64,000 bases of DNA from Chryseobacterium nakagawai (GTDB taxonomy: Bacteria > Bacteroidota > Bacteroidia > Flavobacteriales > Weeksellaceae), in the NCBI RefSeq assembly GCF_900637665.1, contig NZ_LR134386.1, positions 2,162,501 to 2,226,500 on the forward strand. The letters run 5' to 3'. Position numbers and translations under genes: made by a program. Each line of letters opens with the position of its first letter. Position 1 is the stretch's first letter. The notes beneath the pieces are model-generated. The model saw only the letters and a program-made list of their open reading frames with translations, was not told the origin of the DNA and did no database searches. Positions 1-64,000 of this stretch are shown here, piece after piece.

Positions 1-89
1 ATTAGTAATATAAAGTAATGCTTTAAATAATCAATCTTTTAACGATTGATTTTTAGTGTATTATAGTTTTTATCTAAAATTTAATTAAA

Positions 90-842
90 ATGATATTGTT
101 GACTTTTAACATTGCAAATATTGAAGCTGAAACAAAAATTGGCTCTCAAATTACCGGTGATGTAAGGTTGAAAATTACAGAAGAGAATACAAAAGCAATT
201 CTCAGAATTTTAGATATTCATGATATAAAAGCAAGTTTTTTTATAGAGATTTCTCTTACTGAAAAACTGCAGAATCTTATAAAAGCAATTTCATCCAAAG
301 GGCATGAAATTGCTTTTTATAATCAAGGTTCAAATCTTGAAGAAATTGAAAATGCCAAGAAGAATATTCAGGATCTTTTAGAAAAACAAATTAGGGGAAT
401 TCGTCAGAAAGATGTAAAAATTCCACAGGAGAATCTGAAGCTTTTGGAGTTTAATTATGTCTCCAATATCGATAATGCGAATATCCTTTTTCCGTTCAAA
501 CGCCTGAGAAGAGATACTGAAATTACAGAAGAAGATGGACTGAGTATTGTGCCGGAAAGTATCTCTCCTTACAGCCAGTTACCTTACAATGATTTTGTAT
601 TTCAGATGCTGCCAATGAAGTATTATCAGAACATGGTGCTAGAGACCTTGCAGAATGAAGAATTTGTGCTGATTTATCTTAACATCTGGCAGTTTACAGA
701 TTTTAATAAATACCGTTTTGATATTCCTTTTTACAGAAGATTGTTTTCAGGTAGAAAAATGGAAGATAAGCTAGAAGACTTTCTTTCTTTTATTAATGAC
801 AAAGAAATGGCCACTTCCCGCATGAAAGATTATATATTTTAA
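90..842 (+). CDS. Degenerate polysaccharide-deacetylase (NodB-like) family protein
   Basis: The N-terminal half has the layout of a NodB deacetylase: an opening strand (MILLTFNIAN) where active members carry TFDD, then IKASFFIE, and then GHEIAFYNQG where active members carry GHEIGNHT/S. The metal-binding Asp of the first motif and the His pair of the second are not visible, so I infer a catalytically dead or very diverged member. The C-terminal part is loaded with acidic and aromatic residues. There is no signal peptide, so a cytoplasmic location is likely. It is followed after ten bases by the next gene on the same strand, so the two are probably one transcription unit. The fold assignment is moderate; the function is unknown. 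Confidence 0.6.
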   Translation: MILLTFNIANIEAETKIGSQITGDVRLKITEENTKAILRILDIHDIKASFFIEISLTEKLQNLIKAISSKGHEIAFYNQGSNLEEIENAKKNIQDLLEKQIRGIRQKDVKIPQENLKLLEFNYVSNIDNANILFPFKRLRRDTEITEEDGLSIVPESISPYSQLPYNDFVFQMLPMKYYQNMVLETLQNEEFVLIYLNIWQFTDFNKYRFDIPFYRRLFSGRKMEDKLEDFLSFINDKEMATSRMKDYIF

Positions 843-852
843 TACCCTAACA

Positions 853-1479
853 ATGATAAAACCAGTCTTACAGTTGCCTAAAACAATACGCTTTCTAAAA
901 GAGGATGAGCTTCCGCAAAATAATGTATCTGTATTGAAGAGGTGGGAGGAAAGTAAGGTGGCAAATATAGTTGAAGGGTATACTTTAACTTTTAATAATA
1001 ATCCTGAAAATAACAATTTAGGATTCAAGTTTTACGCAGAAATCAATATAGATAATCCGAAGCTTTGGAATCTGATGGTGGCTCTTTCAGAAACTCTTCC
1101 CAATGAAGTTGCTTTTCTGTTTGGGCATATAGACTTCGACTTGAATTATGGGAATTATCAGGATAAAGAAAGTACACTGAATTTTATAACCCAACATCAG
1201 TATGAATTGGCTGAAGATGCTTTTATCAACTTTGGATTAATTTATAATGATAAAGAAACCCTTATTGAGATATTTGTTGACGAAAGCAAATATGTAAAGT
1301 ACTGGGGCGTTGATGAAGAATGGTTCAGGGCAATAATGAAAGAATTCGGGCTGAAAGAGGTGAAAGGGCTTGAGTTTGTAGATGAATTTCCGAAAATCCG
1401 TGAAGCTTTAGCTGTTTTAGACGAAAAAGCACTTGATTCAAAGTCGCTTATTGAACTCTTTGCCCAAAAGTACCTTTAA
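853..1479 (+). CDS. Hypothetical acidic cytoplasmic protein
   Basis: This 208-residue soluble protein has no signal peptide, membrane segment or motif that I recognise. It is rich in Glu, Asp, Asn and aromatic residues and looks like one compact alpha/beta domain. It starts ten bases after the deacetylase-like gene, so it is probably co-transcribed with it, and it ends just before a convergent gene. The reading frame is long and in-frame codon use resembles its neighbours, so I believe it is a real gene. No function can be assigned. Confidence 0.7.
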   Translation: MIKPVLQLPKTIRFLKEDELPQNNVSVLKRWEESKVANIVEGYTLTFNNNPENNNLGFKFYAEINIDNPKLWNLMVALSETLPNEVAFLFGHIDFDLNYGNYQDKESTLNFITQHQYELAEDAFINFGLIYNDKETLIEIFVDESKYVKYWGVDEEWFRAIMKEFGLKEVKGLEFVDEFPKIREALAVLDEKALDSKSLIELFAQKYL

Positions 1480-1547
1480 ATCAAATGCTGTTATTGTGCG
1501 GGAAACCGGTGATTTATGATCAGATTATATCCTGAATCCCATATCTG

Positions 1548-2753
1548 TTAACTCAATTCAAAAAGGGTAATCTCCGGAAGAATACCCACTCTTCCTGGAT
1601 ATCCCAATACGCCAAATCCTCTGTTTACATAAAGTAACTTCCCTTCGCTTTCATAAAGATCCGCCCATTTTGGGTAACGGTATTGGACTGGTGACCACTT
1701 AATGTTCTTAAGGTCCAGGCCGAATTGCATTCCGTGAGTATGACCTGAAAGGGTCAGATGAATGTTTCCTGGGTGTTTTTTCACCACATAATCAAAGTGA
1801 GTAGGGTCATGGCTCATTAAGATCTTTGTAGCGGATTCAGGAACTCCTTTTAAAGCATCGTCAATTTTTCCAAACTGAGGGAAAGGCTTCAGTCCCCAAT
1901 TTTCAACTCCCAGAATGTATAGTTTTTCTCCGTCCTTCTCAATGACTCTGTGTTCGTTTCTTAGCATGTCAAATCCTGCTTGTTTTTCATAATCGATCAA
2001 AGTGTCAAGATTTTTCTTTTTGGCATCAGAAGAGGTCCAGGTTACATAATCTCCATAATCATGGTTTCCTAGTACCGAAAACTTGCCATCTTTAGCCTTG
2101 ATTTGTGAAAATAGAGGGATGAATGGTTTGAACTCATCCGCTACATTATTCACCATGTCTCCTGTAAATAAAACAAGATCAGGCTTCTGCTCGTTGATCA
2201 GGTCAACAGCGTGCTGTAACTTGCTTGGGTCGGAAAAGCTTCCACTGTGAACATCAGAGATTTGAATGATTTTATATCCTTTAAAAACCTTTGGAAGATT
2301 AGGGAACTTTACTTTCACTCTTCTTACTTTGTGACGGTATTTCCCAAATGTAATTCCGTCTATGAATAAGGCGGAAAGTACACCGCTCATTCCCAATCCT
2401 ACAAGACTCAGAAATTTACGCCTTTCCGGAAAGAAGTTTTCAGCAGGTTTTGCGAATCCTACCAAATAGCCTCCGAATCTGATGATGTCATCGATCAATA
2501 AAAATAAAACCACAAAAATTTTGGGAAGAATAAAAATCAAAAATAATGAAATCATAATTTGAGCTCTTACAGTACTTCTGTCTGATCTTTGGTAATGAGT
2601 GACTTCGTAAGCAAAAATCCCATATATGGCTAAAGATAGTACCCAATATCCGATTCTTATCCATGAATTATCAGTAAGAGTTCTGATAGCCTGATAAATA
2701 TATACTTCCAAAAACAGGAAGATTCCGGCGATGATTAAAAAATTCTTTTGCAT
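1548..2753 (-). CDS. Membrane-anchored metallophosphoesterase (YkuE-like)
   Basis: All calcineurin-like phosphoesterase motifs are present in order: QISDVHSG (Asp/His), FTGDMVNN, LGNHDYG, LMSHDP and LSGHTHGMQFG, which together bind two metal ions. About 150 N-terminal residues carry several hydrophobic helices, so the catalytic domain is tethered to the membrane. The family includes YkuE-type enzymes that cleave phosphodiester or phospholipid substrates; the substrate here is unknown. I chose the ATG at 2753. The frame extends back to a GTG at 2774, but that lies inside the terminator hairpin of the upstream ketoacyl synthase gene on the same strand, so the longer form is unlikely. Confidence 0.9.
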   Translation of the reverse strand: MQKNFLIIAGIFLFLEVYIYQAIRTLTDNSWIRIGYWVLSLAIYGIFAYEVTHYQRSDRSTVRAQIMISLFLIFILPKIFVVLFLLIDDIIRFGGYLVGFAKPAENFFPERRKFLSLVGLGMSGVLSALFIDGITFGKYRHKVRRVKVKFPNLPKVFKGYKIIQISDVHSGSFSDPSKLQHAVDLINEQKPDLVLFTGDMVNNVADEFKPFIPLFSQIKAKDGKFSVLGNHDYGDYVTWTSSDAKKKNLDTLIDYEKQAGFDMLRNEHRVIEKDGEKLYILGVENWGLKPFPQFGKIDDALKGVPESATKILMSHDPTHFDYVVKKHPGNIHLTLSGHTHGMQFGLDLKNIKWSPVQYRYPKWADLYESEGKLLYVNRGFGVLGYPGRVGILPEITLFELS

Positions 2754-2765
2754 ATTCTGATTCAA

Positions 2766-2800
2766 AAAAAGCACAAAAGAAGACTTCCTTTGTGCTTTTT
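2766..2800 (-). terminator. Rho-independent terminator after the FabH-like gene
   Basis: Twelve-base inverted repeat: arms at 2766-2777 and 2789-2800 around an 11-base loop. Read on the minus strand it is AAAAAGCACAAA...TTTGTGCTTTTT, with the T-rich arm as the tail. It sits between the FabH-like gene and the metallophosphoesterase. Confidence 0.75.
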
Positions 2801-2823
2801 ATTTATTTTAATTAAAATTATTT

Positions 2824-3891
2824 TTAAGGAAATCTATAAACGATAGCATTAATGTTCATTCCGGCACCTACCGAAGTCATTATGATGTTACCATTTTCTT
2901 TAAACGATTGACCTTCCATTTTTCCTTTAATTATTAAATCATACATGGTAGGAATAGTTGCAACAGACGTATTTCCAAGGTTTTGGATTGTCATAGGAGA
3001 GATGGCGTGATTGTATTCTTTCACATCATAAAGTCTGTGAAGTCTTTCAATCATAGCATAATCCATTTTTGCATTAGCCTGGTGGATAAGGATTTTGTCA
3101 ATATCTTCAATAGAAAGACCGGCATCAGTAATGGTGTCTTTAATAGCTACAGGAACGTTTTTAAGAGCATATTCGTAGATTTTTCTACCTAACATTCTTA
3201 CATATAAACGTTTTTGATCTACTTCCTTGTTGATGGAAGGTTGGTTTTCCAGGTAATTTAATTCAGGACCATTGTCACATATTGTGTTATGGGCAATAAT
3301 ACCTACATTTTCTTTATCTGTTGCCTTTACTACTACTGCACCAGCACCATCAGCAAAGATCATTCTGTTTCTGTCATAAGGATCTGTTACACGGCTTAAT
3401 GTTTCAGCTCCAATAATAAGAATGGTTTTGGCAACGTTAGCCTTAATCAGGTTGTCTGCTAAAATCATACCTTCAACCCATCCCGGACATCCAAAAATCA
3501 TGTCATACGTTACGCATTTTCTGTTTTTAATTCCCAGTTTATTTTTCACTCTTGCTGCCATCGTTGGCATAAAGTCTGCGTATCCGTTCTCAGTAACTTC
3601 CCCGAAATTACTTGCGTAAATAATATAATCCAGTTCTTCGCCGTCTACTTTTGCATCCTCAAGAGCAATTTTTGCGGCTTCATAACCGATCTGTGAGTTG
3701 GAAAGATCATCCTCAATGAATCTCCTGTTTTCGATTTCTGTAATTTCTACAAACTTCGCAATGGTCTCTTCCACAGGTTTTTCAATCTTTACTCCTTCTT
3801 CAGTGTAGAACTCGGAATTCATGAAGTAATCTCTACCAATAACTCTGTTCGGAATGTAAGATCCAGAGCCAATAATGATCGTATTCGGCAT
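2824..3891 (-). CDS. 3-oxoacyl-ACP synthase III (FabH-like) family protein
   Basis: The protein is a thiolase-fold ketoacyl synthase of the KAS III type. The catalytic triad is visible: Cys135 in MIFGCPGW, His in LIHQANAK and Asn in LGNTSVAT. Length (355 residues) is somewhat more than the usual 320 of housekeeping FabH. The Cys surroundings differ from the classic D-x-x-A-A-C-A-G, which suggests a specialised acyl substrate. Such paralogues are common in Bacteroidota and serve flexirubin, polyene or other lipid pathways, but no such cluster surrounds it here. It ends at a clear terminator. The family call is firm; primary fatty-acid initiation versus a side role is open. Confidence 0.88.
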   Translation of the reverse strand: MPNTIIIGSGSYIPNRVIGRDYFMNSEFYTEEGVKIEKPVEETIAKFVEITEIENRRFIEDDLSNSQIGYEAAKIALEDAKVDGEELDYIIYASNFGEVTENGYADFMPTMAARVKNKLGIKNRKCVTYDMIFGCPGWVEGMILADNLIKANVAKTILIIGAETLSRVTDPYDRNRMIFADGAGAVVVKATDKENVGIIAHNTICDNGPELNYLENQPSINKEVDQKRLYVRMLGRKIYEYALKNVPVAIKDTITDAGLSIEDIDKILIHQANAKMDYAMIERLHRLYDVKEYNHAISPMTIQNLGNTSVATIPTMYDLIIKGKMEGQSFKENGNIIMTSVGAGMNINAIVYRFP

Positions 3892-3962
3892 TCTTCTATA
3901 TGATTTTTTTAAAGATGCAAAGTTAATAATTAATATTAATAACGGAGAATTAAAAATATTAT

Positions 3963-3970
3963 TAAATTTG
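3963..3970 (+). promoter_or_regulatory. Bacteroidota -7 promoter box (TAAATTTG)
   Basis: The TAnnTTTG consensus of the Bacteroidota primary sigma factor lies about 23 bases before the ATG at 3993, divergent from the FabH-like gene. I see no good -33 TTTG at the usual spacing, so confidence is moderate. Confidence 0.45.
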
Positions 3971-3992
3971 CAAAAATTGTACTTTACAATCT

Positions 3993-4562
3993 ATGAAAAA
4001 CAACCCATCCTTAAAAGGCTTACTTATTGCAGGTGTGGCGTTTATCGTTGCCTTTGGCATCTACTTCCTTTTTTTAGCCAAGAAGAATTATTATGTTGTA
4101 GATAATCCTACCCCAAACACGTATTACTTTAAAATCAATAATGGTTCTGAAGGAGTTATCTCAGCGGGGCAGTATGTGCATGTGGATTTGAATAAGGGAA
4201 AAAACTCTATTCAGGTTTTCGATCAGAATAAAAAAATGCTTTACGATTCAGCATTTGAAGTAAACAAACTTCGTGGTCTGCTTAATATTGCGCATCAGGA
4301 TTACTATGTGAATGAACAGTACTACGGGTATAACCTTAAAAAAGATTCGTTATTGACAGCGCTAGACAAGACTGTTATTGACGGAAAGGATTACTACGGA
4401 GGAGCAAAGCGTTTCAATAAGCTTTACACAGAAGATTTTTATTACAATGTAGATGAAGATTATGACAAAGTGGTCAAGAATGTCCAGAAAGTGGAATCAA
4501 GATCAAAAGTCTTCAGAAAACAGGATTTCCTAAATTATTATAAAGAATATTACAAGTTTTAA
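3993..4562 (+). CDS. Hypothetical membrane-anchored protein upstream of menG/porT
   Basis: One N-terminal transmembrane helix (about residues 9-29) is followed by a soluble domain of about 155 residues that is rich in Tyr, Lys and Asp. The domain begins with an Ig-like or PEGA-like beta stretch (YYFKINNGSEGVISAGQYVHVDL) and ends in an alpha-helical Tyr-rich tail. It is likely exposed in the periplasm. It ends three bases before the TTG start of the menaquinone methyltransferase, so the two share a transcript. A TAnnTTTG promoter box lies at 3963-3970. Function unknown. Confidence 0.75.
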   Translation: MKNNPSLKGLLIAGVAFIVAFGIYFLFLAKKNYYVVDNPTPNTYYFKINNGSEGVISAGQYVHVDLNKGKNSIQVFDQNKKMLYDSAFEVNKLRGLLNIAHQDYYVNEQYYGYNLKKDSLLTALDKTVIDGKDYYGGAKRFNKLYTEDFYYNVDEDYDKVVKNVQKVESRSKVFRKQDFLNYYKEYYKF

Positions 4563-4565
4563 GTT

Positions 4566-5297
4566 TTGACAAAAGATATCACTAAAGTTACTCCCTACAA
4601 TTCTGAGGCTACAAAGAAGAGCCAGGTAGAGGATATGTTCGACAATATTGCGCCGAAGTATGACCTTTTGAACCGTGTTTTATCCATGAAAATTGATATT
4701 TTATGGAGAAATAAATTGGTAAAATGGATGAAAAATGATAACCCGCAAGAAGTGCTGGATGTGGCTACTGGAACGGGAGATCTGGCAATTACGATAGAAA
4801 AAGGAACCGGTTCAAAAGTAGTTGGTTTAGATTTATCACAACAAATGCTCAATGTTGGCGTTATTAAAATAAAAAAACTTAAATTAGACGGCAAAATTTC
4901 CATGCAAAAAGGAGATGCAGAAAATTTACCTTTCGAGGACAATAGATTTGATGCTGTTTCCGTTGCATTTGGAGTAAGGAATTTTGAGAACCTTACCAAA
5001 GGTTTGGCAGAGTTAAGAAGAGTAGTTAAAGATAACAAGAGTGTTTATATACTGGAGTTTTCAAAGGTTGAGGGTTTCATGGGGCCATTTTATATGTTTT
5101 ATTTCAAAAATATATTACCTGCAATAGGTAGGCTGGTTTCCAAAGATAATAGGGCGTATACATACCTTCCGGATTCTGTAAATGCTTTTCCTTTCGGGGA
5201 GAAGATGAAGCAAATTCTTTTAGATACGGGATTTAAGAAAGTTGAATATAAAAAATTAAGTTTGGGTATAGCCACAATTTATAAAGCAACAAAGTAA
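4566..5297 (+). CDS. ubiE: Demethylmenaquinone methyltransferase
   Basis: This is the SAM-dependent C-methyltransferase that makes menaquinone from demethylmenaquinone, the last step of the respiratory quinone pathway. The family signatures are clear: VEDMFDNIAPKYDLLNRVLS near the N-terminus, SAM-binding VLDVATGTGDLAI (about residues 60-72), and SVAFGVRNFENL. Length 243 is normal. The start is an unusual TTG three bases after the upstream stop. No ATG exists before the conserved MFDNIAPKYD block, so TTG is required unless the protein loses its N-terminal helix. It is followed three bases later by the PorT gene, an arrangement common in flavobacteria. Confidence 0.95.
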   Translation: MTKDITKVTPYNSEATKKSQVEDMFDNIAPKYDLLNRVLSMKIDILWRNKLVKWMKNDNPQEVLDVATGTGDLAITIEKGTGSKVVGLDLSQQMLNVGVIKIKKLKLDGKISMQKGDAENLPFEDNRFDAVSVAFGVRNFENLTKGLAELRRVVKDNKSVYILEFSKVEGFMGPFYMFYFKNILPAIGRLVSKDNRAYTYLPDSVNAFPFGEKMKQILLDTGFKKVEYKKLSLGIATIYKATK

Positions 5298-5300
5298 CCT

Positions 5301-6086
5301 ATGAATAAATTTCTATTAAAAGCACTGGTTTTAACCTCAGTAAATGTTGCCGTTTTTGCAAACGCGCAATTTAGAACCCGAAACAGAATGGATAAGTTGG
5401 AAGATTTCGACGAGCAGAAATTCAGTTGGGGTTTTTATTTGAACGGGAATAAACTGGACTACCGAATCGTATTACATCCAACCTATGGGATGAAAGATAA
5501 TCAGAATCTTGTTACCAGTACCAAAGAAAGTTACAGCTTCGGTGCGGGGCTTATTGCAAAATGGAGACTGAATGATTATCTGGATGTAAGAGTAGAGCCG
5601 GGGTTGCAGTTTGCACAAAGACAGCTGACTTTTAATACTCAATCCAATGATGAATATGCAGGTGGATCTGTAACGAATCCCCCTTTTATGCCAATCCCTC
5701 TACAGGAAAAAGATAAAGTAAGGGATATTAAATCTACATTGGTTGACATTCCGGTACTTTTGGAGCTTCACGGAAGAAGATGGTATAACTCAAGACCTTA
5801 TATTGCTGCTGGGGTGAACTATGTAGTGAACCTACAGTCTAATTCCAGTTCTACAGATGATAATATGCAACAGATCTTCAGATCTACAACCCACAACTTT
5901 GCGTGGTCTGCAGAAATGGGAATTCAGTTTTATTTCAACAAATTTAAATTGACCCCTGCCATTAGAGGAACATTCTTCATGAATAATGAAAAAGTGGCTG
6001 ATAATGCTACTACACCTCCTTACTGGGCTTCTGCAGTCTCTACATTACAGACCAGAGCTGTAATGTTTGTACTGAAATTTGAATAA
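5301..6086 (+). CDS. porT: PorT/SprT-family outer membrane beta-barrel protein (type IX secretion)
   Basis: A signal peptide (about residues 1-22, ending FANA-QF) precedes an outer-membrane beta-barrel with alternating amphipathic strands and a C-terminal Phe-rich strand (AVMFVLKFE). Length, the RNRMDKLEDFDEQKFSWGFY opening and the position directly after ubiE match the PorT/SprT protein of the type IX secretion system, which supports gliding and export of C-terminally tagged proteins. It is expected in the outer membrane. A strong terminator follows 24 bases after the stop, so this closes the 3993-6086 operon. Confidence 0.85.
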   Translation: MNKFLLKALVLTSVNVAVFANAQFRTRNRMDKLEDFDEQKFSWGFYLNGNKLDYRIVLHPTYGMKDNQNLVTSTKESYSFGAGLIAKWRLNDYLDVRVEPGLQFAQRQLTFNTQSNDEYAGGSVTNPPFMPIPLQEKDKVRDIKSTLVDIPVLLELHGRRWYNSRPYIAAGVNYVVNLQSNSSSTDDNMQQIFRSTTHNFAWSAEMGIQFYFNKFKLTPAIRGTFFMNNEKVADNATTPPYWASAVSTLQTRAVMFVLKFE

Positions 6087-6110
6087 GAATTTATCATATT
6101 AAAAATACTC

Positions 6111-6137
6111 AGGAGGTGCTTTTGCACCTCCTTTTTT
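6111..6137 (+). terminator. Rho-independent terminator after porT
   Basis: A perfect nine-base-pair stem AGGAGGTGC / GCACCTCCT (6111-6119, 6124-6132) with a TTTT loop, followed by a T run. Confidence 0.9.
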
Positions 6138-6168
6138 GTTGAGAGATCAAAATATAGGACTATTTATT

Positions 6169-6198
6169 TTTGTTAGTGTTAATATTTTTTTATTTTTG
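6169..6198 (+). promoter_or_regulatory. Bacteroidota promoter of the coiled-coil protein-zapA unit
   Basis: TTTG at 6169-6172, an 18-base gap, then TATTTTTG at 6191-6198, matching the TTTG/TAnnTTTG consensus. Transcription would start near 6204, which places the ATG at 6226 about 20 bases downstream and makes the TTG at 6136 untranscribed. Confidence 0.7.
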
Positions 6199-6225
6199 CT
6201 TCTAGTTAGAATATACAAACCTGAA

Positions 6226-6528
6226 ATGCTTCAAGATTTAGAAAACAATTTTTCAGAATTAGAGAGAAAAATTTTGGCTCTGCAAAAGAATTACAGAAAT
6301 CTTACTGAAAAGTTATCAGAATTAAGTAGTGAGCATGAAGAGCTGAAGATGAAATATGATGAGGAGAGAAGACGAAATCAGGTATTAGCAGAAGAACAAA
6401 AAAATATAAAGCTTTATTCAGCAATATCAGGAAATCCTGAACACAATAGATTAATGAAAAACCATATCAACAGATTGGTTAAAGAAATTGATTTCTGTAT
6501 TGCTCAGCTTCAAAACAGTGGATTATAA
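6226..6528 (+). CDS. Coiled-coil protein preceding ZapA
   Basis: The 100-residue protein is almost wholly alpha-helical, with heptads of Leu/Ile and many Glu/Lys (about residues 4-70), so a long coiled coil is expected. It overlaps the zapA start (TAATG at 6526-6530 region), which implies translational coupling and a role near FtsZ-ring assembly, comparable in position and shape to ZapB-type partners; this function is inferred. The frame is open back to a TTG at 6136, which would add a hydrophobic N-terminus. I prefer ATG 6226, because a consensus promoter occupies 6169-6198 and a terminator ends at 6137. Confidence 0.8.
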   Translation: MLQDLENNFSELERKILALQKNYRNLTEKLSELSSEHEELKMKYDEERRRNQVLAEEQKNIKLYSAISGNPEHNRLMKNHINRLVKEIDFCIAQLQNSGL

Positions 6529-6815
6529 TGGAGGTAAGGAGAATAACCGTAAACATTGCAGGAAGAGTATATCCGCTGAACGTACCGGCAGCAGAAGAAG
6601 AAACGTTGCGTAAGGTAGGGAAGCAGATCGAGAATATGATTAAAGATTTTGAACAGAACTTCGATGTAAGAGATAAACAAGATGCTTTGGCAATGTGTGC
6701 TCTGAAACTGGGAACCAATGCAGAAGTAGTTTCTCTTAACTACGAAAAAAATATTAATTCAACCAACGAAAGATTAGAACAGATTAATCAATCGTTGAAT
6801 GAAATCGGGAAATAG
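6528..6815 (+). CDS. zapA: Cell division protein ZapA
   Basis: The 95-residue protein has the ZapA layout: an N-terminal beta-hairpin (RRITVNIAGRVYPLNV), a short helix, then a long C-terminal coiled coil. ZapA binds FtsZ and bundles its protofilaments at the division site. The ATG overlaps the stop of the preceding coiled-coil gene. The 6S RNA gene follows at once, an order (zapA, 6S RNA, then rny) that is typical for flavobacteria and independently supports this call. Confidence 0.92.
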   Translation: MEVRRITVNIAGRVYPLNVPAAEEETLRKVGKQIENMIKDFEQNFDVRDKQDALAMCALKLGTNAEVVSLNYEKNINSTNERLEQINQSLNEIGK

Positions 6816-6829
6816 ATTTTTTTTCCTGA

Positions 6830-7004
6830 ACAAACTGCCTACAATGATTCTAACACATTAAAGGTAAACTCAACGCTAAACAATTACCGAACAAATGTCC
6901 TCTGAATGGCGCGCCGGTCTTCCGGATTACAGACAGTGGAAATCAGTTCAAATCGTGTTGATTAGGAGTTTACTCTCAATCTCTGGATTATTGTGGGCTT
7001 TTTT
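6830..7004 (+). ncRNA. ssrS: 6S RNA (flavobacterial type)
   Basis: The gap between zapA and rny holds a structured RNA rather than a gene. The closing helix is visible: GCCTACAAT at 6837-6845 pairs with ATTGTGGGC at 6990-6998 (nine pairs, one G-T), and a T run follows at 6999-7004 as terminator. The middle has a GC-richer island around 6907-6930 in otherwise AT-rich DNA. Position and ends match the known 6S-Flavo class, which mimics an open promoter and binds RNA polymerase in stationary phase. The ends are estimates. Confidence 0.85.
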
Positions 7005-7046
7005 ATTTTTAAAGGATATGAATACAATTAAAACTCAATATACATT

Positions 7047-8612
7047 ATGATAGAAGTTATAGTCGGTGTTGTATGTTTAGTAATCGGGGCTGCCGTGGGA
7101 ATGTTTTTCTCAAGAAGTTCTCTGAATACTAAGGCAAAATTTATTATAGATGATGCCAATAAAAACGCCGAAAACCTTATAGAAAAAGCTAACGTACAGG
7201 CTGAATCCATAAAGAAAGAAAAGAATCTTCAGGCTAAAGAAAAGTTTCTTGAATTGAAATCACAGCATGATGCTGATATCCAGTCCCGCGAAAAGAAAAT
7301 GCAGGAAGTTGAGAAAAGGACTAAAGACAAGGAACATAAGCTTAATGATGAGCTTAGTAAGACTGGAAAACTTGAAAAGGATTTAGACAGACAGATTGCA
7401 GATTACGCTAAGAAGAATGAAATTCTAGACAGAAAACAACAGGAATTAGATATAGCTACGGCTAAAAAAGTAGAAATACTTGAAAAAATCTCTAATTATA
7501 CTGCTGATGAAGCTAAAGCAGAATTGGTAGAAACCATGAAAGCTGAAGCTAAAACAAGAGCTCAGGCGCACGTTCAGGGCATTATGGAGGAAGCTCAGAT
7601 GAATGCTAAAAACGAAGCGAGAAAGATTGTTATCCAAACAATTCAAAGAATCGGAACAGAGCAGGCTATTGAGAACTCAGTATCAGTTTTCAACATTGAA
7701 TCTGACGAAGTAAAAGGTAGAATAATTGGTAGAGAAGGTAGAAACATCCGTGCCTTAGAAGCGGTAACGGGAGTTGAGATCATCGTTGATGATACCCCTG
7801 AAGCTATTCTTCTTTCGTGCTTTGATCCTGTAAGAAGAGAGATCGCAAGACTATCCCTTCACAGATTGGTTACCGATGGTAGAATTCACCCGGCAAGAAT
7901 CGAAGAAGTTGTAGAAAAGACAAGAAAACAAATTGAAGAGGAGATCATTGAAGTAGGAAAGAGAACAATTATTGATTTAGGAATCCACGGATTGCACCCT
8001 GAATTAATTAAGATCGTTGGTAGAATGAAATATCGTTCTTCTTATGGTCAGAACTTATTACAGCACTCAAGAGAAGTAGCTAATATTGCTGCAACAATGG
8101 CTGCTGAATTAGGATTAAACGTTAAATTGGCTAAGAGAGCAGGTCTGTTACACGATATTGGTAAAGTTCCTGAGCAGGAATCAGAATTACCACACGCTTT
8201 ATTAGGAATGCAATGGGCTGAGAAATACGGTGAAAACCCAGAGGTTGTAAACGCAATCGGTGCTCACCACGACGAAATTGAAATGAAGTCTCTATTATCT
8301 CCGATCATTCAGGTAGCTGATGCGATTTCAGGAGCAAGACCAGGAGCAAGAAGACAGGTATTGGAATCTTATATCCAGAGATTAAAAGATCTTGAATCTG
8401 CAGCATTAAGTTTTGATGGAGTATCAAGCGCTTATGCCATTCAGGCAGGTAGAGAGCTAAGAGTAATGGTAGAGAGTGGAAAAGTAAATGACGAAGTAGC
8501 TTCTCAACTATCTTACGATATCTCTGAAAAGATCCAGAATGAACTTACTTACCCTGGACAGGTGAAAGTAACCGTAATCAGAGAAACAAGAGCCGTGAAT
8601 ATTGCAAGATAA
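7047..8612 (+). CDS. rny: Ribonuclease Y
   Basis: This endoribonuclease starts bulk mRNA decay at the membrane. Domains in order: N-terminal transmembrane helix (residues 3-22), long Lys/Glu-rich coiled coil (about 25-200), KH RNA-binding domain with [12 protein letters not shown] (about 210-275), and the HD phosphohydrolase domain with the metal-binding His369-Asp370 in LLHDIGKVP. Length (521) is exactly the family norm. The upstream neighbours are zapA and 6S RNA; a terminator follows the gene. Confidence 0.97.
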
Positions 8613-8636
8613 TAATCGGATAAAGATATTTTATAA

Positions 8637-8666
8637 AAACCTTTCAAGAAATTGAAAGGTTTTTTA
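8637..8666 (+). terminator. Rho-independent terminator after rny
   Basis: Ten-base-pair stem AACCTTTCAA / TTGAAAGGTT with a GAAA tetraloop (8638-8661) followed by a T run. Confidence 0.9.
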
Positions 8667-8685
8667 TTTTTATCAAAACTTAAAA

Positions 8686-9927
8686 ATGCAAGAACTATCT
8701 CTGTCTTCAAAACTGAAGTACATTTTCTCTATTCCCGTTATTATTTCAGCCTTGGGCTATTTTGTAGATATCTATGACCTGCTCCTGTTTGGAATTGTAA
8801 GAATTCCCAGCTTGAAAGCATTAGGACTGAATCCGGATGCCGATGGAACTTTTATCCTGAACTGTCAGATGGTAGGGCTTCTGATTGGAGGCGTATTTTG
8901 GGGAATCTTTGGAGATAAAAAAGGGAGACTTTCTGTACTTTTTGGTTCTATTCTGGTTTATTCCCTCGCGAATATTGCCTGTGGTTTTCTCCCTTATTTT
9001 CCAAAAGAACATTTAGTATATCAATATGCCGCTTTAAGGTTTATTGCAGGAATAGGTCTTGCCGGAGAGCTGGGAGCCGGAATTACGCTGGTTTCTGAAA
9101 GCCTACCGAAGAATTTAAGAGCAATAGGAACCTCTGTTGTTGCCGGTTTTGGATTGATGGGGGCAGTTGTCGCTCAATTAACGGTAGAATTAGCCGGAGG
9201 ATGGAATATCTCCTACATCATCGGCGGTATTATGGGAATTCTGTTATTACTCTTGAGAATCAGTGTTTCGGAATCAGGAATCTATAAAAATATTGAACAT
9301 AAAAGCGTTTCTAAAGGCAATTTTTTGTCTTTTTTTACCAATAAAGATAGGTTGATAAGATACTTGAAATGTATTGCTGTGGGGTTGCCTACCTGGTATT
9401 GTATAGGGATTCTGGCTGTTTTAGCCAATCAATTTGCGCCTGAATTCGGAATTGAGGATCTTAACCCTGGAAAAGCAATTATGTGGGCTTATGTAGGTAT
9501 TTCCGTTGGTGATCTGATGAGCGGTTTTATTTCGCATGCTTTGAAATCGCGTAAGATGGCCATATTTTATATGCTGCTTTTCACTTTGGTTGGGGTAGGG
9601 ATTATGCTATTTGGAAATACCAATACGGAGACAAAATACTACTTATTTTGTGTATGGCTTGGCTTTGGTACCGGATATTGGGCGATGTTTGTTACGCTGG
9701 CAGCAGAACAGTTTGGAACCAATATCAGAAATACAGCAACCACTACTATTCCGAATATGGTAAGAGGATTAGTTCCTGTAATGATTTTGGCTTTTGATTC
9801 TCTTAAAAATAATTTTTCAGTAGTGGGAAGTGCTGCGATTGTAGGACTGGTAGTATTTGGATTGGCATTTTATTCTTCATTGACGATCTCAGAAACTCAT
9901 GACAGAGATCTTGAATTCACTGAATAA
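8686..9927 (+). CDS. MFS transporter (metabolite:proton symporter type)
   Basis: The 413-residue protein has about 12 hydrophobic helices and the MFS loop 2-3 signature GVFWGIFGDKKGRLSVL (about residues 70-86). The first helix carries GYFVDIYDLLLFG, with the Asp residues seen in sugar, aromatic-acid and organic-acid symporters of the SHS/AAHS type. The helix-5 region also has a charged GLAGELGAGITLVSE. It sits in the inner membrane. It stands alone between two terminators, so substrate cannot be inferred from context. Confidence 0.85.
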   Translation: MQELSLSSKLKYIFSIPVIISALGYFVDIYDLLLFGIVRIPSLKALGLNPDADGTFILNCQMVGLLIGGVFWGIFGDKKGRLSVLFGSILVYSLANIACGFLPYFPKEHLVYQYAALRFIAGIGLAGELGAGITLVSESLPKNLRAIGTSVVAGFGLMGAVVAQLTVELAGGWNISYIIGGIMGILLLLLRISVSESGIYKNIEHKSVSKGNFLSFFTNKDRLIRYLKCIAVGLPTWYCIGILAVLANQFAPEFGIEDLNPGKAIMWAYVGISVGDLMSGFISHALKSRKMAIFYMLLFTLVGVGIMLFGNTNTETKYYLFCVWLGFGTGYWAMFVTLAAEQFGTNIRNTATTTIPNMVRGLVPVMILAFDSLKNNFSVVGSAAIVGLVVFGLAFYSSLTISETHDRDLEFTE

Positions 9928-10066
9928 TAGGGTAGACAGTTTTTTATCTATTTTTAAATATGTGAAATTGAGTTAATTAACATTTTTTTATGTCTTGAAT
10001 AACTTTTATTTATTTAATTTTAAAAACGAACTAACAAAATATATGTCTAATTAAAATCAAATCATC

Positions 10067-10252
10067 ATGTCACAAAACATTTTTAAAAATGCTAAAAAGC
10101 TGGAAAGAGAGTCTCTTAAAGGTATTGTAGGAGGTGTGGGAGGTGTAGCCACCCCAGATCTTTCCAAATGTGGCTGTAGCTGTACTGGTGCAGTAACAGG
10201 TCCGTCATATTGTATAGAATATAAAAGATGTCTGCAGGTAATGACTTGCTAA
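10067..10252 (+). CDS. GG-leader Cys-rich peptide (bacteriocin-like family), copy 1
   Basis: This 61-residue peptide has a leader ending in a double-glycine site: FKNAKKLERESLKGIVGG (residues 4-21). This layout is that of secreted peptides cleaved by C39 peptidase-containing ABC exporters. The mature part would be about 40 residues with six Cys in the order CGCSC...YC...C...C. It is a close paralogue of the peptide at 10597, sharing PDLS, CGCSC, GAVTGP and CLQV. No modifying enzyme or exporter is adjacent. A terminator follows. Bacteriocin activity is not shown; such peptides are abundant in Chryseobacterium and may be signals or toxins. Confidence 0.85.
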   Translation: MSQNIFKNAKKLERESLKGIVGGVGGVATPDLSKCGCSCTGAVTGPSYCIEYKRCLQVMTC

Positions 10253-10276
10253 ATGAAAACATCACTATTTATTAAA

Positions 10277-10309
10277 AACCTTTTGAGAAATCAAAAGGTT
10301 TTATTTTTT
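10277..10309 (+). terminator. Rho-independent terminator after GG-leader peptide 1
   Basis: Stem AACCTTTTGA / TCAAAAGGTT with a GAAA tetraloop (10277-10300), then TTATTTTTT. Confidence 0.88.
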
Positions 10310-10596
10310 GTGAGACATAAGAATCAGTAAACAATCAGACATTCCTTACATCCTAATTTCCTTATATTCTAATTCATTTTTACCTGCTATTAAAGCCTAT
10401 TCCGGAAACTTTACATTTACAATTATTTTCAACTTGTTTAATAAATTAAGGTATTTTATAATGTTTATATATGTATTAATTTGTTTGTAATCAGTATTTT
10501 ATTTAAAAATGTATTAAAATGTGTTGTGTGTAATTAATATTTGTTTAACTTTGGAAGCTAACTAAAACTATATTGTTTAATCAAAAAACTAATCAC
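10310..10596. other. AT-rich intergenic region between the two peptide genes
   Basis: I see no gene, no good hairpin and no repeat here. The last 100 bases are very AT-rich and contain TTTGTTTAACTTTGGAAG around 10542-10558; TTAACTTTG resembles a -7 box, which would start transcription about 35 bases before the second peptide gene. The two peptide genes therefore probably have separate promoters. Confidence 0.4.
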
Positions 10597-10779
10597 ATGA
10601 ACATTATTAAAAATGCTAAAAAGCTAAAGAAACAAGATCTTAAAAATATTACGGGAGGGATAAGTGGTAAACCAGATTTATCTCTTTGCGGATGCAGCTG
10701 CTCAGGTGCTGTAACAGGTCCTGACTATTGCTCAATACATATTGGTTGTCTGCAGGTGTATACTTGCGGAGAAGTTTAA
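10597..10779 (+). CDS. GG-leader Cys-rich peptide (bacteriocin-like family), copy 2
   Basis: Sixty residues from the ATG at 10597. The frame runs back to a TTG at 10573, but the ATG version puts NIIKNAKKLKKQDLKNITGG at the N-terminus, exactly like copy 1, so it is preferred. The mature segment repeats the pattern CGCSC - GAVTGP - YC - C - LQVYTC found in copy 1, so the two are a tandem duplication that has diverged more between the Cys than at them. That suggests selection on disulfides or on a Cys-based modification. A long hairpin follows the gene. Confidence 0.82.
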   Translation: MNIIKNAKKLKKQDLKNITGGISGKPDLSLCGCSCSGAVTGPDYCSIHIGCLQVYTCGEV

Positions 10780-10817
10780 TAAATTGCTCGATGAATAAAC
10801 ATTTCCACATTTAATAG

Positions 10818-10855
10818 GCAGCACCCTTCTGATTTCAGAAGGGTGCTGCTGCTTT
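10818..10855 (+). terminator. Strong hairpin between peptide 2 and the YeiH gene
   Basis: Fifteen-base perfect inverted repeat GCAGCACCCTTCTGA / TCAGAAGGGTGCTGC (10818-10832, 10835-10849). The T run after it is short (TGCTTTTA). It lies between convergent genes and may serve both. Confidence 0.7.
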
Positions 10856-11790
10856 TAGTGAATAATATAAAGCAGACTGCCGATACTGATGGTAACCCAA
10901 AGAAGTACAGCGGTTAGCAAGGGTCTAAAACCTATTGTTTTTAAAGTTTGTAGGGAAAGAGTAGAACCGATAAAAAATAAAGTCAGATTCAGTCCGGATT
11001 TAGCAAAAGAAGTAATGGCAGTACTGAACTGATCCATAACAGGAAAATAAGTATTCAGTAGAATAGCCACAATAAAATAACCAATAAACCATGGAATTTT
11101 AATTTTTGAATCTTTGCTTTTAAAAACGAACATGGTGATCAGAGAAACCGGAATAATCCATAAAGCACGGGCTAATTTAACTGTAGTTGCAATTTTTAAA
11201 GCCTCATTGCCATATTTACTGGCCGCACCAACCACAGAGCTTGTATCATGGATTCCCACTGCGCACCACAGCCCAAACTGTTCCTGAGAAAGATGCAAAA
11301 GGTGCCCAATCGCAGGATAAACAAATAATGCAATGGAATTCAATGTAAAGACAATAGCCAACGCCAAAGAAATTTGCTTTGTGCTGGGTTTGATGATAGG
11401 GGCAACTGCAGCAATGGCACTTCCTCCACAGATAGCAGTTCCGGCAGACAAAAGGTAAGATAGGGGCCTTTCAAGTTTAAATATTCTCCCCAAGAAATAG
11501 CCTAAAACCATTACGGTGACAATACTTACAACAGTTAACATTAATCCTGTTTTACCAGCATGAAGTGCTTCATCCAGTTTTAATCCGAAGCCTAATCCTA
11601 CAATTGAGACCTGTAACAAGAGATGAATATAGTGATGTAAATGTTTTTCAAATGGGTTTCCCATAAAAACAGCAAGGCCAAAACCTAATGCCAGAGCGAT
11701 GGGAGAAGAAATTAATGGAGTTAGACATACAACTGCCAATCCAATAAAAACTACTTTGCGTGTTGTTTCATTGAGTATGAAATCTTTCAT
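10855..11790 (-). CDS. YeiH/UPF0324 family putative sulfate exporter
   Basis: The 311-residue integral membrane protein has about ten helices. It carries family features such as FGFGLAVFMGNPF, the AGTAICGGSAIAAVAPII stretch and GIHDTSSVVGAAS. YeiH proteins are annotated as putative sulfate exporters and are often controlled by a neighbouring LysR regulator, as here. I start it at the ATG at 11790 rather than the TTG at 11817, because no conserved residues lie between them. The substrate is inferred only from family naming. Confidence 0.85.
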   Translation of the reverse strand: MKDFILNETTRKVVFIGLAVVCLTPLISSPIALALGFGLAVFMGNPFEKHLHHYIHLLLQVSIVGLGFGLKLDEALHAGKTGLMLTVVSIVTVMVLGYFLGRIFKLERPLSYLLSAGTAICGGSAIAAVAPIIKPSTKQISLALAIVFTLNSIALFVYPAIGHLLHLSQEQFGLWCAVGIHDTSSVVGAASKYGNEALKIATTVKLARALWIIPVSLITMFVFKSKDSKIKIPWFIGYFIVAILLNTYFPVMDQFSTAITSFAKSGLNLTLFFIGSTLSLQTLKTIGFRPLLTAVLLWVTISIGSLLYIIH

Positions 11791-11910
11791 ATTGCGAACT
11801 TTTAAAATCTGGTTCAAAATTCGGCAATATGTTATTATAAAGTAAATTGTATTTTGTTATGTTGGATAACTATAAGTTATAAAGTATAAAAGACAACTAT
11901 CCATTTGGAA

Positions 11911-11988
11911 ATCAACATCAATAGGGATGAGCTTTAGCCCATCTGAAAAAATAAACCCATCCATTGGCTTTAGCCAAAACCTAAAAAA
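11911..11988. repeat. Dispersed intergenic repeat, copy 1
   Basis: About 78 bases that recur at 14525-14604. Both begin ATCAACATCAATAG, contain GCTTTAGCC twice, and end TTGGCTTTAGCCAAAACYTAAAAAA. The second half can fold as TTGGCT/AGCCAA. It lies between the LysR and YeiH genes and is probably a family of small palindromic intergenic elements. Confidence 0.7.
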
Positions 11989-12065
11989 ATAGGGTAGCTA
12001 ACATCAACATGCCAGAAATAACAGCTTTTTTGTCATAGGTAGATCTTGCTGTATACAGCTGGCAA

Positions 12066-12941
12066 TTACTCTGCAAACCTTAAAAATAACTCGATCAACT
12101 CAGACTGTTCTCCTTTAGGCAGAATAAAATGAAAATCTCTTTCAATGCTGAAATTTTTTATGTCAATAACAGTAAGAATATTATTCTTCAACTCATTCAG
12201 AATGGTGCTGATGGAAAGAAAAGCCATGCAGTCCGAATGAAGAAGGTAGTTTTTGATACTTTCGCTGCTTCCCAATTGGATAACGGTATTCAGTTCATTG
12301 ATGTTAATTTCCTTTTCCTTTAACCGGTTCTGGATAAATTCAAGAGTTCCGGAACCTTGCTCACGGAAAATAAGATTAAGCTGATAAAGGTCTTTAACAT
12401 TTAGTGTTTTATGGGCTAAAGGATGATCTGACTTGGCAGCGAGAACAATTTCATCAGGTTTAAAGGTCTTATAGTCAAAGTATGAAGATTGTGATTCTCC
12501 TTCAATGATGCCAAGATCGATTTTTTCTTCTTTTAAAAGAGCAGAAATGGCTTCTGTATTTCCGGTCAGAAGTTCTATTTTAATGTCTTTATAATAAGCA
12601 TTGAATTTAGCAAGGATTTCAGGTAGGATGTATTGGGCAACAGAGGTACTGGCTCCAATAATCAGTTTTCCTTTATGCTGTTGATTGATCTGGCTGATCT
12701 CAAATTCCAGATCACGGTAGATGTTTCTGATTTTTTCAGCATATTCAAACAGGATTTTGCCGCTTTGTGTTAACTGTATAGAAGTTCCTTTTCTGTCAAA
12801 TAATTTGGTGCTCAGCTGAACTTCAATTTCTTTGATGTGTTTTGTAACTGCTGGCTGTGAAATATGAAGCTCCTCAGAAGCCTTAGTAAAACTCAACCTT
12901 GAAGCTACCGTATGGAAAACTTTTAACCTATAATCGAACAT
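12066..12941 (-). CDS. LysR-family transcriptional regulator
   Basis: The N-terminal winged helix-turn-helix is classic: VASRLSFTKASEELHISQPAVTKHIKEIE (about residues 11-39), then LFDRKGTSIQLTQSGKILFEYA. The C-terminal two-lobed effector domain covers about residues 90-290. It lies directly upstream of the YeiH gene on the same strand. By analogy with YeiE/YeiH and CysB-like pairs, it likely activates that transporter in response to a sulfur or related signal. The pairing is seen; the effector is inferred. Length 291 is normal. Confidence 0.92.
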   Translation of the reverse strand: MFDYRLKVFHTVASRLSFTKASEELHISQPAVTKHIKEIEVQLSTKLFDRKGTSIQLTQSGKILFEYAEKIRNIYRDLEFEISQINQQHKGKLIIGASTSVAQYILPEILAKFNAYYKDIKIELLTGNTEAISALLKEEKIDLGIIEGESQSSYFDYKTFKPDEIVLAAKSDHPLAHKTLNVKDLYQLNLIFREQGSGTLEFIQNRLKEKEININELNTVIQLGSSESIKNYLLHSDCMAFLSISTILNELKNNILTVIDIKNFSIERDFHFILPKGEQSELIELFLRFAE

Positions 12942-13021
12942 AACACAAAAGTACGGAATATAGTTGTATTTCTAGTAACGGTGTTGAAGAGGTTTTATGG
13001 TTCATGATGCCTGTTTAGTGG

Positions 13022-14329
13022 CTAAAGAAAATCCGAAATAGACCTATCCTGCTGGTTCTCATATCTCCTGTTTTTAGCTTCACCAATCTTTTGTTTGGTG
13101 TAAATACTGTTGTGTCCTGAAAGAAGGTAAGAAACCACACATGCAATGGCAATATACACACTACATTCAGCTCCAAATAATTCAATTCCCATAAGCATAC
13201 AGGCTAATGGCGTATTGGTAGCTCCAGCAAATACGGCAACAAATCCCATTCCTGCTAGTAAACCAAATGGCAAAGGAATAAACAGAGATAATGCACTCCC
13301 TAATGTAGCTCCGATAAAGAACAATGGAGTAACTTCACCTCCTTTGAATCCTGCAGAAAGGGTAATGATGGTAAAAGCCATCTTTAAGGCAAAATCATAC
13401 AACGGAAGCTGCTTTTCAAAAGACTCGAGAATTACTGGAACTCCAAGACCGATATACCGTGTTGTCCCCATGAGTAAAACAGCCAGAGCGATAATCATTC
13501 CTCCAATAACAGGACGAAGAGGTGGATATTTAATTTTTGATTTAAAAACAAAACTTACCCAATGAATAATTTTACTGAAAGCAGCAGCACAAATTCCAAA
13601 AGCAATTCCGGCTAAAATGCTGTATATAATTGGTAGAAACTCCAGTTTAGGGATAAAATCAATATGATAATGAGTATGTTTTACATTCCAAAGGTTAGTA
13701 GCCCAATCTGCAAGTATGGCTGATGCAAATGCTGGAAATAGGGCATTGTATCGTATTCTTCCAACCAGAAAAACTTCAAGCCCGAAAACAGCTCCAGCCA
13801 AAGGAGTTCCGAAAACAGAACCAAAGCCGGCAGCGATGGCGGAAATAATTAATATTCTTCTTTCGTTTTTATCGAGCTTAAATGGTCGGGTAAGCTGATC
13901 TGCAATAGCCCCGGCCATCTGAAGGGCCGTTCCTTCACGACCTGCTGAACCTCCAAAAAAGTGAGTAGCAATAGTTCCCAAATAAACAAAAGGAGCCATT
14001 TTGAACGGAATAATATCTTTCGGATCATGAATAGTATCGATCAGAAGATTATTTCCTGCTTCTACCTCTTTTCCCCAGTAATAATATAAAAGGCCAATTA
14101 AAAAACCAGCAACAGGAAGTAAAGCAATCAGCCATACATGGTTTTCCCGGAAGTGGGTAGCCCATTCTAATGATTGTAAAAAACCAGCCGAAGCACTTCC
14201 TACCAACGATCCAATAATAAGGCTGATGGCCAGCCATTTAAAAATATAAGGGATTGTCGGAAATTTTCTGAAGAAAAATTGAATATGAAAAACTGCTTTT
14301 TTACCAAGTGTTCGTTGATTTTTTGACAT
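13022..14329 (-). CDS. CLC-family fluoride/proton antiporter
   Basis: The 435-residue protein has the CLC fold with about 12-14 membrane segments. The gating-glutamate motif reads GREGT (Glu132) where chloride members have GREGP; other conserved blocks are FGTPLAGAVFGLEV and KGGEVTPLFFIGATLG. A probable fluoride riboswitch lies in its leader, which points to the CLC-F branch that expels toxic fluoride from the cytoplasm in exchange for protons. Without the riboswitch I would have called it a chloride channel. It is read alone; the LysR gene follows 80 bases downstream on the same strand. Confidence 0.85.
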   Translation of the reverse strand: MSKNQRTLGKKAVFHIQFFFRKFPTIPYIFKWLAISLIIGSLVGSASAGFLQSLEWATHFRENHVWLIALLPVAGFLIGLLYYYWGKEVEAGNNLLIDTIHDPKDIIPFKMAPFVYLGTIATHFFGGSAGREGTALQMAGAIADQLTRPFKLDKNERRILIISAIAAGFGSVFGTPLAGAVFGLEVFLVGRIRYNALFPAFASAILADWATNLWNVKHTHYHIDFIPKLEFLPIIYSILAGIAFGICAAAFSKIIHWVSFVFKSKIKYPPLRPVIGGMIIALAVLLMGTTRYIGLGVPVILESFEKQLPLYDFALKMAFTIITLSAGFKGGEVTPLFFIGATLGSALSLFIPLPFGLLAGMGFVAVFAGATNTPLACMLMGIELFGAECSVYIAIACVVSYLLSGHNSIYTKQKIGEAKNRRYENQQDRSISDFL

Positions 14330-14361
14330 AATAATCCTGATTAGCTATTTGTTAATAATCT

Positions 14362-14422
14362 CTCAATCAGGCGTCATCAGCTTTTGTAAAGCGGTTGGGT
14401 AAGGAAGAACACCATTTCCTTT
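14362..14422 (-). promoter_or_regulatory. Fluoride riboswitch (crcB motif)
   Basis: On the minus strand the CLC leader reads GGAAATGGTGTTC, then TTCC, CCAACCGC and AGCTGATGACGCCT. These match the crcB-motif blocks GGNGATGGNGTTCNCC, AACCGC and GCTGATGACNCCT in order and spacing; the first block has A where G is usual in GATGG. Just after it, CCTGATT (plus strand 14365-14371) is perfectly complementary to AATCAGG (plus strand 14336-14342), which ends seven bases before the ATG. Fluoride binding could therefore free the start region, i.e. control of translation. This switching mechanism is inferred. Confidence 0.82.
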
Positions 14423-14449
14423 TGATGTTACAAAGATATAAATTATGAT

Positions 14450-14484
14450 TAAAAGATAAAAGATAAAAGATAAAAGATAAAAGA
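14450..14484. repeat. Heptamer tandem repeat (AAAGATA)n
   Basis: Nearly five perfect copies of a seven-base unit upstream of the fluoride riboswitch. It lies outside any gene and could be a slippage-prone tract affecting the CLC promoter spacing. Confidence 0.85.
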
Positions 14485-14524
14485 TCTTGCCGTTAAAACT
14501 ATTAGCTATAATTATTATTCGGAT

Positions 14525-14604
14525 ATCAACATCAATAGAGGTGGGCTTTAGCCTGCCCTACGATAAATAACAACTCCATTTGGCTTTAGCCAAAACTTAA
14601 AAAA
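14525..14604. repeat. Dispersed intergenic repeat, copy 2
   Basis: Second copy of the element at 11911-11988, about 2.6 kb away and in the same orientation; the ends are identical and the middle diverges. Together with the riboswitch and the heptamer repeat it fills the 340-base gap 14330-14669. Confidence 0.7.
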
Positions 14605-14669
14605 CATCACATCACTTTCTTTCATCAGAAGACTCAATCGAAATCTATAAGAATTGGTAATATTTATAT

Positions 14670-15509
14670 TTAGTAAATAGGATAATGTATCGCCTTATCG
14701 ATCTCAATCGGATTATTGTATTTCCTGATAATTTCCTGCATGCTTTTAGTCTGAGTATTCAGCTCTTCTACATTATGAATTTCTTTTCCGTTGATGTTAA
14801 TTTTCAGATCATTATTAGATTTGCTGAAATTATTTCTTTCAAAGGCGAAAGGATCATTATAAAATTCCATACTCAGCTTATATTTTTGCTTTTCATTGAT
14901 AGGGATGGCTTTGTTTCCGAAATTGGATTCCAGAAAATCCTCGGTAGAGTAGTTTTCCGTAAGTTTTCTGATTTTGACAAGAGTATAAATGAAATTTTTC
15001 TTAGCATCAGATAATTCAAAGATCAAACCAGGTAATCCACGCAGTTTAAAGGGGCCCTCATTAAATGGAATCTCTTTACAAAACCACGCGGTCCAGTTTC
15101 TTCCTCCAAACTTTGTGGTTGCTTTTTGTAAGGTGTAATTTTCTATCTTTTTAGTTTCATCAGCAATCGACCAATTGATTTTATCTGTCGTTTTAAATGA
15201 ATAATACCCATTTTTAATGTTGATATAATTTTCATTATCAAAAGAATTGATCTTTCTTTTTACTACTTGACCTGTCATATCAGTATAGCTGGAATTCATT
15301 CCGAATTTTTTATTCAGAGAATCCGTAGTGGCGAGACCCTTCCCATAGAATTTTACTTCTTTCGGTGTAATATCCAGAATCATATTCAGCTTTTCATAAC
15401 CTATTTCCGTAGAATCCATCTTATATTGAAGTTCATAAATAAACCTGTGGGTTTGTGCCTGGGTAAAACCTGTCAATAGGATGACTACAATGGTAAGAAT
15501 ATTTTTCAT
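14670..15509 (-). CDS. GLPGLI family secreted protein
   Basis: The family-naming motif is present as LRGLPGLIFEL, preceded by the usual WTAWFCKEIPFNEGPF. A signal peptide (MKNILTIVVILLTGFTQAQ) begins at the ATG at 15509; the frame extends upstream to 15563 but that adds only a polar tail before the signal, so I reject it. The fold is beta-rich. GLPGLI proteins are abundant in Bacteroidota, sit in the periplasm or outer membrane, and have no known activity. Here the gene stands alone. Confidence 0.88.
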   Translation of the reverse strand: MKNILTIVVILLTGFTQAQTHRFIYELQYKMDSTEIGYEKLNMILDITPKEVKFYGKGLATTDSLNKKFGMNSSYTDMTGQVVKRKINSFDNENYINIKNGYYSFKTTDKINWSIADETKKIENYTLQKATTKFGGRNWTAWFCKEIPFNEGPFKLRGLPGLIFELSDAKKNFIYTLVKIRKLTENYSTEDFLESNFGNKAIPINEKQKYKLSMEFYNDPFAFERNNFSKSNNDLKININGKEIHNVEELNTQTKSMQEIIRKYNNPIEIDKAIHYPIY

Positions 15510-15676
15510 ATTATGGCTGGAATAGGTTGATACTAAATTAGATAATCCTAATTTATTGTACAATAAAATAATATGAAAAGTATATTTGGGACTTCTATTT
15601 TAATTTTGGTGTATTTTTTCAATCAATAATCATCACGGTTAAAATCCGCACTTCATATGCTTAAATCTTTCAGCTC

Positions 15677-16144
15677 TTATAAAAACGGCTTCATCTCATC
15701 CTCAATCTGTGTTCTTAGTTCCATCAGACGCTTGGCGTATTGTTCTTTTTGTTTGTCTTCTTCCGTTTCAGGAATCCATTTGGGAACTGGAAGCTTTTTA
15801 CCATTTTCATCTACAGCAACAAAAACAATGATGCAGTGAGTTTTTTTATCAAAAGTAGGCTGTTTCAGGTTTCGGGAAAAAACATTGATAGAAATATGCA
15901 TACTTGAACTTCCCGTATAGATAACCTGAGCATCTACTTTTACCACTTCACCAATTTTAATAGGTTCATAAAACCGGATTCCTCCAACATATACTGTCAC
16001 CGAATAATTACCACTCCAGGTAGTAGCACACGCATAGCCTGCCTGATCAATCCATTTCATAACGCTTCCGCCGTGTACATTTCCACCGTAATTCACATCT
16101 GATGGCTCCGAAATAAATTGAAAAGTAATAGGTTTGTTCTGCAT
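15677..16144 (-). CDS. Acyl-CoA thioesterase (hotdog fold, YciA/BACH type)
   Basis: The 155-residue protein has the hotdog-fold thioesterase pattern: DVNYGGNVHGGSVMKWIDQAGYACA (with the conserved Asn/Gly/His and the catalytic-helix Asp), then FYEPIKIGEVVKVDAQVIYTGSSSMHISI. It hydrolyses fatty acyl-CoA to free acid and CoA in the cytoplasm. The C-terminal tail is charged and helical. Length fits YciA. It is transcribed alone and diverges from the ArsC-family gene. Confidence 0.9.
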   Translation of the reverse strand: MQNKPITFQFISEPSDVNYGGNVHGGSVMKWIDQAGYACATTWSGNYSVTVYVGGIRFYEPIKIGEVVKVDAQVIYTGSSSMHISINVFSRNLKQPTFDKKTHCIIVFVAVDENGKKLPVPKWIPETEEDKQKEQYAKRLMELRTQIEDEMKPFL

Positions 16145-16262
16145 CTTTATAAAATTTGAATAAAGTTATTTAATAATTTCGAAAGTTTTAGATTAAATCC
16201 TACTTTTGAAAGACGAAATAATAATGAAGTAGAATTTTAACAAATAACAGACAAGAATAACA

Positions 16263-16619
16263 ATGAAGAAAGTATTTTATCTGAATACGTGCGATACCTG
16301 TAGAAAAATTTTAGCACAATTTGATCTTACAGACTGGGAACTACGTGAGATTAAAAAACAACCTATTACCAAAGAAGAATTAACAGAAATGCATAAACTG
16401 ACGAAGTCTTATGAAGCTTTGTTTAGCAAAAAATCTACTCAGATCAAGTTAAGAGACTTAGACGTAAAGTCTTTGGGTGAAAAAGATTTTAAAGAATTGT
16501 TACTGGATCACTATACTTTCTTAAAACGCCCTGTCTTTATGACGGATAAGGACATTTTTGTAGGAAACGATAAAAATAATGTAGAGGCTTTAAGAACATT
16601 TTTTGGAGTGAGTGAATGA
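16263..16619 (+). CDS. ArsC/Spx-family thioredoxin-fold protein
   Basis: The N-terminus FYLNTCDTCRKIL has a CxxC pair at Cys10 and Cys13, as in ArsC/Spx/MgsR-like proteins, followed by REIKKQPITKEEL and KRPVFMTDKDIFVG. In true arsenate reductases a single Cys with downstream Arg residues is used. The CxxC and the lack of any ars gene nearby argue for a redox or regulatory role rather than arsenate resistance. The stop overlaps the next gene's ATG, so the two are co-translated. Confidence 0.82.
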   Translation: MKKVFYLNTCDTCRKILAQFDLTDWELREIKKQPITKEELTEMHKLTKSYEALFSKKSTQIKLRDLDVKSLGEKDFKELLLDHYTFLKRPVFMTDKDIFVGNDKNNVEALRTFFGVSE

Positions 16620-16963
16620 AATTCCTGATTTCCATATTGCTTTGTTTTGCTATCAACTTACAAGGGCAGATCGTCTATAGGACTCCTTCAGGCTCAAAGT
16701 TTCATAGCTCATCATGCAGAATGGTAAAAAATGTTTCTTCCAGCCTTCCTTTAAACAAAGCATTGGAAATAGGACTTCAACCCTGTAAAATATGTAATCC
16801 GGGTACTGCATCATCTGTGTATGGCATGGTTTCTCACCCTAAAAAGACCAGTGGAATCAATAAAGGAAACCAATGTCTGGGGATAACAAAGGCAGGGACC
16901 AGATGTAAACATTATACCCGTATCGGAAATGATTATTGCTTTCAGCACTTTCCGAAAAAATAA
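16616..16963 (+). CDS. Secreted Cys-rich protein with a DUF5763-like zinc-finger end
   Basis: A signal peptide (residues 1-18) is followed by two Cys modules. The first, YRTPSGSKFHSSSCRMVKN...LQPCKICNP, resembles small metal-binding modules found at the end of secreted nucleases. The second, QCLGITKAGTRCKHYTRIGNDYCFQHF, is the DUF5763 pattern C-x7-C-x8/9-C-x2-H, likely a zinc site. Its ATG overlaps the stop of the ArsC-like gene (ATGA). The function is unknown; a thiol or metal link to the upstream thioredoxin-fold protein is a guess. Confidence 0.75.
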   Translation: MKFLISILLCFAINLQGQIVYRTPSGSKFHSSSCRMVKNVSSSLPLNKALEIGLQPCKICNPGTASSVYGMVSHPKKTSGINKGNQCLGITKAGTRCKHYTRIGNDYCFQHFPKK

Positions 16964-17042
16964 ATTTATCTATTATTTGTGATTTGTTTTTAATGATTTA
17001 ATTATTAAATAGTTAACTTTATAATGACTAAAAAATAAAATC

Positions 17043-17231
17043 ATGACAAAAAACTTTTTACAAACGAGAAATCTTAACAGATCAGCGTTAAAAGAAATTA
17101 TCGGTGGAGTAAGACCTCCTCTGGTTAATTGTTTTACCTTATGCGGACCCGCTGGAGGTGTACTTTCTAATACACCCGGAGTAGGAGATGCCTGTAGTCC
17201 GGACAGAAAGGTCTGCTGTATCTGCTATTAA
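17043..17231 (+). CDS. GG-leader Cys-rich peptide (bacteriocin-like family), third type
   Basis: The 62-residue peptide has the leader FLQTRNLNRSALKEIIGG (residues 5-22), the same L-x-R/K-x-x-L-K-x-I-x-GG pattern as the peptides at 10067 and 10597, but an unrelated mature part: RPPLVNCFTLCGPAGG... ending CCICY, with six Cys. The leader is therefore shared and the cargo varied, as expected if one export system handles all three. No exporter is adjacent. A terminator follows directly. Confidence 0.82.
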   Translation: MTKNFLQTRNLNRSALKEIIGGVRPPLVNCFTLCGPAGGVLSNTPGVGDACSPDRKVCCICY

Positions 17232-17237
17232 AAATAA

Positions 17238-17267
17238 AAGAGGCCGGAATTACTTCCAGCCTCTTTT
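17238..17267. terminator. Bidirectional terminator between peptide 3 and gcvT
   Basis: Twelve-base arms AAGAGGCCGGAA / TTCCAGCCTCTT (17238-17249, 17254-17265) with one mismatch and a TTAC loop, T-rich on the plus strand and A-rich upstream so that it can also serve gcvT. Confidence 0.8.
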
Positions 17268-17285
17268 TATATTGTTAAAAAAACC

Positions 17286-18362
17286 TTATACAAAAGGAGC
17301 TTTCACCACTTTTGCAGGAATGTTTTTGTTTCTCACCTGGATAAAGATCTCAGAACCTAATTTAAAATGAGGCTTGTCTACATAAGCAAGACCTAACCCT
17401 ATTTTCTTCATTGGAGACTGAGTTCCGGAAGTTACTTTTCCAATTACATTTCCTTCTGCATCTACAACAGGGTAGTCGTGTCTTGGAACTCCCTTATCCG
17501 TTAATTCAAAAGCTACTAATTTTCTGGTAACACCTTCCTCTTTTTGTTTTGCAAAAGTATCTTTAGAAACGAATTCTTTATCAAATTTAGTGATCCATCC
17601 AAGACCTGCTTCAATTGGAGAAGTCGTATCGTCGATATCATTTCCGTAAAGACAGAATCCTTTTTCAAGTCTTAAAGTATCTCTGGCAGCCAAACCGCAA
17701 GGAACAATTCCTTCAGATTCACCAGCCTTCATTACTTCATCCCAAAGCTTTTCTGCGTTTTCATTTTTGAAATAGATCTCAAAACCTCCGCTTCCTGTGT
17801 ATCCTGTATTAGAAATAATAATATCATTTACTCCCGCAACACTTCCTACAGTAAAATTATAGTAAGGGATTTCAGAAAGGTTTACATCAGTAAGCTTTTG
17901 AAGAATTTCAGTCGCTTTAGGACCTTGAACTGCTAATAATGACATGTCATCAGAAGCGTTGGTCATTTTTGCTCCGAAAGTATTGTATTTTGAAATATGG
18001 TTCCAGTCTTTGTCAATATTGGAAGCGTTTACAACTACAAAGTATTTGTCATCCTCCATTTTGTAAACGATAAGGTCGTCTACGATTCCTCCGTTTTCGT
18101 TGGGAAGACATGAGTACTGAGCTTTTCCGTTTTCAAGAGTATCTACATTGTTAGTGGTCACAAATTGCAAAAGATCTTTAGATCCCGGACCTTCGATGAA
18201 AAACTGTCCCATGTGGGAAACATCAAATAATCCTGCTTTTTCTCTTACTGCAAAATGCTCTTCTGTTACTCCTGAATATTGTACAGGCATTTCAAAACCT
18301 GCGAAAGGTACGATCTTAGCTCCTAATGAAACATGTTTGTCGTACAAAGCTGTTTTCTTCAT
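17286..18362 (-). CDS. gcvT: Aminomethyltransferase (glycine cleavage system T protein)
   Basis: GcvT takes the aminomethyl group from the lipoyl H protein and transfers it to tetrahydrofolate, releasing ammonia. The sequence shows family blocks in order: [24 protein letters not shown] (about residues 43-52), [44 protein letters not shown] and [22 protein letters not shown]. Length 358 is normal. The genes for H and P proteins are not in the window. It starts nine bases after the stop of the small secreted protein gene upstream, so they may share a transcript. Confidence 0.96.
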
Positions 18363-18371
18363 ATTTAATTT

Positions 18372-18842
18372 TTATTTCTTTATTTTAAAACTGTTAAAAG
18401 TCTCATTAAATAGGGTCATATAGTTTCCGTTCCAGAATTTCTGGCCACAGTTAATGGTTACCAGATACAAATCCTTATCTTTTTGAAAAGCTCTTGTAAT
18501 CCAGAAAAGTTTTTCTTTTTCATCAAAATATTCGTAGAAATACTCTGTATATCCTTTTTTACCTCTGTTTTCCTTTACCTTTTTTTCTGCATCTTCAGAT
18601 TTGTAAAGCGCCAGGATGAACTTTTTCGTTTCAGCCTTGGGAAGGTTTAGGTCGTGGTACTCAGAAATAGTAATCGCTCCTATTTCACTCGTAGGGAAAA
18701 TATTGATGATATCACTGTCATTGGTTGATCTCCAGCCTTCAGGAACGTTGATAGAATAGTTGGCACTATCATAAGTTGTTGCTTTTTGGGCAAAAAATAA
18801 ACTTCCAGATAGGATGGCGGTTAAGAAAAGAATTTTTTTCAT
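18372..18842 (-). CDS. Hypothetical secreted protein
   Basis: A signal peptide (MKKILFLTAILSGSLFFAQ) precedes a domain of about 137 residues that begins YSINVPEGWRSTNDSDIINIFP, a pattern seen in PsbP/DcrB-like lipoyl-free periplasmic domains. It continues with a helical Lys/Glu-rich centre and ends WNGNYMTLFNETFNSFKIKK, which also fits that fold. The DcrB-like match is a guess from the pattern. It starts two bases after the idi stop and is followed by gcvT, so the three genes probably form one transcript. Confidence 0.72.
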   Translation of the reverse strand: MKKILFLTAILSGSLFFAQKATTYDSANYSINVPEGWRSTNDSDIINIFPTSEIGAITISEYHDLNLPKAETKKFILALYKSEDAEKKVKENRGKKGYTEYFYEYFDEKEKLFWITRAFQKDKDLYLVTINCGQKFWNGNYMTLFNETFNSFKIKK

Positions 18843-18844
18843 CG

Positions 18845-19354
18845 TTAAAAATGGTGTTTATATTCTTCGAGAATGATTTTGAACCATTCTGTAAAGTGTT
18901 CAGGATTTTCAGAAATTTCTTGATCCAAATCTTCGGGGGAAATAAATCTTACTTCTTCCACTTCCTCTTTATTCAGATTAAAGTCAGATTCATATTTTCC
19001 TACAAAAACATAATCAAGTTCATGTTCCCAAAGGTCACCTCCTACATCTGCTTTGTAAATAAAATTGAATTTTTCCGAAAGTTCAGCCTCAATTCCCAAT
19101 TCTTCTTTTAATCTTCTTTGGGCTCCGGCCAGATAAGTTTCCCCAATTCTGGGGTGAGAACAGACAGCATTGGTCCATTGATTGGGAGAATGGTACTTTC
19201 CTGATGCTCTTTTCTGAAGAAGCATTTCGCCTTTCGAATTGAACAGGAATACAGAAAAAGCACGGTGTAACAGGCCATTAACGTGAGCTTGCTGTTTTTC
19301 CATCAAGCCCAAAACCACATCATCAGGATTTACTAAAACTACTAATTCTTCCAT
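18845..19354 (-). CDS. idi: Isopentenyl-diphosphate delta-isomerase (type I)
   Basis: This Nudix-fold enzyme interconverts isopentenyl and dimethylallyl diphosphate for isoprenoid and menaquinone synthesis. The catalytic Cys65 in TNAVCSHPR, the metal-binding His residues (H24, H30 in the N-terminal part), the Nudix-like block AGAQRRLKEELGIEAEL and the active-site Glu in WEHELDYVFVG are all seen. Length 169 fits bacterial type I enzymes. The menaquinone methyltransferase 14 kb away uses products of this pathway. Confidence 0.95.
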   Translation of the reverse strand: MEELVVLVNPDDVVLGLMEKQQAHVNGLLHRAFSVFLFNSKGEMLLQKRASGKYHSPNQWTNAVCSHPRIGETYLAGAQRRLKEELGIEAELSEKFNFIYKADVGGDLWEHELDYVFVGKYESDFNLNKEEVEEVRFISPEDLDQEISENPEHFTEWFKIILEEYKHHF

Positions 19355-19669
19355 TTCTACAAATGTAAGTGTAATTAATGTATTTTGGAAATTTTTAGGA
19401 AAACATTATATCTTTTGAATGGAGAGGAAAGAGAATAAAAAAGCAATTTAAAATTTATGGTAAGATTCATTATCTCTCCAAATATTCTCTATTTCGATAG
19501 CTAAACTAGATTTTAAAAAGAAAAATTTTAATCATAAGGTATTAAAAGATGAATAAAATGTTTATATTATTTATTAAATAACGATTTTTATAGTAAATTT
19601 TTAATATAAACTAAGATTAATACATCTGGTAGGTATAAAAGCCTTAACTTTGTTACACAAATTTTCGTG
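19355..19669. other. AT-rich divergent intergenic region
   Basis: This 315-base gap separates idi (leftward) from the HAD-family gene (rightward). Apart from the TAACTTTG box at 19645-19652 I see no gene, strong hairpin or repeat in it. Confidence 0.5.
19645..19652 (+). promoter_or_regulatory. Bacteroidota -7 promoter box (TAACTTTG)
   Basis: A perfect TAnnTTTG box 17 bases before the ATG at 19670; the -33 element is poor. Confidence 0.5.
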
Positions 19670-20080
19670 ATGGAATTAGAATACGTAGAGCATATCAGTC
19701 CTATTCTCAAGGATGGAGTTAAAAATTACTTAATCGATATAGACGGAACTATTACAGATGATGTTCCTAATGAAGAACCGGAAAGAATGGTTACTTGTGA
19801 ACCATACCCTGACGCTTTGAAAACCGTTAATAAATGGTATGATGAAGGGCATCAGATCTGTTTCTTTACCTCAAGAACCGAAAACCTGAAGCAAGTCACA
19901 ATCGATTGGCTGGATAAACATGGGTTCAAGTACCACAGTGTACTTTGTGGAAAGCCAAGAGGAGGTAATTATCACTGGATTGATAATCATTTGGTACGAG
20001 CTACGAGATATAAGGGAAGATTTACTGATCTGGTAGAAAAGCAAGTAACCATAGAAGTTTTCAAAGAAGACGAAGAATAA
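19670..20080 (+). CDS. HAD-superfamily phosphatase-like protein
   Basis: HAD motif I is present as YLIDIDGTITDD (Asp23 nucleophile, Asp25 acid/base). Motif II is FFTSRT, and the C-terminal part holds KPRGGNYHWIDNH, where the conserved Lys and Asp would be motifs III and IV. At 136 residues it is a minimal cap-less HAD enzyme. Relatives in flavobacteria are often labelled phosphoheptose isomerase, which the sequence does not support. I start at the ATG at 19670; a GTG immediately precedes it. It is followed 85 bases later by the serA-like gene. Confidence 0.8.
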   Translation: MELEYVEHISPILKDGVKNYLIDIDGTITDDVPNEEPERMVTCEPYPDALKTVNKWYDEGHQICFFTSRTENLKQVTIDWLDKHGFKYHSVLCGKPRGGNYHWIDNHLVRATRYKGRFTDLVEKQVTIEVFKEDEE

Positions 20081-20165
20081 ATTAATATAACGAAAGATTT
20101 AAAAATTGATTGGAGCACATCCTTTAATTTTTAAATCTTTCTACTTTTAAAACATAGTTGTATTT

Positions 20166-21125
20166 ATGAAAGTTTTAGCTAATGACGGCCTGGACCAATC
20201 TGGAATTGATGCATTAACAGAAAAAGGATTCGAGGTGATTACTACAAAAGTTCCACAGGAATTTTTAGTAGATTATATTAACGAGCACCAAGTTCGTACT
20301 TTATTGGTAAGAAGTGCTACACAGGTGAGAAAAGATATTATTGACGGTTGCCCATCGCTCGAAATCATTGGAAGAGGGGGTGTAGGAATGGATAATATTG
20401 ATGTAGATTATGCAAGAGAAAAAGGAATACATGTTATCAATACGCCGGCGGCTTCTTCGGAATCAGTGGCTGAACTTGTTTTTGCCCATTTGTTTTCCGG
20501 AGCTAGATTTCTTCAGGATTCCAACAGAAAAATGCCTTTGGTAGGAGATACAGAATTTGCTGGCCTTAAAAAAGCATATGCAGCAGGAATTGAGCTAAGA
20601 GGAAAAACCATCGGAATCATTGGGATGGGAAGAATAGGCCAGGAAGTCGCAAGAATAGCTCTTGGACTTGGGATGAGAGTGGTTGCCGCAGATAATAATG
20701 TAGGAAAAGCAAGTATCAAAGTAAAGTTCTACAACAATCAGTTCATCAATGTAGATATAGAAACGGAACCATTACAGGAAGTTTTGAAGCATTCAGATTT
20801 TATTACCCTTCACGTTCCGGCTCAGAAAGACGGATATATGATTGGTAAGAGTGAGTTTGAAATCATGAAAGATGGAGTGGCTATCGTTAACTGTTCCAGA
20901 GGAGGAGTGATTGATGAATCTGCTTTAATTGAAGCTTTAGATTCCGGTAAAGTAAGATTTGCAGGACTGGATGTTTTCATCAATGAGCCAACACCTTCTA
21001 AAGAAATTTTAAACCATTCTAAAATATCCCTGACGCCACATACAGGTGCTTCTACGCTTGAAGCTCAGGATAGAATCGGCCTTTCTCTGGCAGATCAGAT
21101 TTCTAGCATTTTACAGATCCAATAA
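20166..21125 (+). CDS. serA: D-2-hydroxyacid dehydrogenase (3-phosphoglycerate dehydrogenase-like)
   Basis: The NAD-binding Rossmann motif is GIIGMGRIGQEVARIALGLGM (about residues 146-166), flanked by a split catalytic domain. The catalytic Arg (VNCSRGGVIDE), Glu (VFINEPTP) and His (LTPHTGAST) are visible, as is the signature RGGVGMDNIDVDYAREKGI. Length 319 means there is no C-terminal ACT domain, so serine feedback of the ACT type is absent. It probably oxidises 3-phosphoglycerate as the first step of serine synthesis; other 2-hydroxyacids cannot be excluded. Confidence 0.88.
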   Translation: MKVLANDGLDQSGIDALTEKGFEVITTKVPQEFLVDYINEHQVRTLLVRSATQVRKDIIDGCPSLEIIGRGGVGMDNIDVDYAREKGIHVINTPAASSESVAELVFAHLFSGARFLQDSNRKMPLVGDTEFAGLKKAYAAGIELRGKTIGIIGMGRIGQEVARIALGLGMRVVAADNNVGKASIKVKFYNNQFINVDIETEPLQEVLKHSDFITLHVPAQKDGYMIGKSEFEIMKDGVAIVNCSRGGVIDESALIEALDSGKVRFAGLDVFINEPTPSKEILNHSKISLTPHTGASTLEAQDRIGLSLADQISSILQIQ

Positions 21126-21146
21126 TCAGATCCATAAGATAAAAGC

Positions 21147-21180
21147 AAAAGCACCTTCTGCATGAAGGTGCTTTTATATT
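21147..21180. terminator. Bidirectional terminator between serA and mscL
   Basis: Perfect 12-base arms AAAAGCACCTTC / GAAGGTGCTTTT (21147-21158, 21164-21175) around a five-base loop. Confidence 0.9.
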
Positions 21181-21200
21181 GTAAACCGTTAATGAACAGA

Positions 21201-21581
21201 TTATATATTGTTTTTACTTTTCAGTAAATCTCTGATTTCAGCCAATAGCTTTTGATCGTCTGTAGGTCCTGCTGGAGCCGGAGCTTCTTTTTTGTTAACT
21301 TTATTAGCTCCTTTAATGATAAAGAAAAGAACCATAGCAATACACAGAAAGCTGATCACTGCAGACAGAAAGTTTCCGTAAGCCACACCATTCCAGGTCA
21401 GTTTAGCTATATTTTCTGCTCCCGCTGCTTTAAGAGCCGGGTTTAAGATCAAAGGGGTGATAACATCTTCAACCAAAGACGAAACAATTTTACCAAATGC
21501 TGCACCAATGATTACACCGACAGCAAGATCGAGAACATTTCCTTTAAAGGCAAACTCTTTAAATTCCTTAACAAATCCCAT
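21201..21581 (-). CDS. mscL: Large-conductance mechanosensitive channel
   Basis: MscL opens under membrane tension and releases solutes during osmotic downshock. The family signature is clear: KEFAFKGNVLDLAVGVIIGAAFGKIVSSLVEDVITPL (residues 7-43), then the second membrane helix (about 68-90) and a Lys-rich C-terminal helix. Length 126 is normal. It stands alone, convergent with serA and facing away from nnr. Confidence 0.97.
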   Translation of the reverse strand: MGFVKEFKEFAFKGNVLDLAVGVIIGAAFGKIVSSLVEDVITPLILNPALKAAGAENIAKLTWNGVAYGNFLSAVISFLCIAMVLFFIIKGANKVNKKEAPAPAGPTDDQKLLAEIRDLLKSKNNI

Positions 21582-21826
21582 AATTTATATTTTTTTAATT
21601 AGTATACACACAAAAATATAATTAAAAAACGTAAAAAACACTACTTTTTATAGTTTTTTATTCCAAAAAAGAGGACTTTTATTCTAAATTCATATTATCT
21701 GTTTTAATAGAAATTGTAACTTTATCCTTATATTTTATCTCATTAATGATGTCCATGTATTTTTGTTATATGGGCTTTATCATAATAAAATATCTTTTAT
21801 AATTTATTTAAAAGTCAGATGTAGTT

Positions 21827-23344
21827 ATGAAAATATTCACTGCTGAACAAATTCGAAGCTGGGACCAATTTACGATTTCTCATGAACCCATATCTTCTAT
21901 TCAATTGATGGAAAGAGCTTCAACAGTTGTAGCGAATTGGATATCTGAACATTGTAAGGTTCATAGAAAGGCCGTTTTGTTTTGCGGTAATGGTAATAAT
22001 GGCGGTGATGGGTTGGCAGTGGCAAGAATGCTTTATCTGAAAGGATTTGATGTAGATGTATTTGTTAATGATCCTAAAGGAAAATTCTCAGAAGATGCTT
22101 CCGTAAACCTTGAAAGATTAAGGGAAATTTCGGAGATTTCTGTTCGAAAGTTTGATGAGGTGGAGCATTATCCTCTTGATGATAACACAATTATTATTGA
22201 TGCGCTTTTCGGAACAGGATTATCAAGACCATTAGCTGATGGGTACAAAGAATTGGTAGATTGGATCAATAGAAAAGATACTATTAAAATTTCAATTGAT
22301 GTTCCATCCGGACTTTCTACTGATGCTTTTTTTGATCGTGATTCTGTGGTTTTAAAAGCCAATTATACCCTAAGTTTTCAATGTTGGAAACGAAGTTTTC
22401 TTCATCCGGAAACAGGAAGGTATACCGGAAAAGTAATTATTCTAAATATTGGATTGAGCGAAGAATATCATGAAAATACCGAGACTGATTATTGGGTGAC
22501 TGATGACTCTTTTGCGGTATCACTTTTCAACCCTAGAAATGAATTTGCCCACAAAGGAAATTATGGTAAAGCAATTATTATAGGGGGAAGCTATGGTAAG
22601 ATGGGAGCAGCAGTACTGGCCACAAAATCTGTTTTGAAAACGGGGGCCGGACTTACTTTTGCATTAGCTCCCCAGTGCGGATATGAGGTGTTGCAAACCT
22701 CCTGCCCGGAAGCCATGTTTATAGAAGGAGGGCAACAGTTCATTAGCGATTTTAATATAGATAAGGAGAATACCATAGGGATAGGTCCCGGCTTAGGAAA
22801 CCATAAGGATACTCAAACGGGGCTTTTGAAGTTCCTGAAAGATTATCAGTCTCCATTGGTTTTGGATGCCGATGCCTTAAATATTATTTCTGAAGACCAG
22901 AAAAACCATCAGTTAATTCCTGAGAAATCAATTATCACCCCTCATCCCAAAGAATTTGAAAGGTTGTTTGGGAAAACGGAAAATTCATTTAAAAGATTGG
23001 AACTGGCAAGAGTGAAAGCTAAGGAACTTGGAATTTATATTGTATTGAAGGATCATCATACACAAATCATTACACCGGTAGGAGATGTTTACTATAACCT
23101 GACTGGAAATGCCGGATTGGCCAAAGGAGGAAGTGGTGATATTCTGACCGGGATTCTGACCTCACTTTTAGCACAAGGATATTCAGAAAAAAATACCTGT
23201 ATTTTTGGAGTATGGCTACATGGAAAAGCCGCTGATTTTGCTGCTGAAAAACATTCAAAAGAGTCCATGCTTCCTACGGATGTTATTGATGAACTGGGAA
23301 ATGTTTTTACTGAACTGAATAATAAAGTAGAGCGAAGTTTATGA
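21827..23344 (+). CDS. nnr: Bifunctional NAD(P)HX epimerase / ADP-dependent dehydratase
   Basis: This enzyme repairs hydrated NADH and NADPH. The N-terminal epimerase domain (about residues 1-210) holds LFCGNGNNGGDGLAVARML; the C-terminal ribokinase-like dehydratase (about 225-500) holds IGPGLGNH, LDADALNI, ITPHPKEFERL and the anion-hole motif AKGGSGDILTGI. Both halves are full length, so both reactions are expected. It has its own terminator and lies between mscL and lgt. Confidence 0.95.
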   Translation: MKIFTAEQIRSWDQFTISHEPISSIQLMERASTVVANWISEHCKVHRKAVLFCGNGNNGGDGLAVARMLYLKGFDVDVFVNDPKGKFSEDASVNLERLREISEISVRKFDEVEHYPLDDNTIIIDALFGTGLSRPLADGYKELVDWINRKDTIKISIDVPSGLSTDAFFDRDSVVLKANYTLSFQCWKRSFLHPETGRYTGKVIILNIGLSEEYHENTETDYWVTDDSFAVSLFNPRNEFAHKGNYGKAIIIGGSYGKMGAAVLATKSVLKTGAGLTFALAPQCGYEVLQTSCPEAMFIEGGQQFISDFNIDKENTIGIGPGLGNHKDTQTGLLKFLKDYQSPLVLDADALNIISEDQKNHQLIPEKSIITPHPKEFERLFGKTENSFKRLELARVKAKELGIYIVLKDHHTQIITPVGDVYYNLTGNAGLAKGGSGDILTGILTSLLAQGYSEKNTCIFGVWLHGKAADFAAEKHSKESMLPTDVIDELGNVFTELNNKVERSL

Positions 23345-23366
23345 ACATAAATTAAAGCTTAAACGT

Positions 23367-23405
23367 AAAAAAGGCAAATCTGTAAATTATAGATTTGCCT
23401 TTTTT
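23367..23405. terminator. Bidirectional terminator after nnr
   Basis: Perfect 15-base arms (23367-23381 and 23391-23405), core AAGGCAAATCT / AGATTTGCCTT, between convergent nnr and lgt. Confidence 0.9.
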
Positions 23406-23441
23406 ATTTTAAATCAAGATTGATTAAATGTTCTATTTATT

Positions 23442-24710
23442 TTATTCAGGTTTCTCGTTTTCTGCTTCCGTAATTTTAAATTTTTTGGAAACAATCATGA
23501 TAATTACCCCAGCAATCATAAAAGGGATAGACAGAACCTGTCCCGTATTTAAACCACCAATCTGGATAAATTCATCACCTTGCGGTTCTTTCAGGAATTC
23601 TACAAAGAATCTGATCGCCCAAAGAATGATAAAGAATAGTCCGAATAGCCAACCTTGCTGGTACTTTTTATTTGTTTTTCTATAAAGAATCCATAATAAA
23701 ATGAACAGGGCAACATATCCTACTGCTTCAAATAATTGGCTTGGATAACGGGGAACTGTAAGGCCGTATTCGCTGCTTTGTTGTGGAAATAGTAAAGCAA
23801 ACGGAGAGTTTGGATCTGCTGGTTTTCCCACAATTTCAGAATTGAAGAAGTTCCCCATTCTTACAAATGCACCTCCTAAAGCTACCACGATTCCTAATCT
23901 GTCATATACCCAGAAAGGATTTTTTTTGATAATTTTATATGAGTAATAAAGAGTGGTAAGGATTAAAGCTATGGTTGCCCCGTGGCTTGCCAATCCGGAG
24001 AACCCGGTGAATTTGATGCCGTTTTTGGTACTGATGGGTAAAAATACACTCCAGAAATCTTCTTTAAACAGTTCTGGCTGATAAAAAATAACGTGCCCTA
24101 ATCTTGCTCCCAGGATCGTTCCTATCAATGTCCATGTGAAAAGAGGTTCAAGGTATTTTTGGTTAACATTGTCAATCTTAAAGATTCTTGTCATTAAAAT
24201 ATATCCGAAACCAAATGCGAAAACAAACATTAAGCTGTAGAAGTGTAATGTAAATATCCCAATATTAATACCCTTTGAAGGGTCCCATATTTTAAAGGAT
24301 GTTTTAAGTTCTACTTTATCCGCCTCAGCAATAGGCTTTGCAGACTTTACAGCATATTTGAATGTTGTGATGTTGTCTTTGGTAGGAGGCGTATTGATGA
24401 GTTTAAAGTTCTTATCAAAAAATTGATATTGAGAGTCTTTGAATCTTGCCAGTGTTGAAGCACCGTAGGTATAGTAAGCAGGCTCAAAATTGGATTCGTT
24501 GAGGATAACAAGAACATTGTCTTTAATCTCCCTGTCCGGAAATGCTGCAAGGTCTCCTAACTCTGTTGTAGAATAGATCTTTACTGGAGTATTGTTGCCA
24601 TTGATATCCAAAGCCCCATCAGATAAACCTCCAGGGTACTCCTGTGCAAAAAGGCACTGGGTAACCAAAGCAAATATGACAAGGTAAATTCTGAAAAAAG
24701 TAGTACTCAT
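23442..24710 (-). CDS. lgt: Prolipoprotein diacylglyceryl transferase with a secreted N-terminal extension
   Basis: Lgt moves diacylglycerol from phosphatidylglycerol to the lipobox Cys of prolipoproteins. The Lgt domain covers about residues 148-410: FYSLMFVFAFGFGYIL, LGARLGHVIFYQPE, FSGLASHGATIA and the signature VRMGNFFNSEIVGKP, then RYPSQLFEA. The oddity is the first 140 residues: a signal peptide (to CLFAQ) and a beta-rich soluble domain, giving 422 residues against the usual 260-300. The extension would face the periplasm. It is followed (transcript order yidD, then lgt) 30 bases after yidD. Confidence 0.93.
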   Translation of the reverse strand: MSTTFFRIYLVIFALVTQCLFAQEYPGGLSDGALDINGNNTPVKIYSTTELGDLAAFPDREIKDNVLVILNESNFEPAYYTYGASTLARFKDSQYQFFDKNFKLINTPPTKDNITTFKYAVKSAKPIAEADKVELKTSFKIWDPSKGINIGIFTLHFYSLMFVFAFGFGYILMTRIFKIDNVNQKYLEPLFTWTLIGTILGARLGHVIFYQPELFKEDFWSVFLPISTKNGIKFTGFSGLASHGATIALILTTLYYSYKIIKKNPFWVYDRLGIVVALGGAFVRMGNFFNSEIVGKPADPNSPFALLFPQQSSEYGLTVPRYPSQLFEAVGYVALFILLWILYRKTNKKYQQGWLFGLFFIILWAIRFFVEFLKEPQGDEFIQIGGLNTGQVLSIPFMIAGVIIMIVSKKFKITEAENEKPE

Positions 24711-24740
24711 TTTTCTATTGATTTAATAGTTTGTTATTTT

Positions 24741-24992
24741 TTATGGATGCTTATGTTTTGGCGGAACAGGATCGTAACCACTTCCTCCCCACGGATGACA
24801 TCTTAAAATTCTTTTAAATCCCAGCCAGAAACCTTTAAATAGACCATGAACCCGTAAAGACTCTATCATATAATGAGAGCAAGTGGGTTCGTAACGGCAA
24901 TTTTTAGGAAGTAAGGGCGAGATGAACCATTGGTAAAATTTTATCAAAATTACCATAGGAAATGTAATGATTTTATTGAATGTAAGTTTCAA
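24741..24992 (-). CDS. yidD: Membrane protein insertion efficiency factor YidD
   Basis: The 83-residue protein carries the full YidD block: [30 protein letters not shown], then [20 protein letters not shown], with three conserved Cys. YidD aids YidC-dependent insertion of inner-membrane proteins. It is usually near rnpA/yidC; here it is instead coupled to lgt, both serving envelope biogenesis. The first ATG gives the normal length. Confidence 0.95.
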
Positions 24993-25096
24993 AACAATGC
25001 AAAAATAGGGTAAAAAAATGAAAATTAGTTTAATTTTGTTAGAAGTTTCAGAGCATATAAATCTGAAATATTGATCTTAAAAAAAATAAAAGTACT

Positions 25097-26374
25097 TTGA
25101 ATCAAAATATTCCATTAGCCGAGAAATTAAGACCTAAAACCCTGGATGAAGTTTTGGGGCAGGAACATCTTACCGGGGAAAAAGGCACGATCAGAAAGAT
25201 GATCGAAAACAATAGCCTGAATTCTCTGATCTTTTGGGGCCCTCCGGGGACAGGAAAAACGACGCTGGCGGAAATTATTTCCGAAAGCTCAGGAAGGAAG
25301 TTTTATAAGCTTTCTGCTGTTTCTTCAGGAGTGAAAGATGTTCGCGATGTAATTGAAGATGCTAAAAAACAGAATTTATTTTCCGGAAAATCTCCCATTT
25401 TATTTATTGATGAGATTCATCGTTTCAATAAATCTCAGCAGGATTCGTTGTTGCATGCTGTAGAAAAAGGCTGGATCGTTTTGATAGGAGCTACTACAGA
25501 AAATCCAAGTTTTGAAGTTGTTTCTGCTTTGTTATCCAGAAGCCAGGTTTATGTTCTGAAAGCTTTAAGTTATGAAAAGCTTGAGGAACTTATTGATATT
25601 GCTTCCGAGAGATATAATAAAGACGAAGGAACAGATTTTAAAATTCTTGAAAAAGAAGCCCTTATTCAATATTCAGGAGGAGATGCCAGAAAACTGATTA
25701 ATTCCGTAGAATTGGTTTTGAACCAGTATAAAAATACAGATACGAAGGAGGTTATTAACTCAGATGTGCTGGAAGTCCTGCAGGAAACCATGGCATTGTA
25801 TGATAAGAATGGGGAACAGCATTATGATATTATTTCTGCTTTCATTAAATCAATGCGTGGAGGTGATCCAAACGGAGCGGTATATTGGTTGGCAAGAATG
25901 CTTGTTGGAGGAGAAGATATTAAGTTTATTGCAAGAAGAATGCTGATTCTGGCAGCAGAAGATATTGGGCTGGCCAATCCTAATGCGCTGGTGATTGCCA
26001 ATAACTGTTTTCAGGCTATCAACATGATCGGAAATCCTGAGGCAAGAATTATTCTAAGCGAAACGGCTGTGTATCTTGCTGTCTCTCCTAAGAGTAACTC
26101 TGCGTATATGGCTATTAATGAAGCGATGGCTTTAGTAAAGCAAACGGGAAATTTACCTGTACCTCTTCATTTAAGAAATGCTCCGACCAAGTTGATGAAG
26201 GATCTGGATTATGGAAAAGAATATAAGTACGCCCATTCCTATGAAGGAAACTTTGTAGAGCAAGATTTCCTTCCTCAGGAAATTAGAGAGGTAAAACTGT
26301 ATGAACCTGGAAATAATTCCACAGAAAAAAAGATCTATGAAGAACTGAAAAAGAAGTGGGGGAAAAAATATTAA
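25097..26374 (+). CDS. rarA: Replication-associated recombination protein A (AAA+ ATPase)
   Basis: RarA/MgsA acts at stalled replication forks. Walker A is FWGPPGTGKTTLAE (about residues 46-59), Walker B LFIDEIHRFN, sensor I IGATTENPSFEV, and the C-terminal tetramerisation region has the family block DIGLANPNAL. Length 425 is normal. The start is TTG: the family N-terminus PLAEKLRPKTLDEVLGQEHL begins before any ATG in frame. A TACTTTG box overlaps this start, so the message may be almost leaderless or begin further upstream. Confidence 0.94.
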   Translation: MNQNIPLAEKLRPKTLDEVLGQEHLTGEKGTIRKMIENNSLNSLIFWGPPGTGKTTLAEIISESSGRKFYKLSAVSSGVKDVRDVIEDAKKQNLFSGKSPILFIDEIHRFNKSQQDSLLHAVEKGWIVLIGATTENPSFEVVSALLSRSQVYVLKALSYEKLEELIDIASERYNKDEGTDFKILEKEALIQYSGGDARKLINSVELVLNQYKNTDTKEVINSDVLEVLQETMALYDKNGEQHYDIISAFIKSMRGGDPNGAVYWLARMLVGGEDIKFIARRMLILAAEDIGLANPNALVIANNCFQAINMIGNPEARIILSETAVYLAVSPKSNSAYMAINEAMALVKQTGNLPVPLHLRNAPTKLMKDLDYGKEYKYAHSYEGNFVEQDFLPQEIREVKLYEPGNNSTEKKIYEELKKKWGKKY

Positions 26375-26381
26375 ATAAAAC

Positions 26382-26414
26382 AAGGATAGCATGAAAAACG
26401 CTATCCTTTTTTTT
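26382..26414. terminator. Terminator after rarA
   Basis: Nine-base-pair stem AAGGATAGC / GCTATCCTT (26382-26390, 26400-26408) followed by a run of T; between convergent genes. Confidence 0.85.
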
Positions 26415-26427
26415 GTATTGTTAAAAA

Positions 26428-26847
26428 TTACTTTGTTGTATAGATAAAGTAAGTTGGCTTTCCGTTGTAATCCTTTTTTTCTGTCTTTTCCATAATTGAC
26501 GTGAATATTTTAGTAGATGAATCTGTAAATTCCTGGTCGTCAATGAAAACAGAATTGTTGGCGGGGATGTCATTTTGCTTATTCAGCTGTGCCAATGTCA
26601 TTCTGTCAAGTCCATTACTGCTCTTGAATTTATATACAGTAACTCCGTTTGTAAAAACAGAACTGTATTTTTTTAAATTGGCAGGAAGGCTTGCTGCACT
26701 GTTATAAACTTTCAGAACCTGCATCTGAGCGGCATTCGATTTGAACAGGTCTTCAGTTCCAATGATATTATCAGCAACGGCAAGCTTTTTTTGTGCAAAT
26801 AAAGTTGCAGATGAAAGTATTAAAAAAGAATAGAGTAATTTTTTCAT
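26428..26847 (-). CDS. Hypothetical secreted protein
   Basis: The 139-residue product has a clean signal peptide (MKKLLYSFLILSSATLFAQ) and a mature part of about 120 residues without Cys. The mature part is polar, with Lys, Asn and Thr abundant, and ends with a beta-strand-like KPTYFIYTTK. I do not recognise a family. It lies alone between rarA (convergent) and the DUF2339 gene. Probably periplasmic. Confidence 0.7.
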   Translation of the reverse strand: MKKLLYSFLILSSATLFAQKKLAVADNIIGTEDLFKSNAAQMQVLKVYNSAASLPANLKKYSSVFTNGVTVYKFKSSNGLDRMTLAQLNKQNDIPANNSVFIDDQEFTDSSTKIFTSIMEKTEKKDYNGKPTYFIYTTK

Positions 26848-26960
26848 AATCAGAATATGTAACTGTTAAAAACGTGATAAATATAGTTATTTTTTATAAA
26901 ATGTGAATTAAATATTGAAATGTTTTAAATTTTATTTAGAAATAAAAACTTTTAGTCTCA

Positions 26961-29192
26961 TTATAAATCCTTGTTCTCTTCGTTTTTTTCTTTCGTATCA
27001 ACCATATTTTTGATAATATTCTTAACGCGCTGAAAAGTGAATGAACTTAACAACAAAATAATTCCAAGGGCAATAAACGCACTGATCCTTGAAATGTTAT
27101 CCATTTGCCAGACATCGTAACCATAAAGTTTTAACACCATTAAACCAATCAGAGTAAACCCAATCTTGTTGTATTCCTGAATGTTTTTTCTTAATCCTAT
27201 ATAAATAAATATACTGGCTAGGAGGGCCCAGATGATAGGAAGATAAAGAATATTGAAATGATTTTTCACAGGATAGGAGTCTGTCACATGGTGAGAATTG
27301 GCTAATACATATAAATGATGTAGCTCACAGCTGATTGAGACAACGAACGCCAGAGAAATGATCCAATATGATATTTTTGACTGATGGAATTTTGTATCAG
27401 GAATGATTTTTAAAGTTATATATATAAAAGGGATCCATTGAAGTAAATGCAAGAGATAAAAACTGTTTGGAAGCTGCTTTGATAAAATATCTGTAACTAC
27501 TGATGAGGTGGAAACAGAAATGTTAATTATAATAAGGAAAAAAAACAGATAGATCAGCCCTGTTTGTAGATCATGAGCAAGGCTTAGTTTTTTTCTGAAA
27601 AGTAACAATATAAAAATATAACAGATGCTGTATAATAATCCTACACTGGTAATTGCAGCCCAGGGCATGGTATTAATATGATAAATGATTTCAAGAAGAA
27701 GGGCTGTATAAATAACTCCATAGCTTGCTGCTGTAGTTAGATCTTCAAAAAAAGTTTTGGTTTCTGCTTCTGCTTTTTCACGGGTATCTTTTAATAAATA
27801 TAAGTTGATCCCGATGGAAAGAATTGTTACCAGGCTGGTTAAAAATACAGGATTGAATATGATGCTGAGGTTTTTGGTATTATAATACTCACACCAGGTA
27901 ATAATCTGTGCGAAAATGACCAATGGAAAAAGAACATGAAAACAGGTTTTGAAAATTTTATACCCTGTTTTTTTCCATATAAAAAGAAGCAGGGTAGCTT
28001 GTATAGCCCAAACGCTGGTTATAAGATGAGCTTTAAACTGTAAAGCAACAGCTATTGTAATCAGGCTGACTGTTATTCCTGTAAAAACAGAAAAAGGAGT
28101 TTCAAAATTTCTTTTTCCATATTCTCTGAAAAGAAGGATAGCATTTACCAATGCAAAAATAAGAGGGAAAATAATGACAGGTTCATACTGTAATTGATTG
28201 AAGATATAGGCTACTCCTATAATACTTGAACAATTAATAAGAGCGAGCATTAAAATATCCGGAACGGAAAGTTCGTTTTTTCTGAAGTAATCCTGAAGAG
28301 CAAAAATGTAGAAAATGATATAACTGATAAGATAAAAAGTAATGCTTAAAAGTTCAGGCAGATCTACGGTCCAGTAAAAAAGATAAATACTGGTGAATAT
28401 ATAGGCTGTCCATCCAACACTTTTCCAATGTTGTAGAAAGGCGGCAATCAGCATGCCGATATTTAATAAAGTCAGGTAAGTAAACAGGAATAAATAATTA
28501 CTTTCTCCTGTGCTAATCATAAGAGGCGCTGTAAACCCTCCAATTAATGAAAAGATAATTAAAACCTCACTTTTGTAATAATAGGATAGAACAATAGAAA
28601 CAGCAGTGATGATTGAAGTAATCACAAAAGCTGTATTTTGAGTGAAAAGATGATATTCTCTGAAAGCAATGGTAGTCGTAAAATATAAAACGGCAATTCC
28701 CCCTCCGGTAATGATAGAGGCAAATGTTTTATAATTCTTTCTGAGGAAATGTCCTGTAAGTATAATGGCAGCTCCGGTACAAAGTCCAATTCCTGCTCTC
28801 GCGGTTTCTCCGATCCAGTTTTTATCGATGGCATATTTCACAAAGTAACCTATTCCAAGAACTAAAGTGAAAATACCAATAACGGTAAGAATATTTTGTT
28901 TTAAAAACTCAAAAACAGGATTGAGCCAGTCTTTTTGAATCGTTGTAGTGGGTTCGGTATTTTCATTAGGAGTGATAATTTCCCTTTGGGGCTCATAAAC
29001 TTGTGTAGGTGCTGGAGTGAAGATTTCTTCAGCATGAATTGCTTCCTGCGGGAGTTCAGGTTGTAGTGTTTTTTTATTGATTTTAGAATTAAGATCTGAT
29101 ACCTCTTTTTCAAGTTTCCTGATTTTGGTATTCAGGTTGTTGAAAATAATGGCAATAACTACAATCAGGATCACCGCAAGATATTCATTCAT
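26961..29192 (-). CDS. DUF2339 family polytopic membrane protein
   Basis: The protein starts with one hydrophobic helix (residues 3-19), then a Lys/Glu coiled coil and a Pro/Thr/Glu-rich linker to about residue 90, and then about 18-20 closely packed transmembrane helices to the end. This coiled-coil plus many-helix plan, together with GIGYFVKYAIDKNWIGETARAGIG, is the DUF2339 signature. The family has no proven function; a link to envelope polymers has been suggested for other large polytopic proteins but nothing here shows it. Length 743 is typical. Confidence 0.85.
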   Translation of the reverse strand: MNEYLAVILIVVIAIIFNNLNTKIRKLEKEVSDLNSKINKKTLQPELPQEAIHAEEIFTPAPTQVYEPQREIITPNENTEPTTTIQKDWLNPVFEFLKQNILTVIGIFTLVLGIGYFVKYAIDKNWIGETARAGIGLCTGAAIILTGHFLRKNYKTFASIITGGGIAVLYFTTTIAFREYHLFTQNTAFVITSIITAVSIVLSYYYKSEVLIIFSLIGGFTAPLMISTGESNYLFLFTYLTLLNIGMLIAAFLQHWKSVGWTAYIFTSIYLFYWTVDLPELLSITFYLISYIIFYIFALQDYFRKNELSVPDILMLALINCSSIIGVAYIFNQLQYEPVIIFPLIFALVNAILLFREYGKRNFETPFSVFTGITVSLITIAVALQFKAHLITSVWAIQATLLLFIWKKTGYKIFKTCFHVLFPLVIFAQIITWCEYYNTKNLSIIFNPVFLTSLVTILSIGINLYLLKDTREKAEAETKTFFEDLTTAASYGVIYTALLLEIIYHINTMPWAAITSVGLLYSICYIFILLLFRKKLSLAHDLQTGLIYLFFFLIIINISVSTSSVVTDILSKQLPNSFYLLHLLQWIPFIYITLKIIPDTKFHQSKISYWIISLAFVVSISCELHHLYVLANSHHVTDSYPVKNHFNILYLPIIWALLASIFIYIGLRKNIQEYNKIGFTLIGLMVLKLYGYDVWQMDNISRISAFIALGIILLLSSFTFQRVKNIIKNMVDTKEKNEENKDL

Positions 29193-29298
29193 TATTTAGT
29201 TTTTATCAAATATAAAGAAATTTAAATGGTATTAAAAATTAACCCATCGCTTATATTGCGATGGGCTAACGATATAGATAACTAACAATATGTCTCTG

Positions 29299-30006
29299 TT
29301 AATTGGATATTTTATAAATGTAGAATGAAGCGATACTGGAACCTAATAATCCTACGTCAAGAGCGGTAGATCCTACAAGTCCGAATGAAACTTTGTCACC
29401 TGCCTGGAATGAATATGCCGAATTAAGTGAACTTTCAGAAATTGTTAAACTTAACAATACCAGGTTGGCTCCACTAAAAGCACGGCTATCAATCGTTGCG
29501 GCAACTCCAGCTCTGGTTCTTACGATACCAATTCCCGGGCTATTTGCTAAGATAGAAGCTTGTAGCCCTGTTCCATAACGGAAACTGAATCCTACTGCAT
29601 AAACACCTGTAGAAGGAATTGTATAAGTATTATCGGTATCATTGAACAATGCTGCTGATCCAAGAGTTCTTTCTGCTGCAAGAAAATTAACTGCTCTAAA
29701 ACCGGAAGGGAAGAGTCCAAGGCTTAAAAGACTGATACCAGAGGTTTTTTTGGCAACATAAACAGAGGTGTTTGTATTAGAGGCGCCTATTAAAAGCTGT
29801 GGGTCCATTGCAAATACCTCAGTAGTGGCGGCGTCCTGGGCTAAAATCTGATATCCGGTCACTGTAGCTGCAGGAGGGGTAACTCGAACTCTCATTGTCC
29901 CATTGACATCCAATGTTGCTGTTGGTGCATTAGTATTAATTCCTACTTGTGAAAATAATGGCAATGCTGCACATGCCAACATTAGGCTGTAAAGTTTAGT
30001 TTTCAT
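29299..30006 (-). CDS. Secreted C1q-like surface protein
   Basis: A signal peptide (to LPLFSQ) is followed by VGINTNAPTATLDVNGTMRVR, the N-terminal repeat-like motif of many Bacteroidota surface proteins ('LDVNG' family). The remaining 140 residues look like a beta jelly roll of the C1q/TNF type: NDTDNTYTIPSTGVYAVGFSFRYG, FQAGDKVSFGLVG and a final FYIYKISN. It is probably exported and surface exposed, acting as a structural or adhesive protein. I start at ATG 30006; the frame extends six bases further to a TTG. Confidence 0.75.
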   Translation of the reverse strand: MKTKLYSLMLACAALPLFSQVGINTNAPTATLDVNGTMRVRVTPPAATVTGYQILAQDAATTEVFAMDPQLLIGASNTNTSVYVAKKTSGISLLSLGLFPSGFRAVNFLAAERTLGSAALFNDTDNTYTIPSTGVYAVGFSFRYGTGLQASILANSPGIGIVRTRAGVAATIDSRAFSGANLVLLSLTISESSLNSAYSFQAGDKVSFGLVGSTALDVGLLGSSIASFYIYKISN

Positions 30007-30012
30007 GATCAA

Positions 30013-30365
30013 GATTTTTATTTAGTTGCTAACAAATATACAATAAAATTATACTCTAAATTGTGAAATTTTCACATTTAACATTAATATGATGTAATAT
30101 ATTTAAACGTATGTTTGTATTTTGGAATATATTATTACATATTTTAATTACGAGTTATTTTTATTTTATTTTGCTAAACTGATGTATTTGAGAGGGTTAA
30201 AAAAAAGAAATATCCCTATTGTGTGGGTTATTTTTTTAGAGTTATATGCTGTTACTCTTAGGGTCTTTATGATGAAATATTTTATTTTTTACTGAATAAA
30301 TTCAATAAAAAAGCACTATTATTTTGATAATAGTGCTGGTTTTGGGTTGATATGTGTAACTATTT
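30013..30365. other. Long AT-rich region upstream of the C1q-like gene
   Basis: No gene is visible. It contains a TTAAACGTATGTTT element (30103-30116) that recurs upstream of susC, and an inverted repeat AAAAAGCACTATTATTTTGATAATAGTGCT near 30308-30336 that is likely the pheA terminator on the minus strand. Such a long leader suggests regulated expression of the surface protein. Confidence 0.5.
30312..30336 (-). terminator. Terminator after pheA
   Basis: Inverted repeat AGCACTATTAT / ATAATAGTGCT (about 30312-30322 and 30326-30336) just after the pheA stop on the minus strand, with an adjoining A tract on the plus strand (T run in the RNA). Confidence 0.7.
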
Positions 30366-31214
30366 TTAGCTTTCTAAAAGAAATTCTTTATAATTTCCAA
30401 GGAAATCTACTTCTGCGTTAATAGATTCAAGCTCCTTTAGGGCATTCCCGTGAAGGATATCCTTCCATGGGCCTTCCACATTGATAAAAAAGAAATAATT
30501 ACCTAATCCGGTCTTTAATGTTCTGGATTCAATTTTGCTGAGGTTCATTTTTCTCCATGCGAAAACTGAAAGCACTTGATGTAACCCTCCTGGATGATCT
30601 TCAGGGAGGGTAACAAGCATTCCTGATTTCTCTCCTAATGTTTCCAGCTGGCTATTATCGTATTTGTTTTGCTGTTTGGAAATGATGATAAACCGGGTAT
30701 GATTCTGTTCAAAATCCTGAATATTACGATTGATAATCTTCAAACCATATAAGTTAGCAGCAAACTGATTGGCTACTGCAGCAATTTTAGTGTCCTTATT
30801 CTCTGAAACGAACTTAGCGGCAGCGGCTGTAGAAGAAAAATCCTGTTTGGGAATTTCTTTATAATGAGTATCTAAAAAATGAAAGCTCTGAGCCAGTGCC
30901 TGTGGGTGTGAATAAATCCTTTCTATTTCCTCAACAGAATTTTCAGGATGAATCATTAAGTGGTGGGCAATGGGCATTACTGCTTCTGCTTCAATTTTAA
31001 TAGACGGTGTCTTATATAAATAATCCAGCGTCATGGATACAGTGCCTTCAATAGAGTTTTCCAAAGGAACAACAGCTTTGAGTGTATCCCCGTTCTCTAC
31101 TGCTCCAAAACAGTCCAGAATGCTCGCCTGTGGTAAAAGCTCATCATCAGGAAAGAGCTGTGCAGCGGCAAGCTGGGTAAAGCTGGCATGAGGCCCCAAA
31201 AATGCAATCTTCAT
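30366..31214 (-). CDS. pheA: Prephenate dehydratase
   Basis: The enzyme turns prephenate into phenylpyruvate in phenylalanine synthesis. The catalytic domain (residues 1-180) shows FLGPHASFTQLAA, VVPLENSIEGTVSMTLD and the TRF motif in NHTRFIII, whose Thr is catalytic. The C-terminal ACT domain (about 195-275) has HPGGLHQVLSVFAWRKMNLSKIESR, so feedback by phenylalanine is expected. There is no chorismate mutase domain, so this is the monofunctional form. Length 282 is normal. Confidence 0.95.
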   Translation of the reverse strand: MKIAFLGPHASFTQLAAAQLFPDDELLPQASILDCFGAVENGDTLKAVVPLENSIEGTVSMTLDYLYKTPSIKIEAEAVMPIAHHLMIHPENSVEEIERIYSHPQALAQSFHFLDTHYKEIPKQDFSSTAAAAKFVSENKDTKIAAVANQFAANLYGLKIINRNIQDFEQNHTRFIIISKQQNKYDNSQLETLGEKSGMLVTLPEDHPGGLHQVLSVFAWRKMNLSKIESRTLKTGLGNYFFFINVEGPWKDILHGNALKELESINAEVDFLGNYKEFLLES

Positions 31215-31342
31215 AATATTGATATAAGGTTTAGGTTAATAAAAGTGCAAAGGTGCAAATTATACTCGAAAGTTAAAGGATGGAATAAGGTTTAAAGTCG
31301 TTGGCGATAGAGTTATTGTCTCATATTCCTTATCTCGAACTC

Positions 31343-31771
31343 TTATAATCCATCTTCTCCTGGCTTCTCCCAATTTGCTTCAATCATCTTCATCAGGAAA
31401 TCCGGGCATTTAATGACTTTATTTGTTTTAGCATCTAAAAAGAAAAGAGTAGTGGAGGCTTCGGTAATTTTAATATGCTCTTCATTGTAAATTTCATACT
31501 CAAATTCAATTCTTACTCCGGGAATTTTTTTTACATAAGTATGGATTTCTAATTTTTGGTCATACAAAGCTGGGCGAATATACTTAATTTTGTAGTCCGA
31601 AACAGGCAGCCAAATTCCTTGGTTTTCAATTTCATCGTATGAAATTCCTATACTTCTGAAGAGTTCAACACGGCCTACTTCAAAGTACTCGGCGTAGTTG
31701 CCATAGTATACATATTTCATAGGGTCTGTTTCTGCGTAACGTACTCTTATTGAGTGTGTTGTATGTATCAT
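31343..31771 (-). CDS. Acyl-CoA thioesterase (4HBT/YbgC type)
   Basis: The hotdog thioesterase signature RYAETDPMKYVYYGNYAEYFEVGRVELFR has the active-site Asp and the Tyr-Gly-Asn that YbgC-like enzymes share. Length 142 from the ATG at 31771 fits; an upstream ATG at 31792 adds seven residues and cannot be ruled out. It hydrolyses short or medium acyl-CoAs in the cytoplasm. The gene is divergent from dnaA and lies upstream of pheA on the same strand, 128 bases away. Confidence 0.88.
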   Translation of the reverse strand: MIHTTHSIRVRYAETDPMKYVYYGNYAEYFEVGRVELFRSIGISYDEIENQGIWLPVSDYKIKYIRPALYDQKLEIHTYVKKIPGVRIEFEYEIYNEEHIKITEASTTLFFLDAKTNKVIKCPDFLMKMIEANWEKPGEDGL

Positions 31772-31907
31772 TTTAGGTCTTAAATTATACATACAAATAT
31801 ATTTTTAAATAATCAATACCTGCAATATTTTTTTTTAAAAAGAAAATATTGGACCTTTGTCTCCCTTCTAAAAACAGTACAAACAAAAGAATAATCAGGG
31901 CATAAAA

Positions 31908-33362
31908 ATGGATGACAATTTAATGATGATATGGCAGAAGTGCCTTCAGTTTATGCGCGATAACTTGAACGCAGCTGAAGATAATTCTGACCTGAAAAAA
32001 CTTGAAAAATCTTTCGATATGTTATTCGATAAGGTGCAGCCACTTTCATTAGTGTCTAATAACCTTACGCTTATCGTACCGAGCGATTTTTACAAGGAAT
32101 ATATCGAGGATAATTACTTGTCCTTACTTTCTGCTGCCCTGAAGAAAAATGTAGGAAAAGGAGTTAAATTATGGTATTCCGTAATGGAAAACAGACCAAA
32201 AGGCGAGGAAAAGCCGGTTACCATGAATATGAAGGGACAAAGTGTTCCTACTCCAAAAACACAGGAAACAATGCCACAAGGATTCTCAGCTAATATTGTA
32301 AACCCTTTTGTGGTCCCTGGAATTAGAAAAGTAAATATTGATTCTAACCTGAAACCAGACTATTCTTTTGATAGCTATGTAGAAGGAGAAAGTAACAAAT
32401 TTGCAGCTACCGTAGCAAGATCTATTGCAAAAAGACCGGGAGCGACAGCATTCAACCCATTATTCTTATATGGAGGGTATGGAGTTGGAAAAACACACTT
32501 AGGACAGGCCGTGGGGCTTGAAGTAAAGAATCAGTTTCCGGACAAAGTAGTTCTTTATTTGTCTTCAGAGAAATTCATTCAGCAGTTTATTTCAGCTGCA
32601 AAAGCACATAAGCAAACAGAATTTGCTAATTTCTATCAAATGGTAGATGTCCTGATTATTGATGATATTCAGTTCTTATCGGGAAAATCAGCTACTCAAG
32701 ATAGTTTCTTCCATATTTTCGATCATTTGCATCAAAATGGAAAGCAGATTATCCTGACTTCTGATAAAGCACCTGCAGATATCATGGATATCCAGGACAG
32801 AATTGTTTCCCGTTTCAAATGGGGACTTTCTGCAGAAATCAAATCTCCGGATTTATCTACGAGAAGACAAATCATTGAAGACAAACTAAGCAGAGATGGA
32901 ATTGTACTTCCTGGAGATATGCTTGATTTCCTTGCGGTTGAAACTAAAACAAATGTTAGAGAATTAATCGGTGTCATCAACTCGGTAATTGCATACTCTA
33001 CAGTATATAAGAGAGACTTAAGTCTTGAATTATTAAAGGAAACAATCAACAGAATTGCAGCCAACCAAAAGAAGGTCATCAATATTCCTTATATTCAGGA
33101 AGTGGTGTGCGACTATTTTGGAATCAAAAAAGAGCAGCTACTGTCCAAAACAAGAAAAAGAGAGATTGCATTACCAAGACAGCTGGCTATGTATTTCTCA
33201 AAAGAATTTACCAATTCCACATTCACTAAAATTGGTGAAGAAATGGGAGGAAAGGACCACTCTACAGTAATGTATGCTTGTGATACTATCAAAGATGTAT
33301 CGAAAATTGATAAAGAAATCAAGAAATACGTTAAGGATCTTACCGAAAGAATTAAGCAGTAA
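31908..33362 (+). CDS. dnaA: Chromosomal replication initiator protein DnaA
   Basis: DnaA binds oriC boxes and opens the origin. Domains: I (about residues 1-90), linker, AAA+ domain III with Walker A GGYGVGKTHLGQA (about 188-200) and Walker B VLIIDDIQFL, and domain IV with the DNA-binding signature EEMGGKDHSTVMYACDTI near the C-terminus. Length 484 is normal. A strong terminator follows. I saw no group of DnaA boxes in the short gaps on either side (31793-31907 and 33363-33477), so oriC may be elsewhere. Confidence 0.98.
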   Translation: MDDNLMMIWQKCLQFMRDNLNAAEDNSDLKKLEKSFDMLFDKVQPLSLVSNNLTLIVPSDFYKEYIEDNYLSLLSAALKKNVGKGVKLWYSVMENRPKGEEKPVTMNMKGQSVPTPKTQETMPQGFSANIVNPFVVPGIRKVNIDSNLKPDYSFDSYVEGESNKFAATVARSIAKRPGATAFNPLFLYGGYGVGKTHLGQAVGLEVKNQFPDKVVLYLSSEKFIQQFISAAKAHKQTEFANFYQMVDVLIIDDIQFLSGKSATQDSFFHIFDHLHQNGKQIILTSDKAPADIMDIQDRIVSRFKWGLSAEIKSPDLSTRRQIIEDKLSRDGIVLPGDMLDFLAVETKTNVRELIGVINSVIAYSTVYKRDLSLELLKETINRIAANQKKVINIPYIQEVVCDYFGIKKEQLLSKTRKREIALPRQLAMYFSKEFTNSTFTKIGEEMGGKDHSTVMYACDTIKDVSKIDKEIKKYVKDLTERIKQ

Positions 33363-33384
33363 GATGATCTTAATCTAAAATATA

Positions 33385-33418
33385 AAAAAATGAAGAATAG
33401 TTATATTCTTCATTTTTT
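33385..33418 (+). terminator. Rho-independent terminator after dnaA
   Basis: Perfect 15-base arms AAAAAATGAAGAATA / TATTCTTCATTTTTT with a GTTA loop. Confidence 0.9.
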
Positions 33419-33477
33419 ATTTAGTTTTGTTATAGCAATCAATATGAATTGCAGTTTAATGTATTAAAAATCAGACT

Positions 33478-33930
33478 ATGAAAATCCTGATGGTTTGTCT
33501 CGGAAATATATGCAGAAGCCCTTTGGCAGAAGGGATTATGAAAACAAAAGTACCAGAAAGCTTTATGGTAGATTCTGCCGGAACCATTTCCATGCATGAA
33601 GGAGAGCATCCGGATAAAAGAGCCATTAAAACAGCAGCTAATCATAGTGTTGATATTTCCAGACAAAGATCCAGACCTATCACAAGGGCAGATTATGAAA
33701 CTTTTGATAAGATCTACTGTATGGATATAGACGTGTTTGAAGATGTTGTTTCCAAAGCTAAAAATGAAGAAGAACGCCAGAAAATATCATTGTTTCTGGA
33801 GGTGTTGGGAGATCGCGAAAATGCTGAGGTTCCGGATCCGTATTGGGGAGATATGAAAGATTTTGAAAATGTTTTCCAACTTTTGGAGAAGGGATGTGAT
33901 GCCATCAGAAAGCAAATCCTAATAACATAA
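33478..33930 (+). CDS. Low-molecular-weight protein-tyrosine phosphatase
   Basis: The P-loop CX5R is at the very N-terminus: VCLGNICRSP (Cys7, Arg13). The general-acid Asp is in VPDPYWG near residue 120. Length 150 is normal. These enzymes remove phosphate from tyrosine, in bacteria often on tyrosine kinases that control exopolysaccharide export; no such kinase is nearby. The next gene begins two bases after the stop, so 33478-35136 and probably to 36449 form an operon. Confidence 0.93.
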   Translation: MKILMVCLGNICRSPLAEGIMKTKVPESFMVDSAGTISMHEGEHPDKRAIKTAANHSVDISRQRSRPITRADYETFDKIYCMDIDVFEDVVSKAKNEEERQKISLFLEVLGDRENAEVPDPYWGDMKDFENVFQLLEKGCDAIRKQILIT

Positions 33931-33932
33931 TC

Positions 33933-34433
33933 ATGAAAAAACTATTATTATTACTTGTACTTGGCTTTAATTTCTCTTTCGCTCAAACCAAAGATGAAAA
34001 AGAAATACTTAAAGTAATGAATGACTTTATGGAAAGTATTAAAACAAGAAATGAAGCTCAATACCTGTCGTTATTTCAGGAACCTGTACTTTGGACTGGA
34101 ATCTATAAAGATAGGACACAGGCGAAACGTCTGGAGAAAAATCCTAAAGCAGAATATTATTTTGCTGATGATTATAAAGCTTTCATCAAAGGCTTTAAAG
34201 ACGACAAGTCTGAAGAAAAATTTGACAATATTAAAATCGTTGAAGATGGAGCAGTAGCTTCTGCCAATTTCGATTACAGTTTTTGGTATGACGGAAAAAT
34301 GGAAAACTGGGGAAAAGAGATCTGGATGCTGATGAAGATTAACGGAATCTGGAAAATAACTTCTGTAACCTTCTCCATGGACCTTGCAAAATACTTCCCA
34401 CAACCATCATTAAACGAAAGAACTAAAAAATAA
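33933..34433 (+). CDS. Secreted NTF2/SnoaL-like protein
   Basis: A signal peptide (MKKLLLLLVLGFNFSFAQ) is followed by a cone-shaped NTF2-like domain: EILKVMNDFMESIKTRNEAQYLSLF, then FDYSFWYDGKMENWGKEIWMLMKINGIWKITSVTFS, which closely matches DUF4440-type proteins that bind or hydrate small ligands. It is periplasmic; no active-site residues can be claimed. The stop is four bases before the ATG of the next gene, so the three genes from the phosphatase onward are tightly linked. Confidence 0.82.
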   Translation: MKKLLLLLVLGFNFSFAQTKDEKEILKVMNDFMESIKTRNEAQYLSLFQEPVLWTGIYKDRTQAKRLEKNPKAEYYFADDYKAFIKGFKDDKSEEKFDNIKIVEDGAVASANFDYSFWYDGKMENWGKEIWMLMKINGIWKITSVTFSMDLAKYFPQPSLNERTKK

Positions 34434-34437
34434 AACA

Positions 34438-35136
34438 ATGCTTTTTTTACTCCCTGCTTACTTATCAGAAAACACTTCTATCACTCATTTTGCGCCAGTT
34501 ATTAAGGAATATATCATGCAAACGGATTACTTCTTTGTGGAAAATGAGAAAACCGCCAGAAAGGTCGTTAAATTCTTTGCTCCTGAAAAGAAACAATCAG
34601 ATCTGAAACTATTTTTGTTGGATAAGTATACGGAAAATGCTGATATTAAAGAAGCTCAACAACTTATGTTGAAAGGGCAGGACTTTGGATTGCTTTCGGA
34701 AGCAGGATTGCCTTGTATTGCAGATCCGGGAAATCTGATGGTAAAATGGTGCCATGAAAAAAATATCAGGGTAATCCCTATTTCAGGACCATCATCTATT
34801 ATTCTGGCGTTAATATCCAGTGGATTCAACGGGCAGGAATTTACATTTAATGGATATCTTCCGATTGATAAAAGTGAAAAGAAGAAGCAGATTCAACAGC
34901 TGGAAAGTGTAGTTCAGAAAACGGGATATTCACAAATTTTTATGGAAACTCCTTACAGAAACAATCAGCTTATTGAAGACCTGACGAAGTTTTTGTCACC
35001 CAATACAAAACTTTGCATCGCTGCTAATATCAATGATCCTGAGCATGAATTTATCAAGACGAAAACAATAAAAGACTGGCAGAAACAAAAGCCTGAGCTT
35101 CATAAAGTTCCTGCTGTATTCGTATTAGGAAAATAA
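34438..35136 (+). CDS. RsmI-like SAM-dependent methyltransferase (tetrapyrrole methylase fold)
   Basis: The tetrapyrrole-methylase fold of RsmI is visible: LSEAGLPCIADPGNLMVKWCHEKNIRVIPISGPSSIILALISSG, then FNGYLPIDKSEKKKQIQQL and YSQIFMETPYRNNQLIEDL. RsmI proper adds the 2'-O-methyl to C1402 of 16S rRNA. This one is 232 residues, shorter than the 280 of E. coli RsmI, and its N-terminus LLPAYLSEN differs from the usual VATPIGNL. It may therefore be the second RsmI-type paralogue common in Bacteroidota. rRNA as target is inferred. Confidence 0.85.
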   Translation: MLFLLPAYLSENTSITHFAPVIKEYIMQTDYFFVENEKTARKVVKFFAPEKKQSDLKLFLLDKYTENADIKEAQQLMLKGQDFGLLSEAGLPCIADPGNLMVKWCHEKNIRVIPISGPSSIILALISSGFNGQEFTFNGYLPIDKSEKKKQIQQLESVVQKTGYSQIFMETPYRNNQLIEDLTKFLSPNTKLCIAANINDPEHEFIKTKTIKDWQKQKPELHKVPAVFVLGK

Positions 35137-35146
35137 AAAAAAGAAG

Positions 35147-35434
35147 ATGAAAAATAACCCATTTCTTACCGTTTTTCTATTGTTTTGTATCCAGGTATTA
35201 CTTATTAAATACTTGGATTATGTAGATCTTGAGGTTAAGATAGGGGAAGGTTTAAGTTTTGCTTTTGTTTGTTTTTTAATACCGGTAGTTTCTATTTTTC
35301 TTACTATGTTTATTGGAGAATCCAGATATAAAAAATCATTTAAATATTTTACTATTTTTATAGTAATTATTTCAATTTTAGGCTTTATAGTATTGAGTTT
35401 TTTAGCTGCTTTAGGAAGATCCTTTAACCACTAA
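35147..35434 (+). CDS. Hypothetical small membrane protein
   Basis: The 95-residue protein consists of three hydrophobic helices (about residues 5-20, 35-58 and 65-88) with a short charged loop, GESRYKKSFKY, between the last two. No signature is recognised. It starts ten bases after the methylase gene and ends four bases before the next, so it belongs to the same operon. An inner-membrane location is expected. Confidence 0.65.
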   Translation: MKNNPFLTVFLLFCIQVLLIKYLDYVDLEVKIGEGLSFAFVCFLIPVVSIFLTMFIGESRYKKSFKYFTIFIVIISILGFIVLSFLAALGRSFNH

Positions 35435-35438
35435 AAAT

Positions 35439-36449
35439 ATGAAGAAAACGGTCATCGATTACTTGAATTTTTGTTTGGCAGGCATTTTTATATTGCTGGT
35501 TATTCTGTATGGAATTACATTGGTGAAAAAAAAGGAATTTGATAAATTAAGCTGGTCAGCAAAGATCATAAGTCTAGAACCGAATTCATCAGATGAGAAA
35601 TCAGGAATGTTGAAGATTCTTGATGCTGTTTTTATCAATACTTTTAATCAGTCTGAAAATAGATTAGAATTCGATTCTCCCAAATTAATTGTTTCAAAAA
35701 AAGGATCTGATTCCGCTTATTTTTGGAGGCAGGATGATTTACTGCCTGATTCTTTATCCATTAAATACTTTTCTATGGAAGAGAAAAAGTTCTATCAGCT
35801 GAATACAAGACTTCCTTTGGAAAAAATGCAAAGTTCTTTAAAAAATAAATCGCTGGGAGCTTATTTAAGGCTGGAAATTCAATCGAAAGGAAAGATATCC
35901 TTGAAGATTGAGCTGTCGGGAAGTCATAATGTAGGATCAGTATTAATAGGGAATTTTCAAGCAAAAGAATTCCCGGGAACATTAAAAATGTTAGTCTATA
36001 GAAAGTATTCAGGAGATGAATATAATGAATTTCCTTCTCTGAAGGGAGTTTCAGATTATTCGGATCTTCTTATTCAAAGATATTCATGGGTAGCAAAAAT
36101 TGAAACTGAAAATTCTGAGAAAATTTCTGGAATTTCAGCCAGTACTTTTGATGATAAATCAATGAGCACTGAGGGGGTAACTTTTGAAGATGCAAAACTA
36201 AGAAACCTCCCGGATAGATTTTTAATTGATTGGGGCAATACACAGAAATATGGAAGCAGCTTTTCTTTCGATAGCCAGGAAATTTTAGATGCTTTTAAAG
36301 CTCTGAATCAGATAAAGGTTAGTGAACCTATAGTTATCACTTTTAAATTGTCTAAAGACGCTTTTCCAAAAGCTGAACTCTCTAAAGCCGGGAAAACGAT
36401 CCCATTAAAAGATGGTTACCCAGATCTGCCAACAAAATATGCTCAATAA
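35439..36449 (+). CDS. Hypothetical membrane-anchored protein
   Basis: One N-terminal membrane helix (residues 8-26) is followed by about 310 residues of soluble, mainly beta sequence. In the middle are the stretches KMQSSLKNKSLGAYLRLEIQ and NEFPSLKGVSDYSDLLIQRYSWVAKIE, and DFKALNQIKVSEPIVITFKL-like text occurs near the end. There is no lipobox and no known motif. It closes the operon begun at 33478, and a terminator follows immediately. Its tight coupling with the small membrane protein 35147-35434 suggests the two act together in the envelope. Confidence 0.65.
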   Translation: MKKTVIDYLNFCLAGIFILLVILYGITLVKKKEFDKLSWSAKIISLEPNSSDEKSGMLKILDAVFINTFNQSENRLEFDSPKLIVSKKGSDSAYFWRQDDLLPDSLSIKYFSMEEKKFYQLNTRLPLEKMQSSLKNKSLGAYLRLEIQSKGKISLKIELSGSHNVGSVLIGNFQAKEFPGTLKMLVYRKYSGDEYNEFPSLKGVSDYSDLLIQRYSWVAKIETENSEKISGISASTFDDKSMSTEGVTFEDAKLRNLPDRFLIDWGNTQKYGSSFSFDSQEILDAFKALNQIKVSEPIVITFKLSKDAFPKAELSKAGKTIPLKDGYPDLPTKYAQ

Positions 36450-36453
36450 AATA

Positions 36454-36486
36454 AAAGCCGAATCTCAATAGTGATTCGGCTTTCTT
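36454..36486. terminator. Terminator after the 33.5-36.4 kb operon
   Basis: Perfect 11-base arms AAAGCCGAATC / GATTCGGCTTT (36454-36464, 36473-36483); it lies between convergent genes and can serve both. Confidence 0.88.
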
Positions 36487-36508
36487 ATGTACGTTTATAT
36501 TGAAAAAA

Positions 36509-37372
36509 TTACGGCTTTCTCTTTTTCCATTTTTTCCATAGGAAAATAACCAGAGGAATTAGCAAAAAGAATGGCCAAAAGGAAATAATCCCTAATAAAA
36601 AGGCTACAAAACTGTTCCATCCTTCTGTCAGAGAATCTATGAACCGGCTTCCGAATCCAATTTTAGACGTTGCAGAGCTTCTTACTTTTTCTTTATATAA
36701 GCTTAAGTTTAAAGTGCTGTAATTCACCCTGTCGTCTATAAAGCGGAGTCTGCCTTCAGCCACATCAATTTCATCTTCCAGGACACGGATCTTTTCCTGA
36801 ATTTCCAGCATATCTTTAGTAGTTTTCGCACTTTTAAGCATATCCCTATACTTTTCAAGATAAATTTTTTTGTTGGCCAGTTTTATGGATACATCAGTAT
36901 ATTCCTCTGTAACATCATCTGATGAAATATTTTTAGATAACACAGAACCTACACCATCAGAAAATGAGTTGATAAGTGCATCAAAATTCTTATGAGGAAC
37001 CCGGATGGTTAGATCCATGGTTTCATTCATATCGGTATTCTGGAATTCTTCTTTCTGGATATAAGCATTGTTCTTTTTCAGAATGTCATTGACGAGGGTT
37101 TGCGCTTTTTTTATCTCACCAACCTGAATTCTCATATTCCCGTTTTTGATGATTTTACGGGATATCGTATCTGTTTTAATTTCAGCAGAAGTGGACGATT
37201 TATTATCGGGAAGAAGTTTTTCAGAAAGAGAAGAAGGCGGACGTGGAGCTTCATCTTCCATGATTATTTCTGTAAGAGCAGCATTCACGGAATGCTGCTT
37301 ATCAGCATTAGATTTACTACAATTGATAAAGACAATAAAAAGTAAAGGTAAAAGTAAAAGTATCGTTCTCAT
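36509..37372 (-). CDS. DUF4349 lipoprotein
   Basis: A lipoprotein signal (LLLLPLLFIVFINCSKSN, Cys19) anchors the protein. The DUF4349 domain spans about residues 70-260: KIIKNGNMRIQVGEIKKAQTLVNDIL, a helical hairpin (EKYRDMLKSAKTTKDMLEIQEKIRVLEDEID), and RLRFIDDRVNYSTLNLSLYEK. A C-terminal membrane helix (about 262-280) and basic tail KKWKKRKP follow. It thus spans the periplasm with both ends in or on membranes. Function unknown in all members. Confidence 0.88.
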   Translation of the reverse strand: MRTILLLLPLLFIVFINCSKSNADKQHSVNAALTEIIMEDEAPRPPSSLSEKLLPDNKSSTSAEIKTDTISRKIIKNGNMRIQVGEIKKAQTLVNDILKKNNAYIQKEEFQNTDMNETMDLTIRVPHKNFDALINSFSDGVGSVLSKNISSDDVTEEYTDVSIKLANKKIYLEKYRDMLKSAKTTKDMLEIQEKIRVLEDEIDVAEGRLRFIDDRVNYSTLNLSLYKEKVRSSATSKIGFGSRFIDSLTEGWNSFVAFLLGIISFWPFFLLIPLVIFLWKKWKKRKP

Positions 37373-37461
37373 GAATAGTTAATTTTTCATGAATACTATC
37401 AAAAACCATGCTTAGAAAAAACAAGGGTCCTCGAAATTATTTTAAGAATAAGCCCAATAAG

Positions 37462-37935
37462 TTAATATCTGATTCCTGTTTTTTTAAGAATAAAACTTAA
37501 AAGCCATATCGGTCCGATCAGTAAAAACTGAATATCTTTAAGAAAAGAAGGTTTTTTACCTTCAATTTTATGTCCGATAAACTGAAAAATCCAGGTAATT
37601 AAAAAGACACTCAGATATATGATCCAGGACTGTTTACCCAAACTGATATTGGTAAAATAAATAAAGTGTTCTGCCAACAGCATTATAAAAATCATTATGA
37701 AACCAATGAGCAGGGACAGTCTGATATAATACAAACTGATGATGACAATAGCAATTAAACTGATGATACTAATGCATCCAAAATAAGAAATACAGAAATG
37801 GGGGGAAGGAATCAATGAAATAAATCCCAGGATAGAACAAAAAATTAGGGGTACGCAAAACCAGTGAATGAACTTGTTAGTCGCATTTCTATGGCTCTTG
37901 CTATATTCTGCAAATAATAAATCAACCTTTCTCAT
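37462..37935 (-). CDS. Mpo1-like (DUF962) membrane protein
   Basis: The 157-residue protein has the DUF962 pattern: FAEYSKSHRNATNKFIHWFCVPLIF near the N-terminus, and WIFQFIGHKIEGKKPSFLKDIQFLLIGPIWLL at the end, with four to five membrane helices between. The conserved His residues (SHRN, IHW, GHKIE) match the iron ligands of yeast Mpo1, a dioxygenase that shortens 2-hydroxy fatty acids by alpha-oxidation. The bacterial role is inferred by homology. It is divergent from the AraC gene. Confidence 0.88.
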   Translation of the reverse strand: MRKVDLLFAEYSKSHRNATNKFIHWFCVPLIFCSILGFISLIPSPHFCISYFGCISIISLIAIVIISLYYIRLSLLIGFIMIFIMLLAEHFIYFTNISLGKQSWIIYLSVFLITWIFQFIGHKIEGKKPSFLKDIQFLLIGPIWLLSFILKKTGIRY

Positions 37936-37972
37936 ACTGACAGGAATTGGATTAATGCTAAAATAATAAAAT

Positions 37973-38004
37973 TTTGTAATCGGTGATAAGATTGCTTACA
38001 TTTG
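37973..38004 (+). promoter_or_regulatory. Consensus promoter directly abutting the AraC gene start
   Basis: TTTG at 37973-37976, a 20-base gap, TACATTTG at 37997-38004. The ATG is at 38009, only four bases after the box, so transcription would begin at or just beside the ATG and the message would be leaderless. Confidence 0.65.
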
Positions 38005-38008
38005 TGTT

Positions 38009-38854
38009 ATGTCTGCCTTAGAAAAGTTCGGAGTTGAAATCTCTACGGAACGTAATATTTTTGAGAGAATTGCCGTTGATAAACCATTCAGGCCTGAAAA
38101 TCCGGCATTTATTTTTATTAAATCAGGAACCATAAAACTTCGTCAGCACTTTAGCGATCTGGAGGTTTCTGCCAATATGTTTATGGTAACCGATCCGCAG
38201 ACTATTTATGAAGTAGTAGCAGTAAGCGATGACTTTCAGTCGAGAATGGTTTCTTATAAAAGGGATTTTATTTCTGCTTTATCTTTGAAATTCAATAGAT
38301 TGATTACGTATCGATACTTCAGGCAGCAGATGAATAAAGGAGTTCCTTTTCCTGAAGATGAAATGGAGGTCGTTTGGAAAAGCGTCAACTTCCTGAAATA
38401 CATCCTTGATTCTGAAACAGAGATGCTGTACAAAAAAGAAATGGTGGAACATCTTTTTTCTGTATTCTGCTATCAGATGGCGGGAATTATTTCCAAAGAA
38501 GATAATAATTCCATGAACCAGATGTCCAGACAGGAAGAAATTGTCTTTGTTTTTCTTACAGACCTTTCTGAATATCACCTTACAGAAAGAACCGTTGAGT
38601 TCTATGCCGAACGACAATCCATTACAACCAGACATCTATCATCGGTGGTGAAAGACGTTACCGGAAAGACCGCAAGTCACATCATAGCTTTAATCGTTAT
38701 CAATGAAGCGAAAGTGCTTTTAAACTCTTCTAGTAAACCTGTTTCTGAGATTTCTTCGATCCTCGGCTTTAGCGATCAGTATGCATTTTCTCACTTTTTT
38801 AAAAAACATCTGGAGGTAAGCCCAAGACAATACAGACATCAGTTCGAAAGTTAA
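38009..38854 (+). CDS. AraC-family transcriptional regulator
   Basis: The N-terminal 170 residues look like a cupin-type sensing domain (PENPAFIFIKSGTIKLRQHF). The C-terminal AraC domain has two helix-turn-helix units: EFYAERQSITTRHLSSVVKDVTGKTASHII and KPVSEISSILGFSDQYAFSHFFKKHLEVSPRQYRHQF. It is directly upstream of, and reads into, the TolC-HlyD-MFS efflux genes, so it most likely controls them. A promoter palindrome lies in between. The inducer cannot be told from sequence. Confidence 0.92.
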   Translation: MSALEKFGVEISTERNIFERIAVDKPFRPENPAFIFIKSGTIKLRQHFSDLEVSANMFMVTDPQTIYEVVAVSDDFQSRMVSYKRDFISALSLKFNRLITYRYFRQQMNKGVPFPEDEMEVVWKSVNFLKYILDSETEMLYKKEMVEHLFSVFCYQMAGIISKEDNNSMNQMSRQEEIVFVFLTDLSEYHLTERTVEFYAERQSITTRHLSSVVKDVTGKTASHIIALIVINEAKVLLNSSSKPVSEISSILGFSDQYAFSHFFKKHLEVSPRQYRHQFES

Positions 38855-38883
38855 AATATTACATTTGAACATCTTTTTCCAAA

Positions 38884-38899
38884 AATCAAACATTTGATT
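38884..38899. promoter_or_regulatory. Operator-like palindrome over the tolC promoter
   Basis: AATCAAA - CA - TTTGATT, a perfect seven-base inverted repeat whose right arm includes the -33 TTTG (38893-38896). A 19-base gap leads to the -7 box TAACTTTG (38916-38923), giving a consensus promoter 20 bases before the TolC start. A protein bound here would compete with RNA polymerase; the binding protein is unknown. Confidence 0.6.
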
Positions 38900-38923
38900 G
38901 AATTTGTTGTTGTTCTAACTTTG
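38893..38923 (+). promoter_or_regulatory. Promoter of the efflux operon
   Basis: TTTG-N19-TAACTTTG, a full match to the Bacteroidota consensus, with predicted transcription start near 38930 and the ATG at 38944. Confidence 0.75.
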
Positions 38924-38943
38924 CATCTGTAAAACAAGGTAAA

Positions 38944-40254
38944 ATGACAAAGAATATAAAAACAGCACTATCAGTTCTGATAGCAGCTTTTCCTGCGCTG
39001 TTTTTTTCACAACAGGTAAAACAGATGACCGCAGGTGAGATTGCCGAACTGGCAGTCCAGAATCATCAGCAGTTGAAGGTTTCAGCTCAGAATATTGATA
39101 TTGCCAAACAGAATATCAACGTTGTAAAGCTTCAGAAACTTCCAACCATCACCGCTTCTACAAGCCAATTCTATTTGGGAGATGCTGTAGCTATCGATAA
39201 AGACTTTTCTAATTCTACAAAAGTTCCGATGCCTCACTACGGAAGTTCTTACGCTGTTCAGGCAACACAGCTGATCTTCAAAGGAGGATTGGTAAATAAA
39301 TCCATTGAAATGGCAGGGCTTCGTGAACAGCTTTCTGAACTGGATTTGGAGAAAAATAAACAGGATGTAAAATTTTTAGTGATTTCAAACTATCTGGATG
39401 TCTACAAGATTATCAATCAGGAAGAAGTGTTTCAGAATAATAAGAAGTTAGCTCAGGAACGTCTTAAGAATATTCAGAAATTCTATCAACAGGGAATGGT
39501 AACCAGAAATGAAGTAATTCGTGGAGAACTTGCCCTTAAAAATCTGGATCAGGGAATTCTTACCCTTTCCAACAATAGAAAAATTCTTAATTATAATCTG
39601 AATATTGCATTAGGGCTATCTTCTGATACTGAAATTGTTCCCACTGAAAATTTGACGAACAAAGAATCAGGAATCGGAATGGATTATTATATGAGTCTTG
39701 CTCATGACAGCAATCCAGTGTTAAAGTCTGCACAGAAAAATATTGCGGTCGCTGATAAGAATATTGAAATTATTAAAACTGATAATTCACCTACTGTGGC
39801 AGGATTCGGTGGATATACCTTACAGAGACCCATTACTACGAGAAATCCTGTCTTGGATATGTATTCAGGAGGTTGGCAGACAGGTGTTTCTCTTAGTTAC
39901 AATATTGATACCCTGTATAAAACTAAAGAAAGAGTAAAATTAGGTGAATTGCAGAAGAATCAGGCTAATGATGCTATGACTTTAGTACAGCAGAATGTAG
40001 ATATGGGAGTGAATGCAGCGTATACCAAATATCAGGAAGCGATTCAACAGGCAGACATTCTTAATGATTCCAAAAGGCTGGCAGAAGAAAATTACAAAAT
40101 TACTGAAGCCAAATATCTGAACCAATTGGCTGTGCAGGCGGAAATGATAGATGCACAGAACCAGAAACTGCAATCAGAGCTGGATTTTGCCAATGCAGAG
40201 ATCAACGTTTTGTATCAATATTATAACCTTTTGAAATCTACCGGGACACTTTAA
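38944..40254 (+). CDS. TolC-family outer membrane efflux protein
   Basis: A signal peptide (to FFSQQ) is followed by the TolC fold: long alternating helices and two beta segments in two repeats, each with a conserved helix block (IDIAKQNINVVKLQKLPTITAS; KSAQKNIAVADKNIEIIKTDNSPTVAGFGGY). Length 436 is normal. It forms the outer-membrane channel that completes the HlyD/MFS pump encoded just downstream, with gaps of 25 and about 100 bases. Confidence 0.92.
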   Translation: MTKNIKTALSVLIAAFPALFFSQQVKQMTAGEIAELAVQNHQQLKVSAQNIDIAKQNINVVKLQKLPTITASTSQFYLGDAVAIDKDFSNSTKVPMPHYGSSYAVQATQLIFKGGLVNKSIEMAGLREQLSELDLEKNKQDVKFLVISNYLDVYKIINQEEVFQNNKKLAQERLKNIQKFYQQGMVTRNEVIRGELALKNLDQGILTLSNNRKILNYNLNIALGLSSDTEIVPTENLTNKESGIGMDYYMSLAHDSNPVLKSAQKNIAVADKNIEIIKTDNSPTVAGFGGYTLQRPITTRNPVLDMYSGGWQTGVSLSYNIDTLYKTKERVKLGELQKNQANDAMTLVQQNVDMGVNAAYTKYQEAIQQADILNDSKRLAEENYKITEAKYLNQLAVQAEMIDAQNQKLQSELDFANAEINVLYQYYNLLKSTGTL

Positions 40255-40279
40255 TTTTTTAAAACTGAAAATCAACACA

Positions 40280-41398
40280 ATGGAAAACAAGGAACAAACC
40301 ACTCAAAATACCACATCCACTCCGGCAACACCAAGTGGAGAAAACAAAAAAAAGCAAAACAAAAAAAATAAAATCAGAGCCATCATTTCCAATATCATCG
40401 TTTTTCTGGTGATTGGATTTGGGTTATTCTGGCTCATCCGTGAATATTTCCATATCGGAAACAAAACCTATACGGAAGCTGCTCAAGTAGAAGAATTCAT
40501 CAACCCTATCAATACAAGGGTTTCTGCTTACATCAAAGAGATTAAATTTATTGAACACCAAAGAGTAAAAAAAGGAGATACGCTGGTGATTTTGGACGAA
40601 CGTGAAATCCTTACCCAGTTAGGACAGGCGGAAGCGGCTTATCAAAATGCAATGGCACAAAAAACAGCAACAAGTTCTTCTATCAATACTGTTTCCAACA
40701 ATGTAAATGTAATGCAATCTAATATTGCCGGAGCAAAAGCAAGACTTTGGAATGCTGAACAGAACCTGAACAGATACAAAAATCTTTTATCTGCTGAAGC
40801 AGTTACAAGACAACAATATGATCAGGTAAAAACAGAGTACGATGCTCAAAAGGCGGCTTATGAGACATTAGTAAATCAAAAACAATCCGCAAATCTTTCC
40901 ACTACAGAAGTGAAAAGCAGATTGGGAATCAATGATGCTGAGATCAAAAGAACAAAATCTGCTTTGGATATGGCGAGAATTAACCTTTCTTATATTGTAA
41001 TCACAGCCCCTTATGATGGGGTGATGGGAAGAAGAACGATTTCTGAAGGACAATTGATTCAACCCGGCCAACAAGTGGCAACTATCGTATTGAACGGTCA
41101 GAAATGGGTAACAGCCAACTTCCTTGAAAGCCAGATGCCTAATATTAAAGTAGGAGAGAAGATGACCATGACGGCAGATGCCTTAGGTGGAAAGACATTT
41201 GAAGGAGTAGTAACTGCTGTTTCTGCAGCTACCGGATCAAGATATTCAAGTGTGCCAACCGATAACTCTACCGGAAACTTTATTAAAGTACAGCAAAGAA
41301 TCCCTGTAAGAATTGAATTCACTACTTCCAATACAAAAGAAGACCTGGATAAGCTGGGGGCAGGAATGAATATGAATGTGAACATTAATAAAAACTAA
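40280..41398 (+). CDS. HlyD/EmrA-family membrane fusion protein
   Basis: A basic, Asn/Lys/Thr-rich cytoplasmic tail (residues 1-37) precedes one membrane helix (about 38-55). Then come the lipoyl-type half-motif INPINTRVSAYIKEIKFIEHQRVKKGDTLVILD, a long coiled-coil hairpin (about 110-215), and the second half, ITAPYDGVMGRRTISEGQLIQPGQQVATIV. The periplasmic adapter connects the inner-membrane MFS pump with TolC. Layout is as in EmrA. Confidence 0.94.
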   Translation: MENKEQTTQNTTSTPATPSGENKKKQNKKNKIRAIISNIIVFLVIGFGLFWLIREYFHIGNKTYTEAAQVEEFINPINTRVSAYIKEIKFIEHQRVKKGDTLVILDEREILTQLGQAEAAYQNAMAQKTATSSSINTVSNNVNVMQSNIAGAKARLWNAEQNLNRYKNLLSAEAVTRQQYDQVKTEYDAQKAAYETLVNQKQSANLSTTEVKSRLGINDAEIKRTKSALDMARINLSYIVITAPYDGVMGRRTISEGQLIQPGQQVATIVLNGQKWVTANFLESQMPNIKVGEKMTMTADALGGKTFEGVVTAVSAATGSRYSSVPTDNSTGNFIKVQQRIPVRIEFTTSNTKEDLDKLGAGMNMNVNINKN

Positions 41399-41501
41399 AA
41401 GATGGAAGATATCAGGTTCCAGACTGTATGCCGGATGAAAAGGGAAGGTTGAAAAGTAAAAGTCTATTATCTGATATCTGAAATCTATTATCTAAAAAAA
41501 T

Positions 41502-43094
41502 ATGTACAACAAAGGATTATATAGCGACTGGGTACCTAAACCGGTACAGCTTCTGCTGATTGTATTGCTGCTCGCCGTAGTAATGCCGATTGGTGGAGTG
41601 TATACTGGGAATATCAGCTATTTGGTAAGTGGTACCGGGGCTATGACAGAATATTTTATGTGGGCGAATTATGCAACCACTATTGGAATGGGAGCCTGCA
41701 TGCCTGTTGTCCTCAGAATTAAAATGAGATTCAAAGTAAGAGATAAAATGGTATTGCTTTTAGTGCTTTTAGGACTACTGAGTTATATCAACGCGACCAC
41801 TTTGCAGCCAATGATCTTCGTGTTTTCTGCCTTACTGATCGGATTTATGAAGATGATGGTAACCATTGAACTTTTCCTGCCATTGATGGTCATGATTGGA
41901 AACCGGGGAATGTTTTATGGCGTGTTTTATACATTTGTTCTGGTGATGAATCAGGTAGCAGCTTATTATTCAGCAGAATTTGCATTCCTTTACAACTGGC
42001 AGCAGTTTTACATTTTTGCTGCGGTTCTCTGCTTTGTTTTAGCATTAATCCACTGGATTTTTATGCATGATAAATATTTTGCCCTGAAAGTTCCATTGCA
42101 TTATATTGATTGGCTGAGTATCTTACTTTTTGTGTCCACCTTTATGTTTTCAGCCTATGTATATGCTTTTGGAAGACAGCAGGATTGGTGGAACTCGAAG
42201 AATATCATGAATGCAAGTATTGCTGCATTTGTGAGCTTTGCATTACTTTCCATTCGTCAGTTAACATTAAAAAGACCTTATCTTTCATTTAAAATTTTTA
42301 CAAAAAGTAACGTACAAAATGGCTTATTTATGCTGTTTTGGTTGGGAATGTTCCTCGGAACAGCTTCTATCCAGACTACTTTTGCCGTAGGAGTTTTAGG
42401 ATATGATCAATTGACTAATGCCAGGCTGAACATGCTGATGATACCGGGAATCATTTTGGCTGGAGTGATTGCTATATTTTGGTTTAAGAATGAAAAACCA
42501 TTGAAAATGTATATTTTTTCAGGGTTTGCAGGAATGGTAGGCTATGCTATCATTATGTATTTTTCTATGGTACTGGAATTCAATTATGATAACTGGTATT
42601 TACCCATGTTTTTAAAGGGCTATGGAATGTGTTCGTTGTTTATCTCCGTATGGTTTTATACTTTAGATAAGCTTGAAATGGATGAAATGCTTGCAGCTAT
42701 CGGATTAGTATTGGTTTGGAGAACCTTTTTAGCCGTAGGTATTTTTTCAACCTTATACTCATGGTTACAATACCGTTTTCAGGTTACAGCAGTTGGAGAT
42801 CTTGCTGTTTATATGGATGGAATGACGGTAACCCCGCAGCATATGATGACCAATATGAAGGCTATTCAGCTTAATGCTATTTTGATAGCAACTAAAAAGA
42901 TCTTCGGATTTATTGTTCTGATTGGCTTTGGAGTCTTATTGTATGTAATAACCCACCATTTTGGAGCCAAACGATTCCAATATTTCAGATTTATCAGAGT
43001 ACTTAGTGGTAAATCTGTTATTGCAAGAAGAAGACTTCGTGAACGAAAAAAATTATTAGAAGAAATAAAAGACGCAGCTGGGCCTGCGATGTAA
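41502..43094 (+). CDS. EmrB-like MFS exporter (14-helix type)
   Basis: The 530-residue protein has about 14 hydrophobic helices, long enough for the DHA2/EmrB group. The loop after helix 2 is basic (RIKMRFKVRDKM), and the C-terminus is a cytoplasmic basic tail (ARRRLRERKKLLEEIKDAAG). It is the third part of the pump with the TolC and HlyD genes upstream; whether it exports drugs or a siderophore is unknown. A 103-base gap with purine-rich low-complexity DNA separates it from the HlyD gene. Confidence 0.88.
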   Translation: MYNKGLYSDWVPKPVQLLLIVLLLAVVMPIGGVYTGNISYLVSGTGAMTEYFMWANYATTIGMGACMPVVLRIKMRFKVRDKMVLLLVLLGLLSYINATTLQPMIFVFSALLIGFMKMMVTIELFLPLMVMIGNRGMFYGVFYTFVLVMNQVAAYYSAEFAFLYNWQQFYIFAAVLCFVLALIHWIFMHDKYFALKVPLHYIDWLSILLFVSTFMFSAYVYAFGRQQDWWNSKNIMNASIAAFVSFALLSIRQLTLKRPYLSFKIFTKSNVQNGLFMLFWLGMFLGTASIQTTFAVGVLGYDQLTNARLNMLMIPGIILAGVIAIFWFKNEKPLKMYIFSGFAGMVGYAIIMYFSMVLEFNYDNWYLPMFLKGYGMCSLFISVWFYTLDKLEMDEMLAAIGLVLVWRTFLAVGIFSTLYSWLQYRFQVTAVGDLAVYMDGMTVTPQHMMTNMKAIQLNAILIATKKIFGFIVLIGFGVLLYVITHHFGAKRFQYFRFIRVLSGKSVIARRRLRERKKLLEEIKDAAGPAM

Positions 43095-43113
43095 AGATAC
43101 CTTGTTTTTCACT

Positions 43114-43153
43114 GTAAAATCCTGGTCCTTTGTTGGGCTGGGATTTTACTTTT
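43114..43153 (+). terminator. Terminator after the efflux operon
   Basis: Nine-base arms GTAAAATCC / GGATTTTAC (43114-43122, 43141-43149) with internal pairing CCTGG...CTGGG, followed by TTTT. Confidence 0.75.
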
Positions 43154-43416
43154 ATGAGAAAGAAAGAGAGAAAATGGAGGTTGGAAGAGGGAATTTATGA
43201 AAGGCGATGGGCTGTTATTATTCCATTTATTAATTTAAAGTTCAAAACATTAGGTAATTTCTATAAACTGTAAGGTGAATAGAAACCTCCAGCCTACTTT
43301 CTTCCAGCTTCCAACCTTTTTAATTCAAAAAAAGTGAAAAAATTCATCTTTTCTTATTTTTATTGTTTCTAAATAAAAATTATCTTTGCGAGATTATAAA
43401 ACTTTGATTTGAAGGA
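43154..43416. other. Low-complexity intergenic region before the TonB-dependent receptor
   Basis: After the terminator the DNA is purine-rich (GAAAGAAAGAGAGAAAATGGAGG) and then pyrimidine-rich (CTTCCAGCTTCCAACC), in partly inverted order, followed by a TATCTTTG box at 43381-43388 that fits a promoter for the receptor gene. A 39-codon frame beginning at 43154 has no support and I do not call it. Confidence 0.5.
43381..43388 (+). promoter_or_regulatory. -7 promoter box of the TonB-dependent receptor gene
   Basis: TATCTTTG about 28 bases before the ATG at 43417. The -33 element (TATTG at 43361-43365) is weaker and slightly close. I see no clear Fur box. Confidence 0.5.
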
Positions 43417-45630
43417 ATGAAAAAGCATTATGCATTCATAGGTCTATTAGCATCGGGATTGATGTTTTCCCAAACTGTTAAAGATTCTGTAGCCTCTAAA
43501 GGTATAGAAGATGTGGTTATCGTAGCATCAAGAAAACCTACTAAAATTTCTGAAATTCCCGGTACCGTTTGGGTTGTACAGAAAGAAAAAATTCAGGAAC
43601 AGGCCAAAAGTGGAGTTCCGATTAAGGAAATGTTATCCATTTTAATTCCAAGTATGGATATTGGTCCACAGGGAAGAACCAATTACGGACAGAATATGAG
43701 AGGACGTTCTGCATTGGTAATGATTGATGGGGTTTCTCTGAATAGTATCCGTGCCATCAGTCGTCAGCTGGATGCTATTGATCCATTTAATATTGAAAGA
43801 ATTGAGGTACTTTCCGGAGCCAGTTCTATCTATGGTGGAAATGCAACCGGTGGTATTATTAATATTATTACGAAAGTACCTTCTAAAAAAGGAATCAGCG
43901 GGGAAACTGAATTGGGAGTCCGTACAGGTTTTATGGGAAAAGATGACCATGATTTCCGTGCGGCTCAAGCTATTTCAGGGAAAGGAGAGAAGTTCTTCGG
44001 GAGACTTGGAGTTGCTTACCAGCAAAATGGTGGAGTATACGGCGCAGATCAAAAACAGCTTTTTACAGATATTACCCAAACCGATCTTCAGTACAATCAA
44101 TCTATTGACGTTCTTGCGACTGGAGGGTATCAGTTTAACAATAAACATAAAATAACAGCTTCTGTTCAATATTATAACTCAAAATTCAATGGAGACAGAA
44201 GTTTGTATTTAGGACAAAACTTAAGTGCTTTTACCAAGAAAGACGGAAGTTTGCTGGAAATGAAAGATGGTTTTTCCTCTGATAAAAACATAGGAACAGA
44301 ACGTTACATGGCAACCGTTGCCTATAACGGAAATAATATTTTAGGAGGTCAGGATCTGTATATTCAGCTTGCGACGAGAGGAGAGAAGCTAGGCTTTTAT
44401 CCTTTTCCTGGCAATGTAGCTTTGGCAGATAAAAAAAGCGCTGCTTATATGTCTTCATCTCAGCAGGATACCTATTATTCGGGAATAAAAGCGTTATTGT
44501 CAAAATCATGGAAAGGATTGAATGTAACTTATGGAGCTGATATAGATTTTGAAAAATTTGAAGGGACACAATCTGTATATGATATTACTAAAACAATGTC
44601 CAGTGGCGGGTTAATTAACGAGACTCAATACAGGTTAGGAAGATATCCTACTAACCATTCCCAAAGTTATGCAGGGTATGTTCAGGCAAAATATAATATT
44701 ATTCCTAAGTTACAGCTTAATGCAGGAGTACGTTACCAGCACATCAACGTAAAAATGGATGATTTTGTAGGCTCTGTACAACAAACACAGATTGCTATGG
44801 GATATGGAGCCTCTGCTTCAGCCATTCCAGGAGGAGAAAGCTCGTATAACGTCACATTAGCCAATGCGGGATTACTGTATAAAATCAGCGAGCAGCACCA
44901 GGTATGGGGAACATTCTCCCAAGGTGCAAGCTTAGCAGATCCTGCTAAATATTATGGAATAGGAACCTATAAACTGAACGGAACGCATTGGGATGTAGTT
45001 TCCAGTATCAATGTCAAAGAGCAGCCTTTACAGGCCATCAAAACCAATCAGTTTGAAGTAGGATACCGTATTAATAAAGGTGGGCTGAGAGCACAGGTTG
45101 CCGGATTTTTAAGTAATTCTGACAAAACTGTAGCTGTAGATAAAAATACATTCCAGATTCTTGTTAACGATCTGAAATTAAGAAATATGGGAATCGAAGC
45201 AGAGATTTCTTATTCCATGAACAATGGAGTTTATTTCGGAGCAAGCGGATTATTAATCAAATCTGAAGTAGACAATAAAGGAGAATGGCAGAAACAGGAA
45301 ATTTATAATGCTTCGCCATCCAAGTTGGTTACATACATTGGGTATAATGTGAAAAACTGGTCATTTAGATTCCAGTCTTTACAGAATTTCAAGCAGAAGG
45401 ATGAACTTAAGAATGTAATTGAAGGATACAATACCTCAGATCTAATGATAGGGTACCGATTCCAGTTTGGGAAGTTCAACCTTGGAATTCAGAATCTTTT
45501 CAATACAGATTATCAAACCATCTGGAGCAAACGTTCCCAGGTTTTATATTCAAGCTATGGAATTCCGGACCTGTTTAATTATAAAGGAAGAGGCAGAACA
45601 TTTAACCTGTCTTACACTTTTGAATTTTAA
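43417..45630 (+). CDS. TonB-dependent receptor, siderophore type
   Basis: A signal peptide (to LMFSQ) and the plug domain (about residues 30-165) with GIEDVVIVASRKPTKISEIPGTV, a TonB-box-like stretch, then MRGRSALVMIDGVSL and IERIEVLSGASSIYGGNATGGIINIITK. A 22-strand outer-membrane barrel fills the rest and ends in the usual aromatic FNLSYTFEF. Length 737 and the lack of a carboxypeptidase-like N-terminal domain fit ferric-siderophore receptors, not SusC types. The following siderophore-interacting reductase, 109 bases on, makes the iron assignment likely. Confidence 0.9.
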   Translation: MKKHYAFIGLLASGLMFSQTVKDSVASKGIEDVVIVASRKPTKISEIPGTVWVVQKEKIQEQAKSGVPIKEMLSILIPSMDIGPQGRTNYGQNMRGRSALVMIDGVSLNSIRAISRQLDAIDPFNIERIEVLSGASSIYGGNATGGIINIITKVPSKKGISGETELGVRTGFMGKDDHDFRAAQAISGKGEKFFGRLGVAYQQNGGVYGADQKQLFTDITQTDLQYNQSIDVLATGGYQFNNKHKITASVQYYNSKFNGDRSLYLGQNLSAFTKKDGSLLEMKDGFSSDKNIGTERYMATVAYNGNNILGGQDLYIQLATRGEKLGFYPFPGNVALADKKSAAYMSSSQQDTYYSGIKALLSKSWKGLNVTYGADIDFEKFEGTQSVYDITKTMSSGGLINETQYRLGRYPTNHSQSYAGYVQAKYNIIPKLQLNAGVRYQHINVKMDDFVGSVQQTQIAMGYGASASAIPGGESSYNVTLANAGLLYKISEQHQVWGTFSQGASLADPAKYYGIGTYKLNGTHWDVVSSINVKEQPLQAIKTNQFEVGYRINKGGLRAQVAGFLSNSDKTVAVDKNTFQILVNDLKLRNMGIEAEISYSMNNGVYFGASGLLIKSEVDNKGEWQKQEIYNASPSKLVTYIGYNVKNWSFRFQSLQNFKQKDELKNVIEGYNTSDLMIGYRFQFGKFNLGIQNLFNTDYQTIWSKRSQVLYSSYGIPDLFNYKGRGRTFNLSYTFEF

Positions 45631-45738
45631 AAAATAAGATTAAGGTAATACTGCTTTAATCTGAATTAAATACTTTCTACAAATCCGGTTTCTGATATTG
45701 ATCGGAAGCCGGATTTTAATTAAAAAAACATTTCAGTT

Positions 45739-46548
45739 ATGGCTCAAATTTCAACAGGGCAGTTCATTGCCGAAGTCACCAGAAAAGAATACATCACGGA
45801 TCATTTCATCAGAGTGTATCTGTATTCTCCTAAAGTTCATTTGTTCAAAAATACCACGATAGGAGACAATAATAAAATTGCCATTCCTCCGGTTGGATTA
45901 AATGAAGTGCATTTTCCGACTATAGAAAATGATGAATGGGTGTATCCGCCAAAAGAAGTGGCGCCGGCCATCAGAACATATACCCATAGAGGAATTGATT
46001 TGGAAAAAAATGAAATTTTCATTGATTTTGCAGATCATGGAGACGGAGGACCAGCCTCAAAATGGGCAAGAGAAGCAGAAGCAGGGGGGAAACTTGGGGT
46101 AATGATGCGCCTGGATGGAAAAGAGCTGTATCCTGAAGCAGAATGGTATTTATTGGCAGGTGATGCTACGGCAATTCCTGTTTTGAGTGCTATTTTAGAA
46201 ACCCTTCCTGAAACGGCAAAAGGAGTTTGTATTATCGAAGTTCATGGAAAAGAAGATGAACAGATATTGAACACCAAAGCAGATATTGAATTTAAATGGC
46301 TTCATAATGCCCAGCCTCAGTTCAGTAGTGAGATTGCTGATGCCGTAAAGAGTATTGATATTCCTGAAACTTCAAAATTCGGATATGTAGCTTGTGAATT
46401 CTCCAGCGTTAAAGAAGTAAGAACGTATCTCCGAAAAGAAAAAAACTGGACTTCAAAAGAACTTTACGCATTTTCTTACTGGAAATCAGGAAAAGCCGAA
46501 AACGAGTCACAAGCAGACAGACACGAGGAAAAGGAATCAATAGCATAA
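45739..46548 (+). CDS. Siderophore-interacting protein (ferric-siderophore reductase)
   Basis: The ViuB-type reductase has an N-terminal FAD-binding barrel with RTYTHRGI (flavin-binding R-x-Y-T) and DFADHGDGGPASKWAREAEAGGKLGV, and a C-terminal NAD(P)H-binding part with YLLAGDATAIPVLSAILETLP. It reduces ferric siderophore in the cytoplasm and frees the iron. Length 269 is normal. It follows the receptor gene in the same direction. There is no siderophore synthase in the window, so the siderophore may be foreign (xenosiderophore uptake) or made elsewhere. Confidence 0.9.
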   Translation: MAQISTGQFIAEVTRKEYITDHFIRVYLYSPKVHLFKNTTIGDNNKIAIPPVGLNEVHFPTIENDEWVYPPKEVAPAIRTYTHRGIDLEKNEIFIDFADHGDGGPASKWAREAEAGGKLGVMMRLDGKELYPEAEWYLLAGDATAIPVLSAILETLPETAKGVCIIEVHGKEDEQILNTKADIEFKWLHNAQPQFSSEIADAVKSIDIPETSKFGYVACEFSSVKEVRTYLRKEKNWTSKELYAFSYWKSGKAENESQADRHEEKESIA

Positions 46549-46678
46549 GAGATTGAAGATGGGGGAAAGGAGATGATAGATAATAGACGGAAAGATGATA
46601 GACAAGGAATAGAAAATTTAGAGTTTATGGCATAAAGTCCAACCTTAAACTTTAAATCAGGAACTTTAAATCTTCTAC

Positions 46679-46710
46679 TTTGAACTTTACCCTCTGAAGC
46701 CGTATCTTTG
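46679..46710 (+). promoter_or_regulatory. Consensus promoter abutting the methyltransferase gene
   Basis: TTTG at 46679-46682, a 20-base gap, TATCTTTG at 46703-46710. The first ATG is at 46716, so the message would be leaderless, or start at the in-frame ATG at 46728. Confidence 0.65.
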
Positions 46711-46715
46711 CCATT

Positions 46716-47420
46716 ATGAAAGATTTAATGGGCCAAGCCATCTGGGATTATTACCATGATGCAAATCCTGAAGACCTGCAGACAGAAACATCAATTTCTG
46801 AATTGGATGAACTTCCTGTAGATTATTTATTCAGGGATTTTGAAGATATGAATGAAATTGAGCAAAAAGCTTTGCAGTTATCCAGAGGAAAGGTTCTGGA
46901 TATTGGTGCCGGTGCCGGTTCACATGCTTTGTATCTTCAGATTGATGCTAACCTTGATGTTATCGCTTTGGATATTTCTCCGAAATCTATTGAGGTTTGT
47001 CAATTAAGAGGAATCAAGAAGGCTGTTTGTGCAAATATCCTTGATTTTTCAGGAGAAACATTCGATACTGTTTTACTATTGATGAACGGAACCGGAATTT
47101 TTGAAGGATTATCTAAAATTGATACTTATCTTCAGAAATTAGGAAGCTTGTTGAATGAAGGAGGACAGATTCTGATTGACAGTACTGATATTCTCTATAT
47201 GTTTGATCGTGATAAAGATGGTGGAGTATACATTCCTGCCGGAGGATATTACGGAGAGCTTGAATATATTGTTCATTATAAAGGTGAATCTGAAAAGCCG
47301 ATTACATGGCTTTACCTTGATTTCAATACATTGAAAAATGCTGCTGAGCATAATGGGTTTAAAATGGAGAAGGTATTGAAGGATGAAGACTCTTATTTGG
47401 CGAAGCTGACCAAGATATAA
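46716..47420 (+). CDS. Class I SAM-dependent methyltransferase
   Basis: The SAM-binding motif I is VLDIGAGAGSHALYLQ (about residues 61-76), followed by ALDISPKSIEVCQLRGI (motif II Asp) and TVLLLMNGTGIFEGL. The N-terminus (MGQAIWDYYHDAN) is that of a group often seen in Bacteroidota as class I methyltransferases of unknown substrate. The 3' end overlaps the convergent membrane-protein gene by 28 bases. The start may be 46716 or 46728; the promoter is so close that the first would be leaderless. Confidence 0.85.
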   Translation: MKDLMGQAIWDYYHDANPEDLQTETSISELDELPVDYLFRDFEDMNEIEQKALQLSRGKVLDIGAGAGSHALYLQIDANLDVIALDISPKSIEVCQLRGIKKAVCANILDFSGETFDTVLLLMNGTGIFEGLSKIDTYLQKLGSLLNEGGQILIDSTDILYMFDRDKDGGVYIPAGGYYGELEYIVHYKGESEKPITWLYLDFNTLKNAAEHNGFKMEKVLKDEDSYLAKLTKI

Positions 47421-48058
47421 CTAGAAAATATTCCCTGATAATTGATGGTGATTAAAACAGCCATTATTGCACAGATAATAAATGGTAAAATATAGGAAGC
47501 TGCTCGGTAAGGCAGCTTTTTTGGTGTAAAGATTACCCAAAATACAAATAATATGAGTGCTCCTGATCCTGCAACCATAAACTCAGGACTTCTTTTAATA
47601 GTAAAAAAGTCTTTAGAACTAAGAGTATGCATCATAGGGACAAGAAAACTCTGAATAGGAACAAATATAAATCCGAAAATAATGGTGATAACAGCAGGGA
47701 AATATTTTTTAAGTTTAATAAAATTTATTCCCAATAAAATAGCTCCTGGTACGGTTCCTAAAATGAGGCTGATTACGAATATCATTTCTCTGGGAAAAAG
47801 CTTTATGGCATTAGGATCCTCTGTTATATGATCTCTCCAGAGTTCTTTCTCTTCTAAAGATTTTGCTTCCTCTGCTTCTTTTTTTCTTTGAATGAGTTGC
47901 TGAACGGCAGTTTCTTCTTGCCCAGTAAAAATTCGCCCTCTTTCTTTAAGGATTTCATAAGCCATTTGTACCGCTTCCGGGACAAAACGATTGCCTTCCT
48001 TTAAATATTTTTCTAATTCTGAGTCGGGGAGTTTCCTTAAAACGCTTTTATTAACCAT
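47393..48058 (-). CDS. Hypothetical membrane protein with N-terminal helical domain
   Basis: From ATG 48058 the protein starts MVNKSVLRKLPDSELEKYLKEGNRFVPEAVQMAYEILKERG, a soluble helical domain that recurs in Bacteroidota membrane proteins, then a charged Glu/Lys helix and four or five membrane helices (about residues 88-215). The frame continues to an ATG at 48154, which would add a hydrophobic segment. I prefer 48058, because a perfect TAnnTTTG box on the minus strand sits at 48070-48077, inside that extension. The gene overlaps the convergent methyltransferase by 28 bases. Confidence 0.7.
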   Translation of the reverse strand: MVNKSVLRKLPDSELEKYLKEGNRFVPEAVQMAYEILKERGRIFTGQEETAVQQLIQRKKEAEEAKSLEEKELWRDHITEDPNAIKLFPREMIFVISLILGTVPGAILLGINFIKLKKYFPAVITIIFGFIFVPIQSFLVPMMHTLSSKDFFTIKRSPEFMVAGSGALILFVFWVIFTPKKLPYRAASYILPFIICAIMAVLITINYQGIFSSYILVSFAK

Positions 48059-48069
48059 AATGATGGCAG

Positions 48070-48077
48070 CAAATATA
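48070..48077 (-). promoter_or_regulatory. -7 promoter box (TATATTTG) inside the apparent extension
   Basis: A perfect TAnnTTTG on the minus strand 12 bases before the ATG at 48058. The -33 element is not clear. Confidence 0.45.
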
Positions 48078-48207
48078 AAAAAATACCAAATGTTTTCTAA
48101 AAATATTTTCGGGATGATCTGCAGAATCTGCGAGAACCTATTGTTTATCATCAAAAAGAAAGGCTGCTTCCTATAGAAACAGCCTTAATCTTTATAGTAA
48201 GGAGTAA

Positions 48208-50244
48208 TTATCCGATCTCAATACCGTTTTCAACATTGCTGTCATCCGGTGTTACGAAAGACAATTTACCATCCGGTTTAGTCGTTAATAATAACATTCC
48301 CTGAGATTCAATACCTCTGATCTTTCTTGGAGCAAGGTTTAATAGGATCATGACCTGCTTACCAATTACCTCTTCCGGGGTAAAGCTTTCTGCAATTCCT
48401 GAAACTACAGTTCTTACATCTACTCCTGTATCTACAGTAAGTTTTAGTAATTTATCAGCTTTTTCTACCTTTTCAGCTTCTACAATAGTTGCTGTTCTAA
48501 GATCTATTTTAGTAAAATCATCAAAAGTGATTTCTTCTTTCATTGGGTTAGCGTTAGGGTTTGTTTTCTTATTATTTTGTTTCGTGTCTTCCAGCTTTTG
48601 AATCTGAGCTTCAATGACACTATCTTCAATTTTGTTGAATAGTAAAGGAGCTTCTTCAATCTTGTGACCAACTTCAATATGTATTTCAGTATTTTTTAAA
48701 TCATTCCAGTTCTTCTTCTCGATATTGAAGTATCCAAATAACTTTTCAGCTGAAAATGGCATAAATGGTTCACATAATTGAGCAACAACTGCCGCAATTT
48801 GTGCTCCAACGAACATTGCTTGTCCTGCTTCATTTGGATCATTCTTAATTGTCTTCCAAGGTTCTGCATTTTGAAGATATAAATTACCATAATCTACTAA
48901 GCCCATGAATGCGTTGAGTGCATTTCTGAATTCGTATTTTTCTAAGTAATTATCAACTTCTTCAATTGCTGTCATTATTGCAGCTTTACTTGTATTATCT
49001 AAAACACCACTCGGTACTTTTCCTTCAAAGTTTTTATTGGTAAAAGAGATAACACGATTAATGAAGTTTCCAAATTTGTTAACCAATTCAGAATTGTTCT
49101 TCGTCTGAAAGTCTTTCCATGTAAAGTTATTGTCCTTTGTTTCAGGAGCTGAAGAAAGAAGAGCATATCTTAAAACATCCTGTTGTCCTGGGAAGTCTTC
49201 TACATATTCATGTGCCCAAACTGCCCAGTTTCTTGACGTTGAGATTTTATCATTCTCAAGGTTCAGGAATTCAAAAGCAGGTACGTTTTTAGGCATGATA
49301 TAGTCTCCATGAGCTTTCATCATGGCTGGGAAGATAATACAATGGAATACGATATTATCCTTTCCGATAAAGTGTACCAGGTCACTGTTTTCACTTTGCC
49401 AGTAATCTTTCCAGTCTTTTCCGTTTTTCTCCGCCCATTCTTTAGTAAATGAAATATACCCGATTGGAGCATCAAACCAAACGTAAAGAACTTTTCCTTC
49501 TGCGTTGGGAAGCGGAACCGGAACACCCCAGTTCAGGTCTCTGGTCATGGCACGTGGCTTTAACCCATCATTTAGCCATGATTTAACCTGGCCGTATACG
49601 TTAGGCTTCCAGTCATCTTTATGACCTTCAATAATCCATTCGTTTAAGAAGTCTTCATATTCGTTAAGTGGCAGATACCAGTTTTTTGTATCTTTAAGAA
49701 TAGGAACATTTCCGCTAAGCATTGATTTCGGGTTGATCAATTCAGAAGGAGAAAGGGTAGAACCACATTTCTCACACTGGTCACCGTAAGCATTTTCATT
49801 ACCACAGTTAGGACAAGTTCCTACAATATAACGATCTGCAAGGAATTCTCCTGCTTGTTCATCAAAATATTGTTCTGAAACCTCTTCAGTGAACTTTCCT
49901 TTTTCATAAAGAACTTTGAAGAAATCCTGACTGGTTTCATAATGCTTTGGAGAAGTAGTTCTTGAATATTCATCAAATGAAATTCCCAGATCAGCAAAAG
50001 ATTTTTTAATAATCCCGTGGTATTTGTCCACGATATCCTGAGGAGTAACTCCTTCTTTTTTAGCTCTTATGGTAATAGGAATACCGTGCTCATCTGAACC
50101 ACAGATAAACGCTACATCTTTTCCTAATCTTCTCTGAAATCTTGCGTAAACATCCGCAGGAATATAAACACCTGCCAAATGCCCTATATGAACCGGACCG
50201 TTTGCATAAGGCAAAGCTGCCGTAATCATCTTTCTGTTTGACAT
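48208..50244 (-). CDS. metG: Methionine-tRNA ligase
   Basis: The class I synthetase shows the HIGH motif in YANGPVHIGHLAG, the zinc-binding CPNCGNENAYGDQCEKCG (about residues 145-165), the KMSKS counterpart KISTSRNWAVWA and the anticodon-binding helical domain. A C-terminal EMAP/Trbp111-type tRNA-binding domain (about 575-678, FDDFTKIDLRTATIVEAEKVEKADKLLKLTVD) is attached. Length 678 matches the dimeric E. coli form. A TATCTTTG box on the minus strand lies at 50265-50272. Confidence 0.97.
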   Translation of the reverse strand: MSNRKMITAALPYANGPVHIGHLAGVYIPADVYARFQRRLGKDVAFICGSDEHGIPITIRAKKEGVTPQDIVDKYHGIIKKSFADLGISFDEYSRTTSPKHYETSQDFFKVLYEKGKFTEEVSEQYFDEQAGEFLADRYIVGTCPNCGNENAYGDQCEKCGSTLSPSELINPKSMLSGNVPILKDTKNWYLPLNEYEDFLNEWIIEGHKDDWKPNVYGQVKSWLNDGLKPRAMTRDLNWGVPVPLPNAEGKVLYVWFDAPIGYISFTKEWAEKNGKDWKDYWQSENSDLVHFIGKDNIVFHCIIFPAMMKAHGDYIMPKNVPAFEFLNLENDKISTSRNWAVWAHEYVEDFPGQQDVLRYALLSSAPETKDNNFTWKDFQTKNNSELVNKFGNFINRVISFTNKNFEGKVPSGVLDNTSKAAIMTAIEEVDNYLEKYEFRNALNAFMGLVDYGNLYLQNAEPWKTIKNDPNEAGQAMFVGAQIAAVVAQLCEPFMPFSAEKLFGYFNIEKKNWNDLKNTEIHIEVGHKIEEAPLLFNKIEDSVIEAQIQKLEDTKQNNKKTNPNANPMKEEITFDDFTKIDLRTATIVEAEKVEKADKLLKLTVDTGVDVRTVVSGIAESFTPEEVIGKQVMILLNLAPRKIRGIESQGMLLLTTKPDGKLSFVTPDDSNVENGIEIG

Positions 50245-50264
50245 TTATAGTAAAGTTTTGATTA

Positions 50265-50272
50265 CAAAGATA
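50265..50272 (-). promoter_or_regulatory. -7 promoter box of metG
   Basis: TATCTTTG on the minus strand about 20 bases before the metG ATG. Confidence 0.5.
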
Positions 50273-50353
50273 AGGATTATCTCTTGAATACCGCTCTTTG
50301 TGGAGTTATTATGGTGAAAGTTCCACTTTTCCGAAGTTCAATATGAAATTAAG

Positions 50354-50370
50354 TTAAACGTATGTTTAAC
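50354..50370. promoter_or_regulatory. Operator-like palindrome upstream of susC
   Basis: GTTAAAC-GTAT-GTTTAAC is a seven-base perfect inverted repeat (50353-50370). Its core TTAAACGTATGTTT also occurs at 30103-30116 upstream of the C1q-like surface protein. It may be a repressor site (TetR- or LacI-type symmetry) controlling both; the regulator is not identified. Confidence 0.45.
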
Positions 50371-50578
50371 TTTTTGTTAATGTAAAATAAATATTATGCA
50401 TAGCATACTATCGTGTAAAATATTGAGGTGTATAATTTTAACTAAAAAGGGTTTCGTAATATACATAATTTTTTCATAATTTATATTAAAATTATGATAA
50501 TTCTAATTTTTTTTTAAATTGCAACACTGGCTACAAGCCGGGTTTAAGACTGAAAAACGAAACTATAAAAATAAAATT

Positions 50579-53311
50579 GTGAAGAATTTTACAACGGTAT
50601 TAAAAATAGCGCCCGCTTTTTTACTGGCTAGTACAGTAATGCATGCGCAGACTAAAGACACTGCCACCAAAGAGAAGAAAATCGAGGAGGTTGTCTTGAT
50701 TGGATATGGTAAACAGAAAAAAACTGATTTAACCGGATCTATTACAGCTCTATCTACCGCGGACTTTAATAAAGGAGCAGTGACTACTGCTGAAGGATTA
50801 ATTAATGGTAGATCTTCGGGGTTAGTGATTACCCAGTCAGGAACACCGGGGAATGAAGCAACAATAAGGATCAGAGGGGGATCATCATTGAATGCCAGTA
50901 ATGACCCTTTGTTGGTTGTAGACGGATTACCATTAGATGGAGTTTCTTTGTCTACTATCAACCCTAATGATATTGAATCATTTTCAATCCTGAAGGATGC
51001 GGCTTCTACTGCTATTTATGGTTCCAGAGGTTCTAACGGGGTGATATTGATTACCACAAAAAAAGGAGGGAAGAAGCTTAGAGTTTCCTTAAATGCATTT
51101 ACAACAGTTAACACCCTTGCTAAAAAAATTGATGTATATTCCGGTGAAGAATTTAGGAATATCATTAATCAGTATGTGCCGGGGAAAGCTAACTTATTAG
51201 GCACAGCCAATACAGATTGGCAGAAAGAAATATTCAAAACATCCGTGACTACCGATATCAACGCTTCGGTTTCCGGTAGTTTATTTGGAAGGGTTCCTAC
51301 TCGTTTTTCCATTGATAATATGGATAACTCAGGATTACTGATTACTTCCCAGTTCAGAAGAACAACTGCTAATATTGCATTAAGTCCAAGTTTCTTTGAT
51401 GACCACCTGAAATTTAACATTACAGGTACCTATTCATATACCTTCCAGAATAAAGCTAATGAAGATGCTATAAAAAATGCAATTTCCTATGACCCTACAA
51501 AACCTGTCTTTGATTCAGCTTCTCCATTTGGAGGATATACGGAATGGACAAGATATGATTTGATAGATGGGGTTCAGGTACCTAAAGCATACGGAACTTC
51601 AAACCCGGTGAGTATGCTTAGAAATAAGCATGATGTCCAGAATTTCAGAAGGTTTTTCGGAAACATAAGTATGGATTACAAATTTCACTTTCTTCCTGAT
51701 CTGAGGTTAATTGTGAATGCTGGATTAGATAGTAAAGAATTGGATGGGCATGTGGTAACTAATAAATATTCCAGAGCGGGTTATTTTTCAGTAAATAATG
51801 TGTTTAATTTTTATGGAGAAGATTCTTATTCAGACGAAAGTATTCTTAATAAAAATGCCAATGTTCAGCTAAATTATACCAAAACTTTCGGGAAATTCAA
51901 TCTCGAAGCTATGGGAGGATATGAATATCAGAACTATCACATAGTGAGTTCTGCATCAGGAAATACATTATTATATACATTAGATCCAGTCAATAATTTT
52001 TATAATCCTGATTCTAAGCCGGATGTGAATTTGCAGGCATTCTTTGGGCGATTAAACTTAGGATATGCAAATAAGTATTTACTTACCATTAATTATAGAA
52101 GAGATGGTTCTTCCCGTTTTAGTAAAAACAACAGATGGGGTGATTTCGGAGGGGTCGCTGCTGCTTGGAAGATATCAGAAGAAGATTTCTTAAAAGGCAA
52201 CAGTAGTATTTCTGATTTAAAATTAAGAGCGAGTGTCGGGAAAACTGGTCAACAAGATATCGGGGTATACAGATATGATTATTTCAAAACCTATAATACT
52301 TCAACTACTTTATATTACCAGTTTGGAAATCAATTCTATGAAATTGCGAAAGCAAACGGATATAATCAGAATCTTAAATGGGAGGAAAGTTTAAAATACA
52401 ACCTAGGATTAGATTTTGGGTTTTTAAATAACAGGATAAAAGGAACACTAGATTTTTATCTGGCAGATACAAAAGACCTCTTGTCAATTGTTCCTGAAGG
52501 ACCTTTGGAAAACTTAAGAATCATAGGGCCTAAAAATATTGGGAAGCTCCAATCGAAAGGAATTGATCTTGGATTGGATGTAAAAGCTGTGAGAAATGAA
52601 AACTTCACACTGAACTTTAATTATAACCTATCTTATAATAAAATCAATATCAAAGAACTTGAGGTGAATGGTATTGATAAAGGAGGTGTTGGTTTAGGTG
52701 GATTTGTTCAGACTTTCAGAGAAGGATATTCTCCTTATGCATTCTGGGTATACCAGCAGGTTTATGATACCAATGGGAAACCAGTTGAAGGTGCGTATGT
52801 AGACAGGAATGGTGATGGTCAAATCACTAGCGCAGATAAATATAATTACAAAAAGCCGCAAGCAGATGTTACAATGGGATTGATGACCAATGCAACTTTT
52901 GGTAAGAACTGGGATTTCTCAATGGGCTGGAGAATGAGCTTAGGTAATTATGTATATGATCAGATCTCTTCTGACAGAGCTCACTTAGGAAATATTAATA
53001 ATACGGTTGATAATACAATTGCTAACAGTCCATTGGATTTTAATACAACGCATTTCATTGAGCCTCAGAAAATGTCTGATTATTATGTGAAAAACGGAAG
53101 CTTTTTGAAACTGGATAATGTGACCTTAGGATATACCTTTAATAAATTTATAGGAAATAATGCTTCCTTAAGAGTATATGTTGCTGCTCAGAATGTTCTT
53201 ACGATAACGAAATATAAAAACATTGACCCTGAAATATTTAATGATGGAGTAGATAACTCAATTTATCCAAGAGCACGAATGTTTACTTTAGGTATTAATG
53301 CTAACTTCTAA
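50579..53311 (+). CDS. SusC/RagA-family TonB-linked outer membrane protein
   Basis: The transporter imports glycan fragments with its SusD partner. It lacks a full CarboxypepD-reg domain at the N-terminus but shows the SusC motifs IEEVVLIGYGKQKKTDLTGSIT, IRIRGGSSLNASNDPLLVVDGLPLDGVSLSTINPNDIESFSILKDAASTAIYGSRGSNGVILITTKKG, and a final beta strand ARMFTLGINANF. I start at GTG 50579, which opens a proper signal peptide (KNFTTVLKIAPAFLLASTVMHAQ); the frame runs back to TTG 50519 with a polar stretch unlike a signal. At about 910 residues it is slightly short for the family. Confidence 0.92.
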   Translation: MKNFTTVLKIAPAFLLASTVMHAQTKDTATKEKKIEEVVLIGYGKQKKTDLTGSITALSTADFNKGAVTTAEGLINGRSSGLVITQSGTPGNEATIRIRGGSSLNASNDPLLVVDGLPLDGVSLSTINPNDIESFSILKDAASTAIYGSRGSNGVILITTKKGGKKLRVSLNAFTTVNTLAKKIDVYSGEEFRNIINQYVPGKANLLGTANTDWQKEIFKTSVTTDINASVSGSLFGRVPTRFSIDNMDNSGLLITSQFRRTTANIALSPSFFDDHLKFNITGTYSYTFQNKANEDAIKNAISYDPTKPVFDSASPFGGYTEWTRYDLIDGVQVPKAYGTSNPVSMLRNKHDVQNFRRFFGNISMDYKFHFLPDLRLIVNAGLDSKELDGHVVTNKYSRAGYFSVNNVFNFYGEDSYSDESILNKNANVQLNYTKTFGKFNLEAMGGYEYQNYHIVSSASGNTLLYTLDPVNNFYNPDSKPDVNLQAFFGRLNLGYANKYLLTINYRRDGSSRFSKNNRWGDFGGVAAAWKISEEDFLKGNSSISDLKLRASVGKTGQQDIGVYRYDYFKTYNTSTTLYYQFGNQFYEIAKANGYNQNLKWEESLKYNLGLDFGFLNNRIKGTLDFYLADTKDLLSIVPEGPLENLRIIGPKNIGKLQSKGIDLGLDVKAVRNENFTLNFNYNLSYNKINIKELEVNGIDKGGVGLGGFVQTFREGYSPYAFWVYQQVYDTNGKPVEGAYVDRNGDGQITSADKYNYKKPQADVTMGLMTNATFGKNWDFSMGWRMSLGNYVYDQISSDRAHLGNINNTVDNTIANSPLDFNTTHFIEPQKMSDYYVKNGSFLKLDNVTLGYTFNKFIGNNASLRVYVAAQNVLTITKYKNIDPEIFNDGVDNSIYPRARMFTLGINANF

Positions 53312-53323
53312 TCTTCTTTTACA

Positions 53324-54937
53324 ATGAAATTTAACAGAATAAAAATATTTAAATTAAGAAATTTGGCCATTGCAGGTATTTTTCTTTTTACAACATCTTC
53401 TTGTCTGAATGACCTTGATGTGAAAGTAGATGATGATGAGTTATTTACATCGGAACAATTTTATGCAAATCCAGCTTCTTATAAGCAGTTTTTAGCTAAG
53501 ATCTATGCGGGTCTAGCTGTAACAGGACAGAAATCAGGGAATGGAGACTCCGATTTAGGAAATGAAAGTGATGGTGGTCCCAACGAAGGTTTTTCCCAAT
53601 ATTTACGAGGGTACTGGCAATTACAGGAATTGACGACAGATGAAGCTATTATTGCTTGGGGAGAAAGTGATAACCCTACCATCAAAGATCTTAATTTTAA
53701 TACATGGAATGCTGATAACGTATTTAATGAGGCGTTTTTTGCGAGAATATTTTTTCAAATAGGCCTAGTAAATGAATATTTAAGAGAAACAACAGATGAA
53801 AAGTTGAATTCCAGAGGGGTTTCAGCGGACTTAAAAACTCAGATTAAAATGTTCAGGGCTGAAGCTCGTTTCTTAAGAGCTTTATCTTTTTACCATGCTA
53901 TTGACATTTACGGAAAAATGCCTTTTGCAACGGAAAATGATCCTTTAGGAACAAAGCCGGTAATGCAATCAAGAGAATTTATGTTTAATTATGTAATTGA
54001 CGAATTGAATGCTATTGAAGGAGAACTGCCTGCTCCAAGGATGAACGAATATGGAAGAGCAGATAAAGCAGCAATTTGGATGTTAAAAGCTAAACTGTAT
54101 CTAAATGCAAAAGTCTATACAGGAACAGATAAAAGTACAGAAGCTCTAACAGAAGTTGAAAAAGTAATTGGTTCAAATTATAAAATAGCACAAATTCCTT
54201 ATGCTAATTTATTTAAAGCAGATAATAACAGTAATGGGGCACAGGAAGAAATAATTTTCCCTATTAATTTTGATGGTATCAAAACAAGAACCTATGGAGG
54301 AACTACATTTTTAATCCATGCGAATTGTACCAATGAGGTAGGTGCAACTTTAGGAATTGATTTTGGATGGCAGGGATATAGAATCAGACAGGAATTTATG
54401 CAGTCTGTTGGAAATACAGATCCAAGAGTAATGAAGGTGGCAGGAAATACAGATCCAGCCTCTATTTCAGATTATTTAAAATTTGATCAAGGCACAAAAC
54501 TTATTAAATTCTCTAATAGATCATCAACAGGTGGTAATGGAAGTGATTCCAATTTCGTAGATACGGATTTTCCATTGTTCAGAATGGCTGATGCTTATCT
54601 GATGTATGCAGAACTTGCGGTAGTAAATGGAAAAGGAAACATTGCTACAGCTTTGAATTATGTGAACGCTCTTAGAACCAGAGCTGGAGCACCTTCTGTA
54701 TTGCAGTCAGCATTAACTCCAGATTTTATTTTAAATGAAAGAGGACGCGAATTATATTGGGAAGGATATAGACGTCAAGACTTAATCCGTTTTGGAAAAT
54801 ATACTTCAGGTTATACATGGCAATGGAAAGGAGGAAACATGAGTGGTACTGACCTTTCAAGTAATAAGCTACTTTTCCCTATCCCTAATAAGTATCTTAA
54901 TTTAAATTCTAACTTATCTCAAAACCCTGGTTATTAA
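53324..54937 (+). CDS. SusD/RagB-family glycan-binding lipoprotein
   Basis: A lipoprotein signal ends at FTTSSCLND. The SusD signatures are clear: N-terminal DELFTSEQFYANPASYKQFLAKIYAG, the helical TPR region (FRAEARFLRALSFYHAIDIYGKMP), the mid region IWMLKAKLYLNAKVYTG and the C-terminal ILNERGRELYWEGYRRQDLIRFGKY. It sits on the cell surface, caps the SusC channel and binds polysaccharide. It begins 12 bases after susC. Length 537 is normal. Confidence 0.95.
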   Translation: MKFNRIKIFKLRNLAIAGIFLFTTSSCLNDLDVKVDDDELFTSEQFYANPASYKQFLAKIYAGLAVTGQKSGNGDSDLGNESDGGPNEGFSQYLRGYWQLQELTTDEAIIAWGESDNPTIKDLNFNTWNADNVFNEAFFARIFFQIGLVNEYLRETTDEKLNSRGVSADLKTQIKMFRAEARFLRALSFYHAIDIYGKMPFATENDPLGTKPVMQSREFMFNYVIDELNAIEGELPAPRMNEYGRADKAAIWMLKAKLYLNAKVYTGTDKSTEALTEVEKVIGSNYKIAQIPYANLFKADNNSNGAQEEIIFPINFDGIKTRTYGGTTFLIHANCTNEVGATLGIDFGWQGYRIRQEFMQSVGNTDPRVMKVAGNTDPASISDYLKFDQGTKLIKFSNRSSTGGNGSDSNFVDTDFPLFRMADAYLMYAELAVVNGKGNIATALNYVNALRTRAGAPSVLQSALTPDFILNERGRELYWEGYRRQDLIRFGKYTSGYTWQWKGGNMSGTDLSSNKLLFPIPNKYLNLNSNLSQNPGY

Positions 54938-54951
54938 TTAAAACGAAGAAC

Positions 54952-56028
54952 ATGAAGAATTTTTTTAAAATATTTATAATAGCAGTTGCTGGTTTTTCCT
55001 TGGTAGTTTCATGTGAAAAAGATGAAGACCAGGCGGTACTAAATGAAGCAACTCAAAGTAAGATATCAACTGACAAAACAACAATTGTTTTAGATAAAAC
55101 TCAATTAGACTCGGAAGCTGTAAGCTTTACATGGCTAAAGTCAACTTTTAATATTACTGTAGTATCTAAACCACAAATAGAGCTAGGAATTAAAGGAACT
55201 AATTTTAAAGAAAGTAAATTAGTAGATGCTGTAAGCTCACCTTCATCTCTAACAAATAGACAATTGAATACCTTAGCAATGAGTTTAGGAGCGGTTGCTA
55301 ATACAGTGAATGAGATAGAAGTGAGACTGAAAACAACTGTAGGTAAAGCTTCTTTTTATTCCAACGTAATTACTTTGGCGGTAACTCCTTATGTTCTGGG
55401 GCCTGTTTATAACTATACCGATCTTTATCTTATAGGAGATGCTACAGCAGCAGGATGGACTAATGAAGCAACAAATACAAAGTTTCTGCCTTTACAAAAA
55501 GAAACTACTGCTGGTGTTTATTCTTATACAGGATATTTTGCAAAAGGAGGTTTTAAAATGATTAAAACGCCAGGATCTTGGGACACTCAGTACGGAATGG
55601 GAGGAGCAACTGGTATTTTGAGTTCAAGCGGATCATCCGGAGATATTAAAGTGGATGTTGCGGGATACTATAAAGTGACAGTCAATACAAATGCATTAGT
55701 ATATACATTTGTTTCAATAGCTGACCCAACAGTATCTTATAATGCCATATCGATGATAGGAACAGCCTCTGGAGACTGGAATACGGATGTTGATTTACAA
55801 AAATCAACTTTTGATTCTCATATCTGGGTGAAGAAAAAAATCACTTTAAATTCAGGTGAGTTTAAATTCAGAGCCAATCATGATTGGGGAGTTAGTTGGG
55901 GGGTAGCCAAAGAATTTTTTGGAGTGGCAGACCTTGGGGGAGGAAATATACCCGTAAGTGAAACCTTCAAATACGATGTATATTTCAATGATATTACAGC
56001 AGAATTCTCTGTAATCCCAGTATATTAA
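54952..56028 (+). CDS. SusE/SusF-family starch-binding lipoprotein
   Basis: A lipobox (FSLVVSCEKDED) is followed by an Ig-like N-terminal domain with DKTTIVLDKTQLDSEAVSFTWLKSTFNI. Two carbohydrate-binding domains of the SusE/SusF type follow, each starting YLIGDATAAGWTNEA / ISMIGTASGDWNTDV and containing FKMIKTPGSWDTQYG / FKFRANHDWGVSWG. It displays alpha-glucan-binding sites on the surface. It lies 14 bases after the SusD gene and 81 bases before GH97; a hairpin lies in that gap. Confidence 0.9.
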   Translation: MKNFFKIFIIAVAGFSLVVSCEKDEDQAVLNEATQSKISTDKTTIVLDKTQLDSEAVSFTWLKSTFNITVVSKPQIELGIKGTNFKESKLVDAVSSPSSLTNRQLNTLAMSLGAVANTVNEIEVRLKTTVGKASFYSNVITLAVTPYVLGPVYNYTDLYLIGDATAAGWTNEATNTKFLPLQKETTAGVYSYTGYFAKGGFKMIKTPGSWDTQYGMGGATGILSSSGSSGDIKVDVAGYYKVTVNTNALVYTFVSIADPTVSYNAISMIGTASGDWNTDVDLQKSTFDSHIWVKKKITLNSGEFKFRANHDWGVSWGVAKEFFGVADLGGGNIPVSETFKYDVYFNDITAEFSVIPVY

Positions 56029-56051
56029 AAAAAATCAAGTTAAAATAAAGC

Positions 56052-56077
56052 AAAGTGCTGCTTTACCGCAGCACTTT
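56052..56077 (+). terminator. Hairpin between the SusE-like and GH97 genes
   Basis: Ten-base arms AAAGTGCTGC / GCAGCACTTT with a TTTACC loop and only a weak T run (TATCTATTTTTTT further on). It likely attenuates rather than ends the transcript. Confidence 0.65.
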
Positions 56078-56108
56078 ATCTATTTTTTTAAGTTAATAAA
56101 TAGTCATT

Positions 56109-58262
56109 ATGAAGAAAATTACAGTTGGAGCGCTCTTGCTCTCAATGATGTTTACAGGTGTGAAAGCACAATCTTTAAAATCGCCGGATGGTAAATTTGA
56201 AATGAACTTCCAGTTAAAAGACGGAGTTCCTTTCTACAATCTGAAATACAATGGTGCGGTGGTTGTAGAAGATTCAAAATTGGGATTGAGATTATTTAAA
56301 GACACAGCCATAAAGTTTGCTTCTGAAATTGCCAAACCAGAAGATGCAAAATACGATCTTAACAACGGTTTTGCCAAGGTAGATGAAAAAAGAGATTCCA
56401 AAAACGAGACTTGGCAGCCGGTTTTGGGAGAAAAGAAAAATTATATCAACCACTACAATGAATTAGCCGTTACGCTGAATCAGTCTTCTACAGATAGAAG
56501 TATTGTAGTAAAGTTTAGATTGTTCAATGATGGTCTTGGATTCAGATATGAGTTCCCTCAACAGAAAAATCTTAATTATTTCGTTATCAGAGAGGAAGAT
56601 TCTGAAATCGATTTCCCAACTGATATGAAGGCTTGGTGGATCGTAGCAGATTATGATTCTCAGGAATACCAATATCAGGAAACAAAAGTTTCTGAAATTC
56701 CTGCAAAATGGGATAAAGCATATGATGCCAATGCTTCACAGAGTTTGGTGAAAAATGCAGTTCAGTCTCCATTAATGCTTAAAAAAGAAGGAAAATCACC
56801 TTTATACATCAACGTTGCAGAAGCAGCAGTATTAGATTATCCGGCTTCACACCTTGAAGTAGATGCTCAGAACTTTAAGTTCAAAACGCATTTAACAGCT
56901 GACAGACAAGGAGCGAAGGGATATATCCAGACGCCATCAGTAACGCCTTGGAGAACCATTATCGTAGCACCAAAAGCTGAAGAGGTAATGGATTCTAAAA
57001 TGATCTTCAACCTTAACGAGCCTACAAAATATACGGATACGTCTTATATTCACCCTACAAAATATATGGGAGTTTGGTGGGAAATGATTATCGGAAAATC
57101 TCAATGGGCATATTCTACAGCTGAAAATGTTCATTTAGGTAAAACCGATTTTACGAAGTTAACTCCCAATGGGAAACATGCGGCTAATAATACAAAAGTT
57201 AAAGAATACATCGACTTTGCTGCTGAAAACGGATTCCAGGGATTATTGATCGAAGGCTGGAACATTGGCTGGGAAGACTGGTTCGGGCATTCTAAAGAGT
57301 TTGTTTTTGATTTTATTACCCCTTATCCGGATTTTGATATCAAAATGCTGAACGATTACGCCCATTCAAAAGGAATTAAACTGATCATGCACCACGAAAC
57401 TTCAGGTTCTGCTACGAACTATGAAAGATGGGCAGATAAAGCTTTCCAGACGATGAATAAATATGGCTATGATGCTGTGAAAACAGGATATGTGGGTGAT
57501 ATTATTCCAAGAGGAGAGCATCATTATTCTCAATGGACGATCAACCACTATTATAGAATTGCTGAAAAAGCAAATGATTATAAAATTATGATAAACTCTC
57601 ACGAGTCTGTTCGTCCTACAGGAGAAAGCCGTACGTATCCGAACTACATTTCTGCAGAAGCAGCACGTGGAACAGAATATGAAGCATTTGGAGGAAATAA
57701 ACCGGATCATCAGACTGTACTTCCATTTACAAGATGGATGGGTGGTTCTATGGATTACACGCCGGGAATTTTCCAAACTAAATTAGATTATTATTTCCCT
57801 GGAGATACACGTTTTGTGAAAACTACATTAGCAAAACAGCTTGCTCTATATGTAACGATGTATATGCCACTTCAGATGGCTGCCGATCTTCCTGAGAACT
57901 ATAAGAAGCATATGGATGCATTCCAGTTCATCAAAGATGTGGCTGCTGATTGGGATGATACGAAGATTTTATCTGCAGAACCGGGAGACTATGTAATCAC
58001 TGCAAGAAAAGCAAAAGGTACAGAAAACTGGTTTGTGGGAGGAATTACTGATGAAAACAAACGTGAATACACGGTAGATTTCTCATTCCTGGATAAAGGA
58101 AAAACTTATGAGGCTACCATTTATGAAGATGGTAAAGATGCTGATTATATAGACAATCCTCAGAGTTATCATATTTATAACAAAACAATCACGAGCAAGT
58201 CAAAAATTAATTTTAAAATGGCTAGAAGTGGTGGTTTTGCAATAACTATTAAAAAAAAGTAA
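56109..58262 (+). CDS. Glycoside hydrolase family 97 alpha-glucosidase (SusB-like)
   Basis: A signal peptide (to VKAQ) precedes the GH97 fold: N-terminal beta-super-sandwich (about residues 25-270), a TIM barrel, then a C-terminal beta domain. The barrel carries MHHETSGSATNYE (Glu430) and MINSHESVRPTGESRTYPNYISAEAARGTEYEA (Glu499 and two further Glu), matching the catalytic and calcium-binding Glu residues of SusB, the inverting type. It splits alpha-glucosidic links of oligosaccharides brought in by the SusC/D pair. Length 717 is normal. It closes the locus. Confidence 0.94.
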   Translation: MKKITVGALLLSMMFTGVKAQSLKSPDGKFEMNFQLKDGVPFYNLKYNGAVVVEDSKLGLRLFKDTAIKFASEIAKPEDAKYDLNNGFAKVDEKRDSKNETWQPVLGEKKNYINHYNELAVTLNQSSTDRSIVVKFRLFNDGLGFRYEFPQQKNLNYFVIREEDSEIDFPTDMKAWWIVADYDSQEYQYQETKVSEIPAKWDKAYDANASQSLVKNAVQSPLMLKKEGKSPLYINVAEAAVLDYPASHLEVDAQNFKFKTHLTADRQGAKGYIQTPSVTPWRTIIVAPKAEEVMDSKMIFNLNEPTKYTDTSYIHPTKYMGVWWEMIIGKSQWAYSTAENVHLGKTDFTKLTPNGKHAANNTKVKEYIDFAAENGFQGLLIEGWNIGWEDWFGHSKEFVFDFITPYPDFDIKMLNDYAHSKGIKLIMHHETSGSATNYERWADKAFQTMNKYGYDAVKTGYVGDIIPRGEHHYSQWTINHYYRIAEKANDYKIMINSHESVRPTGESRTYPNYISAEAARGTEYEAFGGNKPDHQTVLPFTRWMGGSMDYTPGIFQTKLDYYFPGDTRFVKTTLAKQLALYVTMYMPLQMAADLPENYKKHMDAFQFIKDVAADWDDTKILSAEPGDYVITARKAKGTENWFVGGITDENKREYTVDFSFLDKGKTYEATIYEDGKDADYIDNPQSYHIYNKTITSKSKINFKMARSGGFAITIKKK

Positions 58263-58302
58263 TTATTTTGTAAAAGTTTCTTTTTTCATTCGATAAAATA
58301 TC

Positions 58303-58310
58303 TATATTTG
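58303..58310 (+). promoter_or_regulatory. -7 promoter box of the precursor-peptide gene
   Basis: TATATTTG, a perfect TAnnTTTG, 42 bases before the ATG at 58353. The -33 element is not clear. It suggests the cluster starts its own transcript rather than depending on the GH97 promoter. Confidence 0.55.
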
Positions 58311-58352
58311 GGGAAATAAATATTATTATTTACTAACCAAAACTATTTTATC

Positions 58353-58571
58353 ATGAAAAAGAAACTAAAAATTACCAGCAATTTAGAGCAAAAGAACATC
58401 CTTAAAAAAGCGATGCAGTCTTCTGAAAATGTAGATTTGTATAAATCTATTTTTGGTGGTGGAAATACAGTTATTATATCACCAGACAATTGTAGCGTAA
58501 CGGCTAGATCAGGGGCTTCTGCTGCTTATAATAGAGCTGATCAATTCCTATTAGCTACTACTAAACTGTAA
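58353..58571 (+). CDS. Putative RiPP precursor peptide
   Basis: The 72-residue product starts with a Lys-rich helical leader (KKKLKITSNLEQKNILKKAMQSSENVDLYKSIF, residues 2-34). It then has a triple glycine (FGGGN, residues 34-38) like a double-Gly export/cleavage site, followed by a 35-residue C-terminal part with one Cys (SPDNCSV), a Ser/Ala-rich segment and YNRADQFLLATTKL. The size, position before a radical SAM maturase, and the hairpin in between fit a RiPP precursor. Candidate cross-link sites, if the maturase is a cyclophane former, are Y-N-R and F-L-L; this is inference. No family is recognised. Confidence 0.8.
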   Translation: MKKKLKITSNLEQKNILKKAMQSSENVDLYKSIFGGGNTVIISPDNCSVTARSGASAAYNRADQFLLATTKL

Positions 58572-58588
58572 TTGCTGACTTAAAATGT

Positions 58589-58624
58589 ATAGTTCTTCGC
58601 TATGGCGGAGAACTATTTTTTTTT
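58589..58624 (+). terminator. Attenuator hairpin between the precursor and the maturase gene
   Basis: Twelve-base arms ATAGTTCTTCGC / GCGGAGAACTAT (one T-G pair) with a TATG loop, followed by a run of nine T (58616-58624). It is a full intrinsic terminator only 16 bases before the radical SAM ATG. Partial read-through would yield far more precursor than enzyme message. Confidence 0.85.
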
Positions 58625-58639
58625 CCAATAAGATAAGAT

Positions 58640-59884
58640 ATGATTACATCTTTTGTATTAAAGGTTGCAAGTAGATGCAATCTCAACTGTTCGTATTGTT
58701 ACATGTATAATTTGGGTGATAAAACTTATCTGAAGCAACCTAAATTCATGTCAATTGATACCATAAAAGCTTTCGCAACTAAACTTAATGAATATTGCCT
58801 GGAAAATAATTTGAATAATATACAAATTGTCTTTCATGGAGGAGAGCCTTTATTAATATCCAAAGAGTTTTACCGTGAATCTATCAAAATTTTTAAAGAA
58901 ATACTTCCCGATCATTACTTTGACTTTGTGATCCAAACCAACGGTGTTGGGTTAGGTGATGAGTGGTATCAACTCTTTAATGAATTAGATATCAGAGTAG
59001 GAATAAGTATAGACGGGCCGAAAGAATACCATGATAAATACCGTGTTTTTCATAATGGAAAAGGTTCTTACGAAGAAGTAAAAGAAGCCATTATGCTGGG
59101 CCAAAATTATGGACTCAACGGAATATTGTCTGTAATTAATCTTAAAATACCCCCTCAGGAACTTTATGATGAAGTGAAAAACCTTCAAGTAAAAGGCCTT
59201 AATATTCTTCTACCAGATGGTCATTTTGATCAGCTTCCTGAAGGAATGGAAAAGGAGTTCGTTAATACCAAAAATTATACTCCCTATGCAGATTGGCTTA
59301 TAGAGCTATTTAAGATTTGGAAGAACGATAATGATAGGATGAGTGTAAGGTTTTTTAAAACACTTATTGACCTGATTGTAGGCGAGGATGAAGGAGATCA
59401 GATTTTAGGTAAAAATATCAATGGTGTTGCCGTATTGGAAACCAATGGTAATTTAGAGGTTGCAGACTTTATACGAGCTTGTTATGAAGGAATAACCAGA
59501 AATGATATTAATATTCACACCCATGCTATTGGCGATGTTTTCAAAGATAGACTTTTTGATGTGTATATGAATGCTCATGCCATGGTATCACAGAAATGTC
59601 TTAACTGTTCTATTTATGATTTCTGTGGCGGTGGATTTTTAGGAAATCGTTATTCTAATGAAAAAGGTTTTGATAATCCTACCATTTATTGCCATGATAT
59701 GATTAAACTTATTACCTATATTCAGAATGATATTATAGATGGAATTCCAGCAGAAGCGCAAAAAGAAATGGAATTGTCAAAAGTTTCGTATGAAGATATA
59801 GTACATGAGTTGGAATTTGACAATGAAGAAATTATGATTGAATCTGAGGTTAAAGAAAAATTAATGCATTATCGATTAGCATGA
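58640..59884 (+). CDS. Radical SAM/SPASM peptide maturase
   Basis: The radical SAM cluster motif CxxxCxxC is at Cys13, Cys17, Cys20 (RCNLNCSYCYMY), with the GGEP motif at residues 67-70. The N-terminal block SFVLKVASRCNLNCSYCYMY and PKFMSIDTIKAFATKLNEYC resembles the FxsB/XyeB-like maturases that cross-link aromatic residues in peptides. The SPASM region has Cys281, Cys320, Cys323, Cys329 (CLNCSIYDFCGGG) and Cys351, able to hold auxiliary Fe-S clusters. Length 414. Its stop overlaps the next ATG (ATGA), so it is co-translated with the downstream gene. Product chemistry is inferred. Confidence 0.9.
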   Translation: MITSFVLKVASRCNLNCSYCYMYNLGDKTYLKQPKFMSIDTIKAFATKLNEYCLENNLNNIQIVFHGGEPLLISKEFYRESIKIFKEILPDHYFDFVIQTNGVGLGDEWYQLFNELDIRVGISIDGPKEYHDKYRVFHNGKGSYEEVKEAIMLGQNYGLNGILSVINLKIPPQELYDEVKNLQVKGLNILLPDGHFDQLPEGMEKEFVNTKNYTPYADWLIELFKIWKNDNDRMSVRFFKTLIDLIVGEDEGDQILGKNINGVAVLETNGNLEVADFIRACYEGITRNDINIHTHAIGDVFKDRLFDVYMNAHAMVSQKCLNCSIYDFCGGGFLGNRYSNEKGFDNPTIYCHDMIKLITYIQNDIIDGIPAEAQKEMELSKVSYEDIVHELEFDNEEIMIESEVKEKLMHYRLA

Positions 59885-60714
59885 ATCTGAAGAAAGGAAT
59901 GTATTTAGCTGGAGATTTCGGTTCCAACTGGAGAAGTCAGCTTAAAATTAATAAAGGAGTCGTTACTGAAAAAGTTGTTAATACGGGTATTGAGTATTTT
60001 GATAATGCCTATTTACCTGATGATCAATGGCGGGATCTTACCGAAACTGAATATAAAATACTCTCTAATTCCGGCCAGCATAATAAAATGTTCAATACTT
60101 TAGGGTTGGGAGAGATTCCGAATGAATTGAAAATATTGTTTAAAGCAATTAAGCTGGAAGACTGTAAGACTCTTTTCGATGTTCAACCCAAATTTCAGGA
60201 AGATGAAAAACTTACACTAAAGCTTAATGAAGTTTTGAATCAATTTCTTAATCAAAAATCTGATACTCAAAGATACCGATTTCATCGCATTACAAGATGT
60301 CTACCGAATATGCATACCACTACTTTTCATCTCCATAATAAAGAGCATATAAAGTATACCGGTCTGCATATCGATCAGAGTACAAAGTTTACGCCTAATA
60401 CAGCGTATAAATCAGATAATAGGATCTCTATCAATATTAGTGAAGAATCCAGATATCTGTATTTTGTCAATTTAACACTGAAACAAATTTATAACGATGT
60501 TAAGAAGCATTACCATGAGGGTTCTGTTACTTCAGATAATATTGTAGAATTATTCTTTTCATTGTATCCTAATTATCCGGTGATAAGAATAGAAGTAAAA
60601 CCTTATCAATATTATATTGCTCCTACAGATAATTTCATTCATGATGGAAGTACACTGGGGAATAAAAAGTTTGATATAACAATGGTGTTTGTGGGAGAAT
60701 TTAATAATTACTAA
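59881..60714 (+). CDS. Putative Fe(II)/2-oxoglutarate oxygenase-like enzyme of the RiPP cluster, copy A
   Basis: The 277-residue protein shares with its downstream neighbour a C-terminal half reading G-x-H-x-D-x-S (His163, Asp165), NRISIN (Arg181), RYLYFVNLTLKQIYND, and PYQYYIAPTDNFIHDGSTLGNKKFD (His254). The HxD...H triad, spaced by about 90 residues, followed by a Lys or Arg near the end, is the metal and 2-oxoglutarate binding plan of the double-stranded beta-helix oxygenases. The N-terminal 100 residues hold a shared LGEIPxELK block. I infer peptide hydroxylation or oxidation. It is not a family I can name with certainty. Confidence 0.7.
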   Translation: MNLKKGMYLAGDFGSNWRSQLKINKGVVTEKVVNTGIEYFDNAYLPDDQWRDLTETEYKILSNSGQHNKMFNTLGLGEIPNELKILFKAIKLEDCKTLFDVQPKFQEDEKLTLKLNEVLNQFLNQKSDTQRYRFHRITRCLPNMHTTTFHLHNKEHIKYTGLHIDQSTKFTPNTAYKSDNRISINISEESRYLYFVNLTLKQIYNDVKKHYHEGSVTSDNIVELFFSLYPNYPVIRIEVKPYQYYIAPTDNFIHDGSTLGNKKFDITMVFVGEFNNY

Positions 60715-61592
60715 TGACTATGAAATTAAAATCAGGAATCAAAATATACGGTGAGAATTTAGAAGATGTTTTAGAAATCAATTCCGGCCTTGTTCATCAT
60801 TCAAAACAAGAGCCTGTAGAAATTGTATTCAAAGATATTAAGTTCAAAGCACAGTATGAACCCAATGCCCATTTAGCAAAAAGGGACTGGAGAAAGTTGT
60901 CTGAACAGGAACTGGGCACCATAAAAGGAGATCACATTAATAAAAAGGATTATAATTCTGTTTTCCTAGGAGAAATTCCTGAAGAACTGAAAGATGTTTT
61001 CCATAAATTAAACCTGCATTCAGCGACTTCAGATGGGGATGCATTTCAAAAATTTATCGAAAATAAAGAGTGGGTTCAGGAATTAAATACTCATCTTAAT
61101 GGGGTATTAGACGAAATTTCATTAGCACCTTATAGATTTATGAGTGTGGCAACCAATTATCCTAATAGTGAAGTGGTATCTTTAAATAAAAGAAAACTGC
61201 CTGAAAATTATACATTCAAAGATATTCATTTTATTGGAGTTCATAAAGACAGTTCTAAAGATATGACTTTGCATACCTGTTATCAGTACGGGAATAGATT
61301 TACCATAAATTTAGGGGAACAGCCTCGCTACTTTTTATTTGTTAATCTTACGATGAAACAGGCACATAATATGCTTAAAGAAAAAGAAGAACTTAAGGAT
61401 GTGGTGATAACAAATGAAAATATTACAGATTATTTTCTAGAGCACTACCCAACCTATCCTGTGATTAAAGTGAAACAAGAGCCCTATCAGTTTTATATTG
61501 CTCCTACAGACAATTGTTTTCATGATGGCACTACAATAGGAAATACCAAAATAGATGTTGTAATGACCTATTTGGGTAAATTTTGTATTTAA
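60714..61592 (+). CDS. Putative Fe(II)/2-oxoglutarate oxygenase-like enzyme of the RiPP cluster, copy B
   Basis: The 292-residue paralogue of the preceding gene has His177-x-Asp179, Arg195 and His270 at the same relative positions, and the same blocks RYFLFVNLTMKQAHN, YPVIKVKQEPYQFYIAPTDN and HDGTTIGNTKID. Its N-terminus differs and it has its own LGEIPEELKDVF. The ATG overlaps the upstream stop by one base (TAATG). Two diverged copies that both keep the triad suggest two different positions or reactions on the same peptide, or a heterodimer. Function is inferred. Confidence 0.7.
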   Translation: MTMKLKSGIKIYGENLEDVLEINSGLVHHSKQEPVEIVFKDIKFKAQYEPNAHLAKRDWRKLSEQELGTIKGDHINKKDYNSVFLGEIPEELKDVFHKLNLHSATSDGDAFQKFIENKEWVQELNTHLNGVLDEISLAPYRFMSVATNYPNSEVVSLNKRKLPENYTFKDIHFIGVHKDSSKDMTLHTCYQYGNRFTINLGEQPRYFLFVNLTMKQAHNMLKEKEELKDVVITNENITDYFLEHYPTYPVIKVKQEPYQFYIAPTDNCFHDGTTIGNTKIDVVMTYLGKFCI

Positions 61593-61611
61593 TTTTAAAT
61601 AATATCGAGAA

Positions 61612-62757
61612 ATGAAATCTTTTTTATCATTATGTATTGTCTCGTTTTTAAATTCTTTTTCATTGGCCCAGAATACATTACCTATTCTAAAAGCAAACGG
61701 GCCTAAAGCTGTCATTTATGAAAAAGATAATGGCTTAAAAACAGATTGGAATATAGATCCTAAAATTAAAACGGATGTATATACGGTATCCAAAATAGCG
61801 ACTTCTAATAAACGGGTTACTATAAAAACAGATATCGACTCTCTTGTTGTAGACCTCAAAAAAGGAGAAAAAAAAGATTTTATCATTCTTTTGAAGGGTA
61901 AAGATTCAGCGCTTACGAGAATTGAATCCTTGCCTCCAAAAGATTTTAGTAAAATGTCTTTTAAAGATACGCTGCAACTTCATATGAATGAGCAGAATAC
62001 AATATTCGTAAAAACAGTACTTAATAAAGTAGATACGCTTCTGCTTAACTTTGATACAGGAACAAGCGATCTTGTCCTTACACAGGAAACATTAAAGAAT
62101 AAAATCAAAAGTTCATTAAAATCAGGAACCAATATTCTACAAATCGGAAAAAAAGAATACAAAGATTTTAATATCTACCCGGCACAACTTACCGGTCATG
62201 GTACAGATGGTAGATTTGGCTGGGATTTATTTGATGGAATGATTGTAGAATTAAATCATGATAAGGGATTAATGGTTGTACATTCTAAGCTTCCATCTCA
62301 TGTAAAATCTCAATATTCCCCGGTTCCAATCAAGTATTTTAATAACGTTTTCTTGGTACAAGTGGGCATTGCTCAAGATAAGATTAAAAATAATGATTGG
62401 TATTTGTTTGACACAGGATATCAGAGAACAGCAATGTTGGATGGCCCTTTATTAAATGAGCAGGGATTCCCTACGGATAAAATGACGGTCATTAAAAAAG
62501 TAATCATGAAAGGGGCCCAGGGAAATGAAATTCCTGTTATGACCTCCAACCTTCAATCTTTATCATTAGGAAAAACAAAACTAAAAGATATTCCTGTACA
62601 GCTCTTATCTCAAAGCAGACCCGTAACAGGCTCCAGAATGAATATTCTGGGTAATGAAATTCTAAAAAGGTTCAACCTATTTTTAGACTTTCAAAAAAAT
62701 ATCGTTTATCTAAAACCTAATCAATTGATTAATGCTACTTACATTGAAAGTAAATGA
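61612..62757 (+). CDS. Secreted retropepsin-like aspartic protease
   Basis: A signal peptide (MKSFLSLCIVSFLNSFSLAQ) sends the protein out of the cytoplasm. Two aspartic-protease lobes each carry the DTG motif: NFDTGTSDLVL (Asp148) and LFDTGYQRTAM (Asp267). The hydrophobic-hydrophobic-Gly motif follows in each lobe (GRFGWDLFD and NILGNEIL). The first 110 residues are a separate beta-rich domain. It starts 19 bases after copy B, so it is in the same operon. It may trim the exported peptide in the periplasm; a role in immunity or an unrelated one is also possible. Confidence 0.85.
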   Translation: MKSFLSLCIVSFLNSFSLAQNTLPILKANGPKAVIYEKDNGLKTDWNIDPKIKTDVYTVSKIATSNKRVTIKTDIDSLVVDLKKGEKKDFIILLKGKDSALTRIESLPPKDFSKMSFKDTLQLHMNEQNTIFVKTVLNKVDTLLLNFDTGTSDLVLTQETLKNKIKSSLKSGTNILQIGKKEYKDFNIYPAQLTGHGTDGRFGWDLFDGMIVELNHDKGLMVVHSKLPSHVKSQYSPVPIKYFNNVFLVQVGIAQDKIKNNDWYLFDTGYQRTAMLDGPLLNEQGFPTDKMTVIKKVIMKGAQGNEIPVMTSNLQSLSLGKTKLKDIPVQLLSQSRPVTGSRMNILGNEILKRFNLFLDFQKNIVYLKPNQLINATYIESK

Positions 62758-62806
62758 GTATTTTGATTTCAATAGTATCAATTATATTCAAAATAACATA
62801 GCTAAT

Positions 62807-62845
62807 AAAAATTCCCCAGGCAGGTCAATTGCTTGGGGAATTTTT
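62807..62845. terminator. Bidirectional terminator closing the RiPP-like cluster
   Basis: Fifteen-base arms AAAAATTCCCCAGGC / GCTTGGGGAATTTTT (62807-62821, 62831-62845, one G-T pair) with a nine-base loop. It also serves the sterol desaturase gene from the other side. Confidence 0.9.
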
Positions 62846-62850
62846 ATTGT

Positions 62851-63864
62851 TTAATTTGGAGTGTATTCAGGTTCAGTAATTTCTGTTTGTTCTACCTGTT
62901 CTATCTGTTCTGCCTGAGCAGATTGTGGTTTGTTTCTAATTTTTTCTTTGTATTCCTTCTGGAATTGTTTTACGGTTTTGCCAGTGCCATCATGTCTCCA
63001 CCCCGGAGAATAGAAGAGATATTTCAGACGATCTTTGAAAGAAAGTCCTGGCTGTCTAAGGTCCTTTCCAATTCTTCTCCATTCGTAAAAAAGAACGGTA
63101 GCCGGATCTTTAGACTTCATTTTAGGATAGATCCCATATTTTACGGGTACTTCCGGGTCTTCCTTTTCAAATGTTCCGAAGATTTTGTCCCAGATAATTA
63201 ATCCCATTCCCATATTACGGTCCAGATATTTGATGTTACACGCATGGTGCACACGATGGTGGGAAGGTGTTACTAGAATATATTCCAGGAAGCCCATGCT
63301 TTTTATAGATTGCGTATGCACAAAAGTTCCGTAAATCTGAATAGCAGAATAAGCTACCATAACGTGTAGCGGATGAAATCCTACTAATGCCAGAGGGGAG
63401 AAGAACAAATACCTGTATAAAGGTTGAAATACAGGACTTCTGAATCCTGTAGTGATATTGAAATAATCAGAATTATGATGGGTAATATGTACTGCCCAGA
63501 AGACACGGGAATGATGATCTACATAATGATGGACATAGTAGGCGAGATCCTGGGCAAGAAATACTGCAATCCAGTACCATATTCCAACTTCCCAATCAAA
63601 AATGCGATGATAGTAAAAGAACATCATAACAAGCATCGAAAACCCTTTCATAATGATATCCAGGCTGTAATTTAAAAGCGCTAAAAGCACATTGGTAGCC
63701 ACATCTTTTGTTTCATAAAGCTTTTCTTTATTGAAGTGGCTATATGCCATTTCTATAAAAATGATACCTGCAAACATAGGAATGGCCCAGGGATAAACAA
63801 TATCCGGTCCATCACTTTCAAACATTTTACTAAAATCAAACATTTTTTCTGTAAAATTAAGCAT
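62851..63864 (-). CDS. Sterol desaturase/fatty-acid hydroxylase family protein
   Basis: The membrane di-iron oxygenase motifs are present: HHYVDHHSR, VHITHHNSDYFN and SHHRVHHACN, eight-plus His in HxxxH and HxxHH patterns. Four to five membrane helices lie at about residues 10-150. A Glu-rich C-terminus (QAEQIEQVEQTEITE) follows. Such enzymes hydroxylate or desaturate lipids, including carotenoids and fatty acids, at the inner membrane. I start at ATG 63864 (an alternative is ATG 63843); the TTG at 63912 is less likely. It is convergent with the RiPP-like operon and probably unrelated to it. Confidence 0.88.
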   Translation of the reverse strand: MLNFTEKMFDFSKMFESDGPDIVYPWAIPMFAGIIFIEMAYSHFNKEKLYETKDVATNVLLALLNYSLDIIMKGFSMLVMMFFYYHRIFDWEVGIWYWIAVFLAQDLAYYVHHYVDHHSRVFWAVHITHHNSDYFNITTGFRSPVFQPLYRYLFFSPLALVGFHPLHVMVAYSAIQIYGTFVHTQSIKSMGFLEYILVTPSHHRVHHACNIKYLDRNMGMGLIIWDKIFGTFEKEDPEVPVKYGIYPKMKSKDPATVLFYEWRRIGKDLRQPGLSFKDRLKYLFYSPGWRHDGTGKTVKQFQKEYKEKIRNKPQSAQAEQIEQVEQTEITEPEYTPN

Positions 63865-64000
63865 TAAATAGATAAAATGGGAATTTTTTAGAGTTAATAT
63901 GAGGTTTTGCAAGTGTTTTAATAAAAATTTAATAAAAAAATAAGATGCTGATTGTGAAATATTCTTGTTTTCTTGTAAAATAGGTTGTGAATACTGCTCT

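Follow-up and report, generated by a model that had tools for sequence, protein, structure and literature searches.

In Chryseobacterium nakagawai, a gene for a 72-residue peptide (A) is followed by genes for a radical SAM/SPASM enzyme (B), two tandem HxD...H paralogues (C1 and C2), and a protease with two DTG motifs (P). Do these genes constitute a dedicated pathway for a ribosomally synthesized and modified peptide (RiPP) and, if so, which reaction might each enzyme carry out? The locus lies within the window analysed here, a stretch of 64,000 nucleotides, and a check of the open reading frames finds the whole set, all on the + strand, where the preliminary description had placed it. The last genes are closely packed, as had also been reported: B overlaps C1 by 4 nt, C1 overlaps C2 by 1 nt, and 19 nt separate C2 from P. 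The features, numbered within the window, are as follows.

58303..58310, + strand: TATATTTG box upstream of A, from an alignment of upstream regions
58353-58571, + strand: A, 72 aa, RiPP precursor
58589..58624, + strand: terminator-like hairpin plus nine T between A and B, from fold energy; putative attenuator
58640-59884, + strand: B, 414 aa, radical SAM/SPASM maturase of the FxsB/YhhB/ChlB-related cyclophane synthase type, by sequence match
59881-60714, + strand: C1, 277 aa, MicC-like Fe/alpha-ketoglutarate oxygenase, clade 1, by sequence match
60714-61592, + strand: C2, 292 aa, MicC-like oxygenase, clade 2, by its match to PDB 9vkm, tree, and copy counts
61612-62757, + strand: P, 381 aa, two-lobed aspartic protease with a signal-like N-terminus (by eye); place in the pathway doubtful

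The locus is probably a RiPP operon in which a GG-leader peptide would undergo cyclophane formation followed by hydroxylation, the chemistry being predicted from sequence.

A conserved peptide gene and its enzymes

The peptide A consists of a leader that ends in DLYKSIFGG (residues 28-36), a variable linker (residues 37-46), and a core that starts at C47 and contains Y59-N60-R61, D63, and F65-L66-L67. In an alignment, the leader is common to all 41 precursors of 39 distinct loci, and each of the 41 keeps the core C, Y-x-K/R, and FL. Written as Y-[DNS]-[KR] and F-L-x (a pattern set down after the alignments had been viewed), the aromatic-x-x motif of the core is present in every precursor. The leader ends in FGG in 39 of the 41, with FGK in L101 and FAG in L104. 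Of the "GGG site" proposed earlier, the GG-type leader end with its conserved FGG stands, while the third G proves variable.

Homologues of the maturase that have no peptide gene upstream would speak against a dedicated pathway. None was found among the distinct Bacteroidota loci with a B relative at 54-100% identity: A lies upstream of B in 39/39, and all of these keep the order A-B-C1-C2 across genera. (The count leaves out 11 of the loci L080-L093, whose contigs have the same lengths as those of genus genomes already included; L094, which starts at a contig end, does not enter the counts of A and B; and a single scan of genome contigs supplied the loci of other genera.) This co-conservation supports the idea of a RiPP precursor with its own maturase and two oxygenases of one family. 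For A, 12 of 13 pairs give a dN/dS of 0.04-0.25, values that are rough because several dS exceed 1; in the 13th pair dS is saturated. The low dN/dS and the gene order kept across genera together take the A locus beyond chance, and on these comparisons A is a genuine peptide gene that is under purifying selection and has a leader of the GG type, and the genes for B, C1, and C2 are conserved together with it. Prevalence is low, since a C profile finds 3 holders among 395 genomes of the phylum at E 1e-15. In most Chryseobacterium holders the operon follows a GH97 glucosidase gene and is near further sus-type genes.

Predicted pathway

We infer both a crosslink and a hydroxylation, in the following order. 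The hairpin after A would ensure that far more peptide than enzyme is made. Guided by the leader, B would generate a radical from SAM and with it couple the Tyr59 aromatic ring to the Arg61 beta-carbon, a Tyr-x-Arg/Lys link that would constitute a three-residue cyclophane; B might also join Phe65 to Leu67. C1 and C2, as Fe(II)/alpha-ketoglutarate oxygenases, would then hydroxylate the cyclised core, each at a place of its own. Finally, a C39 peptidase-ABC exporter, whose gene belongs to the cluster in several other genera but in this genome is found only outside it, would cut the leader after FGG. The conserved core of A gives a clear prediction of the positions of crosslink and oxidation.

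The oxygenases C1 and C2

C1 and C2 are 38% identical, in keeping with their description as tandem paralogues, and match no Pfam or NCBIfam model up to E 1. In a PDB sequence search they match MicC (PDB 9vkm), an alpha-ketoglutarate-dependent non-heme iron oxygenase (E 2.9e-17 for C1 and 2.2e-18 for C2), with homology that spans the catalytic part. The metal triad, H163, D165, and H254 in C1 numbering, is invariant in 33/33 sequences of the C1 and C2 types together and is the same as that of MicC in the alignment. Both proteins have the double-stranded beta-helix fold. Among the fold matches listed, MicC is absent, although it is present in the sequence search. Neither contains an HExxH motif, which occurs in 1 of the 33 aligned sequences and is therefore not conserved.

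The family extends beyond these loci: a search with a limit of E 1e-5 gives 256 homologues, of which 120 are listed. MicC itself is nearer to a cyanobacterial relative, the Nostoc protein L113 (E 5.1e-28), than to C1 and C2. A C-like gene adjoins a B-like gene in 8/8 loci L109-L116, and the B-like gene of L115 scores 426 bits on the GrrM/OscB cyclophane model, above its cut-off of 310. In a cyanobacterium, the C-like oxygenase is fused to the radical SAM enzyme in two tandem proteins that lie behind a Nif11-like GG peptide. The MicC match, the adjacency in L109-L116, and the cyanobacterial fusions all support the oxygenase step. In the literature searched, no paper was found on MicC in a radical SAM or RiPP setting, nor on its pathway or reaction.

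In a tree that omits seven Chryseobacterium loci as near-copies, C1 and C2 form separate clades (support 98/93 and 100/97, respectively). Chryseobacterium loci have one C2 copy and 14 loci of other genera have two or three. The pair thus appears to be an old, kept duplication that split before these Bacteroidota genera diverged, and such a history allows for different reactions. It is conceivable, if doubtful, that one or both enzymes install a further crosslink, desaturate, or cleave the backbone instead of hydroxylating; the excerpts of PMC12636437 used here describe oxidative backbone cleavage by an alpha-ketoglutarate HEXXH enzyme and mention the first such enzyme to form a crosslink. The same excerpts, however, call characterised alpha-ketoglutarate activities in RiPPs rare and largely hydroxylation, which favours hydroxylation as the step that follows cyclisation.

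A broader proposal, which we hold in even balance, is that these loci belong to a RiPP family spread across the Bacteroidota. In it, each cyclised peptide would be served by its own group of MicC-like paralogues, one C1 with one to three C2 and so two to four in all, and every oxygenase would act at a different position. The set would have been built by ancient duplication and trimmed to two in some lineages, copy number would tune the oxidation pattern, and, outside the sus-site clade, the precursor mRNA would carry its own small pseudoknot-like leader. The C family recurs beside radical SAM/SPASM peptide maturases in both Bacteroidota and Cyanobacteria, and the operon offers a compact, testable system for this unnamed family. 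With up to four paralogues on one short peptide, it would reveal how site choice is divided among oxygenases.

Export and the protease P

The leader end of A, ...IFGG, resembles that of GG-leader peptides exported by C39 transporters, and a C39-ABC gene sits beside the cluster in several relatives; the Chryseobacterium cluster differs in having none. That the window encodes no exporter was borne out for the C39 type, which was the type searched: both genomic C39 exporters fall outside it. Support for C39 export comes from the neighbours of the cluster in other genera, where 7 of the 13 loci listed have a C39-ABC gene after the last C2 (by eye) and an eighth (L104) has one upstream. (The neighbour lists cover these 13 loci, and L106 and L108 are not included.) The cluster-linked genes belong to relatives in Chitinophaga, Niastella, Longitalea, and Mucilaginibacter, and that of L095 was confirmed by Pfam. 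The mere presence of a C39 exporter in a genome was rejected as evidence, as nearly every genome of the genus (155 of 158) has a C39 match.

The preliminary description had also made P a member of the pathway. Its two DTG motifs are real: FDTG, at D148 and D267, is kept in 17/17 intact copies. (In the assemblies concerned, stops or frameshifts interrupt the P genes of L043, L047, and L062 and the B gene of L062; all four entered the presence counts, and the three P genes were left out of the P alignment.) P fits clan AA of the aspartic proteases: PF13650 scores 25.2 bits on it (cut-off 24.3), and a structural model (pLDDT 71.6, with a weak first lobe) has 9iy9 as its best Foldseek match (E 1.2e-6), followed by pepsin-type proteases.

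P might be a dedicated processing protease that replaces the C39 exporter-peptidase in Chryseobacterium and cuts the long variable linker after export. P comes after C2 in 19 of 21 fetched Chryseobacterium clusters, none of the 22 operon-bearing genomes has a C39 match up to 300 kb away on the contig with the operon, and linkers are longer in the sus-site clade (9-24 aa) than in 14 loci of other genera (4-5 aa). Against this, four genomes that lack A, B, and C have P at the same site, and relatives of P (32-57% identity) occur in 11 further operon-less genomes (surroundings were examined for 8 of the 15 operon-less genomes with a P relative). Moreover, the two of 22 operon-bearing genomes that lack P still have linkers of 14 and 16 aa, and linkers of 5 aa also occur in five loci of marine-type Flavobacteriaceae whose listed neighbourhood contains no C39 gene. 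A replacement of this kind is thus a tentative idea, on the doubtful side. The four genomes that have P without the operon lower its rating as a pathway member, and a fixed membership is not supported. Trimming of the exported peptide by P is possible, but little ties the protease to the pathway.

The maturase B

B contains the cysteines C13xxxC17xxC20 and the SPASM-type C320, C323, C329, and C351; all seven are invariant in 15/15 aligned sequences, the window's included, and the full radical SAM and SPASM motifs reported earlier are thereby confirmed. PF04055 scores 65.4 bits on B. Among the models listed, the best curated match is NF041707 YhhB (339.3 bits, cut-off 445); TIGR04269 FxsB gives 317.5 bits (cut-off 370), and B aligns end to end with both. 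B falls under both cut-offs and so is not filed as YhhB or FxsB. Its nearest solved relative is ChlB (PDB 9gm3, E 6.8e-61).

YhhB makes Tyr-Arg and His-Arg C-C links, according to the excerpted text of PMC11002830. That Y-x-K/R, a crosslink motif of the YhhB type in that text, is present in all 41 precursors, and that YhhB is the best curated match of B, support cyclophane formation by B. The RiPP reading gains further support from the genus itself. Of 17 more distant relatives of B (30-43% identity), none has an A homologue by BLAST at 1e-4, and 15 follow a different short peptide ORF at most 150 nt upstream; on visual inspection, several of these peptides repeat an aromatic-x-x motif (WSN or YNR/HNR, for example). 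One distant relative, L078, scores 530 bits on YhhB, above the cut-off.

It is unlikely that B instead carries out a different kind of radical SAM chemistry on the peptide (epimerisation, or formation of a thioether, ether, or C-N link) and that C1 and C2 act on that product. B is below the cut-off of every family model listed (the best 25 of 64), the one Cys conserved in each of the 41 cores could be used by a thioether-forming enzyme, and B also resembles anaerobic sulfatase maturases, whose model ranks fourth (167.9 bits) and whose PDB entry 4k36 gives E 1.8e-21. However, among the same 25 models, the top three are cyclophane formers, as is the best PDB match, and the Tyr-x-K/R of all 41 precursors is what the aromatic-x-x rule predicts in the portion of PMC11002830 cited.

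Relation to known systems

B and the aromatic-x-x motif of A recall the FxsB/YhhB triceptide maturases; besides the scores, the differences are that two or more MicC-like oxygenases are attached to the locus of B and that the leader, linker, and core of A form their own family among the loci compared. In ChlB-ChlH, as the excerpts of PMC12636437 present it, cyclophane formation is paired with alpha-ketoglutarate hydroxylation, the same order of steps as predicted here. In that system, however, the hydroxylase forms one protein with the radical SAM enzyme and is a HEXXH domain of the zincin-like type, whereas C1 and C2 are separate HxD...H oxygenases without HEXXH and in two or more copies. No paper on the A-B-C1-C2 gene set was found in a literature search that covered few subscription journals. 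The pathway had been called new, and this holds for the gene set as far as published reports were found; it does not hold for the enzymes, each of which has a known relative (cyclophane-forming maturases, ChlB, and MicC). The operon seems to represent a branch, so far undescribed, of a familiar class of ribosomal peptide natural products.

Genomic site and signals around A

The position after the GH97 gene might suggest that A is a regulatory or maintenance peptide and that the operon serves starch metabolism of the sus locus rather than natural-product secretion, but this is highly improbable given that the operon lies at another site in the C. rhizosphaerae type (L060/L061), has an outer-membrane gene, and in some cases an exporter gene, beside it in other genera, and is patchily present at the sus site, with 6 changes on the GH97 tree, of which at least 3 are forced.

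An Rfam scan of the window gave nothing at the locus, its sole match being a fluoride riboswitch elsewhere. For the 5' element of relatives, there was no match at the gathering score in 6 loci, and a 141-base piece of L105 gave sub-threshold matches only. Upstream of A, the TATATTTG box is conserved in the sus-site clade, being kept in 20 of 22 aligned upstream regions and missing in L060 and L061, both at the other site. We take it to be TAnnTTTG, of the Bacteroidetes -7 type. Between A and B, where an attenuator had been proposed, a terminator-like structure is indeed seen: a 12-bp hairpin (58589-58616, -16.1 kcal/mol) that continues into nine T, the first T closing the stem. A hairpin followed by T is found in 16 of 36 A-B gaps, two of the 16 being weak.

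A conserved peptide operon

The preliminary description placed a five-gene set at the end of the window on the + strand, and the ORF coordinates bear this out:

58353-58571, +, A, the 72-aa precursor of a ribosomally made, modified peptide (RiPP), with a hairpin downstream that leads into nine T
58640-59884, +, B, a radical SAM/SPASM enzyme, overlapping C1 by 4 nt
59881-60714, +, C1, an HxD...H oxygenase-like protein, overlapping C2 by 1 nt
60714-61592, +, C2, a paralogue of C1
61612-62757, +, P, an aspartic protease, starting 19 nt after C2 and the last gene of the set

This is a real, conserved gene set. Within Chryseobacterium, loci with a B relative at 64-100% identity have an A relative just upstream in 21/21 and both C1 and C2 downstream in 21/21, with P present in 19/21. 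Scanning genomes with an alignment of C sequences yielded 38 loci. Of these, 28 carry A and B, L094 starts at a contig end, and L117 holds fusion proteins; in L109-L116 a C-like gene adjoins a B-like radical SAM gene, and no A homologue is found there by BLAST. Once the window is added and 11 duplicates are dropped, the distinct set comprises 39 loci and 41 precursors. A is a genuine gene; 12 of 13 pairs give it a dN/dS of 0.04-0.25, an approximate figure given that several dS values are above 1. Known relatives exist for every enzyme class in the operon; the literature that could be searched did not yield this combination of genes, this family of precursors, or the layout of C1 with multiple C2. 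Judged from sequence, the operon's product is most likely a cyclised, hydroxylated peptide.

Precursor and radical SAM enzyme

The leader of A has the form ...DLYxxxFGG, with the FGG ending in 39 of 41 precursors, and is joined to the core by a linker of 4-24 residues. All 41 cores contain Cys, Tyr-[Asp/Asn/Ser]-[Lys/Arg], and Phe-Leu, and 40 have an Asp 2 or 3 residues ahead of the Phe (Glu in L054); the core of the window's A has C47, Y59-N60-R61, D63, and F65-L66-L67. Linkers are 9-24 residues in the Chryseobacterium clade located near sus-type genes (the sus-site clade); the two Chryseobacterium clusters at a different site have linkers of 14 and 16 residues, and the 14 loci of other genera have 4-5. 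Two precursor genes lie in tandem within one Niastella cluster (L096:5160-5622), and in Mucilaginibacter flavus precursor genes flank an outer-membrane-type gene on both sides (L103:2468-2674 and 5424-5627).

The three best curated models for B, all of cyclophane formers, are YhhB (top-ranked; 339 bits, cut-off 445), FxsB (317 bits, cut-off 370), and XyeB (186 bits, cut-off 450), with B below each cut-off; anaerobic sulfatase maturase ranks fourth (168 bits). Its best solved relative is ChlB (PDB 9gm3; E 6.8e-61). YhhB links Tyr or His to Arg (PMC11002830), and the Tyr-Asn-Arg of the window's A fits this joining. Upstream of distant B relatives within the genus, 15 of 17 loci have other short peptides, and many of these show aromatic-x-x motifs by eye. 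From the model ranking, the ChlB match, the YhhB chemistry, and these neighboring peptides, we infer that B would form a three-residue cyclophane at Tyr59-Arg61 as its most likely product, and perhaps a second at Phe65-Leu67. Short peptide ORFs that adjoin B-like enzymes elsewhere in the genus (L065, L067, L068, L073, L074, L078) carry, by eye, repeated WSN, YxQ, or YNR/HNR, pointing to further cyclophane-type peptide families.

The paired oxygenase-like proteins

No Pfam or NCBIfam model matches C1 or C2; each matches PDB 9vkm, deposited under the name MicC as an iron oxygenase that depends on alpha-ketoglutarate. The HxD...H triad is invariant in 33/33 aligned sequences. The predicted structure of C1 is confident (pLDDT 93.4), and its best structural matches among those listed are Fe/alpha-ketoglutarate enzymes, at moderate scores. 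In a midpoint-rooted tree the C1 and C2 clades (support 98/93 and 100/97) each span Chryseobacterium, Flavobacteriaceae, Chitinophagaceae, and Sphingobacteriaceae; because both cover the same four groups, the duplication is probably an old one. A single C2 copy is present in the Chryseobacterium loci; of the 14 further loci that carry A and B, 5 have two copies and 9 have three.

Among the relatives compared, MicC is nearest to a cyanobacterial one (E 5.1e-28). In a Thermosynechococcaceae genome (L117:4691-10050), a gene for a Nif11-like peptide containing a GG site precedes two tandem proteins of 719 and 738 aa, each a radical SAM domain fused to a C-type oxygenase. Their domain content supports the idea that both activities may act on one peptide; no cyclophane model scores above its cut-off on these radical SAM domains. 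In L115 a C-like gene adjoins a radical SAM gene scoring 426 bits on the GrrM/OscB cyclophane model, above the cut-off of 310. In the ChlB-ChlH system, an alpha-ketoglutarate enzyme hydroxylates Asp and His of a preformed cyclophane (PMC12636437); the proposed logic of the window's operon is similar, although that enzyme differs in kind from C1/C2.

Genomic site and the protease

The operon is located after a GH97 glucosidase gene, near further sus-type genes. This GH97 gene was found in 8 operon-less genomes; in the 5 whose downstream flank was viewed, B, C, and P are absent from that flank, and the next long ORF is by eye FA_hydroxylase-like (L126, L127), SusA-like (L129), or transporter-like (L123, L130). 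A 32-row tree of GH97, taking in 12 of the 136 operon-less genomes, requires the operon label to change 6 times, with at least 3 of the changes forced, so the operon seems to come and go at this site.

P was first proposed to be a secreted protease with two DTG motifs that trims the peptide. The motifs hold up, being kept in 17/17 intact copies; trimming by P is a weak proposal, since of the 35 genus genomes (among 158) with a P relative, 20 belong to the 22 with the operon and 15 to the 136 without it. P is missing from two operon-bearing genomes. In G063, G086, G112, and G096, P at 66-68% identity directly adjoins GH97 without A, B, or C; in the P tree these four form their own clade, whose placement among the operon-bearing groups the tree does not settle. 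These patterns leave two readings of P: a gene that neighbors the site, or a remnant left behind by loss.

Export

Among 13 listed loci of other genera, 7 have, by eye, a C39 peptidase-ABC gene after the last C2 (L094-L098, L100, L103); in L104 such a gene lies upstream, and in 5 it is absent from the listed stretch. Pfam confirms both domains in L095. An outer-membrane-type gene (~800 aa) is upstream in 11 of the 13; Pfam confirms it for L095 and L105. At least one C39 match occurs in 22/22 operon-bearing genomes but also in 155/158 genus genomes, and 0/22 have one within 300 kb of the operon on its contig. The two matches in the window's genome are C39-ABC genes, each next to another short GG-type peptide, in clusters apart from the operon (L120:2539-9385 and L121:4435-8238); on inspection of the ORF sequences by eye, one of these clusters is lanthipeptide-like and one has a membrane-fusion-like protein. 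The operon's own peptide may be exported in trans.

Putative RNA elements

By a scripted criterion, a hairpin plus T run is present in 16 of 36 A-B gaps (L100 and L101 being weak cases), 8 of them among the 22 Chryseobacterium gaps; most remaining Chryseobacterium gaps have a visible hairpin with an interrupted T run.

Each of the 16 clusters that do not belong to the sus-site clade has an element of ~38 nt lying 20-27 nt upstream of the precursor ATG, in variant form in L096 and L100:

L092:5400-5437, L095:5407-5444, L105:5346-5383, and 13 further loci, 5' element (alignment A5)

It can form a putative pseudoknot, AAGGGC with GUCCUU and UGYCAU with AUGRCA. In the alignment 93.2% of cells pair, the structure being derived from the same sequences and L100 being misaligned by one base, and both-side changes occur in 7 cells versus 1.7 in shuffles; less clear are the pairs with both-side change (16/500 shuffles) and the pair types (137/500). 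Alternatively, the element may be a palindrome in the DNA to which a regulator binds. In 6 loci searched, no Rfam family reaches its gathering score. The exact motif occurs in 1 of 395 phylum genomes, within a cluster of the same kind, and was not found in the window's genome with up to 2 mismatches allowed. Elsewhere in the window, a fluoride riboswitch lies at 14361-14428 on the - strand (50.3 bits, gathering score 34).
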